Positions 1 through 38,580 of a stretch of 38,580 nucleotides of DNA are shown here, in pieces (position 1 is the first letter of the stretch; the number at the start of each line of letters is the position of its first letter). The DNA comes from Polyangiaceae bacterium (GTDB taxonomy: Bacteria > Myxococcota_A > Polyangia > Polyangiales > Polyangiaceae): contig JANXOF010000009.1 of NCBI GenBank assembly GCA_025353725.1, positions 1 to 38,580 on the forward strand. The letters run 5' to 3'. A program made the position numbers and the translations under genes. The notes under the pieces are model-generated. The model was not told where the DNA came from. It made no database searches and saw nothing but the letters and a program-made list of their open reading frames with translations.

Positions 1-31
1 AGCCCTTCGCGTTCGCGCGAGGGGCTTTTTG
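1..31 (+). terminator. Rho-independent terminator of a gene left of the window
   Basis: An 11-bp stem (1-11 with 16-26, one G-U pair) closes a TTCG tetraloop and runs into five T residues (26-30). This is a textbook intrinsic terminator pointing rightwards, so a plus-strand gene must end just before the window. It also separates that gene from recD2, which starts at 83. Confidence 0.85.
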
Positions 32-82
32 CTGTTAACCGATAGCGTCGCGCGCGGTGCGTTTTGTGGGTAGGGTCGGCGC

Positions 83-2386
83 GTGGCGGCAGCGTCCGAG
101 ATTGCAATCGAGGGTGAGGTCGAACGGATTACGTTCGAAAATCGCGAAAACGGGTTTCGCGTGGTCAAGGTCGCGATAACCGGCCCGCGCGGGCAGCTCA
201 CGCGCCTCACGATGATCGGCACGTTTCCGCTCTTCGCCGTCGGATCGCGGGTGCGCGCGCGAGGCGTCATGGAAGTCGATCGCAACCATGGCGACCAGCT
301 CCGCGCGACAAGCGTGACGGAGCTCGTACCGGAGACCCTTGTCGGCATCGAAAAATACCTAGGCTCGGGTCTCATCAGAGGAATAGGAGAGGTCACGGCG
401 CAGCGGATCGTCGAAAAATTCGGCCTTGATACGCTGAACGTTTTGGACAGTCAGCCGCACCGGCTCTGCGAGGTCACGGGCTTGGGTCGTGCGCGCGCCG
501 ATGCGCTTATCGCGGCATGGCAGGAGCAACGAGCCGTCCGTGACGTCATGATCTTCCTTCAGGCTCATGGCGCGAGCCCGATGCTCGCGGCTCGTATTTT
601 TAAGCGCTACGGGTCGAAAGCGGTCACGATTATCTCGGGTAATCCTTATCGGCTCGCCATCGACGTCTGGGGCGTCGGTTTCAGGACGGCCGACCGCATT
701 GCGGCGTCGATGGGCATCACCAAGGACTCCATCGAGCGAATGCAGGCCGCTCTCCTTCAGGGACTTCGCGATGCCACGGATCAAGGGCATTGCTATGCGC
801 TTGCGGAGGACCTGAAAGCACGCGCGACGAGCCTCCTCGCGGATGCTGCAGGCGATGGCAATGCGGAAGGGGGGACGCGTGAGAACCTCGATCGCGCGCT
901 GGAAGACATCGTTCGCGGCGGTTATGTCGTCGCCGAACGTGCGGGGACTCTCGAACGTGCTCGCGCGGAGGAGTTGAGCGGCGCCGCGATCTACGACGTC
1001 GCGATGTACGAGACCGAGGTGCGGCTTGCGGCGCGACTTGCCTCACTCGCGCGCACCGAAAAAGATGACCTTCGCGGATTCGAGGAGGCCGTGGCCGCGT
1101 TCGAGAAAGCAAGCGGCACCGTGCTCGCAGAGGAGCAGCGGCTCGCCGTGGAGACCGCCTCGCGGTGTCCCCTGCTGGTCGTCACTGGCGGGCCCGGCGT
1201 TGGTAAAACGACGATTGTAAAAGCGATCCTCAGCGTCTTCGATCGCGCGAATGTGACGACGCGGCTTGCCGCCCCGACGGGGCGCGCGGCGAAGCGGATG
1301 AGCGAAGCGACGGGCCGTGAAGCGCTTACCCTCCATCGCCTACTCGAATTCGAGCCTAAGAAGAATGGGTTCAAGCGAGACGCGAAGAACCCGCTCGACG
1401 TCGGTGCGCTCATTGTCGACGAGAGCTCCATGGTCGACATTTGGATGGCGGATGCACTCACCCAGGCTATCGCGGACGGCGCGCGGCTCGTTCTCGTCGG
1501 CGACGTGGACCAGTTGCCGAGTGTGGGTCCAGGCTCGTTCCTGCGCGACGCGATTGCGTCGGGGATCGTGCCCTGCGTGCGACTCGTGCGCATCTTTCGC
1601 CAGGCTGAAAAGAGCCTCATCGTGCAGAATGCACACCGTATCAACGCGGGTGAGCCCCCGGTTGTGCCCGAAGCGGGAGATACAAACTCCGACTTCTTCG
1701 TGGTCGAAAAGCGCGAGGCGGAGGACGCTCGACGCGTCATTTTGGAACTCGTAACACGGCGGATTCCTCGCCGATTTGGCCTTGATCCGGTTCGGGATAT
1801 TCAGGTGCTTACGCCGATGAATCGCGGGCCTGCGGGAACCCAAGTGCTCAACGAGGAGCTTCAGGCTGCGCTCAATCCTACCGGGCCTTCGATCTTACGG
1901 GGTCGGACCACGTTTCGCGTCGGCGACAAGGTGATGCAGCTTCGCAACGACTACGAGCGCAACGTTTGGAACGGCGACGTCGGCATCATCGCGAGTGTCG
2001 ACGAGGAGGAGCAGACGCTCGTCGTGCGTTTTGCCGACGGGGGGAGTTCTTCTGAACCTCGCGAGGTACCGTATGACGGTCCGGCGCTCGATGAGCTCGC
2101 GCTGGCGTACGCGTCGACGATCCACAAGTCGCAAGGGAGCGAGTATCCGGCGGTCGTGATTCCGTTCCTGACCACGCACTTCGTCATGCTTACGAAGAAC
2201 CTGCTTTACACGGCTGTGACCCGGGGAAAGCAACTTGTCGTGCTCGTGACCGACCCGCGCGCGCTCCGCATCGCGCTTGCCCCACGCGATGCGAACGGCG
2301 ACGAAAGGCCATCCGATCACGGTCGGGCGACAAAGCTTGCCGCACGGACCCGAGGCGTCACTTGCGGTGACACGGTGCGCGAGTAG
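83..2386 (+). CDS. recD2: RecD2-type ATP-dependent 5'-3' DNA helicase
   Basis: A 767-residue SF1B helicase of the RecD2/YrrC type, the stand-alone RecD found without RecBC and linked to DNA repair and replication-fork processing. The N-terminus (IEGEVERITFENRENGF) is the RecD2 OB-like start. Helix-hairpin-helix segments follow at about residues 85-200. Walker A is GGPGVGKTT at 369-377 (K375), and Walker B is DESS at 446-449. The C-terminal SF1 motif with STIHKSQGSEYP and a final TAVTRGK motif is intact. Length matches the family (about 720-780). The GTG start at 83 is chosen because the conserved N-terminus begins there; the purine-rich stretch just upstream (GGGTAGGGT) may act as RBS. The gene is complete. 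Confidence 0.93.
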   Translation: MAAASEIAIEGEVERITFENRENGFRVVKVAITGPRGQLTRLTMIGTFPLFAVGSRVRARGVMEVDRNHGDQLRATSVTELVPETLVGIEKYLGSGLIRGIGEVTAQRIVEKFGLDTLNVLDSQPHRLCEVTGLGRARADALIAAWQEQRAVRDVMIFLQAHGASPMLAARIFKRYGSKAVTIISGNPYRLAIDVWGVGFRTADRIAASMGITKDSIERMQAALLQGLRDATDQGHCYALAEDLKARATSLLADAAGDGNAEGGTRENLDRALEDIVRGGYVVAERAGTLERARAEELSGAAIYDVAMYETEVRLAARLASLARTEKDDLRGFEEAVAAFEKASGTVLAEEQRLAVETASRCPLLVVTGGPGVGKTTIVKAILSVFDRANVTTRLAAPTGRAAKRMSEATGREALTLHRLLEFEPKKNGFKRDAKNPLDVGALIVDESSMVDIWMADALTQAIADGARLVLVGDVDQLPSVGPGSFLRDAIASGIVPCVRLVRIFRQAEKSLIVQNAHRINAGEPPVVPEAGDTNSDFFVVEKREAEDARRVILELVTRRIPRRFGLDPVRDIQVLTPMNRGPAGTQVLNEELQAALNPTGPSILRGRTTFRVGDKVMQLRNDYERNVWNGDVGIIASVDEEEQTLVVRFADGGSSSEPREVPYDGPALDELALAYASTIHKSQGSEYPAVVIPFLTTHFVMLTKNLLYTAVTRGKQLVVLVTDPRALRIALAPRDANGDERPSDHGRATKLAARTRGVTCGDTVRE

Positions 2387-2403
2387 AATCGGCAGCCGTT
2401 GAG

Positions 2404-2949
2404 ATGTTAAAACGCCTTTTCCTAGGTCTCGTGCTGGGTGCCCTTGTGGGCGCTCTCGTGGCGGCCGTCCTCGTTCGGGGGCTCGGAATAGCGGTCATCT
2501 CCGCGCAGTCGGAGGGCGCGAACAACGTCGTGCTCATGTATCTCGCGGCGTCGGTTGCGGGCGTCGTTACGGGGCTCGTCGCCGGAAAGCCAATCTGGTC
2601 CGCCGATGGTAAAATCGAGGCAGGGCTCAAAGCCTTTTTCGGCGCTTTGCTAGGGATCGGAGGCATGTTTGCGCTGCGCACGTGGGCGCATGTGCACGTG
2701 GACCTTTCGATGCTCAACGCGGGCGAGGGTCTGATCGGCGAGCTGCCCGCAGCTTCGCTTCCGATTTTGGCTGCCGCGCTCGCGAGCGTTTATGAGCTTG
2801 ATAATTCGCCAGGCGAAAAAGGCGAAAAGACGAAACAAGCCGGTTCACCGAAGGCCGGTGCGGGGAAAAAAGTTCGCGTCGCGGAAGAACGCGAAGACGG
2901 CGACGACGAGATCTTCGACGAGCCTGCCGCGAGGAGGAAGCGGCGGTAG
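2404..2949 (+). CDS. Small integral membrane protein, unknown function
   Basis: A 181-residue protein of unrecognised family. Residues 1-30 form a glycine/alanine/valine-rich membrane segment. Three more hydrophobic stretches lie at about 42-62, 75-95 and 115-130. The C-terminal 45 residues are hydrophilic, first Lys/Gly-rich, then acidic (EREDGDDE), then a basic end (RRKRR), probably cytoplasmic. It starts 17 bp after the recD2 stop and ends 9 bp before the deacetylase start, so the three genes could be co-transcribed. Function cannot be assigned from the sequence. Confidence 0.75.
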   Translation: MLKRLFLGLVLGALVGALVAAVLVRGLGIAVISAQSEGANNVVLMYLAASVAGVVTGLVAGKPIWSADGKIEAGLKAFFGALLGIGGMFALRTWAHVHVDLSMLNAGEGLIGELPAASLPILAAALASVYELDNSPGEKGEKTKQAGSPKAGAGKKVRVAEEREDGDDEIFDEPAARRKRR

Positions 2950-2958
2950 GCACACGCG

Positions 2959-3771
2959 TTGCCTCCAGCACGCATCTTGTTCTGGGCCGCCACGGCGGGA
3001 GTTCTTGTCTTTTCTTGCCACGCGGCGCTGACTCAAGCGCCTTCGCTTGCGGTTTCGGCGCTCGTGGCCTTTCTCTACGTAGCGCTGCTGACGTGCGGAG
3101 CGCTTGTATTGCGCTTACGCATGTTCGCGGATGCGTTGGTGTGCGGGCCGCATGATGCCCGCGGTGTTGCACTCACGTTCGACGACGGGCCACACCCTCT
3201 CCACACGAAGGAGGTTCTCGATATTCTCGATACGTACGGCGCGAAGGCCACCTTTTTCGTTATTGGACATAAGGCCGTCGCGCACCGGGATGTGGTTATC
3301 GAGATCGTGAGGCGAGGTCACCAGGTGGGCGTCCACGGGTTTGCGCACGCGCGGCTCTTCTCACTTTGGGGCAGCAAACGGGTACGGGACGACCTCGAAC
3401 AGGCCGTGGCCGTCGTCGAGACGATCACCGGTGAGCGACCCCGCCTGTTTCGTCCCCCGATAGGACATACGAATCCGACGATCGCGCGAATCGCCGAACA
3501 GCTTGATCTGCGCGTGGTGGGCTGGTCTGTCGGTGGGCATGATGGTTTGGCAACGGCTACCGCGGAGGGCGTCGTCGGTCGCATCTCCCGAGGGTTGAAA
3601 GACGGCGCCGTGGTGCTTCTCCATGACGCCGCGGAGCACGGGTCGCGGAAGCCTGCTGGCGTGACGGCGCTCGACGCTATCTTGCAGAAGATCGAAGCCA
3701 AGAACCTCCGCGTGACGCCGCTCTCGACGTGGCTTGATGACGAAAGTGAAGGGTTACCTGAAGGGCGGTGA
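2959..3771 (+). CDS. Membrane-anchored polysaccharide deacetylase (NodB domain, CE4)
   Basis: A 270-residue carbohydrate esterase family 4 protein. Such enzymes remove N-acetyl groups from peptidoglycan, chitin oligomers or capsular sugars using a metal ion. Two hydrophobic segments at about 5-25 and 28-50 anchor it in the inner membrane. All NodB motifs are readable: TFDDGP (D75, D76), the metal-binding HGFAH (H126, H130), RPPIGH, the Trp motif VGWSVGG, and LLHD near the end. The natural substrate cannot be told. The TTG start at 2959 keeps the first hydrophobic segment; a better start is not visible. It ends convergent with the histidine kinase gene, 73 bp away. Confidence 0.88.
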   Translation: MPPARILFWAATAGVLVFSCHAALTQAPSLAVSALVAFLYVALLTCGALVLRLRMFADALVCGPHDARGVALTFDDGPHPLHTKEVLDILDTYGAKATFFVIGHKAVAHRDVVIEIVRRGHQVGVHGFAHARLFSLWGSKRVRDDLEQAVAVVETITGERPRLFRPPIGHTNPTIARIAEQLDLRVVGWSVGGHDGLATATAEGVVGRISRGLKDGAVVLLHDAAEHGSRKPAGVTALDAILQKIEAKNLRVTPLSTWLDDESEGLPEGR

Positions 3772-3844
3772 AGGCTTGCGGGCACACGTTGAGACGGTGT
3801 CCTGACGCTCCGGCGAGTCGCCCTTCACACCTCGGCGCTCGCAC

Positions 3845-5371
3845 TTACGCGCGGGAAATCGGGGTTCCCTCTTGCACGGGGAGTTCGAGGACAAACCGAG
3901 CGCCTTGCGTGTGCGAGGCGTCGACAAAAACGCGGCCAGAGGCACTCTCGACGATCCCTTTGCACACGGCGAGGCCAAGGCCTGTGCCCGTGCCTACGTC
4001 TTTCGTCGTTACGAACGGGTCGAAGATCTGCTCACGCAAGTCCGCGGGTACGCCCGGACCGTTGTCCTCAACCTCGATGCGAGCGTGCGGGTGCGGGTTC
4101 GGGTGCGGGTGCGGGTGCGGGTGCGGGTGCGTTGAGGTTCGAGCACGTATCGTGACGACGTGCGCGGAGTCGTGCGGGAACTCCGCGAGCGCAGCGGCGG
4201 CGTTGAGAAGCAGGTTTAAAAAGACCTGGGTCAAGCGTTGGGGGGATAGAAGTACCCGCAGGCCCGAGTCAATATCGATGGTAAGAGTGATGTCTCGAAA
4301 GTCTTTTTGCGGTCGCACGAGTGCGACAACGTCCTCCACGACGTCGCGAACGTGTGCGGAAGCTTCTCCCGCAGTCGACGGAGAAGCGCTTTCCGGGCGT
4401 GCGTAGTCAAGGAGATCACGCACGACGACGTGAATCCGCTCAGTCTCCTTGCGCATGCGCTGTAGGAAGTCGACTCGAATATCCTCTGGCGTTTCCTTGT
4501 CATCGAGCAGCTCGTGCATTCCCATAATCGCTGTAATCGGATTGCCGATTTCGTGCGCTACCCCTGCGGCGAGCCGCCCGACGCTGGCCATGCGTTCGCT
4601 TCCCTCTAGCTGCGTTCGCGTTTCACCCAAGTGCCTCGTCGTGGTGCTCAGTTCCTCGACTTTCTCGCGAAGAGCGCGCTCGTCGGCAATGAATTTCAGA
4701 GCCATCGCACGGACGCTCGACCCAAGCTCTTGGAGCTCTCGTGCACTCGCGTCGGGCAAATCGAACGAGCGCGCGCCGCTCGCGACGCGATCGGCTGCCC
4801 GCGCAAGTTGCTCGATAGGGCTCACGATGGCGCGCGTCAGAGCGATGTACGCGAAGACAAGAAGCGCCAACGCGAAGACGCCCATGTAGAGAGCGACGCC
4901 GCGAACCACGTCGATCGAGCGTGCGGTTTCGTCCGAAGTCCGAACGCGGAGGACAACGGCGCGGTCTCCAATCGGAAGCGTCAGGTCGAGTGCGCGGGAC
5001 CCGTTTCGCGGAGCCACGCGGAGGAACGTCTCGGCGTACGGTTTCGTCGGGGCTCTGAGCGTCGCAAGCTCCTTGGGAGACCCCGCTATGGCCATAGGCT
5101 CGCCGCTGTCCTGGCCGTCGTAGAGAGCTATCGCAACCGCGCCTCCGTCGCCGACGTGAGACGCAAGCGTCCTCCGTACAGACTCGTCGGGAGAGTCTCG
5201 GATGTGAACTTTGATGGCCCGGCCGAGCGCTCGCGCCGCCTCTTCGCGCGCCGCTAAGGACGTCGCCCGGGTGACTTGTGCGATAGCAAAAAAGAGAGGG
5301 ACGTACGCGACGACGATGACGCCAGCCAAGGCGAGCAGAATCGTTAGGCGAAGCCCGGGGCGCGTCGCCAC
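3845..5371 (-). CDS. Sensor histidine kinase in the feoAB operon
   Basis: A 508-residue membrane histidine kinase. Transmembrane helix 1 is at about 9-31, a periplasmic sensor of about 130 residues follows, then helix 2 at about 160-182, HAMP (about 183-236), a short coiled coil, HisKA with the phospho-accepting H273 in AHEIGNP, and HATPase_c with N box (NLLLNAAAAL), DNGPGVP and GTGLGLAV. A His-Pro repeat sits inside the ATPase domain at about 414-429 (see the repeat entry). The GTG start lies 4 bp past the feoB stop, so it is the third gene of feoA-feoB-HK. No response regulator is encoded in the window, so the partner is unknown. Iron sensing is inference from the operon only. Confidence 0.88.
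   Translation of the reverse strand: MATRPGLRLTILLALAGVIVVAYVPLFFAIAQVTRATSLAAREEAARALGRAIKVHIRDSPDESVRRTLASHVGDGGAVAIALYDGQDSGEPMAIAGSPKELATLRAPTKPYAETFLRVAPRNGSRALDLTLPIGDRAVVLRVRTSDETARSIDVVRGVALYMGVFALALLVFAYIALTRAIVSPIEQLARAADRVASGARSFDLPDASARELQELGSSVRAMALKFIADERALREKVEELSTTTRHLGETRTQLEGSERMASVGRLAAGVAHEIGNPITAIMGMHELLDDKETPEDIRVDFLQRMRKETERIHVVVRDLLDYARPESASPSTAGEASAHVRDVVEDVVALVRPQKDFRDITLTIDIDSGLRVLLSPQRLTQVFLNLLLNAAAALAEFPHDSAHVVTIRARTSTHPHPHPHPHPNPHPHARIEVEDNGPGVPADLREQIFDPFVTTKDVGTGTGLGLAVCKGIVESASGRVFVDASHTQGARFVLELPVQEGTPISRA
4085..4131. repeat. Hexanucleotide tandem repeat inside the kinase ATPase domain
   Basis: About 7.8 copies of GTGCGG (plus strand), one of them varied to GTTCGG. 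Read on the coding (minus) strand this gives a His-Pro dipeptide run with one Asn-Pro. The unit is six bases, so gain or loss of copies keeps the frame and changes only the length of a loop just before the DNGPGVP motif of the histidine kinase. Confidence 0.95.
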
Positions 5372-5375
5372 TCGG

Positions 5376-7250
5376 TCAGACGATCCCGAAAAGAGCGCTT
5401 ACTTGATAAACCAGCACAGCCGCCCCGTAGCCGAGGGCGTACGTGTAGGCTACAACGAAGGCGGGCCATCGCCAGCTGCGCGTCTCCCGCTTGACCGCCG
5501 CGACCGTGCTCACACACTGGCAAGCGAGGACGAAAAATGCGAGAAGCGCGAGGCCCGTGCGCGTCGTGTAAACGGCACTTCCGTCGGCCTTTTTAGCCTC
5601 GCGTAGGCGTGAGGTCAGCGGCGCTGGGTCGTCGGCCGCGTTCTCGACGCCGAAGATAACGCCCATCGTTCCGACCATCACTTCGCGGGCGCCAAACGAA
5701 CCGATAAGGCCGACGTTGATCCGCCAGTCGAATCCGGCCGGTCGCGTCAAAGGCTCGAGCGCGCGGCCGATGGTGGCGGCCACACTACGTTCGATGCCCG
5801 ACCCATAGCGGGCAGTAGGCATCGGGACCGAGAGCATCATCCAGAGAATGGCGGAGACAACCAGGATCGTCGTCCCGACATCACGCAAAAATCGTCGTGC
5901 GGCGAGTACCGCCTTTCGTGCCACGACACGCGGCGATGGCAGCCGATACGACGGGATTTCGAGAACGAGCGGAAGACCCTTCCCCTTGGTCACCGTGCGC
6001 CGAAGAACCCACGACGCGAGCAGTGCTGTCAAGATGCCTGTAAAATACAATCCTACGAACATACCCGAACGGAAAACCGCTGAGCGATGGCTGAAGAACG
6101 TCGCGAGTACGAGGCTGTAAGTCGGTAACCTCGCCGAGCACGTCATAAGCGGGAGTACGAGGATCGTCGTGAGTCGCTCGCGTGGGTCGCGCACCACTCG
6201 CGTCGCGGCAATCGCAGGTACCGCGCACGCGTGACCCATGAGGAGTGGCAAAAAACTCCGGCCACTTAGGCCAAGTGCGCGAAGAAGTCGGTCGATGAGG
6301 AACGCGCCGCGCGCGAGGTAGCCGCTTGCCTCAAGGAGTTCCAGGGCGATCGTGAGGATCACGATTTGAGGCATGAACGCGAGCACTGTCCCCGCGCCGC
6401 CCAAAACGCCGTCCGCGAGGAATGACGTAAAGAGGTTTTTGCCAAACGCGCGGGTCAGCTCGATTCGCGCCAAGCCCACAAGTCGTTCCATAAAGCTCGA
6501 CGCGGGATCTGCTGCTAGAAACACAAGGGCAAAGAGTAGCCCCATAATACCGATGAACAGAAACGGACCGACCACAGGGTGAAGGAGTACCGAGTCGATC
6601 TGAGCCGTCGCGCGTCGGCGGCGGAGTTCTCGTCCGCTTCCGACATCCTTCACGACCGACCGCGCGAGGCTCGAAGCGTCGAACGCGCCGTCTCCCTGCT
6701 TGAGCGGGCCCCCACGATGGCAGTCTTCGATGGCGGCCAGCACGATGGCTTTCGTCGTCCGTGAGCGGGCGTCAACGAGGACGACGGGTGCACCTAAGGC
6801 CTCTTCGAGGGCTTTGATGTCGACGGTGTGGCCCTCGCGTCGAAGCACGTCCGCGTGGGTAAGCAGGACTAAAAGCGGCGTGTTTCGTCGAAGGAGCTCA
6901 GCGGTAAGGCGAAGCCCTAAAGCCAAACGCGTGGGGTCCAGCACCTGTACGATAACGAGCGGCCGTTCGTCCAAGGCCAGCGCGTCTAGAAACCCGCGTG
7001 CGACTCCTTCGTCCGTCGCCTTGTCGACCGTGTTTTCGACCGAATAGAAGCCGGGCAAATCGGCGAGGACGGCCTTCGCACCCGAGGGTAAGGCCACGTT
7101 TCCTTCGAGAATCTCGACGGTGATGCCGGGGTAGTTCCCGACGTGTGCGCCGCCCCCGGTGAGTGCGTTGTAGACGGAGGACTTGCCGGAGTTCGGTCGA
7201 CCTACGAGCGCGATGGTGAGCGAAGAAACGCTCTGGCGGGTCGCGTTCAC
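5376..7250 (-). CDS. feoB: Ferrous iron transporter FeoB
   Basis: A 624-residue Fe(II) transporter with an N-terminal G domain. G1 is GRPNSGKSS (17-25), switch I is GNYPGITVE (38-46), and G3 is DLPG (64-67). The G4 position reads THAD (131-134), with Thr in place of the usual Asn of NxxD. The membrane part has two Gate regions; GHACAVPAIAATR and PLMTCSARLPTY carry the conserved Cys residues. It is shorter than E. coli FeoB (about 770) but within the range of compact FeoBs. The GTG start overlaps the feoA stop by 4 bp (GTGA), showing translational coupling. It imports Fe(II) across the inner membrane. Confidence 0.95.
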   Translation of the reverse strand: MNATRQSVSSLTIALVGRPNSGKSSVYNALTGGGAHVGNYPGITVEILEGNVALPSGAKAVLADLPGFYSVENTVDKATDEGVARGFLDALALDERPLVIVQVLDPTRLALGLRLTAELLRRNTPLLVLLTHADVLRREGHTVDIKALEEALGAPVVLVDARSRTTKAIVLAAIEDCHRGGPLKQGDGAFDASSLARSVVKDVGSGRELRRRRATAQIDSVLLHPVVGPFLFIGIMGLLFALVFLAADPASSFMERLVGLARIELTRAFGKNLFTSFLADGVLGGAGTVLAFMPQIVILTIALELLEASGYLARGAFLIDRLLRALGLSGRSFLPLLMGHACAVPAIAATRVVRDPRERLTTILVLPLMTCSARLPTYSLVLATFFSHRSAVFRSGMFVGLYFTGILTALLASWVLRRTVTKGKGLPLVLEIPSYRLPSPRVVARKAVLAARRFLRDVGTTILVVSAILWMMLSVPMPTARYGSGIERSVAATIGRALEPLTRPAGFDWRINVGLIGSFGAREVMVGTMGVIFGVENAADDPAPLTSRLREAKKADGSAVYTTRTGLALLAFFVLACQCVSTVAAVKRETRSWRWPAFVVAYTYALGYGAAVLVYQVSALFGIV

Positions 7251-7555
7251 GTTGGCTTGAGCAACACGGTGTCGATAGAGGCGTCTTGCACGTGAATTCG
7301 AGCGGCCACCTCGCGGGCGATCGCGAATTCACCTCCAGACGATGTGCGGACGTGCAGCGGGCCGCCGAGCGCGGCGCGACGAAGGATGACCAGCCCCTCG
7401 CCCTCGTGTAGCCCCACGGCAGCTAACCACGCACCAGCCTCGTCCTCGAGGTCGACCCGCTCGATCGTCACGCGCCGATGGGAGTCAATCATGGACAGCA
7501 CTACAGAAGCCATGCCGTCGTGTAGCTTATCGAAGTTGAAAGTCATTGTCGTCAT
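7247..7555 (-). CDS. feoA: Ferrous iron transport accessory protein FeoA
   Basis: A 102-residue FeoA with the SH3-like fold typical of the family. The middle part (WLAAVGLHEGEGLVILRRA) is the FeoA core, and the C-terminus (GGEFAIAREVAARIHV) is the usual GxxxAL/I-type end. It works with FeoB in Fe(II) uptake. It is the first gene of the minus-strand operon feoA-feoB-histidine kinase. A second ATG lies three codons inside, so the exact start is uncertain. It is divergent from the L,D-transpeptidase gene; the 64 bp between them must hold both promoters. No clear Fur box was seen. Confidence 0.9.
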   Translation of the reverse strand: MTTMTFNFDKLHDGMASVVLSMIDSHRRVTIERVDLEDEAGAWLAAVGLHEGEGLVILRRAALGGPLHVRTSSGGEFAIAREVAARIHVQDASIDTVLLKPT

Positions 7556-7619
7556 AATCTGCGTTTCGATCTGCAGCGCGCGCCTTTCGGGCGAGCCTCG
7601 AGCGAGCTAAGACGCCCAC

Positions 7620-9428
7620 GTGCGAGCGCGTCATGCATTCGAGGGAGCGGTGCCTGTCGTCGTTTCCTGTCGTTCTGTCAGGCGAGGGTTTGCGCGCTCC
7701 TGCTGGTTTGCTTTTCCGACGTCCTTTACGGCCATGATGTCACTCGCGTGTCAAAACGGCCGTACCAGCGCTGTGGTGGAGGTGGCGGATGTCGCTTCAC
7801 CGGATGCGTCCGTCGAGATCAAAGACGCTAGTGTGGTCGACGCTCCGCCCGATCGCGGGAGCCCGACAAAGCTTGGCGTGACGACGCAGACGTCCGTGAT
7901 TGACGGTCGATGGTGGCCGGAATCGGGGAAGGGCGGCAAACGACTCGGATACTTGAGACACGGGGCGGTGGTCGATGCGTTCGACAAAGCGCAGCCGAAC
8001 AGCGACTGCAAAGAGGGTTGGTACGAACTCGAGGTGGGAGGATACGTCTGCGGTAAGGCCGTGAGCGCAGAGCTCTCCAATCCCAAAGTTCGCCTGGCGC
8101 CCAAGCAACCTGACCACGACGCGGGAATGCCTTATCGCTACGGAGTCAATGTCTCCGACGACACCCCGCTCTATCGGCGCGTTCTTCCGATGGAGGATCG
8201 GAAGAAGTACGAACCGTGGCTCTCTTCGCCGAAGGTTGTCGACTCGGAAAGTGCTGGCGAGGAGAAGTCCGAAGGCGCCGACGACGAGAATCCCAGCGTT
8301 ATGCACCGACCCGAATCGAGGGAGTCGAAAGAGAAAGCTGCGAGTGCCGATGCGGGACGCCCAAAGCTAAAAGAGCTCAAGGGCCGAGGCGTGCTCGTGC
8401 GCAAGATGTCGCGTGGATTCTACATCGCTCTCGATAAGGAGTTTCGGTCGTACGGCGCTCGATGGTGGCGTACTTCGTTTGGATTTGCAGCACCCTTCGA
8501 ACGCATCATGCTTCAACCTGGCGTGACGAAGTACGCTGGCACGTGGTTTGACTTAGCTGCAAAGGCAGATGTCGAGTGGCCGGCGACTGAAGGTACTGGG
8601 GATACGGATGATGTGGGCAGCCCTCACGATGCGGGCGACCCTCATGACGCGGTAGAGTCGAGCGTTGTGAACGTCAGCGCGACGGATGCTGCAGCTCGCG
8701 TGGTGACTTACGCCGGAACCGTGGCGTTCGTATCCGTCGGATTTGCTCGAAAAATCGAGTTAGTGGAAGACAAAAACGATAGCAGACGATGCGACCTGCG
8801 AACCAAGAAGGTGGTTTGGGGTCCGGAGCTCCCGAAGCGAAGTGCAGTCTTGCTTACGGGACGCGAGGCCGTTGTATCTGGGCAGCGATACCACGAGACC
8901 CGTAACGGCTATTGGGTACGCCTAATCGACCTAAAGACCGCGCACCCGGCGCCCCCTCCTGACCTTTCAACGGGAGAGAAGTGGATCGATGTAGACCTCA
9001 CACGGCAAGCGCTTGTTGCGTTCGAGGGGACGCGTCCAGTTTTTGCGACGCTTATTTCGTCCGGAAGGCGGAATGCGGAAGATAAAGAGAAGGACTTTCC
9101 AACCCCAGTTGGTATCTATCGTATTCGTGAAAAACACGTGACCACGACGATGGACGGTGACGTCGCGTCGGACGGTCCGTACTCGATAGAGGACGTTCCG
9201 TGGGTCATGTACTTCCAAGGTAGTTACGCGCTCCACGGCGCGTTTTGGCATGATCAGTTTGGCCACATGAGAAGTCATGGGTGCGTGAACATGTCACCCG
9301 AAGATGCACGCACCGTTTTCGCTTGGAGCGAGCCTCAGTTACCGACGGGTTGGCACGGTGTATTCAGTAAAGATGAACGCTCCGGAACGCGCATCGTCGT
9401 GCACGAAGACAAGCCCGCAAAGCGTTGA
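7620..9428 (+). CDS. Exported L,D-transpeptidase (YkuD domain)
   Basis: A 602-residue exported protein with a C-terminal YkuD domain (about residues 455-590), the catalytic domain that makes 3-3 cross-links in peptidoglycan or attaches proteins to it. The active-site motif SHGCVNM is present with the catalytic C555; HGAFWHDQFGH upstream supplies the conserved His residues. Residues 1-45 hold a hydrophobic segment ending at a Cys (MMSLAC), which could be a poor lipobox. The long middle part is rich in charged residues and Ser/Asp, with short Asp-Ala-Gly-Asp repeats near residues 325-345. It contains no recognised domain, though SH3-like segments near 90-145 and 390-440 are possible. The start codon is GTG. 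Confidence 0.88.
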   Translation: MRARHAFEGAVPVVVSCRSVRRGFARSCWFAFPTSFTAMMSLACQNGRTSAVVEVADVASPDASVEIKDASVVDAPPDRGSPTKLGVTTQTSVIDGRWWPESGKGGKRLGYLRHGAVVDAFDKAQPNSDCKEGWYELEVGGYVCGKAVSAELSNPKVRLAPKQPDHDAGMPYRYGVNVSDDTPLYRRVLPMEDRKKYEPWLSSPKVVDSESAGEEKSEGADDENPSVMHRPESRESKEKAASADAGRPKLKELKGRGVLVRKMSRGFYIALDKEFRSYGARWWRTSFGFAAPFERIMLQPGVTKYAGTWFDLAAKADVEWPATEGTGDTDDVGSPHDAGDPHDAVESSVVNVSATDAAARVVTYAGTVAFVSVGFARKIELVEDKNDSRRCDLRTKKVVWGPELPKRSAVLLTGREAVVSGQRYHETRNGYWVRLIDLKTAHPAPPPDLSTGEKWIDVDLTRQALVAFEGTRPVFATLISSGRRNAEDKEKDFPTPVGIYRIREKHVTTTMDGDVASDGPYSIEDVPWVMYFQGSYALHGAFWHDQFGHMRSHGCVNMSPEDARTVFAWSEPQLPTGWHGVFSKDERSGTRIVVHEDKPAKR

Positions 9429-9462
9429 CCCGCCGCGAGGTGGGCAAGTTGTTAATCGCTAG

Positions 9463-10356
9463 CTATTCATGACCGAAAGCGAGCGCTATCGCCTCGGCAA
9501 TCCCGCCACCTGTGGTGATGGATCTCGTCAATACGTCAGTGGCGGACTTTTTCACTTCGTCGGGTGACTGCCCCATCGCGAAAGACCGACCCGCCGTGGA
9601 GAGCATCGGCAAGTCGTTAAGCCAGTCGCCCACGCAGACCGTTTCCGACACCTTGATGCCGTAGTGACTCGCCATCCAAGCGAGAGCCGTGCCTTTGGTT
9701 CCGCCTGATGCGCGGGCGACCATGGCCCAGTGGCCTCGCCCTTTCAGCGTGTCACGCTGGAATGGAAACATGGAGACTTGCATCGACTCCGTACCGTCGT
9801 TTTGCATCTCGGCCACCGCCCGGCCAATATTCGCCTCGTGACCGAGAGCAACGACCGCCGTCATGCCGACTTTCGACGCCCAAACCGGATGGTCAGTGAC
9901 TTTCCTCGCGAAGCGAAGGTCAGTCGACCACGTACGAACGTAAGGCAAGTAGTCCGCGCCGCGCTCGTCGTGCACGATGGCGTCTTCGGCAAATAGAAAT
10001 GCCACGAGATCATTTTGCACGAGGCTTTGACGCAACCGTTGGGCGGCGGGACCTCGAATCGCGTGGTGGAGAAGAGTTTTGCTCCCCTTGACCTGCACGA
10101 CGTGGCTCCCATCCGCGCACCCAACGGGCCCATCGAGACCGATAAGCTTTGCAGACGGTCGGGTCCCAGAAAAGAGACGACCCGTAAGGATCGTTACTCT
10201 AATCCCACGGGTCTTTAGCTTCTTCAGCGCTGTAATGTCTTCGGGGCTCGCCTCGCCGGCATGGTCGAGCAGCGTACCGTCAAGGTCTATCGCTAGCAGC
10301 TTGTAGGGACCGGCTCCCCGCGAGCATGTAGGCTCGTGGGGGGTAACGTCAGACAT
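9463..10356 (-). CDS. HAD-superfamily phosphatase, Cof type
   Basis: A HAD hydrolase of the Cof/SupH group, soluble phosphatases acting on sugar phosphates, FMN or pyridoxal phosphate. Motif I is DLDGT (nucleophile D24 and D26 from the start used here). Motif II is the Thr of VTILTGR, and motif IV is GDWLNDLPML. The large C2-type cap lies between. The frame is open further upstream to an ATG at 10500, which would add 48 low-complexity basic residues unlike the family; I therefore use the ATG at 10356. Neither start has a strong RBS. The substrate cannot be told. Confidence 0.85.
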   Translation of the reverse strand: MSDVTPHEPTCSRGAGPYKLLAIDLDGTLLDHAGEASPEDITALKKLKTRGIRVTILTGRLFSGTRPSAKLIGLDGPVGCADGSHVVQVKGSKTLLHHAIRGPAAQRLRQSLVQNDLVAFLFAEDAIVHDERGADYLPYVRTWSTDLRFARKVTDHPVWASKVGMTAVVALGHEANIGRAVAEMQNDGTESMQVSMFPFQRDTLKGRGHWAMVARASGGTKGTALAWMASHYGIKVSETVCVGDWLNDLPMLSTAGRSFAMGQSPDEVKKSATDVLTRSITTGGGIAEAIALAFGHE

Positions 10357-10584
10357 AAGCTCATTTTGCGAGTCCACCGCAGAACCCACGAGGCCTCGGC
10401 CCGAGCTTTCTCGGGCAAGCGACGAGGACTTGGTGTTTGACACGCGAAGGTTAGGATCGGAAAGCGGCCTTCCCTTCGCGCTGGATCGTGCAGCTACCAT
10501 GAAACCAAACTTCGGTGACGCGGTCTATCTAGTGAGCTAGCGGAACTAGCTAGGGAGTCCGAGCTATGAAGACGATCTCAGAAA

Positions 10585-10845
10585 TCAGGCAGACGCCGGA
10601 TAGACAGAAACCTTCTTCTTATCGTTCGTCTTCCACTCGTACTTTACGTGACCGTCAATCAACGAAAAGAGTGTGAAATCCGAGCCTTTGCCTACGTTCT
10701 TGCCGGGGCTGATGGTCTCGCCGACTTGACGTACGATAATGTTTCCGGCGCGAACAACTTCGCCTCCGTAAACCTTAACGCCACGCCGCTGAGCGTTGGA
10801 ATCCCGGCCGTTACGTGTGCTGCCTGCGCCTTTTTTGTGAGCCAT
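10585..10845 (-). CDS. rpmA: Ribosomal protein bL27
   Basis: An 86-residue bL27 of the large ribosomal subunit. It begins [17 protein letters not shown], the nearly invariant N-terminus that reaches the peptidyl transferase centre, and has no cleaved extension. It lies 15 bp behind rplU on the same strand, the standard bacterial pair. No obg gene follows in the window; the HAD gene comes next after a 228-bp gap to its chosen start. The region below the stop has CTAG-rich short palindromes (about 10530-10555) but no T-tract terminator. Confidence 0.97.
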
Positions 10846-10860
10846 GGTACTGCTACTTTC

Positions 10861-11196
10861 TCAACCGGCGATGCCGGTGATCTCGAGCGCTGTGAAGAGC
10901 TGGCGATGACCGGACTTGCGGCGATAGTTCTTTCGTCGACGGAACTTGAAAATGATGATTTTCTCTCCGCGATCCTGCGCGATGATCTTTGCTTCGACCT
11001 TCGCGCCGCCAAGGAGTGGCTTCCCGATTTTCAACCCAAGTGCGCTGCCAGCTTCGCCGATAGCGCCTGGAGCTATCAGAAGGACCTCGCTAAGGGTGAT
11101 CGAGTCACCGACATTGCCGGCAAGTTTCTCGACACGGAGCTTATCGCCCTGTGCCACTCGATATTGTTTTCCGCCCGTTTTGATGACCGCGTACAT
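10861..11196 (-). CDS. rplU: Ribosomal protein bL21
   Basis: A 111-residue bL21 beginning [18 protein letters not shown], the family start. The reading frame is open for another 68 codons upstream, but that part is the leader and promoter, not protein. An SD-like GAGGGCGAG precedes the ATG. The C-terminus is [17 protein letters not shown] followed by TALEITGI, as in other bL21 proteins. It is the first gene of rplU-rpmA. Confidence 0.96.
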
Positions 11197-11323
11197 GGCA
11201 CTCGCCCTCTTGGTGGGCCGCGCCTGTCTCAGGTAAAGAGACCGCGTCGGCGGGGTTTCCTCGCCCCACTTGGAAGAGGGTACGAAGGATGCGGCACTAT
11301 ATGGAAATCGGCGCCCTTGTAAA
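11197..11323 (-). promoter_or_regulatory. Promoter and 5' leader of rplU-rpmA
   Basis: On the minus strand a good sigma-70 promoter is visible: -35 TTTACA (11323-11318), a 16-bp spacer, and -10 TATAGT (11301-11296). The transcript would carry a leader of roughly 90 nt. The leader contains a perfect small hairpin (GTCTC-7 nt-GAGAC) and a GGGG/CCCC hairpin, so autoregulation by a ribosomal protein is possible, but this is only an inference. No other boxes were recognised. Confidence 0.7.
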
Positions 11324-11430
11324 GGTCTTCGGAAAAAATGCCAGGAAGCTCGTGATGCGACGAGGCTCCGGCGGTGACGCACGGAACTTGCATCGCTCAC
11401 AGCTAGGGTCCCACAACGTTTGGAGGATGT

Positions 11431-12096
11431 ATGATTTATCGCGGCTTTCTGCTGATCGGCGTACTCCTTGGAGCGACGGCGTCCGGTGCAACCAGCGGGT
11501 GCAGCGGGCCAGATCCTGGACAGGTCACGTTTGGCGAGAGAAGTCGGGGGTCGAACGGTGACGTCACCGGCGGCAGCGTTTCGGGCGCAACTCCTGACCT
11601 CGGGGTGGTCGACGCGGGAGGCACGGCGAACAGCCAGACCTCGGCCGACGGCGGAGCGTCAGCCGTTGCAGATCCCGTGTTCGGGGTAACTACGTTCGCG
11701 GCTGGACAACCGGGCCCGGGAGGTCCTGCGAAAGCCGCTAATCCTGCTCACGAGGGGGATGCGTCTGGGAAAGACTGCACGAAGTCCGGGTGTCATAAAG
11801 GTCTGTGGGCGTTCGGCGGTACGCTCTACACGGACGCGGCGGGCGCGGCGCGCGTGAAAGGCGCCGAAATTCGGATTGCGGGCCCCGACGGTAAAGAGTT
11901 CGCAAAAACCTTCAGCGACGTCGACGGCAATTTTTGGATCAACTACGTGGCTCCGATTCCTGCGAATAGTCGGGTGGGCGTACGCACCGCGGACGGCAAA
12001 AAAGCGACCATGCAGGGTGTCATCGGTCCGGCCGAAACAGGATGTAGCACGGTGGGGGCTTGCCATGCGACAGCGATGAAAGTTTTCATTAAGTAG
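11431..12096 (+). CDS. Lipoprotein with two Cys-His (CxnCH) motifs
   Basis: A 221-residue lipoprotein. The signal peptide ends in the lipobox TSGC (about residues 22-25). A Gly/Ala/Ser-rich linker follows. The folded part from about residue 108 contains CTKSGCHKG (CX4CH), a carboxypeptidase-regulatory-like beta domain ([12 protein letters not shown]), and CSTVGACHA (CX5CH). The spacing is wider than the standard CxxCH c-haem site, so haem binding is possible but not shown. An SD GGAGG sits 5 bp before the ATG. It is divergent from rplU. Function unknown; likely cell-envelope, perhaps electron transfer. Confidence 0.8.
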
Positions 12097-12106
12097 CGCG
12101 CCGCGA

Positions 12107-12874
12107 TCAGTAGTGATGCTGAAACAATAAATCCAAGATCGACGTGCCGCGGTCACCCCGGGTGCCGATAAAAGACCACTTCGGAATAAGCTGCCATTCG
12201 ACAAGAAGGTAGGTCGTATCCGGTTTTCGCTGCGAAAATCCTGACGCATACCCAAGTTGGACCTTCAAGTTGCGGCGCAGGCGATAACCTACTCTCGTGT
12301 GGACATGGTTTGCGTCGGTGCGATCCTGCTCGAGGTCGGAGTCTTCGTCGAGCTCCCCAAGTGCCTTATTGAGGCCTGAAGACGCGAGGCCAGTACCCAC
12401 GGCGGTCGCGGCCTGGGTGTCGCTCGGGCGCGCGTCGCCGGCTTGAGCCTGGTTGGGGTCGGCGCGTCCAAAAAGCAAAACAGAACGAATCTCGTTTTTC
12501 GAGTACGGCGGCTCAGATCGAAGCGCAAGGTGTCCGGTTTCGAGAGGTCCGCTGAACTCGACCCAAACCCGCGTGCGATCGGGCGCATCCCAGAAGGCCG
12601 CGGCAACGACAATGGGGTTGCTAGGCGCGTCCCCCGCGACGAACGAAACCGTCGCGTGGTCGACTACGAATTTGCGGCACTGGACGTCGATCGTGCTGCC
12701 GTTGCGGAGCGTGAGCTGGCCCGTGACAGCAAGCTCGTCAGCGAGCTCAACGACTGAGCGCCCGCCGAGGTGCAGGCGTACTCCGCGACTTTCGAGAGCG
12801 ACGTCATCACCAAGTGAAACGGTGACGGAGACGGCTGCCGGGCTGCCTTTCGCCGCGAAACTGTTGGAAGGCAC
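12107..12874 (-). CDS. TamB C-terminal domain protein, truncated or stand-alone
   Basis: 255 residues that correspond to only the last part of a TamB/DUF490 translocation and assembly protein. The hallmark pieces are the ALRSEPPYSKNEIRSVLLFGR region, a GYRLRRNLKVQLGY strand, and a last strand region LVEWQLIPKWSF ending in LLFQHHY. Full TamB proteins have over 1000 residues with an N-terminal membrane anchor and a long beta-helix groove. Here the open frame reaches back only to 12955, where a TGA stops it, and the opposite-strand gene starts at 12940. The GTG at 12874 falls inside what would be continuous domain sequence, so this may be a 5'-truncated remnant. Confidence 0.72.
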   Translation of the reverse strand: MPSNSFAAKGSPAAVSVTVSLGDDVALESRGVRLHLGGRSVVELADELAVTGQLTLRNGSTIDVQCRKFVVDHATVSFVAGDAPSNPIVVAAAFWDAPDRTRVWVEFSGPLETGHLALRSEPPYSKNEIRSVLLFGRADPNQAQAGDARPSDTQAATAVGTGLASSGLNKALGELDEDSDLEQDRTDANHVHTRVGYRLRRNLKVQLGYASGFSQRKPDTTYLLVEWQLIPKWSFIGTRGDRGTSILDLLFQHHY

Positions 12875-12939
12875 CTCCGCTCGAGCAAGCGAGGCGCGTC
12901 GGCCTGGACGAGTGACGCCAAGGCTGGTGTACTGAATTC

Positions 12940-13509
12940 GTGGGTGAGCGATCGATCAATCCTAGAAAAAACCTTGGGTTGGAGAAAGCGCTCGAAAGCG
13001 ATTCGGCGCCCGCAGCCCAGGGGCCGCGTCCGACGGTGATCCCGAGTTTCGATCCTCGAACGTACGCGGAAGAGTTTGAGACTCGCGAGCGCATGCCCAC
13101 GATCACAGATGAGTCCGCGATCGAGCAAGCGCGCTTGCATTCGTTTCCTACGAACATCCCGCCTCCGCAGAACGCGGCTTCGACAGCGCCACCCGGTCGA
13201 GACCCCGCGGCTGGCCGAGATTCAATTGCGGAGATCGATCAGAATGAATTCGACTTCGATGCACTACCCATAGAGGAGCAGATAGCCATCCTCACGGATC
13301 GTCTGATGCCGTTCACTCGCGTGCCGCTTCGGGTGCAACCGATGACGCGCGAGTTGCTCGACGACGCGAACGTCGTTTTCGCGGTTGGCTTTGTCGACGG
13401 CGTTCTGTCTCTCGGCACGATCGTTGACGTCATCGGGCTACCTGAACTCGAAGTGCTGCGCGCGTTCGACCGCTTGGTGGCACTCGGGATTGTCGTATTT
13501 GACACTTGA
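12940..13509 (+). CDS. Hypothetical protein with DUF4388-like C-terminus
   Basis: A 189-residue soluble protein. Residues 1-100 look disordered (Pro, Arg and Glu rich). Residues 108-189 form an ordered domain ending in FVDGVLSLGTIVDVIGL and LRAFDRLVALGIVVF, the winged-helix-like pattern of DUF4388/PATAN-type proteins common in myxobacteria. There the Gly-Ser region and the last strand are conserved. The GTG start at 12940 overlaps the region upstream of the TamB fragment on the other strand. Role unknown, perhaps a signalling partner. Confidence 0.7.
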   Translation: MGERSINPRKNLGLEKALESDSAPAAQGPRPTVIPSFDPRTYAEEFETRERMPTITDESAIEQARLHSFPTNIPPPQNAASTAPPGRDPAAGRDSIAEIDQNEFDFDALPIEEQIAILTDRLMPFTRVPLRVQPMTRELLDDANVVFAVGFVDGVLSLGTIVDVIGLPELEVLRAFDRLVALGIVVFDT

Positions 13510-13601
13510 CTGCCAATGCGGAAGCTGGAACTCAGACTCGGTGAGGCGAACGTAACGTCGCGCAGCAGGCCGACAGAGCAAGCTGCGCGCCGACGTAACG
13601 G

Positions 13602-14399
13602 CTAAGCCGGGGGGGGAGCGCTGTCGCGTGTGGCTCCAGGTCTCACGCTGGCGCCTACGCGTCGCGGCGTAGACCCCTGAGTTGCCGCGAGAACCCATTC
13701 GTCCAACAGTTGACTACGGTACTCGAGATCGAGCCGAACGGCGGCCTCGGCGATGGCAAAGTCGGAGCTCTTCCCGCTCACTGCGAAAAGCGTCGCAGCG
13801 TCGTCAGAATGTCCCTCGTCGCGTGGACCATGCCGATCGAAAAACGTCATGTCGATCGAGTCAAAAGTCCTTTTTGCCATGCGTGCAAGTACCGCAAAAC
13901 TCGAAGGGATCGTGGCCTCCGCCGACGCCAGCAGCGCACAGGCGACCGCGAAGTCACCGTGCTCGACGACCTCGCGGAGGTGGCTATTTATCATCCGTAT
14001 GGCCGGCAGCGTCGGCGCGGCCTCAGCCGACTCCGAACGGACGCCAATCGACGCAAGCATCTGAAGGTAGAGACTCGGATGCGCGGACTGAAGGTCACCG
14101 CAACCCATCTCTTCGTAGATGTTGTCCATGAGTGCGAATCGGCTTCGCAGGTTCGGTGCTCGCGCGCCAAGCAAACATAGCAGCCCTGTAAATGGAGAAA
14201 CGATCTTGTAGAAGCTAGTCAGAATAAACGACGCAAGCTCAGGAGAAGGAGGTGAGCGATCGAATGTAGACATGAACGGATGCGTAAAGAATCGGTGATT
14301 TTTAGATGTTCTAAGTGTGTTCGTAAAGAATTTTTGGTTATCGATAGAACTAGCCGTCGTCAAGTCACTTAGGCCAAATGGTGTCTTGAAATGTTCCAT
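13602..14399 (-). CDS. Haem-oxygenase-like diiron oxidase (iron-containing redox enzyme family)
   Basis: A 265-residue alpha-helical protein of the haem-oxygenase-like diiron oxidase (HDO) group, related in fold to PqqC/TenA. Candidate iron ligands, numbered from the ATG at 14399, are E96/E97 in YEEMG, H107 in AHPSLY, E161 in ASAEATIP, and H190, D194/E195 and H197 in FDRHGPRDEGH. This is the E-H-E-H-D/E-H pattern of the family. Known members oxidise or cleave amino- or fatty-acid-like substrates (UndA, SznF, BesC). An ATG 11 codons further up (14432) is also possible. No obvious pathway partners lie beside it. Its 5' part is more AT-rich than its neighbours. Confidence 0.8.
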   Translation of the reverse strand: MEHFKTPFGLSDLTTASSIDNQKFFTNTLRTSKNHRFFTHPFMSTFDRSPPSPELASFILTSFYKIVSPFTGLLCLLGARAPNLRSRFALMDNIYEEMGCGDLQSAHPSLYLQMLASIGVRSESAEAAPTLPAIRMINSHLREVVEHGDFAVACALLASAEATIPSSFAVLARMAKRTFDSIDMTFFDRHGPRDEGHSDDAATLFAVSGKSSDFAIAEAAVRLDLEYRSQLLDEWVLAATQGSTPRRVGASVRPGATRDSAPPPA

Positions 14400-14467
14400 A
14401 ACCCCACCCCCGAGCGTTGTTGTTGGTGTCATTAGTTTGACGCACTCGGCGCGTTAAGATTAGTGGC

Positions 14468-14491
14468 AAATTGCATTGTGGATCGCAATTT
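14468..14491. promoter_or_regulatory. Inverted-repeat operator candidate upstream of the diiron oxidase
   Basis: A perfect 7-bp inverted repeat, AAATTGC (14468-14474) and GCAATTT (14485-14491), with a 10-bp spacer. It stands in the AT-rich 353-bp gap between the minus-strand diiron oxidase gene and the plus-strand GAF-HisKA gene. Dyads of this size and spacing are typical of dimeric repressor sites. The bound protein is unknown. Confidence 0.5.
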
Positions 14492-14617
14492 GTAATAGGT
14501 CGTATGATACGTCGTCGGTCCGTCGTTGGTGCGCCACCTTTCCTGTTTGGTAAGCGGACTAGGGCAAATTTGTGACCGCTACACCCTGACGTCGCGCGTC
14601 GCGCATGTTGGACCCGA

Positions 14618-14654
14618 ACATCGTGACGGCCCCCCTAGCGGGCGGTCACGATGT
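14618..14654. promoter_or_regulatory. Strong stem-loop upstream of the GAF-HisKA gene
   Basis: A perfect 10-bp arm pair, ACATCGTGAC (14618-14627) and GTCACGATGT (14645-14654). After one G-G mismatch it continues with GCCC/GGGC (14629-14632 and 14640-14643), leaving a 7-nt loop. There is no T-tract on either side, so it is not a classical terminator. It could be an RNA structure in the leader of the downstream gene or a protein-binding site. The rest of 14433-14752 shows no gene. Confidence 0.5.
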
Positions 14655-14752
14655 CCTTCGGGGTGGCACGAAGGTGGTTGTGTGTCTATACCGTAGGAAG
14701 GGCCGCGCTGGGGGCAGCCTAGGGTGTGTCGCGTCGCGAGAAAGAAAGCATC

Positions 14753-15721
14753 ATGGAGGATTCGAGCGCCAAGGCGACCGTGCGGGTAGGGAGGGCGGAG
14801 CCGGAGTCGGATTCGTGGCCGCGTCATTCGCTGTTCTCGGTTGGTACTCAGGCGTTTTGTGGCGCGAGCGAGGCTGCGCAAGCGATCTTCGGCCTTATCA
14901 GTGAGCTTGTCGGGCTCCGCATCTGCGTGTTGACGCGAATCGATCTCGCGAAGAACACCCTGACTGTTGTCGAGGCCCTCGATACGAGCGGTCTTGGAAT
15001 CGTGCGAGGCATGGTCTTGCCGGCCGACGAGATGCCGTGTGATTACGTGGTCCGTTCGTCGAGCGCAGTGAGGCAGTCCGACCTCAACGCTCATCCGCTC
15101 TTTCGGTCGTTACCCGCGTGTACCAAGCTCGGCTTGCGCTCCTATCTTGGCGTGCCGCTTCGGCGCAGCGACGGAACGGTTTGGGGAACCCTTGCAGCGG
15201 CCGATACCGCGGCTCGAAAGACGACGCGTTCGCACGCGCAAATTTTCACGGTTCTGGCGCGCCTCGCCGTCCTGGAGTTCGAGCGAGAAGAGCAGCGTGA
15301 AGTGCTCGAGGACCACGCAAAGAGCCTCGTTGAACGCCTAGCCATGGCAGAAGCGCTCGAAGAGGAGAGGCTTGGTGCGGTTCGACTGCAAACTGTCCTC
15401 GAGGCCGCCGCGACCGTAAGTCATGAGGTAAACAATCCACTCACCGTGCTCCAGCTAAGACTGGGCAGACTTATGAAGCGCTGCCTTCCTGGCGATGCGG
15501 AGATGATCGATGACCTTCAGGTCGCGCTCGAAGCCGCCGACGAAATCAATGAGGTGACCACACAGTTGCGAAGTGTGGTTCGACCCGTCAGCACGCACTA
15601 CCTACGCGGGAATACGAGAATGATCGACCTCGCTGCCTCGACGCACGACAGCGCGGACGTGGTCTCCGAGTCGTCGATTGTCGATCGTTGGCGTGAGAAA
15701 GAGACGGAGCCTGACGTTTGA
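14753..15721 (+). CDS. GAF-HisKA protein lacking an ATPase domain
   Basis: A 322-residue cytoplasmic signalling protein. A GAF sensor domain (about 20-175) is recognisable by the LGLRSYLGVPLRRSDGTVWG segment. A short coiled coil follows (about 185-215), then a HisKA dimerisation helix with H224 in VSHEVNNPLTVLQL. After the HisKA domain only about 65 residues remain. No N, G1 or G2 box is present, so it cannot autophosphorylate alone. It may be phosphorylated by another kinase, act as a phosphotransfer or inhibitor protein, or be a truncated kinase. I prefer the ATG at 14753, behind a purine-rich stretch, over the GTG at 14726. Confidence 0.78.
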   Translation: MEDSSAKATVRVGRAEPESDSWPRHSLFSVGTQAFCGASEAAQAIFGLISELVGLRICVLTRIDLAKNTLTVVEALDTSGLGIVRGMVLPADEMPCDYVVRSSSAVRQSDLNAHPLFRSLPACTKLGLRSYLGVPLRRSDGTVWGTLAAADTAARKTTRSHAQIFTVLARLAVLEFEREEQREVLEDHAKSLVERLAMAEALEEERLGAVRLQTVLEAAATVSHEVNNPLTVLQLRLGRLMKRCLPGDAEMIDDLQVALEAADEINEVTTQLRSVVRPVSTHYLRGNTRMIDLAASTHDSADVVSESSIVDRWREKETEPDV

Positions 15722-15794
15722 CGAGCGGCAACATTTTCTACGTGTAGAGTCCACGCTCCTCATCGCGTAGAAGGAGGAGCAAGGAGGGAGCCGC

Positions 15795-16190
15795 ATGACT
15801 TCCGTACCGCTGTTGTGTTTGCCCATTGGCTTTGGGCTCATTTTTCTACCTAAGGTTCCTCTCTCGCTCGCGATGGCTCGCGAACCGGGGGGGTACAACA
15901 ACGTCGCGCCGCGTGACCAGCAAGCAAAACTCTCGGGCTGGGGGCGCCGCGCCGCCGCGGCTCACGCCAACGGTTTTGAATCGTTTCCAGCGTTCGCAGC
16001 GGGCGTCCTTGCGACGCAAATAACGGGCGCAAGCCCACAGGTCGCGGCACTTTTCTCAATCGTTTACGTCGTATCGCGTGCGTTCTACACCCTGGCGTAC
16101 CTTGCCGGAATGGCCTCGCTACGTTCGATGCTCTGGCTGGTCGGCACCGGTGCCTCCGTTGGCTTGATGATCCTGCCACTCGTCAGCTAG
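15795..16190 (+). CDS. MAPEG-family membrane protein
   Basis: A 131-residue protein with four hydrophobic helices (about 4-24, 55-75, 80-102 and 108-128). The polar loop after helix 1 contains NNVAPRDQQAKLSGWGRRA, then AHANGFESFPAF, which is the MAPEG signature. MAPEG proteins include microsomal glutathione transferases and leukotriene synthases. Bacterial members like this are usually of unknown substrate. A strong purine-rich SD (GGAGGAGCAAGGAGGG) lies just before the ATG. The gene follows the GAF-HisKA gene by 73 bp. Confidence 0.85.
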   Translation: MTSVPLLCLPIGFGLIFLPKVPLSLAMAREPGGYNNVAPRDQQAKLSGWGRRAAAAHANGFESFPAFAAGVLATQITGASPQVAALFSIVYVVSRAFYTLAYLAGMASLRSMLWLVGTGASVGLMILPLVS

Positions 16191-16216
16191 CTAAGTGCTG
16201 TACGATTCTTGGCGTC

Positions 16217-17428
16217 ATGACCCAGCCTGAGCCCGCTGAGCCTGAGCTGTCGACCGACGAGTCCTTCGAAGGGCAGACGGTTGGGGGCAAGTACAAGGTC
16301 GGACGACTCGTCGGTTCTGGTGGTATGGGCACAGTGTGGCTCGGGGAGCACACGGGCCTCGGCACACGTGTGGCCATAAAATTTATTCGGCTCAAGTTCG
16401 CCGAGCGCGCCGACGCTCGTCGTCGGTTCGAGATCGAAGCTCGAGCGGCCGCAAGCGTGGATTCGAAGCATGTCGTGAAAGTCTACGACTACGGTGTTAC
16501 GGACGACGGACTGCCTTATATCGTTATGGAATACCTTGAAGGAGAATCCCTCTCCGAGGTTCTTATACGGCGTGGGCCACTCGGGGCGGAAGAGGCGGCA
16601 AAAGTCATTCGCCAAGCATCCCGGGCCCTAGCGAAGGCGCATGCTGCCAATGTCGTTCACCGAGATCTGAAGCCCGACAACATCTTTCTCGCTACAAATG
16701 TCGATGCGGACGAGCGTGAGGGGCTGCCTTACCTCGTCAAAATCGTGGACTTCGGTATCGCTAAAGTTCTCGACGTAGCAATCGGACATGGAATGGCCTT
16801 GAAAGGCCCCACCCAGGCCGGTGCGGTCATTGGAACGCCGAACTTCATGAGCCCGGAACAACTCACGGTCGGCGGCATGCCAAGTCCGCTTTCGGATATC
16901 TGGTCACTTGGCGCGTGTGCTTATGCGGCGTTCACAGCTCGCATTCCGTTCGAGGGGGAGGTGCTGGGTGATATCGTGCTCAAGGTGTGTGTGGAGCCGC
17001 TACCGTCCGTACTCACCTGGAACCCCGCTGCACCCCCGGCGGTCGACACGTGGTTTCGTCGTGCCTGCCACCGCGAGCCCCATCTGCGCTTCCAGAATGT
17101 CGAGGAGATGAGCGACGCGCTTGGGCTCGTTTGCGGTCTTGGCGTGTCGAACGCAAGTTCAACGGCCTCCGCACTGTCGTCGGAACGCATGCGGTATGCA
17201 TTTAAACGTACGGCCGACTCGGTAATCGACGAACTTCCAGACGAGCTCCCACGTCCGGCGATGAACGCAAAGACCGCCATGCTTGCCGGCATCATCGTAG
17301 GCGTCTGCATGATGGTGGCTGTCGCTGGCATTCTCGCTTGGAGAGAGACGCAGGGGCTAGAAGGACCACCTTCGGGTACCGGTTCGCCAGCTTCGAGCAC
17401 TTCGGCCTCACGGCCTTCTGCACGCTAG
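16217..17428 (+). CDS. Eukaryotic-type Ser/Thr protein kinase with C-terminal membrane anchor
   Basis: A 403-residue Hanks-type kinase. It carries the glycine loop GSGGMGTVW, the invariant VAIK lysine K55, catalytic HRDLKPDN with D150, DFG with D178, and GTPNFMSPEQ in the activation segment. All residues needed for activity are present. A single transmembrane helix lies at about 355-376, followed by a short Ser/Thr-rich periplasmic tail of about 27 residues with no PASTA repeat or other sensor. Such kinases are abundant in myxobacteria. Its 3' end overlaps the end of the convergent rhodanese gene by 4 bp. Confidence 0.93.
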   Translation: MTQPEPAEPELSTDESFEGQTVGGKYKVGRLVGSGGMGTVWLGEHTGLGTRVAIKFIRLKFAERADARRRFEIEARAAASVDSKHVVKVYDYGVTDDGLPYIVMEYLEGESLSEVLIRRGPLGAEEAAKVIRQASRALAKAHAANVVHRDLKPDNIFLATNVDADEREGLPYLVKIVDFGIAKVLDVAIGHGMALKGPTQAGAVIGTPNFMSPEQLTVGGMPSPLSDIWSLGACAYAAFTARIPFEGEVLGDIVLKVCVEPLPSVLTWNPAAPPAVDTWFRRACHREPHLRFQNVEEMSDALGLVCGLGVSNASSTASALSSERMRYAFKRTADSVIDELPDELPRPAMNAKTAMLAGIIVGVCMMVAVAGILAWRETQGLEGPPSGTGSPASSTSASRPSAR

Positions 17429-17871
17429 CTCGTGGCTTTCCTCATGCTTCTAAGGGCAACATAGGAACGAAGGTCAGGATGACCTGATTCACGCGGCAAC
17501 GACTGTCGCGCCCAGCCCGCGATGAGGACTTCTCCAAAGTGGCCTCGCGTACCGTCCCACCCCGCGCTCTGGTCAACGAGTGACGTAAAGCCGGCATCGT
17601 AGAGAGCTTTACCGGCTTTGGCGCTTCTCGCGCCCATCTTACAACCTACGATCAACCGCGCATTCTTCGCAAAGGAGGTCTCCATCACCGACAGAAACTC
17701 ATCGTTCAGGACCATCGTGCTTGGCCCCGCGAGCATGAACGGCACATTAAACGCCCCGGCGGGATGGCCCGCCTCGAACTCGTCTTCTGTGCGAACGTCG
17801 ACGTAGACGAAGGCCTCGTCTCGCATCTTGAGGAGCGCCTCCGTTGGTGAGACGCGCTGCACGGGGCTCAT
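17425..17871 (-). CDS. Rhodanese-domain protein
   Basis: A 148-residue single-domain rhodanese-like sulfurtransferase. The pattern FVYVDVRTEDEFEAGHPAGA at 21-40 is the classic rhodanese start. The active-site loop is VGCKMGARS with the catalytic C77, which carries a persulfide. It lies 63 bp downstream of pqqE on the same strand and may be co-transcribed, though no role in PQQ synthesis is known for it. A TTG 12 codons upstream (17907) would give a longer form. Confidence 0.85.
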   Translation of the reverse strand: MSPVQRVSPTEALLKMRDEAFVYVDVRTEDEFEAGHPAGAFNVPFMLAGPSTMVLNDEFLSVMETSFAKNARLIVGCKMGARSAKAGKALYDAGFTSLVDQSAGWDGTRGHFGEVLIAGWARQSLPRESGHPDLRSYVALRSMRKATS

Positions 17872-17934
17872 CAAGCGCACACTAAAACAGAGGTGCGTCG
17901 CCCGCAAAGCCAGAACGGATGTCGCCTTCTGGCT

Positions 17935-19053
17935 TCACGATTGCCGGAGGCGCGCGCTTCCGGTTCCGCGGTAGAGATAGCGTTTGTCCTCGGCTGGCGT
18001 CGCGTGCGAGGTTGAGTCCGCACGGTACTGCGCGTCGCCGATGAGCGCGTGATCCGGAGAGAGTTGGCATGCTGGGTCTGTTTTTGCGGCGTCGCCCGTG
18101 AGTGCGAAAGCCTGACATCGACAGCCTCCGTAGTCGATGCTCCTGCGGTCGCAGCTTCGGCATGGTTCGGACATCCACGCCTCGCCTCGATAGGCGAGCA
18201 TCGCGGGAGAACGTTCCCAGATGTGCGCGAGTGGCTGTGCGCGCACGCTGTCGAACGTAAGTGACGTTAGACTCGTAGCCGCATGACATGGCACGACGCG
18301 TCCGTCGGGGACGACTTGAATAAATCGACGCGCCCAGCCATCCATACACGCCTTCGGGGTGACTCCAAAGTAGTCGGGCTTGACGAAGAGAACCTCCATC
18401 GAGCCTCGCAGGCGCTCGCGATGTAGCGCCGCCATGTGTGCCGCTCGGTCGACCTGTTCGCGACTCGGTAAGAGAAGGTCACGATTGGCCAGCGCCCAGC
18501 TGACATATTGTGTGTTGGCGAGTTCGAGTCGGTCGGCGCGGACCAGCTCTGCGAGGGCGACCAGCTCATCGATCTCGCCAAGGTTTGCGCGATGGAGCAC
18601 GACATTCATCGTGAGCGGAAGTCCGAGGTCTTTTACCCAACGCATGACGGTGAGCTTTTTCGCGTGGCCCGCGTAGCCTGCGACGCCGTCGCCAAGCTCT
18701 GCTCGGCTGCTTTGCACGCTCACCTGGACGTGATCGAGGCCAGCCCGGACAAGGTCTTCGAGACGCGCGCGGGTAAGGGGAATGCCGCTTGTGATAAGGT
18801 TTACATACAAGCCGAGTTCGTGCGCGTGCTTGACGAGAAGCTCGAGATCGCCGCGGACCAAGGGCTCGCCGCCTGTAAGGTGGAGCTGGACTACCCCGAG
18901 GGCTTCGGCGTCGCTGAAGACGCGGCACCACTCGTCGTGGCTTAGCTCGTCTTTATGGGCCGCCAAGTCCATGGGGTTCGAGCAGTACGGACACCGTAGC
19001 GGGCAGCGATACGTCAGTTCTGCAATGAGTGTGTAGGGCCTTGGAGTGGTCAT
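17935..19053 (-). CDS. pqqE: PqqA-peptide radical SAM enzyme PqqE
   Basis: A 372-residue radical SAM/SPASM protein. PqqE makes the C-C bond between Glu and Tyr of the PqqA peptide, the first step of PQQ synthesis. The radical-SAM cluster motif is C17, C21 and C24 in TYRCPLRCPYC. LHLTGGEPL follows at about 57-65. The SPASM part binds auxiliary clusters: CMDGW, VPCHAA, and the C-terminal run SCDRRSIDYGGCRCQAF with a last Cys in DPACQLSPDH. Length fits the family (about 370-390). A GGAGG SD lies just before the ATG. It is separated from pqqD by an opposite-strand gene, so it needs its own promoter in 19054-19156. Confidence 0.95.
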   Translation of the reverse strand: MTTPRPYTLIAELTYRCPLRCPYCSNPMDLAAHKDELSHDEWCRVFSDAEALGVVQLHLTGGEPLVRGDLELLVKHAHELGLYVNLITSGIPLTRARLEDLVRAGLDHVQVSVQSSRAELGDGVAGYAGHAKKLTVMRWVKDLGLPLTMNVVLHRANLGEIDELVALAELVRADRLELANTQYVSWALANRDLLLPSREQVDRAAHMAALHRERLRGSMEVLFVKPDYFGVTPKACMDGWARRFIQVVPDGRVVPCHAATSLTSLTFDSVRAQPLAHIWERSPAMLAYRGEAWMSEPCRSCDRRSIDYGGCRCQAFALTGDAAKTDPACQLSPDHALIGDAQYRADSTSHATPAEDKRYLYRGTGSARLRQS

Positions 19054-19156
19054 AGGACCTCCGTCTCGAAAGGTGGCATTCCGCTTGCTCTTGAAGCCGA
19101 GGAGAAGATGTTTTCTTCAAGCTCTCCACGGTTGGAGAGAAGCGGAGCATTCGTAA

Positions 19157-19702
19157 ATGTCAATACATAAGTCATTCGCCATCGTTGCGTGCTCGTTTGT
19201 CCTCTTCATCGGCTGCAGCGCGACCCAAGACGAGCAGGGTGAGGCGAATTCCGAGCTCAATTCCGCTGGTGCGGCTGCCTCGGGCCGAAGTGCTCGCCCG
19301 AAGGTGGGTACCGACGATCCACCCGCGGTCCGTGAGGGAGCCCTCTCGATCGAACCCCTCGAAACGTTGGCCGCGGGGCCTGCTGCCGGCACGTACTCAA
19401 ATATTTGCCAACAAGCTATCCGAGTTGGCGCGGTCGTTATCATGTGTGTCATTCCGTGTAACTTGTCGCCCAGTGGCAACGTTGCGGGGACGCCGGCTGG
19501 GGATGTCGCTGCGAGCATCAATGAGTGCAAAAAGCGAGCGAAAAAGGTGGAAGAAGACACTCAGTCCGGCGCTCACGGCGGCGGTTTTGGTGTTAACGAC
19601 GTTGTGGAATTTGGTGGCAACGCTTTCAAGGTGCTTGTCGGTGCGGGCGTTATCTTGGTTTGTACCGCCACGGGTCTCTGCGAGCGGTCGTTCGCCTTCT
19701 AG
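19157..19702 (+). CDS. Cys-containing lipoprotein, unknown, inserted between pqqD and pqqE
   Basis: A 181-residue predicted lipoprotein: basic N-terminus, hydrophobic core, lipobox LFIGC at about residue 20. The mature part has six further Cys residues (NICQQA, MCVIPC, NECKK, LVCTATGLCE), a mixed hydrophilic middle and a hydrophobic segment near 158-175. No known domain was recognised. It runs against pqqD and pqqE and interrupts the minus-strand pqq operon. The antisense frame (19117-19560) is also open but lacks any signal or family feature, so I take the plus strand as real. Confidence 0.65.
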   Translation: MSIHKSFAIVACSFVLFIGCSATQDEQGEANSELNSAGAAASGRSARPKVGTDDPPAVREGALSIEPLETLAAGPAAGTYSNICQQAIRVGAVVIMCVIPCNLSPSGNVAGTPAGDVAASINECKKRAKKVEEDTQSGAHGGGFGVNDVVEFGGNAFKVLVGAGVILVCTATGLCERSFAF

Positions 19703-19738
19703 TGATGCGCATGCCGTGTCGCTTTTAGGATTGCCGCG

Positions 19739-20041
19739 CTAGCCGCGCGTCAAAAGACCTCGATTGCTGAGCTCTGTCACGAACTCCAAGACATCTACCT
19801 TCACGGTATCGCGCACGCCGCCCACGTGTTCGAGGAGGAGTTCTTCGACGATGGTGTCGACTGCACGTGTGCCGTCGCACTTTTTTGCGATGGCCGCCGC
19901 GGCTTCGTTCAACTCGAGTCCACGCTCGGGATAAAGGATCATGTACTTTTTTCCATGGCGATCAAACTTCAGGCGCGCTTTCGCGGCAAGCTTAGGAATG
20001 AAAGTGCCGTTCACGGTGACTGGGGACTTCACGTCCGTCAC
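19739..20041 (-). CDS. pqqD: PQQ biosynthesis peptide chaperone PqqD
   Basis: A 100-residue PqqD, the RRE-fold chaperone that binds PqqA and presents it to PqqE. The signature parts are IPKLAAKARLKFDRHGKKYM, LYPERGLELNEAAAAI, and CDGTRAVDTIVEEL followed by an ending helix and LSNRGLLTRG. The GTG start at 20041 is chosen because it overlaps the pqqC stop by 4 bp (GTGA), as expected for a coupled operon, and because PqqD proteins have about 90-100 residues. The frame is open far upstream, but that part lies inside pqqC. Confidence 0.92.
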   Translation of the reverse strand: MTDVKSPVTVNGTFIPKLAAKARLKFDRHGKKYMILYPERGLELNEAAAAIAKKCDGTRAVDTIVEELLLEHVGGVRDTVKVDVLEFVTELSNRGLLTRG

Positions 20042-20742
20042 GTAAGTGGGTGTGCCGTGCAGAGGGCATCGAGAAGTGCCCATAAGATGTGCGTCTTCGC
20101 GATAAGTGCGGCGATGCAGCTCTCCTGCGCGGCGCGCGTCACCGCATGCGCTAAGACGTAACCGATAGCTTCCTGGGAGTCGTCGCGCGCTCGTATCACT
20201 CGTCCGCGAAAATACGCGAGCGTCTCCGCCTCGACCCACGGATAGTGCATTTCCCAGGCTGCGATACGAGTCGCCATGAGATCAGGAGAGAAGAATTCGG
20301 TGAGTGACGAGGCAACTGCTTCGACGAGCGGGCGCTCGCGAACTAGCTGAACGTAGGCGTCGCATGCGAAGCGGACGCCGGGCAGCACGCCTCGGAGTGA
20401 CGACACCTCGTCGACGTCGAGGCCTACCCCGCGGGCAAGCCTTAGCCATTGCGCAAGCCCTCCTTGTCCCTCGGCGAGACCGTCATGATCGTGGAGGCGG
20501 CGAATCCACATCCTCCGAAATGCGGGGTCTTCAGACTTTGAAAGAATGACGGCATCTTTAATGGGAATACGTGTTTGGTAGTAATAGCGATTTTGCACCC
20601 ATGCTTGGATGTGTTCGCGTGACAGCAGCCCCGCGTGCATCGCGAGGTGAAAGGGATGGCGGTCGTGGTAGCGCGCGTCACCTTCGGCCTTCAGGCGCGC
20701 CATGAACGCATCAGAGTCGAGCCGATTCGAGTCGCTCACCAT
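20038..20742 (-). CDS. pqqC: Pyrroloquinoline-quinone synthase PqqC
   Basis: A 234-residue PqqC, the cofactor-free oxidase that closes the ring and completes PQQ by an eight-electron oxidation. Recognisable stretches are RYHDRHPFHLAMHAG near the N-terminus, QAWVQNRYYYQTRIPIKDA and RRLHDHDG, then FEFS-like TEFFSPDLMATRIAAWE and HYPWVEAETLAYFRGR. The start at 20742 gives the normal length, and its ATG overlaps the pqqB stop by 7 bp. The frame is open to 21036, but that part is inside pqqB. Confidence 0.95.
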   Translation of the reverse strand: MVSDSNRLDSDAFMARLKAEGDARYHDRHPFHLAMHAGLLSREHIQAWVQNRYYYQTRIPIKDAVILSKSEDPAFRRMWIRRLHDHDGLAEGQGGLAQWLRLARGVGLDVDEVSSLRGVLPGVRFACDAYVQLVRERPLVEAVASSLTEFFSPDLMATRIAAWEMHYPWVEAETLAYFRGRVIRARDDSQEAIGYVLAHAVTRAAQESCIAALIAKTHILWALLDALCTAHPLT

Positions 20743-21644
20743 GAGATTTCCATTCCGTCGACCGCGACCTCCCAGCCCGCAGCCTCCACTGCCCGGCGCT
20801 CCTCGCCTGGGCCGAGGATGGGATTCGTGTTGTTGATGTGCGTATAGATCTTGCGTGCGGCAACGGACGCGAGACCTTCGAGACTTCCGTAAGGGCCGCT
20901 GATGGGCATATGAGCCATATCCTTGGCGACTGACTGCGAGAGGCTTTGTCTCACGAGCTCGTCTTCTGCGTAAAAGGTGCCATCGAAAAGAAGGACCGAA
21001 CATCCCGACAGGTCGACGCCGTTGAGATTGGCGCACGCGGCGGCGTACGTCAGAGCTGGCGAGTCGTGTGCGTCCACCTCCCGGAGCGATAGTCCGACGT
21101 TGTCTTCACTGCTCGAAGCGGAACGCCCGATGAGGTGCACGGGCAGCTTCCCCGGGACGGCGAAGGGAAGAACGCGAACGCCGAGAGAGTCTCCGGCTGC
21201 GTCGCGAAGCTCGATCTCCGTTCCGAGGGCAAGGGGCCGGAAGACTACCTGGCCGTCGAAACGCTTGAGCGTTCGAAGGAGGACGCTCGCTTCAAGCCCT
21301 GCCCACACAGAAGCTGTCGCGTACAGCGCAAAGGGCTGAGACTCTCGCATCGAAAAAAGCCCGAGAATGTGGTCCATATCGCCGTTGGTGAGGACCACCG
21401 CGCCGATCGGAGAGTGTCGCTTTGCTCGCGGCCAGAGCGCTGGGGTGGCTTGGATTTGGGCGAGCACATCGGGTGAGGCGTTTACCAAAGCGAAACGCTC
21501 GCCATCCGAAGTGACGGCGAGAGAGTCCTGGGTGCGCGAGGTGAAGCCAGGCCGCCCCTCACGAACCGCGACGCATCCGTCGCATCCGCAGTTCCACTGG
21601 GGAAACCCACCGCCCGCAGCCGAGCCCGTTACGATGGCACGCAT
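20736..21644 (-). CDS. pqqB: PQQ biosynthesis protein PqqB
   Basis: A 302-residue metallo-beta-lactamase-fold protein. PqqB hydroxylates the cross-linked Glu-Tyr intermediate. The N-terminus has GSAAGGGFPQWNCGCDGC, with the structural zinc Cys cluster. The metal-site region reads LTNGDMDHILGLFSMRE. Further family stretches are NVGLSLRE, LLFDGTFYAEDE and a C-terminal HINNTNPIL motif. It is first in the pqqB-pqqC-pqqD run with overlapping genes. No pqqA lies directly upstream as it usually does (see 23274-23438). Confidence 0.95.
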   Translation of the reverse strand: MRAIVTGSAAGGGFPQWNCGCDGCVAVREGRPGFTSRTQDSLAVTSDGERFALVNASPDVLAQIQATPALWPRAKRHSPIGAVVLTNGDMDHILGLFSMRESQPFALYATASVWAGLEASVLLRTLKRFDGQVVFRPLALGTEIELRDAAGDSLGVRVLPFAVPGKLPVHLIGRSASSSEDNVGLSLREVDAHDSPALTYAAACANLNGVDLSGCSVLLFDGTFYAEDELVRQSLSQSVAKDMAHMPISGPYGSLEGLASVAARKIYTHINNTNPILGPGEERRAVEAAGWEVAVDGMEISW

Positions 21645-21788
21645 TGCAGCAGTGTAAACCGTTCCCGGCGGACCTGGCGGATCGAGCGCAACCCAGCTCC
21701 GCTTTCGTCTCGTGTCGGCGCACTCGTCAAAGGCGCGCTCTCACGCAAACTTACCCTGGATTACATTTTGCTACACGGCAGACGTCCC

Positions 21789-23229
21789 ATGAAACTTTCT
21801 CTCCTCGTTCCGCCCGTTGGACTCGGATTCGTGATTTCGGCTCTCGTCGCTTCTTCCTTTGCGCCGGCTTGCGGCAGCGCGGGGAATAGCACCTTATCGG
21901 TTCGATCCGTACGCCGCGACGCTAAAAGCCGACCCCTCGAAGACGCTCGCTAAGACGGGTCCTCTTGCCGGGTCTGACGCGTACAAACAGCCGCCTATCA
22001 AACTGGTGATTCGCGGTCTCCCGAGTGATGGGCGCCATCCACTCAAGAAATTCGTCTTCGACAAACGAGACCCGTGGACGATGTACGTGAACCTTGGAAC
22101 GGCGTCGGACGTGTGTGAGCAGGGGGCCGGCGCACGGCCTCCGGCTGGATTCCCCTTCCCATGCCCCGAGGCTGAAGAGGGAAGCCCGCGCGGATCGATT
22201 CGCAAGTACACCCTCGCAGGCCCCGATCACGTAGGGGGCGCGTTTACGACCTTCGCCAGAGGTCTGCGAAATTCGATGGCGCTCGCGGTTCATCCGACCT
22301 CGAATTTACTCATTCAGGGGGAAAACTCGCGAGATTCGATCGATAAGCTCGACGCCTCGCTCAAGGATCAAGAAGGCGACCTTCCGCACGAGGAGTTGAA
22401 TGTAATTACCCAAGGCACCCACTACGGTTGGCCTTACTGCATTGATAATGGTACGCCGAATCCTGAATATCGTGGTCGTGTGGACTGCGCGAATTATAAG
22501 ACGCCTGCGCTACTTTTGCCGGGACATGCGGCTCCTCTCGGGATGAATTTCTATACGGGAGCGATGTTCCCTGCGGCCTATAAGAACCATCTGCTCGTCA
22601 CGCTTCACGGATATCGCGAATATGGGCACCGGCTCATGCTCGTGCCTGTCGACGCGCAAGGCGTGCCCGGAGTCGGCGAGCCGCTCGATATTCTGCGAGG
22701 GTGGGACAAGAGCGCGGATGGGCGCGACCCACAAGGCGCCCCGGTCGACGTGATCGTCGCCAGGGATGGCTCACTTTACGTGACGGAGGATAAAAATGGC
22801 GACGTGCTCCGCGTCTTCTTTGACGCGCGCCTTGGAGATGGCGCCCCAATGCGACCGCGGCCACCCTCGAGGCCGGTGGTAAGTGCCGACGAGCAGGCAC
22901 GCTGCGCGGCTCTCGCGGGTCGTACGGACGATTTTTCTCGCGTGCAACGTGACGTTATCGATACCGCGTGTGTAAGTTGTCACGGTGCAGGACCGGGCTA
23001 TGCGGGCGGTCTTGCCCTGTTCAAGTGCGATGCCGTGGGTAACGCAAAGCGACTTACGACGGCGCGCGGGGGCGGCCGTGGAGCCTACGTGTCGGGCGGC
23101 GATTTGGGTAGCGAGCTTCTCTTGCGGCTCAAGGGTCAAGGCTTCCCGCAAATGCCAGCGGGCGGCGTGAGTCCTGAGGCTCTCAGTGAGGTTGAAACTT
23201 GGATTCGCGCAGGCGCCCCGCTTCCGTAG
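21789..23229 (+). pseudogene. PQQ-type sorbosone/glucose dehydrogenase with cytochrome c tail, deleted and frameshifted
   Basis: An ATG at 21789 opens a good lipoprotein signal peptide ending at SSFAPACGS. From about 21890 the matching enzyme sequence is in another frame, and about 100 N-terminal residues of the beta-propeller are missing: it picks up at YRFDPYAATL, which corresponds to the strand before the LPSDGRH region. The rest is well preserved: NSMALAVHP, ELNVITQGTHYGWPYC, GAPVDVIVARDGSLYVTEDK. A C-terminal c-type cytochrome domain has CVSCH and a distal FPQMP. In a separate frame the open part runs 21859-23229 (456 codons) from an ATG. The family is the soluble PQQ-dependent sugar dehydrogenases. 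An assembly or sequencing error cannot be excluded. Confidence 0.8.
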
Positions 23230-23273
23230 CTTCCGGCGCTCGACAGGCGCACACTGTGTGTCATAGTCTGACG

Positions 23274-23438
23274 ATGCTCACGAAGACCTGGAACACGCCG
23301 CTGGCGATCGAAATCAAGATGGACGCCGAGGTCTCGTCTTACCAGGACGATAGCTACGATCCCGTAAAAGAGGGACCGCACTTCGTCTCCAATGAAGCTG
23401 CCGAGAGCCTTGCGCACCGAAGTATCCCGACATCCTGA
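23274..23438 (+). CDS. pqqA: PQQ precursor peptide PqqA
   Basis: A 54-residue peptide, small enough to be missed by automatic calling. Residues 6-23 follow the PqqA pattern: W6-x-x-P9-x-x-x-E13-I14, then E19-V20-S21-S22-Y23. E19 and Y23 stand in the E-x-x-x-Y spacing that PqqE cross-links, as in the known Methylorubrum PqqA (W, P, EI, then EVTSY). It is longer than classical PqqA (22-40 residues) because 31 residues follow the Tyr. It lies 44 bp behind the damaged dehydrogenase and 72 bp before the S9 peptidase, on the opposite strand from pqqBCDE. No strong SD is visible. PQQ would be built from E19 and Y23. Confidence 0.82.
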   Translation: MLTKTWNTPLAIEIKMDAEVSSYQDDSYDPVKEGPHFVSNEAAESLAHRSIPTS

Positions 23439-23510
23439 CGCGCGGCTAAAGACTGACGGCGTCTGGAACGGTCTGAGCCGTGTATCGGCGTTTCGAGTAA
23501 GACGTGCGCC

Positions 23511-25814
23511 ATGCGAGCGCTCGTTTTGTTTGTCGTCTGGCTAGCTCTCGCGAGCGGCTGCGGCGGGTCCACCCCAAGGGTTTCGTCAACCGGCTCGCAC
23601 GCGGGTCCCTCTGCCAAGGGCTCGTCGTTGTCGCCATCGCTCTCGAACGAGACAAGGGTCGTGGTGGGCGGACCTGAAGCGAGCCGAATGACGTTTGCGC
23701 GCATCGCGAAGTATCCAGAGCCCGGGTGGAACGTTCCGCGTCATGTCGAGCATAGTCCTGATGGAACGTCGGTGACTTTCCTCGCGAGTGAATCCGGCGA
23801 CGAGACGCTCTCGCTCTTTGCCTTCGATAGGCGGACCGGGCGGAGCGCGCTTCAGCTACGCGCGGGGGATCTCACCTCTTCTCCTTCCGGCGTCGCGCTA
23901 TCGCTCGATGAAGAGCTTCGTCGCGAACGACAACGCGACCGAAGCGAAGGCATCACGAATTATGTGTGGGCCAAGCGAGCGCCTGTCCTTGTCGTGCCTT
24001 ATCGTGGCGACGTCTTTGTGCGCGACGCGCGCCCGGGCCGCCCGGCAGGCGTGCGAGCTTTGACGACGACGCCCGAGACCGAGCTGGACGCAAAGCCGTG
24101 CGATACGGGCGAGCGCGTTGCCTTTGTCCGAAAGGCCGAACTCGTCGTTGTCGATGTCGCGACCGGTCGAGAGATCGCCGCCACACGCGGCGCTGCGGCG
24201 TCTGTGACTCGTGGGCAAAGCGACTTTAATGGACAAGAAGAATTCGGTGAACCAAGTGGGTTTTGGTGGTCACCGCGTTGTGACCGAATCGCGTATCTCG
24301 AGGTCGACGAGCGGCCGGTCGCCAGCGTTCCCGTGCTTGGTTACCGAAACGGCAATCCCGATCTGATGATGCAACGCTATCCGCGTTCGGGCGCGCTCAA
24401 TCCCGTCGTTCGCGCGGGCATTCTCGACCTCGCCACGAACACGACGACGTGGATAAAGTCCCCGGAAAAAGATGAGCAATACATGGGTCGTTTCGCGTGG
24501 AGCGACGACGGCACATCGCTTTATCTCCAGAGTCTGTCGCGCGATCAGAAGCGGCTGTCGCTTCTCAGGAGTGACCCGCGCAGTGGTCTTACGAAAGAGC
24601 TCGTTCAAGAGACCTCCCCCGCGTGGGTGTCCTTTTCACCCATGCGAGTTTTGGCCAAAGCGGACGCGATTCTTTTCACGACGACAAAAAGCGGGCATCG
24701 TCATCTTGAGTTGCGTAGCGCGCGCGACGGGAGTGTCCTCACGGCGCTCACCTCGGGGCCGTGGGACGTCGATGAGATCGATGCCGTCGACGAAGAGAGG
24801 GGGCGCGTCGTCGTCACGGGAACGCGCGAGGGACCGCTCGAGAAACACGCGTACGCGGTGCCGCTCAAGGGCGGCGACGTCGTGCGACTCACGTCCGAAC
24901 GCGGGACCCATGCGGTGCATTTCGACTTGGCCGGGAAGAACTGGGTCGATGTCCACTCCGCGCTCGACCGATTGCCAGTGGCGGCTGTCATGGGCGAACA
25001 CTCTGAAAAGCAGGGTGAGCTTCCCGTTCGCATCGACAACGACATCGCATCCCTCGAGCTGCGAACGCCAAAGCTCGTCACGATCCCCTCAGCGACGGGC
25101 GAAACGCTGCACGGGGCGCTCCTCACGCCGCGTGTCGTAACCGGAAGGCATCCGGTCGTGATCATGGTGTACGGCGGGCCCACTGCGCAGCTCGTACAGG
25201 ATCGCTGGGCGCCGCGTCTTCTGTGGCAGCACCTGGCCGATCGCGGGTTTGTAGTCTTCCAACTCGACAATCGCGGAAGCGCCGGTCAAGGGGAAGCGTT
25301 CGCGCGGCTTGTTCACCGACGTCTCGGAACGCTGGAGTTGGAAGATCAGGTGGCTGGAGCAAGGTGGCTCGCGTCGCAGCCTTTTGTCGATCCGGCCCGC
25401 ATCGGGATTTATGGGCATAGCTACGGCGGCTTCATGGCGGCGCTGGCCATGCTCGATACGAAAGGCGTGTTTCGCGCCGGCGTTGCAGGAGCGCCCGTGA
25501 CGGACTGGCGACTTTACGACACGGGCTACACGGAGCGTTTCATGGAAACGCCCGAACAAAACCCTGAAGGTTACGCGGCGGCTGACCTGTCAAAGAAAGC
25601 CGCCAACCTCGAAGGCAAGCTGTTGCTCGTCCACGCTCAAATGGACGAAAATGTGCACTATCAGCATACAGCGCAGCTCGTGGATGCCTTGGTCGCCGCG
25701 GGAAAAGCGTTCGACCTTTTAGTCTTGCCGAGCGAGCGCCATGGTCAACGGGTAGCGAGCACGCGGGGCTATGTCGCGCAGCGCGTAGCGACCTTCTTCG
25801 CCGAAGCCCTGTAG
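23511..25814 (+). CDS. S9 family (DPP-IV-like) serine peptidase lipoprotein
   Basis: A 767-residue exported peptidase. The signal peptide ends in the lipobox LASGC (about 13-17). A DPP-IV-type beta-propeller fills about 60-500, with a DFNGQEEFGEPSGFWW-type region near 240-255, as in dipeptidyl peptidases. The alpha/beta-hydrolase domain follows. The catalytic triad is S637 in YGHSYGGF, D712 in QMDENVHY, and H744 in SERHGQ. Such enzymes cut dipeptides, often X-Pro, from N-termini. It is the next gene after pqqA on the same strand. A role in PqqA processing is possible but is weakened by the export signal. Confidence 0.9.
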   Translation: MRALVLFVVWLALASGCGGSTPRVSSTGSHAGPSAKGSSLSPSLSNETRVVVGGPEASRMTFARIAKYPEPGWNVPRHVEHSPDGTSVTFLASESGDETLSLFAFDRRTGRSALQLRAGDLTSSPSGVALSLDEELRRERQRDRSEGITNYVWAKRAPVLVVPYRGDVFVRDARPGRPAGVRALTTTPETELDAKPCDTGERVAFVRKAELVVVDVATGREIAATRGAAASVTRGQSDFNGQEEFGEPSGFWWSPRCDRIAYLEVDERPVASVPVLGYRNGNPDLMMQRYPRSGALNPVVRAGILDLATNTTTWIKSPEKDEQYMGRFAWSDDGTSLYLQSLSRDQKRLSLLRSDPRSGLTKELVQETSPAWVSFSPMRVLAKADAILFTTTKSGHRHLELRSARDGSVLTALTSGPWDVDEIDAVDEERGRVVVTGTREGPLEKHAYAVPLKGGDVVRLTSERGTHAVHFDLAGKNWVDVHSALDRLPVAAVMGEHSEKQGELPVRIDNDIASLELRTPKLVTIPSATGETLHGALLTPRVVTGRHPVVIMVYGGPTAQLVQDRWAPRLLWQHLADRGFVVFQLDNRGSAGQGEAFARLVHRRLGTLELEDQVAGARWLASQPFVDPARIGIYGHSYGGFMAALAMLDTKGVFRAGVAGAPVTDWRLYDTGYTERFMETPEQNPEGYAAADLSKKAANLEGKLLLVHAQMDENVHYQHTAQLVDALVAAGKAFDLLVLPSERHGQRVASTRGYVAQRVATFFAEAL

Positions 25815-25827
25815 CCTCATGCGTCTC

Positions 25828-28239
25828 TCATCGACAGTTGCCGGGGTCGCTCAGCGCGCGCTCGGCGGCTCCCATGACGGACGCGCGCACGCCTTTCGCC
25901 CGGAGGGGCGCGAGTCGAATTTCGAGATCCGACGGATGAAGAGCGCCGAGTGCGGCTATCGCAGCCATCCCGACCCGATCGTCAGCGGTAGAGGCCGGTA
26001 CGCGAGAAAGCTTCGCGAAGTGAGTGAGGCGATCGATTGTGCTCTGCACGCACATGGCGCCGAGCGTGCGTGCGGCCATGGCGCGTACGTCGGGGTCCTC
26101 GGAGGCGTCCTCCAACCGAGCCGTGACGTGACGCGCTTCCGCGATCGCTTCCGGATGGCCAAGCGCATTCAGCGAAGCCCCCCGAACCTTTGGGCTTGCA
26201 TCGGAGAGACCCGAAACGAGTGCCGCGGCGGACAACGGGTCGAGTGGGAGCGCCCTGAGCGCTTCGGCGGCGGCCAAGCGAACGAAGGTCCACTCGTCCT
26301 TCCGGAGGGCCCTCGCCGCGGTTGCCGCACCGAAGGTCGTCCCCGCGCTCGCGAGGGCTCGAAGGGCTGACTCCCGAACGCGCGGCTCAAGGTCGGAAGC
26401 CGCTTGGACGATGACTTCGGCGAGCGGACCGATGCCCGCCGCGACCTCGACAGCCCGCGCCCTGACCATCCACGCAGGATCGCGGCGTACGAAATCGGCG
26501 AGACGCGAAAGCTCACCGGAGGTCGCCCCCTGGGCACGCGCAAGCTGAGCGAGCGGCTCTGCGAGGAGGTAGCGTGTCAGCGCGTCCGGTTTACGATTGA
26601 GAAGCCGTGCGATGGCCGCGTCGGCCTCGGGTCGCAGGTCGGGCAGCCTTGCGCTCATCGCTCGAACGAGATCGAGCTGTGCTACGTCCGCCCGCTCGGG
26701 CTCAGCGAGCAATGGGAGGAGAGACTCCCGCGTCGCGTTCGCCGCAGCGCGTGCCAAAGCTGCGCGAATGGCACGTCGCGTTCCCGCCGAGCCCTTGCCC
26801 AATTGCGCGCCGAGAGGTTCGATGGCCAGGTTGGGCGCCACCGTGGCGAGCAGCTTTCCGACCTCCGCTCGGCGTTTTTCGTCCTCTGTACGAAGCGCGA
26901 TGACCAGCGCACGCCCTGCCGCTTTTCCACAGCGCTCGAGCCGACCGAGGGCGCGTTTTTTAACCTCTCGATCATCGTCTGCCAGGGCACGTGTGAGAAG
27001 GTCGGCGGCCGTGCCCTCGCAGGTGCCGGCGCTTGAAGCTACGTCGACGGCGAGGGCGCGACCACGGGCATCGAGCGTTTCGTACGCGGTTAGCACTGCG
27101 GTGACGCCGTCCGTCCCGGCCCTGCGGAGAAGTGCGGCAGCCTCGTCGCTTCGCGGCGTGGAAAGTGACTTCGCTACGTTTAAGAGCGTCGCGCCCTCCA
27201 TGTCAAACGCGGTCACGGCCTCTACTTCCGCGATCCCGACGTCGGGCGCGGCGCCGTGCGCATAGGCTTCGTCGAGGACGATGGCGACGCAGGCCGTGCG
27301 AATGGGCTCTGGGAAGAGAACGTCATAAGTCTGACCTGGCTTGAGCGACGCATCTTCGGATACGGCGACAACGAACAGCTTTTCGTCAGTGGCGACGTAA
27401 AACGACTTTGGTGATGTGCCTCGCGGCGTGCGCTGCGGCGGCGAAATCGTTACCCTGATGGCGTGAATCGGAAGCTCTGTCGGCGTTCGCATGGTCGCGA
27501 ACTCCCCGTGGCCGTCACCGCTTCGCGCCTCGCGCCACACCGTGTCGCGGTTGCCATCGGTCAACGCGGCCGCGTGGGGTGAGCTCCCCCCTGTCGCGAC
27601 AAGCACACGCGCGAGAGAGGGACGTGCCGATTCGCTTGGTTTCGCTTCGATGTGGGTCGCGGCGTCTCGCGTTGGCCGTTCCAGGCGTGGCAGCGTTGCC
27701 CCCACGAGCTTCATCGTCGTGGGGTCGAGTCCTTGCACGTTGAGCGGTGTCTCGGCTTGTCCGCAAATACGTGTATCTTCTCGTGATTCAGCGACGATAA
27801 CGAACTTCGTGTGAGCGCTTCGGTCCTTTACGAGGACGCGGTGGCCACTCCGATCGCCCTCGTTGCTATGTATGAGTCCAGTCAATCCCGCGAAGATCGG
27901 TGCTTCGTCCTGCGCCGAAAGGACGGCCTCGAAGGCGAGATCCCTTCGCTGAACATCAGGCACGCGGACGTGAATCACGCTGCGTTCCTCGGCGACGGGC
28001 ACGATAGCGACGGTCGAGCCCGCCACGTCGATCCGCGAACGGTCGATGGCGATAGCGAGCGCTTGCTCTCGCCCGCCCCGAATGACGCGTACGACTCCTG
28101 CCGTCGCGTCGACCTCTACCTCCAGCTTCCCGAAGCCGTGGCTCGCTGGCAACGTTGCGCGAAGAAGAGCGGCCGCGTGCGCCGAGGCGGCGTAGAGCAA
28201 ACACGCAAGGCAGAACGTGACCGTGCGTCTGTAGTGCAT
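25828..28239 (-). CDS. Exported HEAT-repeat protein
   Basis: About 803 residues from the ATG at 28239. The N-terminal signal peptide (RRTVTFCLACLLYAASAHAA) supports this start over the one at 28278. Residues about 215-340 contain a galactose-binding-like (F5/8 type C-like) beta-sandwich, with the DGNRDTVWRE motif typical of such domains. From about 360 to the end there are HEAT/armadillo-type helical repeats, with many LARALADDDREVKKRA-like helices. Role unknown, perhaps an envelope scaffold or surface-binding protein. It ends 13 bp from the S9 peptidase stop, convergent. Confidence 0.82.
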   Translation of the reverse strand: MHYRRTVTFCLACLLYAASAHAAALLRATLPASHGFGKLEVEVDATAGVVRVIRGGREQALAIAIDRSRIDVAGSTVAIVPVAEERSVIHVRVPDVQRRDLAFEAVLSAQDEAPIFAGLTGLIHSNEGDRSGHRVLVKDRSAHTKFVIVAESREDTRICGQAETPLNVQGLDPTTMKLVGATLPRLERPTRDAATHIEAKPSESARPSLARVLVATGGSSPHAAALTDGNRDTVWREARSGDGHGEFATMRTPTELPIHAIRVTISPPQRTPRGTSPKSFYVATDEKLFVVAVSEDASLKPGQTYDVLFPEPIRTACVAIVLDEAYAHGAAPDVGIAEVEAVTAFDMEGATLLNVAKSLSTPRSDEAAALLRRAGTDGVTAVLTAYETLDARGRALAVDVASSAGTCEGTAADLLTRALADDDREVKKRALGRLERCGKAAGRALVIALRTEDEKRRAEVGKLLATVAPNLAIEPLGAQLGKGSAGTRRAIRAALARAAANATRESLLPLLAEPERADVAQLDLVRAMSARLPDLRPEADAAIARLLNRKPDALTRYLLAEPLAQLARAQGATSGELSRLADFVRRDPAWMVRARAVEVAAGIGPLAEVIVQAASDLEPRVRESALRALASAGTTFGAATAARALRKDEWTFVRLAAAEALRALPLDPLSAAALVSGLSDASPKVRGASLNALGHPEAIAEARHVTARLEDASEDPDVRAMAARTLGAMCVQSTIDRLTHFAKLSRVPASTADDRVGMAAIAALGALHPSDLEIRLAPLRAKGVRASVMGAAERALSDPGNCR

Positions 28240-28428
28240 CGCCACACGTCGATATCGTCCACGGCGCTCTGCGTCCACCCGCAGCCCTGACCAAGCGTGT
28301 CGTCAGGGTGGGCGACGGGCCTGGATCGTCGTCGCCTTGCCCGGACGCGACAGCCGCGCGAGTCGCACGGATGTTACTCGATTCTAGACGCACTTGGGGG
28401 TGGCATGTGTGTTGCTCACTCCGGTTGT

Positions 28429-29514
28429 ATGATTCGATCAACACTGTGGGCGTTCGCGACGTTATCGCTCGTTTTGTCAGGAGTCGGCTGCAGCGGCGAC
28501 CTCGCGCCTGCGACCGACGCGACGCAGGAAGACTTGGTGACTGGCCAATTCGCGTTCAAGCCTGGTGTGGAACGCCAAGCGCGATTTTCAGCCGACAACG
28601 GATACTGGCTCAGCCTTCTTTCTGGAGCCTCGTACGCGAAACCGGAGGCCTTACTCGGGCCGACGGGCGCGTTTGCGGGGGTGGGAATCGACCTCTCCAA
28701 GCCGGGGTACGAGTTCAAATTTTTCGACGTGGCGCGAACCGATGGTCAGGCTTTTTACCTCGCGACCCCAAACGCGGCCTTCCTTGTTTTTCGGGGGACG
28801 CTCGAACAGAAAGATTGGGCCACGGACTTCGATACAGGACCAAAGGGAGGCCGCGTTCACAAAGGATACGCGGGCCAAGCGGAGAGCCTTTGGAACGAGA
28901 GTGGAATGCGCGAATTCGTTCGCGCGCGCCACTCGAAGGAGGCGCCGGGCAAGCCGCTTTACGTAGCGGGCCACAGCATGGGCGGTGCGCTTGCGGTTCT
29001 CGTAACCCACCTCGCGCTCTTCGACGAATGCCAGAAAATTCCGGGATGGACGGCGCGCTCTACGGCGTCGCCAGGCGAAGCCTGCCGCGCTCACTATGTC
29101 CCCGTCGAAGCGACCTATACCTTTGGCCAACCGCTCGTCGGAAACAGCGCATTCGCAGACCTTTTAGCCGCTCGCGTGGCAGAGACTGGAGGCTCGTACG
29201 TTCGAGTCGTGAATGCCGACGACGGCGTTCCGGCGTTTCCTAAGGATTTGGGCTTTGTACACCTTGAAACCAAGAAGGTCGGGCGCTCGACTCTCGTAGG
29301 TCTTTCGCGTGCGGGGCGCCTCAACGTGGGCGTAGACCCAAAAGGCATCGATGACCGGGTGCAAGATACCGTGCCCGGTCGAAGCATGCCCGCGCCTCCG
29401 AAGGATACGTGCGGAGACCGATCCGGCAACGACCACAACATCACGACCTATGCTTCGAAGATTCGCGCGAGCGCGAATGGCGTCGCTTGGAAGGCCACCG
29501 AGACGTGCCAATGA
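28429..29514 (+). CDS. Class-3 lipase lipoprotein, copy 1
   Basis: 361 residues from the ATG at 28429. The lipobox is LSGVGC near residue 17-22. The lipase_3 (alpha/beta-hydrolase) domain shows VFRGT, then HKGY, the nucleophile elbow GHSMGG with S183, a TFGQP strand, an Asp in VVNADDGVP, and the His in GNDHNITTY. These three are the likely triad. It is a surface or periplasmic lipase or esterase. The frame is open further up to 28297, but that lacks a signal. It is followed by a close paralogue 150 bp away, on the same strand. Confidence 0.88.
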   Translation: MIRSTLWAFATLSLVLSGVGCSGDLAPATDATQEDLVTGQFAFKPGVERQARFSADNGYWLSLLSGASYAKPEALLGPTGAFAGVGIDLSKPGYEFKFFDVARTDGQAFYLATPNAAFLVFRGTLEQKDWATDFDTGPKGGRVHKGYAGQAESLWNESGMREFVRARHSKEAPGKPLYVAGHSMGGALAVLVTHLALFDECQKIPGWTARSTASPGEACRAHYVPVEATYTFGQPLVGNSAFADLLAARVAETGGSYVRVVNADDGVPAFPKDLGFVHLETKKVGRSTLVGLSRAGRLNVGVDPKGIDDRVQDTVPGRSMPAPPKDTCGDRSGNDHNITTYASKIRASANGVAWKATETCQ

Positions 29515-29664
29515 GCCGTCACCGTGACGGCGCAGACCGTGCGCGGCGTGCGACCGATGGATCGCCGCGCGCCCACGACCCGCGTGGGAGGCGTCAGATC
29601 CACGCGATTTTAGGCGGTCCCGCCGATCGCCGAGTTCGGCGTGTAAGTTGCGGGAGTCGCTTGT

Positions 29665-30738
29665 ATGACAAAAGCGAAAACATGGGCGCTCGCGACCCTT
29701 TCCCTTCTTTCGACCGTCGCCGCGTGCACCACGGAAGGCGAGTCGTCGACCGACGCGGCGCAGGCAGACGTGGTTGCGGGTCCCTGCTCGTTCCAACCGG
29801 GGGCGGAACGAGAGTCGCGCGTTTCGGCGGAAAATGGCTATTGGCTCGCCCGTCTCTCCGAGGCCGCCTATGCGGACAAAAAAGATATTCGTAAAGCCTT
29901 GGCGGCTTTCGGTGTCGACCTCGCGAAACCGGGATATGAATTCAAGTTCTTCGAGGTTGCGCGAACCGATGGTCAAGCGTTTTACCTCGCGACGCCGAAG
30001 GCCTCGTTTGTTGTCGTTCGCGGCTCGCAGCAACTGAAAGATTGGGAGACCAACTTCAACGTGGGGCCGCCGGGCGCTCGCGTCCACAAGGGGTACGAGG
30101 CGCAGGCCGTTAGCCTCTGGAACGAAGGGGGAATGGGGGCCTTCGTACGTGCGCGCCACTCATCGAAAGCACCCGGTAAACCGCTCTACATGGCGGGCCA
30201 CAGCCTGGGTGGGGCTGTGGCCGTGCTCGTGAGCCACTTGGCGCTGTTCGATGACTGTCAGAAAATCGCCGGTTGGGTATCGCGTGCGGGGGCGCCCGAC
30301 ACCGTGACCGATCAAGAGAATTCGCATGAGTCATGCCGAAAGCAATACGTTCCGGTTGAAGCGATTTATACGTTCGGCCAGCCAGTCGCGATGAATACGT
30401 CCTTTGCCGGAATGCTTTCTCAGCGGCTCGCCGAGACTGGCGGCTCGTACGTCCGATTTGTCAACGCCAATGATCCCGTTCCGGCATCGCTTGAGGGTGG
30501 CGGATTTGTTCACCTCGAAAGCCGGATTGAAGGCCGTGCGACCCTTGTAGGGCTGACGCGCGCCGGTCGCTTTCGGATGGACGTGGACCCGAAAGGAATC
30601 GACGACGGCGTCGCGTCTGTTCCTGCGGAAAAGTGCCCCGACCGCGCACTGAACGACCACAGCATTGCGACGTACGCGTCGAAAATTCATGCAAAGGCCA
30701 ACGGGGTCGCGTGGGTGGCGACCGAACCATGTCAATGA
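29665..30738 (+). CDS. Class-3 lipase lipoprotein, copy 2
   Basis: A 357-residue lipoprotein (lipobox STVAAC near residue 21) that matches copy 1 along its whole length, including identical stretches GYEFKFF and ARTDGQAFYLATP. The triad is S180 in GHSLGG, an Asp in VNANDPVP, and the His in LNDHSIATY. The two copies differ mostly in the first 60 residues and in the loop after the nucleophile (SRAGAPDTVTDQENSHES here). A tandem duplication followed by divergence is the simplest explanation. Substrates may differ. No regulator is adjacent. Confidence 0.88.
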   Translation: MTKAKTWALATLSLLSTVAACTTEGESSTDAAQADVVAGPCSFQPGAERESRVSAENGYWLARLSEAAYADKKDIRKALAAFGVDLAKPGYEFKFFEVARTDGQAFYLATPKASFVVVRGSQQLKDWETNFNVGPPGARVHKGYEAQAVSLWNEGGMGAFVRARHSSKAPGKPLYMAGHSLGGAVAVLVSHLALFDDCQKIAGWVSRAGAPDTVTDQENSHESCRKQYVPVEAIYTFGQPVAMNTSFAGMLSQRLAETGGSYVRFVNANDPVPASLEGGGFVHLESRIEGRATLVGLTRAGRFRMDVDPKGIDDGVASVPAEKCPDRALNDHSIATYASKIHAKANGVAWVATEPCQ

Positions 30739-30849
30739 GCCGATAGAGACGTTTCCTGGGCGTGACGTTTCGAGCCGAATTCCATCCACCTTCACCGAAT
30801 GCTACGGACCACCAGGCGCGCTCTGCCATAGCCGTTTGTTTGGCCCGGC

Positions 30850-32304
30850 GTGCGCGCACATGTCACACGATTGCGGATGCGACGCGTGTGGATGGCGTTG
30901 GGGACTGCGGTCGCCGTTCCTTCCCTTTTCTCGGGTCCTCTTGCATGTTCGCGTCACTCGTACCGCGCCGAGGTGGTCGAGGAGGAAACGCCTTCGCTCC
31001 TGAAAGTCGCGTCGGGGCCGTCGGGTTCTGCGTCCGGCGGTGCGCCGGTTTCTTCGGCTCTAAGCGGCCTCGACCTCGCAAAGCTCACCGTCGGCGATTC
31101 GTTCGTGACGGCGTCCGTCTCCGAGACGCGAACGGCGCGCCTAACGGTCGACCCCACGCTTCAGCGCGTGGCTGACGCGCTCATGGTGCTGCATCGCGTT
31201 CCCGAAGCCGCTGTCGTCCTCATGGACGTCGCTACCGGAAAAATCCTCGTTTACGCGAGCCACGTCGAGAGTGGGAAGGCACGCGACCTTTGCGTAGAGG
31301 CCACGGCACCCGCCGCAAGCGTGTTTAAGATGGTCACGGCGTCTGCGCTTGTCGAACAGGCGAACCTCGGTGCGGATGAGCGCGCTTGCTACTCCGGTGG
31401 CGAGCAGCGGATCACGCCTCGCGACCTTGTTCCCGACCCAAAGCGCGACCGATGGTGCACGACACTCGGGGGGGCGATGGGTCGAAGTATCAACACGGTG
31501 TTTGCGCGCCTGGCGACGACGCATCTGAGGCCCGCCGGACTGGAGGGGATGGCGAAGTCGCTCGGTTTCGGGAGCGCGCTTCCTTTCGACGTGCCGGTAC
31601 AGCCGAGCGCCGAGTCGTTTCCCGAAGACACGCTAGGGTTTGCACGCACCGCCGCAGGGTTTTGGAACACCACGCTTTCTCCTCTCCACGCCGCATGGCT
31701 AGGGGCGACGATGGCGCGTGGAGGCGAGCCCGTAAGGCCGCTCGTCGTCAGTGACGTGGTCGATGGCCGCGGAGCCGTGGTCTGGACGGCTGCGAGCAGC
31801 GTCGCGCAAAAGCGAGCGGTAAAACAGGCCACCGCGGATGCCGTGACGACGATGATGGAGTCGACAGTTTCTGAGGGCACCTCGTACCGCGCGTTCCACG
31901 ATCCGAAGGGCGCTCCGTTTCTCCCCGGAGTGAGCGTCGCGGGAAAGACCGGGACGCTGACAGACGCCTCCAGTCGTCGTTTTTACACGTGGTTCACGGG
32001 ATTCGCGCCGAGCCATCCGGTGGCGGTCACGGACGCCGTAACGCACTCAGAGGCCGGCAAGGCACCGCGTCAGGTCGCGATTGGCGTGCTCATCGTCAAC
32101 AACCCGACGTGGACGATCAAGGCAAACGTGCTCGCGCGTGAGGTGCTTCGGGCTTACTTTGCGTCGCAGGGCGTACCGAGTGTCACGACCCCGCAGCTCC
32201 GCGTGACCTCTGTTCCCGTTCCCGTCGCCGAGGCTGGGATGAACGCGGAGGTTCAGCCCTCGACGACTCCGCCCACGAAGCATCGGCGGCAGCGCGGCTC
32301 GTAG
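30850..32304 (+). CDS. Penicillin-binding transpeptidase-domain protein
   Basis: A 484-residue exported protein with a PBP transpeptidase domain. The three motifs are S157-V-F-K160 (SxxK), S213-I-N215 (SxN) and K366-T-G (KTG), so it should bind beta-lactams and may cross-link peptidoglycan. The N-terminus has a hydrophobic segment ending in GPLACS; the Cys could be a weak lipoprotein site. There is no glycosyltransferase or PBP dimerisation domain. The Pro/Thr-rich C-terminus ends with a basic run. A GTG start is used; an ATG at 30877 is equally possible. The last 52 bp overlap the end of tdk on the other strand. Confidence 0.88.
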   Translation: MRAHVTRLRMRRVWMALGTAVAVPSLFSGPLACSRHSYRAEVVEEETPSLLKVASGPSGSASGGAPVSSALSGLDLAKLTVGDSFVTASVSETRTARLTVDPTLQRVADALMVLHRVPEAAVVLMDVATGKILVYASHVESGKARDLCVEATAPAASVFKMVTASALVEQANLGADERACYSGGEQRITPRDLVPDPKRDRWCTTLGGAMGRSINTVFARLATTHLRPAGLEGMAKSLGFGSALPFDVPVQPSAESFPEDTLGFARTAAGFWNTTLSPLHAAWLGATMARGGEPVRPLVVSDVVDGRGAVVWTAASSVAQKRAVKQATADAVTTMMESTVSEGTSYRAFHDPKGAPFLPGVSVAGKTGTLTDASSRRFYTWFTGFAPSHPVAVTDAVTHSEAGKAPRQVAIGVLIVNNPTWTIKANVLAREVLRAYFASQGVPSVTTPQLRVTSVPVPVAEAGMNAEVQPSTTPPTKHRRQRGS

Positions 32305-32873
32305 TCGGCGGCACCACCCACGAACAGCTGTCCCTCCGTCCCTACCAGGCGCTGAGAACGACACGCCGCGGCGCCGCAGCGCGTGCACACGGCATGGAGC
32401 TTCGTGACATACTCCGCGATGCTCATGAGCGCAGGCATCGGGCCGAACGGCAGGCCGCGGAAGTCCTGATCCAAGCCGCCGCAGATGACGCGAACGCCGT
32501 CGTTGGCCAGCTGCTCGGCCACGGCAACGATGCCGTCGTCGAAAAATTGCGCCTCGTCGACCCCTACGACGTGGACGGAGTGAACCCCGGCTCGTTCGAC
32601 GAACGACAGGAGCTCGGCGCCATTCGACACCGGCGTCGCCTCGGCCTTGAGGCCTTGGTGACTGACGACCTTGACGTCGTCATAGCGATTGTCGACGCGC
32701 GGCTTGAAGAGAAGCACGCGCTGTTTGGCAAGCACTGCGCGCCTCACGCGTCGCAGGAGCTCCTCTGTCTTCCCGCTAAACATCGACCCACACACGACTT
32801 CGATGCACCCGTGCCGTTCATGGGCGGAGGCCGCGCGTAGCCCGAACGACAGGAGCTCTCCGTGTTGCGACAT
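32253..32873 (-). CDS. tdk: Thymidine kinase (class II)
   Basis: 206 residues. It phosphorylates thymidine with ATP in nucleotide salvage. The P-loop is GSMFSGKT (29-36), the Walker B/catalytic segment is VDEAQFF with E107, and the lasso zinc site is C163/C166 and C195/C198. The frame is open for 45 more codons upstream, but they show no family likeness. The start at the ATG at 32873 (MSQHGEL) gives the normal size. Its 3' end overlaps the PBP gene by 52 bp, a convergent arrangement. Confidence 0.93.
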   Translation of the reverse strand: MSQHGELLSFGLRAASAHERHGCIEVVCGSMFSGKTEELLRRVRRAVLAKQRVLLFKPRVDNRYDDVKVVSHQGLKAEATPVSNGAELLSFVERAGVHSVHVVGVDEAQFFDDGIVAVAEQLANDGVRVICGGLDQDFRGLPFGPMPALMSIAEYVTKLHAVCTRCGAAACRSQRLVGTEGQLFVGGAADYEPRCRRCFVGGVVEG

Positions 32874-33156
32874 CGTGAACGCCGGATACTCGGCGGCGGC
32901 CGGGGCAACAAGAGAACGTCCACGCCTCGCCGCGTGGCCTCGACCGATTTCGGGCGTTGAACCCCGGCAAAGAGACCGAAATCGTTGAAGATTCAACCGG
33001 TCCGCCATGTGAGGCGAGCGGCGTTCTTTGCCGCCCTCGGGGGTGGGGTCGTGCGGCGTACGCGCGTGTCTGCCGCCTGGAACTTCGATTCGGGATTCCG
33101 CATCTCACGCGTGCAGCCGCCGTAGACGTCGAATCTAAGGCTGCTAGATTGTCTGA

Positions 33157-33405
33157 GTGGAAGTCGTGCTCCGCAAGCTCGGGAAAGGGTCGCGCGCCGT
33201 CGCCGGCCGTCTGGTTCGGGCGCCGCGGAAGGGCTCGGTCGTTGTGATCGAATTCCCCGACGGGATGCACGAATACGTAACCACGCCCGTGAAACGCGTG
33301 CTCCGCCTCGCGGGTCGCGAGGTGTTTTACATCGAGACGATCAACAGCCGTTACCGGCTCGAGGTTCGAAGCCGAGAGGACGCGGTCGCCGAATCGGCAG
33401 GTTAG
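33157..33405 (+). CDS. Small basic protein, unknown
   Basis: An 82-residue protein with a GTG start at 33157. Pattern: a basic N-terminus (LRKLGKGSRAVAGRL), a beta-rich middle (VVVIEFPDGMHEYVTTPV) and a charged end. It looks like a small one-domain beta protein. The balanced composition and the normal third-base GC suggest it is real, but no family was recognised. The region between tdk and this gene (32874-33156) shows no further gene. Confidence 0.55.
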   Translation: MEVVLRKLGKGSRAVAGRLVRAPRKGSVVVIEFPDGMHEYVTTPVKRVLRLAGREVFYIETINSRYRLEVRSREDAVAESAG

Positions 33406-33510
33406 GCTCTGCCTTGGTGAGCTCTGTCTTCCCGCGATCGGCACGCCGCCTGCGCCCCGGGCTCGCGCGTAACTTGACGACGCTCGCGAAGTGGCGTTGT
33501 CTGCGCCGCT

Positions 33511-33684
33511 ATGGGTAAGTTCGACCGACGTAAGTCGCAGAAGATGACGCGCCGTAAGGGCCAAGCGAAGAAGAAGGCCCGCCTCAAGAGGCTTCGCGCG
33601 GTAAGCGCGCCGAAGAAGACGGGCGTGAAAAAAGCAGCGGCCAAGAAGTCGTCGCCGCCGAAGCCGGTCGCCTCGCCGGGTTGA
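33511..33684 (+). CDS. 57-residue Lys/Arg-rich protein
   Basis: A short ORF (ATG 33511, TGA 33682-33684). The N-terminal half is very basic (KFDRRKSQKMTRRKGQAKKK) and the C-terminus is Lys/Ala/Pro-rich (KKAAAKKSSPPK), like the tails of histone-H1-like or ribosome-associated proteins. DNA or RNA binding is plausible by charge. It lies 105 bp behind the 82-residue gene on the same strand. Confidence 0.5.
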   Translation: MGKFDRRKSQKMTRRKGQAKKKARLKRLRAVSAPKKTGVKKAAAKKSSPPKPVASPG

Positions 33685-33696
33685 CGTGGCGGGTGA

Positions 33697-33723
33697 GGGC
33701 TAGGCCGAAAAAAGGCTAGCCCC
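33697..33723. terminator. Possible terminator-like hairpin after the Lys/Arg-rich gene
   Basis: GGGCTAG (33697-33703) pairs with CTAGCCC (33716-33722), and the A-rich loop can be shortened by further GCC/GGC pairing. No T-tract follows on the plus strand, so it is at best a weak or factor-dependent terminator of the 57-residue gene. Confidence 0.3.
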
Positions 33724-33961
33724 AAAGCCTCGAACCCTCCGAGTTCGTGCGGGGCGCCTGTTAGTCAAGGCGCCATAGGTGTGCATGAGACTGCTAGGCA
33801 GGATCTTCGGAGCCGCGCGAGTCACGTCTTGTACGTGCGGCCTGGGAACAGCGGTCGTGCCGATGTTGTTGAACACGAATACGGTCACCGCGCGGGAGGC
33901 ATGCTCGCACGGAAGGAAGTCTTGTTACGCCTTAGTGCGTATGCCTCCCCCCAGCCACGCG

Positions 33962-34255
33962 CTACGTCTTCGCTGTAGTTTGCGGAACCGCGGCGGTCGA
34001 GTGCAGCTCGGTCTTCGGCGAGCAGCCTTCTTGAGACGCCGGCTTCGCCGCAACGACCGCGAGTGAATCGAGATCGGCGTGGGGAGCCTTGGATCGCTTC
34101 AGCGCAAACTTGGGCAGGATCTCTTCCGCCGCAATCCGAGCGAGCCCCTCAAGCAATTCGCGGAAGACGTTCTTGTTGGACCATTTAGGGCTTGGACGAA
34201 TCTCAGCGTGAGCAGGGTTGTCGCGCAGCAGCGGTTGGTTCTCAATCGGGCAAGG
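33962..34255 (-). pseudogene. Unrecognised protein-like remnant
   Basis: On the minus strand one frame is open from 34255 to a TAG at 33962-33964, 97 codons, bounded upstream by a TAA. It reads like a real soluble protein end (NKNVFRELLEGLARIAAEEI) rather than random high-GC frame, but there is no good start and no family was recognised. It probably represents the 3' part of a broken gene. The stretch 33724-33961 between the hairpin and this remnant shows nothing I can support. Confidence 0.35.
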
Positions 34256-34430
34256 TTACCCACGTCTTTGTGCGCCCCATCGAGGATGGATGGATCGCAG
34301 GCTCAACGTCTCGATGTGACCGAGGCAGCTTACGGCTGCAAAATCCTTTCTCGCTCCGCACCGAGTTCTTCGCTCCGGAGGCCGTCGGTGAAAGCGAAGG
34401 GCGCCGCGAGTTCTGGTAAGCTTTGACTTG

Positions 34431-34600
34431 ATGCCGGGGAGCAAGCCGGACTGGGTCGGAGGGCGCGTGGCGACCCATGTCGAGCTTGACAAGGCCGACA
34501 CAGATTTTGGAACGAAGCCGGGCCGTCAGCTCGCTTCGAGGCATCGATTGAGCTTGCGTTGACGGCCTGGAGTTTACGCAATCCCAATGAGCCTGCCCCC
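34431..34600 (+). pseudogene. Small partner gene upstream of the nucleotidyltransferase, frameshifted
   Basis: It starts at ATG 34431 (MPGSKPDWVGGRVATHVELD). The frame breaks after codon 25-26 at a T-run (34505-34508). If one T is restored, the reading continues as DFWNEAGPSARFEASIELAL and then TAWSLRNPNEPAP, an amphipathic helix like the small proteins found before nucleotidyltransferase-like genes in such genomes. As it stands the first frame stops at 34560-34562. Confidence 0.5.
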
Positions 34601-35088
34601 GATTTGGTCGAGGTGCTTTTTGCGTTCGCAGGCGCCGGGGTGCGCTACCTGGTGATCGGGGGCCACGTGGTTTCGCTGCACGCCCGCCGCGAACGACGAA
34701 GGACCTGTAGCTCGACGCCGACCCTAAGAACATCGGATGCGCGTGCACGGCGCTCCTGCGCTTTGGCGTGCCCGCCGAGATTGTCGCCCACCTTCGGGCC
34801 GCCATGCCCCATGAAATAGTCTGGATGGGTCGAATTCCGGCCCGCATCGACTTCCTGCAGACGGTCCCCGGTCTCGCGTTCGACGACGCTTGGCCGCGGC
34901 GCGTGATCGTCGACGTAGCAGGCGTCCCCGTCTCATTTATCAGTCGCGAGGATCTCCTCGTGAACAAGCGGGCCGTAGGGCGGCCGCAAAATCTACGCGA
35001 CGTCCGTGCGCTCGAGCTTGCCGCTGGAGTGGAACCGGATACGCGCGGTAGGCACGCGCGCAAGGCGAAGCGGAAGCCGCACGAGTGA
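34601..35088 (+). pseudogene. Nucleotidyltransferase (DUF6036-like), frameshift and stop
   Basis: The pieces match a small NTase-fold protein of about 160 residues. The start LVEVLFAFAGAGVRYLVIGG is in one frame. After a one-base loss in the run at about 34682-34689 the frame needed is +1, giving ARPRTTKDLDL. Then TAG (34708-34710) stands where Trp is expected (DLWLDAD in relatives). After the stop the same frame stays open to 35088, with RIDFLQTVPGLAFDDAWPRR and SFISREDLLVNKRAVGRPQ. The DLD-type catalytic Asp pair is thus cut by the lesions. Such proteins often are toxin-like parts of TA modules. Confidence 0.75.
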
Positions 35089-35158
35089 GCTTGAAACAAA
35101 TCAGCGAATGGCCTCGTTCACCAGGGCTACCCGCGCAAGGCTTGCCTACCCCCGCCCT

Positions 35159-35983
35159 TTAACCTTTGCGTTGGAGCTCCGCTTCAAGCTCCCGGACGCG
35201 GGCCTCTGCGAGCATGCGCATGCGCTTCTCAGCCTCTTTTGCTCGTGTCTCGGCCTCTTTTGCTCGTGTCTCGGCCTCTTTCGCCCGTGTCTCAACTTCT
35301 TTGGCTCGTATCTCGGCCTCTTTGGCTCGTATCTCGGCTTCTTTGGCTCGCGTCTCGGCTTCTTTGGCTCTTGTGGCGGTTTCCAGCGCCGAGAGAAGCA
35401 AAACGTCACCTGCCGCGTCCTCCGCAAGACGTAGCCCTAGCGAGCCTTCGACCTCGCCCAGAACCCAGAACCGCTCGAGCACAAAGCTCTCCGCCGAGCC
35501 GCCTGAAAGCACGCGTTCCACCAGGTCGTCCTCCACCCGGTCCCACACGCGAAGGCGGGCGTTTGCGGGCGCCTCGGCGTCGAATCGAACCACCTCTTGA
35601 ACCCCAAGGTCTTGGTACTTTGCAAGCTTTTCGTCCCACGCGTCGCGGTCGCTCTGACTCACGATTTCGACGGCGAGCTCCGGCGTGCCGCGCTCCCACG
35701 TCTTCCACGAATCGAAGTGAACCGCCCGAACGCCAAGCTTTACGAACACATCGGGCGCGAGGCATGTCTTCGGATCGCTTGCGCGCCAGTACACAAATTG
35801 GTCGCTGCCGACGCCGCAGGATTCGCCGAAAGCAAAGCGCAGGAGTTGAAACAAAAACGTACGAAGAACGAGATGGGTCGTCGTCTCGGGCATCTCGGCC
35901 TCGGTTGGAAAGTGGAGAGGGATAGGTGCACGCGTGTAGCGCACCGCCATTCGGGGTCGCGACAAAAGCGGATGACCGTGCAT
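35159..35983 (-). CDS. Uma2 family (DUF820) protein with coiled-coil repeat tail
   Basis: 274 residues from the ATG at 35983 (GGGAG upstream). The N-terminal two thirds are a Uma2/DUF820 PD-(D/E)XK-like domain: PDVFV, then the ELAVEIVSQSDR core with Glu, and DEKLAKYQDLGVQEVV. Catalytic activity of Uma2 proteins is generally unproven. From about residue 204 to 252 it has seven copies of a heptad (AKEAETR type), then RMRMLAEARVRELEAELQ, a coiled coil. It is the only intact gene in a decayed stretch. The ATG at 35950 (MAVRYTR) is an alternative start. Confidence 0.8.
   Translation of the reverse strand: MHGHPLLSRPRMAVRYTRAPIPLHFPTEAEMPETTTHLVLRTFLFQLLRFAFGESCGVGSDQFVYWRASDPKTCLAPDVFVKLGVRAVHFDSWKTWERGTPELAVEIVSQSDRDAWDEKLAKYQDLGVQEVVRFDAEAPANARLRVWDRVEDDLVERVLSGGSAESFVLERFWVLGEVEGSLGLRLAEDAAGDVLLLSALETATRAKEAETRAKEAEIRAKEAEIRAKEVETRAKEAETRAKEAETRAKEAEKRMRMLAEARVRELEAELQRKG
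35228..35374. repeat. Seven 21-bp tandem repeats coding the heptad coiled coil
   Basis: Seven contiguous units of exactly 21 bp (CTCGGCCTCTTTTGCTCGTG type plus one base), with scattered differences mostly at synonymous or conservative positions. They code seven heptads of the Uma2 protein tail, so copy-number change adds or removes whole heptads without breaking the frame. Confidence 0.95.
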
Positions 35984-36032
35984 CGACACTCCCAGAGCGT
36001 AGCAGACACGTTTAATCGGGCAATAAGTCGAC

Positions 36033-36214
36033 CCGGAAGCTACTGAGCACCTCGAAGCTTCGCAACGGGAAATTCTTGGAGACCTACGCGGGGCGTTTTT
36101 GGATCGGAGGTGATCCGGAACAAGCGAGAAACTGGCCAGGCCACCCCGGACGGACGACAAACCCCGTTCCGAGCGAGCTAGCAAGGTGGTACGCGAGGGG
36201 CACTGCGGGGGCGC
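36033..36214. other. Gap without a supported gene
   Basis: Between the Uma2 start and the transposase remnant I see only short open frames with no family features. It may hold the Uma2 promoter or the decayed left end of the insertion element. Confidence 0.4.
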
Positions 36215-36816
36215 GTGTCGCGACTTTTACCTTCGTACGTCCTGCGACGGCCGCAGGAAACGGTGCTCTTCGGTCTTGTGCAAACGCACGTTGAGGACTT
36301 CTATCGGCACGCGCGCGAGACATACGACGGGCAGCTTCCGAAGTACGTAACCGAGGACACCATGGCTGCCAGACGCGCGAGGCATTCGACCTGCCCCCGC
36401 CACGCTATCCGCTTGTTCGCCTTCACGGGGTACTGGCGCCCCGGACGCATGGCGGGCGCGCGTCGTGCCGCGGCCGCACGAATCGCATGCAGAGTGCACT
36501 AAGTCGCCCGAAAGGAAGCAGGCCGTGAACTCCTTGGCGGAGGCGGCAGCGGAGCGAGAGGCCACCCTCGAGCGCTCGACGCCATCCACGCCGACGGAGG
36601 TGGGAACCGGCGAAGCGGCGTTCGTGCGGACCGGGGACGCGCATAAAAACCAGCACGCTTGTCGCGACAGGCGCCGCGACGGCCATCGCGCCAAGCATCC
36701 TCGAAGTCGCCCCTGGGGAGCGACTTCTCGGCGGTGAGCTTTACGCGCCGCTTTCACGCGTCGATTGGGCCACGCTCTTGCGCCTTACCTTCGTGCGTGG
36801 ATGTCAAACCCTGTAG
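36215..36816 (+). pseudogene. IS91-type transposase remnant in three frames
   Basis: Three pieces in order: (a) 36245-36358, RRPQETVLFGLVQTHVEDFY and ARETYDGQLPKYVTED, the N-terminus of IS91/ISCR-like transposases; (b) after a large internal deletion, about 36376-36441, REAFDLPPPRYPLVRLHGVL, the start of the C-terminal region; (c) in a shifted frame from 36447, AWRARVVPRPHESH, and in a third frame from about 36649, a Gly-rich part ending LSRVDWATLLRLTF with a stop at 36814-36816. The zinc-binding domain and the catalytic Tyr region are gone. It is a dead relic. Confidence 0.7.
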
Positions 36817-36926
36817 CGGGGTGCGGGCCGTCACGACCGTCCGCGCGGTCGTGACGGCCCCGGCGTCGATGGCCCGGCTGCTCAGCGCCCTGCGTCGCTC
36901 GCGCTCGCCGCCCGTCGGTTTGACAT
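36801..36926. repeat. Nested inverted repeats
   Basis: Outer arms: ATGTCAAACC (36801-36810) and GGTTTGACAT (36917-36926), a perfect 10-bp pair. Inside lies a perfect 15-bp stem, 36825-36839 with 36846-36860, around a 6-base loop. It stands at the 3' end of the transposase relic, so it may be the end structure of an insertion element or a hairpin RNA. The two dyads do not share a centre. Confidence 0.6.
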
Positions 36927-37183
36927 CGCGGCGCAGGCAGGGCGCGATTGCAGTGCGTCCCGACCAGCGCGACGCAGTCCGCGCCACCTGCGTAGGGGAC
37001 GTTGGTAAGGCTCGCATCAGGAACGGCGGCGTCGTTGACAGCCGCGTCGACGCGCGCAGCGCCTGAAGGATACGTCGCATCTGCGCCACTGGGGTCCGTA
37101 CCGGCTTCTGCGCCGCCAAGCCTCGCAAGCGCTCCACCGGGACTCTGATTACCGGTAGAGCATCCATCCGCGGCCGGGTTACT
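36890..37183 (-). pseudogene. Remnant of a Cys-containing lipoprotein
   Basis: An open minus-strand frame without any start codon. It reads GCSTGNQSPGG, then an Asp/Ala-rich linker (DAAVNDAAVPDASL), then GGADCVALVGTHCNRALP. This is the look of the linker and first Cys module of an exported myxobacterial lipoprotein. The signal peptide is missing (TAA at 37184-37186). The frame runs on to 36785 but loses protein character in the nested repeat. Confidence 0.45.
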
Positions 37184-37328
37184 TTACTCATTGATGAGTG
37201 ATTGGCCTATTCCCATCAGGTAGTCGCGCCGCATCTCTTTCGCAGAGCGCTTAGGATGTCAAAGATCGTAGCCATCGCCACATGTAATCGCGCGCGCGGG
37301 GCCGCGGCTGCCCGACTCGGTAACCTTG

Positions 37329-37356
37329 AAACCATACTACCAAGGTAGTATGGTTT
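37329..37356. promoter_or_regulatory. 28-bp palindromic operator of the toxin-antitoxin operon
   Basis: A perfect 13-bp inverted repeat, AAACCATACTACC (37329-37341) and GGTAGTATGGTTT (37344-37356), with a 2-bp centre. It ends 3 bp before the antitoxin ATG at 37360 and is AT-richer than its surroundings. This is the expected binding site of the RHH antitoxin for autorepression. Between 37187 and 37328 there is only a small ACTCA/TGAGT dyad (37186-37199) and no gene. Confidence 0.8.
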
Positions 37357-37359
37357 GGC

Positions 37360-37635
37360 ATGCCAAGAGGTTCTCCCGCGTTAAAACTCGCCATTACCGT
37401 AGACAGGAACGTGCACGCGAAGGTCTTGAAAGCGGCTGAGCGGGATCATTTAAGTGTCTCCGCGTGGATGACCGAAGCTGCGCGCCGTCAGCTTGTGGTT
37501 TCTGCAGGGCTACTCGCGGTTGCCAAGTGGGAGACCGAGCATGGCGAGCTCACCTCGGTTGAATTGCATGCGGCGCGAGTGAGGCTCGCGGATTCGGGGC
37601 GAGCGAAAGCGACCAAGAAGCCGCGAACGCGATGA
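37360..37635 (+). CDS. Ribbon-helix-helix antitoxin
   Basis: A 91-residue protein. The RHH fold is readable at about residues 8-45: beta strand LKLAITVDRN, helix A VHAKVLKAAERD, turn, helix B SVSAWMTEAARRQL. The C-terminal part (about 50-91), ending in a basic AKATKKPRTR, should bind the toxin. It is the first gene of the pair, overlaps the toxin by 4 bp (ATGA), and has a perfect palindrome right before its ATG, which it likely binds to repress the operon. Confidence 0.82.
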   Translation: MPRGSPALKLAITVDRNVHAKVLKAAERDHLSVSAWMTEAARRQLVVSAGLLAVAKWETEHGELTSVELHAARVRLADSGRAKATKKPRTR

Positions 37636-38018
37636 ACGCCATCGTGTACGACACAGGTGTCTTGGTCGCGGCCGAGCGTAGCCAACGTAGCGTCTGGGCT
37701 GAGCATCGCGTCCGGCTTGAGGCAGGCGTCGTGCCGCTCGTGGCTTCCGTCGTGTTGGCACAGGTGAGTCGGTCACCCAAACAGGTCCAGCTTCGAAGCT
37801 TTCTGCAGGGCTGTGAGGTCGTTGTGCTCGATGAGGACGCGGCTCACGCGGTCGGCGCGCTCCTTGGAAAAGCAAAGACTGCAGACGTCGTTGACGCGAC
37901 GGTCGTACGTCTTGCGGCCGCCCGGGGTGCGGACATCCAGACCGGTGACGTGCACGACATCACACACTTGGTCACCGTTGCGGGCCTTCGGAGTCGCGTC
38001 TTGCGCGTGGCTCGCTAA
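37632..38018 (+). CDS. PIN-domain toxin (VapC-like)
   Basis: A 128-residue PIN-domain RNase toxin. The acidic residues are D7 in VYDTGVLVAAE, the TADVVDATV pair (about residues 84-92), and TGDVHDITHL near the end. At the second acidic position, VVLAQVSRSPKQ has Gln, as is common in this PIN subgroup. The ATG overlaps the antitoxin stop by 4 bp. The pair is complete and probably active; the target RNA is unknown. Confidence 0.85.
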   Translation: MNAIVYDTGVLVAAERSQRSVWAEHRVRLEAGVVPLVASVVLAQVSRSPKQVQLRSFLQGCEVVVLDEDAAHAVGALLGKAKTADVVDATVVRLAAARGADIQTGDVHDITHLVTVAGLRSRVLRVAR

Positions 38019-38032
38019 GCCCTCGTCCGCAG

Positions 38033-38227
38033 AACCAGCTGGCAACGCCGGGCTCCACGTCTCTGCGGTGCCAGAACGACTCGTCGTGCATCACGCACAA
38101 GTGCAACACGCAGTACGGCAAGTGCGCGTTCCCCTGCCTGAGCGACGCCGACTGCATCACCGGCTCGACGTGCTTCGTTGGTGGTGGCGCCCTCGCGGCG
38201 TGCATCCCGAAGCCGCCGGGCACCTGA
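38033..38227 (+). pseudogene. C-terminal fragment of a Cys-rich lipoprotein
   Basis: A frame ending in TGA (38225-38227) shows eight regularly spaced Cys residues: LRCQNDSSCITHKCN, then YGKCAFPCLSDADCITGSTC, and a last AACIPKPPGT. This is the repeated C-x5-C-type module found at the end of secreted myxobacterial proteins. No start or signal peptide precedes it; the same frame runs back into the toxin gene. So it is a 3' fragment cut from its gene. Confidence 0.65.
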
Positions 38228-38467
38228 CCCGACGTGTCGGGGGCCCCGGACCAGAATAAACCGACAGCTCACGGCCGACAGTCGGACCGAGCGCCCGGCT
38301 GTCAGCGTGTCGCTTTTCGAAGGCCGTCCGCGACGACCTTCGGGAGGAGCTGCTTCGTGATCGGTAGCGTGGCCCACGGATCGACGGCGCGCTTCGCGAG
38401 GAGCGTCGGGTAACCGTACGGAATTGGACGCCGTGCGCGATCGGGCGCGGCCTGCTGAAGTGCTCGG
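38228..38467. other. Intergenic stretch, possible minus-strand gene tail
   Basis: A minus-strand frame reads PYGYPTLLAKRAVDPWATLP and TKQLLPKVVADGLRKATR before its stop (about 38305), which looks like a protein end but lacks a start. Repeated CCGACAG and CTGTC motifs (38260-38310) can form weak hairpins. No complete gene. Confidence 0.3.
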
Positions 38468-38580
38468 ATGGGAAGACATCGGGAGGATTGGTGGGCGGAG
38501 CGACTCGAAGAGTTGGCGCAGGGCGGTGACGCCGAGGAGATCGCGCGGCGTCACGGGGTGAGACTCTGGACGCTGCTCGG
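38468..38580 (+). mobile_element. 5' end of an IS66-type (TnpA-like) transposase gene, cut by the window edge
   Basis: It starts at ATG 38468 and runs off the window. The first residues MGRHREDWWAERLEELAQGG and the following DAEEIARRHGVRLWTLL form the helix-turn-helix start of IS66-type accessory transposase proteins (often MGRxREDWW). At most 37 residues are visible, so whether the element is intact is unknown. Confidence 0.6.

Follow-up and report, generated by a model that had tools for sequence, protein, structure and literature searches.

Background

Classical PqqA, the precursor peptide of the cofactor PQQ, is short, with 23 aa in Klebsiella, 29 aa in Methylobacterium extorquens and 24 or 39 aa in Pseudomonas fluorescens (PMC2294125; this and the other papers are cited from excerpts). 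Its reacting Glu and Tyr residues and the roles of PqqD and PqqE have been published (PMC10906245, PMC2294125), as has a conserved QxYxW triad of PqqE, which in the accessible portions of the open-licence literature is tied by name to this enzyme only in PMC10906245. In Methylosinus trichosporium OB3b, pqqA lies apart from pqqBCDE, was left unannotated and found by hand, and is highly expressed, with a value of 11857 against 166 for pqqE (PMC3615186). The Methylophilaceae carry 3-12 copies of pqqA and a single set of pqqBCDE (PMC4109929).

The locus described here lies in a 38,580-nt stretch of a Polyangiaceae genome, hereafter the window. Titles and abstract openings of the open-licence literature hold nothing on pqqA in myxobacteria, Sorangium or Rokubacteria, nor on PQQ in Labilithrix; the distribution of pqq genes was reportedly treated by Shen et al. 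in 2012. The window PqqA shares W-x-x-P, E-x3-Y and the company of pqqBCDE with classical PqqA (PF08042/TIGR02107), but its core reads KMDAE instead of the G-x-E context of the classical rows compared, its tail after the Tyr has 31 residues, its gene is on the opposite strand and one gene away, and neither model matches it. The displaced gene resembles that of M. trichosporium OB3b, although the OB3b peptide is very similar to Methylobacterium PqqA and the excerpted text describes neither a long tail nor linkage to a dehydrogenase (PMC3615186). In the Methylophilaceae the number of pqqA copies is uncoupled from pqqBCDE, whereas one pqqA was found for the window. Five genomes (G030, G292, G293, G109 and G210) have, like the window, an opposite-strand pqqA 5′ of pqqBCDE with an MDAE core, but their pqqA-pqqE distance of 1.9-2.1 kb is too small for an inserted gene of the kind found in the window, where the distance is 4.2 kb with a dehydrogenase in between. 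Since a displaced, unannotated pqqA has a published precedent in OB3b (PMC3615186), displacement by itself does not set the window apart, as had been claimed from the sequence. What the locus encodes is a variation on the established PQQ pathway, not a new pathway, and its PqqA is expected to act as PqqA.

Results and discussion

Identification of the pqqA gene

We are confident that the ORF at 23274-23438 of the plus strand (54 codons, then TGA; product MLTKTWNTPLAIEIKMDAEVSSYQDDSYDPVKEGPHFVSNEAAESLAHRSIPTS) is pqqA, inverted relative to pqqBCDE, parted from them by a probable PQQ-dependent dehydrogenase gene and possibly served by its own promoter. This identification as the 54-aa PQQ precursor peptide, already proposed by the sequence-only reading, is supported by homologues at pqq loci (alignment A1), conservation of the Glu and Tyr, co-occurrence with pqqE and the failure to find a second copy. 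The reading had placed a 54-codon plus-strand ORF 1.6 kb from pqqB, and the distance from the pqqB start codon to the ORF start is indeed 1.63 kb; the two motifs that it named are also there, as W6-x-x-P9-x-x-x-E13-I14 and E19-V-S-S-Y23, with 31 residues following Tyr23. The conserved PqqA core, W6 to Q24 with the reacting Glu19 and Tyr23, corresponds to codons 6-24 (23289-23345, plus strand). The minus-strand location of pqqBCDE was likewise borne out, each gene scoring above its NCBIfam equivalog cut-off: pqqB at 20736-21644 (TIGR02108, 328.7 bits, cut-off 245), pqqC at 20038-20727 (TIGR02111, 297.8 bits, cut-off 240), pqqD at 19739-20059 (TIGR03859, 64.5 bits, cut-off 46), the start codons of pqqC and pqqD being approximate, and pqqE, the radical SAM/SPASM peptide cyclase, at 17935-19053 (TIGR02109, 498.8 bits, cut-off 381.35).

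The 54-aa sequence matched none of the Pfam and NCBIfam families at E values up to 10, and it is in that sense that the gene would be missed by automatic annotation, as had been anticipated. The profile comparison is nevertheless two-sided: within the alignment of 18 relatives, PF08042 matched 5/18 (best E 0.0005) and TIGR02107 4/18 (best E 0.00012), both at E up to 10. Because TIGR02107 has only 21 positions and both models miss most of the alignment, we read the missing match as a limit of the models and not as a biological criterion, and family-specific profiles (A1) were built from the alignment since the curated models alone gave no match. A search of the PDB with the PqqA profile was negative. 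The ORF thus carries the E-x-x-x-Y of PqqA and is the only candidate found in a genome with pqqBCDE, but it matches no curated model and is not the first, same-strand gene of the pqq operon.

Homologues and co-occurrence with pqqE

In a tblastn search of 58 genomes, that of the window included, 17 matched at E up to 1 and 13 clearly (E below 0.02), with E values as low as 1.9e-18 in other genomes. All 13 also have pqqE, which is present in 17/58, so that four of the 17 pqqE genomes are without a clear peptide match; the 41 pqqE-less genomes gave no clear homologue and three weak rows (E 0.66-0.95). The association is strong (Fisher p 7.5e-10, uncorrected for kinship). Weak rows with E of 0.1-1 were dropped (G024, G021, G008, G025 and second matches in G030 and G002), two of them, L016 and L020, being parts of longer frames. 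Among the 12 genomes of the window's genus, nine have both pqqA and pqqE and three have neither. Across the 317 genomes of the class, profile A1 matched at least 46, at least 44 of them with pqqE, which occurs in at least 62; among the matches listed, 44 genomes have both, 2 the peptide only, 18 pqqE only and 253 neither (Fisher p 9e-37, again uncorrected for kinship). These searches scored at most the best 22 and best 6 candidates per genome, and misses are therefore possible. The same ORF near the pqq genes of relatives, a proposed check, was seen by tblastn at 26 of 47 pqqE loci, and PqqC is encoded at 26/26 of those. Eleven of the 18 class genomes with pqqE and no A1-type match were examined: PqqA-like peptides of another type were present in four (L103, L104, L108 and L109), and none was found at the other seven pqqE loci, among them the short L106 (1.9 kb).

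Nine residues (P9, E13, M16, D17, A18, E19, S22, Y23 and Q24) are invariant in 18/18 aligned sequences. The conservation of E19 and Y23 in relatives, on which the first proposal had staked itself, held in every case, E-x3-Y being kept in 18/18 aligned and in 51/51 distinct matches read, although these rows were chosen by similarity. Within the 51 wider rows, D17 is replaced by Asn (M-N-A-E for M-D-A-E) in five (L097-L101), two are classical (L050 and L051), L015 and L097 deviate near the Tyr, and single rows deviate elsewhere in the core. A proper pqqA elsewhere in the genome was also looked for: the family profile, with 80/80 candidates scored, returned one pqqA, and profile searches found no second copy in this genome, which is 97.55% complete.

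Organization of the locus and the dehydrogenase neighbour

The 1.6-kb interval between pqqB and pqqA contains a GSDH-type (glucose/sorbosone dehydrogenase) gene that the sequence-only reading did not mention, giving the order pqqEDCB <- -> dehydrogenase - pqqA. Its open part spans 21859-23229 on the plus strand and ends 44 nt 5′ of pqqA; the PF07995 match (E=8.1e-10; 38.9 bits, cut-off 25) is limited to the C-terminal part of the model, and the product has a C-terminal CxxCH haem-c motif (CVSCHG). The signal-peptide frame starts at 21789, the remainder of the gene, beginning near 21886, uses a different frame, and the window lacks about 100 N-terminal residues found in relatives such as L022; the gene is thus either broken by a deletion or misassembled. 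A search of solved structures (PDB) with this neighbour gave no match at E 0.001. It probably encodes a secreted, PQQ-dependent dehydrogenase with a cytochrome c part.

Thirty-nine genomes of the class have pqqA and pqqE on one contig (excluded are two genomes lacking a pqqE match and five in which the two genes fall on separate contigs): 24 show the classical order, 13, the window included, are divergent, G035 is convergent, and in G272 pqqA follows 6.1 kb downstream in the same orientation. The classical position, first in the operon and on the same strand, is therefore absent in 15/39, and is common but not defining. In G001, one of the five split-contig genomes, pqqA is likewise divergent; its contig includes pqqB-D and the beginning of pqqE. 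All nine pqqA-bearing genomes of the genus have a divergent pqqA, so that an inverted, displaced gene is the rule in this lineage, and among the 39 class genomes divergent pqqA-pqqE distances exceeding 3 kb are confined to this genus, with seven genomes at 3.9-11.3 kb. The claim that the split arrangement and the long follower set this system apart consequently stands in part: the layout is unusual, but divergence as such is found in 13/39.

In 8/9 loci measured, the GSDH gene ends 41-114 nt 5′ of pqqA (the window, L022, L023, L026, L114, L116, L118 and L117, the last from G035 of another genus, where the gap is approximate since the GSDH frame is apparently shifted near its end). In the ninth, L113 (G006), the two genes are 5.96 kb apart, and no GSDH match was found in the 17-kb locus L035 of the congener G011. 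G035 retains the GSDH-pqqA pair even though its pqqBCDE are in the opposite orientation; pqqA thus seems to move together with the dehydrogenase gene and not with pqqBCDE, two genera being thin evidence for this.

Several other features of these loci were recorded. Directly downstream of pqqA, at 23511-25814, lies a DPP IV-type S9 peptidase gene; it was considered as the PqqA-cutting enzyme and set aside because of its lipoprotein-like N-terminal signal (judged by eye) and because a search of the other 67 loci at E 1e-6 gave no match among those listed, many of these loci being too short. Beyond it, the HEAT-repeat protein gene at 25828-28278 resembles, by eye, L114 12210-14435, the ORF directly downstream of pqqA in G002, which suggests an insertion of the S9 peptidase gene in the window or its loss in G002. 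Further on come two ORFs in tandem, 28297-29514 and 29665-30738, which by eye resemble each other and look like secreted lipases, an apparent duplication. G002 also has a pqqB remnant (L114 2392-2591) next to pqqC and, 2.7 kb further, a pqqB match of almost full length (5267-6166), which gives the impression of a duplicated or relocated pqqB. G293 carries a second, orphan MDAE-type pqqA (L115 8906-9043; C1:7192405) about 6.2 Mb from its pqq cluster, with an FG-GAP-repeat ORF ending 38 nt ahead of it and a cytochrome P460/haem-binding gene nearby. Finally, L103 (at 3243) and L109 (at 2793), which belong to family f6 of the same order as the window, have a different PqqA type (W-S/T-K-P...SACAEIGAYAFTA) between divergent pqqC and pqqB.

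The tail after Tyr23

A tail longer than in classical PqqA had been noticed from the sequence, and this was confirmed, the two classical rows (L050 and L051) having 4-5 residues after the Tyr. The nine congeners have 25-36, and Rokubacteria, Elioraea and the other non-myxobacterial carriers of the subtype 9-13. As a distinctive feature the long follower fares less well, since the 31 myxobacterial rows range from 7 to 54 and 26/31 have 19 or more. Pairwise counts on the nine related sequences, which are indicative only, gave a pN/pS of 0.26 for the core (95% bootstrap 0.08-0.62), 0.31 (0.10-0.70) for the proximal tail DDSYDPVKEGPHFV (codons 25-38, 23346-23387, conserved in the genus) and 0.98 (0.74-1.28) for the distal tail (codons 39-54, 23388-23435), which shows no measurable constraint; the distal value was not above the proximal one in a 0.0046 share of bootstraps. 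The first 14 tail residues are thus probably under selection like the core, and the last 16 free.

Promoter and start codon

A sigma-70-like site (TCGACA-16-CATAGT, 23240-23267, plus strand) ends 6 nt before the ATG of pqqA, a weak signal given that one was found in 2 kb against 0.4 expected (sd 0.7). An element CTSGACA, picked by eye and post hoc, occurs upstream of pqqA in 6/13 regions, at 47-52 nt before the core position used as anchor; all six are among the nine congeners, and one of them is G006 (L007), whose dehydrogenase gene is 6 kb off. The pqqA gene may have its own promoter; read-through from the GSDH gene is another possibility, since the gap between the two genes gave no terminator-like site. 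An own promoter would supply the PqqA substrate in excess over its enzymes, and a strong one would fit the 20-fold excess reported (PMC2294125) and the expression values from Methylosinus (PMC3615186). Aligned by eye with L004, the window reads ACG at the aligned ATG and has lost the GAGGAA ahead of it, its likely start being an ATG two codons upstream, near the presumed transcription start; a leaderless message is possible. The changed start and the lost GAGGAA leave some doubt that pqqA is expressed in this genome.

The MDAE subtype and its PqqE partners

The window PqqE has QYVSW, with Val at the triad Tyr, and still passes the TIGR02109 equivalog model. In an unrooted tree of 52 PqqE sequences, the 29 whose genomes have a [KR]MDAE PqqA are separated from the other 23 by a branch with 99/96 support, a split recovered in 98% of bootstrap trees; long-branched rows include L117, L104, L110 and L045. 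The alignment and tree were made without L039, L061, L062, L063, L065, L067, L068, L106, L116 and L118, the repeats L113 and L114 and the unfetched PqqEs of the class search, those of MNAE-type genomes included. The triad Tyr is absent in 29/29 MDAE-type PqqEs (Val, Leu, Ala or His) and present in 15/23 of the others, 8/23 having another residue, with pqqA read for only 12 of these 23. The MDAE type is carried by Myxococcota and Rokubacteria and, within the Pseudomonadota, by Elioraea and a few others. What is new here is this MDAE-core PqqA subtype, paired with a one-sided group of PqqEs lacking the triad Tyr.

The link between the two traits is a lead from sequence comparison and no proof of co-adaptation, since shared descent explains the correlation equally well as function. 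A wider interpretation, which we offer as a speculation more likely to fail than to hold, is that the MDAE-type PqqA and PqqE would form a distinct branch of PQQ biosynthesis, in which a PqqE without the triad Tyr would act on a peptide with a different residue pair before the Glu, the conserved follower segment DPxKDGPxFV of the Labilithrix part would have gained a recognition role absent from classical PqqA with its short tail, and the precursor would be made from its own promoter beside a dehydrogenase instead of with pqqBCDE.

Alternative explanations

The most serious challenge to a working pqqA would be that the gene is genuine but decaying in this genome, where PQQ may no longer be made, and we consider this unlikely. 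The frame change and the loss of about 100 N-terminal residues in the GSDH gene, the replacement of the SD-like GAGGAA and of the aligned ATG of L004, a genome of 6.6 Mb, where the other eight congeners with pqqA have 8.2-11.9 Mb, and a pN/pS of 0.65 for PqqD between the window and L023 could all be taken as signs of decay. However, pN/pS for pqqB, C, D and E is 0.25, 0.20, 0.38 and 0.24 between the window and L022 and 0.31, 0.25, 0.65 and 0.28 between the window and L023, in line with the intact pair L022-L023 (0.32, 0.21, 0.59 and 0.33). The GSDH body is itself conserved (0.15 against L022), as would be expected if the break were recent or an artefact of assembly, and pqqA retains its nine invariant core residues and an in-frame ATG near the promoter-like site.

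That the ORF encodes the precursor of some other peptide product of a PqqE-like enzyme, and not of PQQ, could be argued from the failure of PF08042 and TIGR02107, the K-M-D-A-E core where the classical peptides read have G-x-E, and the partner PqqEs without the triad Tyr. Against this, the local PqqE, PqqB and PqqC exceed the NCBI equivalog cut-offs, E-x3-Y is kept, PF08042 matches five of the 18 relatives and PqqC accompanies all 26 peptide-bearing pqqE loci, and we hold such a product to be highly improbable. A fortuitous ORF whose motif arose by coincidence would account for a short ORF that Pfam and NCBIfam models do not match, but it is refuted by the conservation, with homologues down to E 1.9e-18 at the pqq loci of other genomes and a core pN/pS of 0.26, and is given practically no credence. 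We therefore retain the assignment as pqqA.

Proposed pathway and implications

As pqqA, the gene would yield a 54-aa peptide that is made and cross-linked: PqqD would hold the N-terminal half of PqqA and present the peptide to PqqE, PqqE would join Glu19 to Tyr23, peptidases would excise the joined Glu-Tyr pair, and the cofactor would be completed by PqqB, which has a role in finishing PQQ, together with PqqC. No single peptidase could be named as the one acting on PqqA; the genome has seven M16_C matches, but this family is also found in 9/14 control genomes. Other possible users of PQQ are encoded by PF13360 matches on two contigs (11/14 control genomes also matched) and PF07995 matches on three contigs, that of the window included (6/14 control genomes also matched).

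As both curated models miss this PqqA and most of the aligned sequences, PQQ producers among the Myxococcota and Rokubacteria could appear to be substrate-less. The MDAE subtype, with its changed core context and absent triad Tyr, provides a natural set of variants for the substrate needs of PqqE, and the conserved proximal tail is a test case for a functional PqqA follower.
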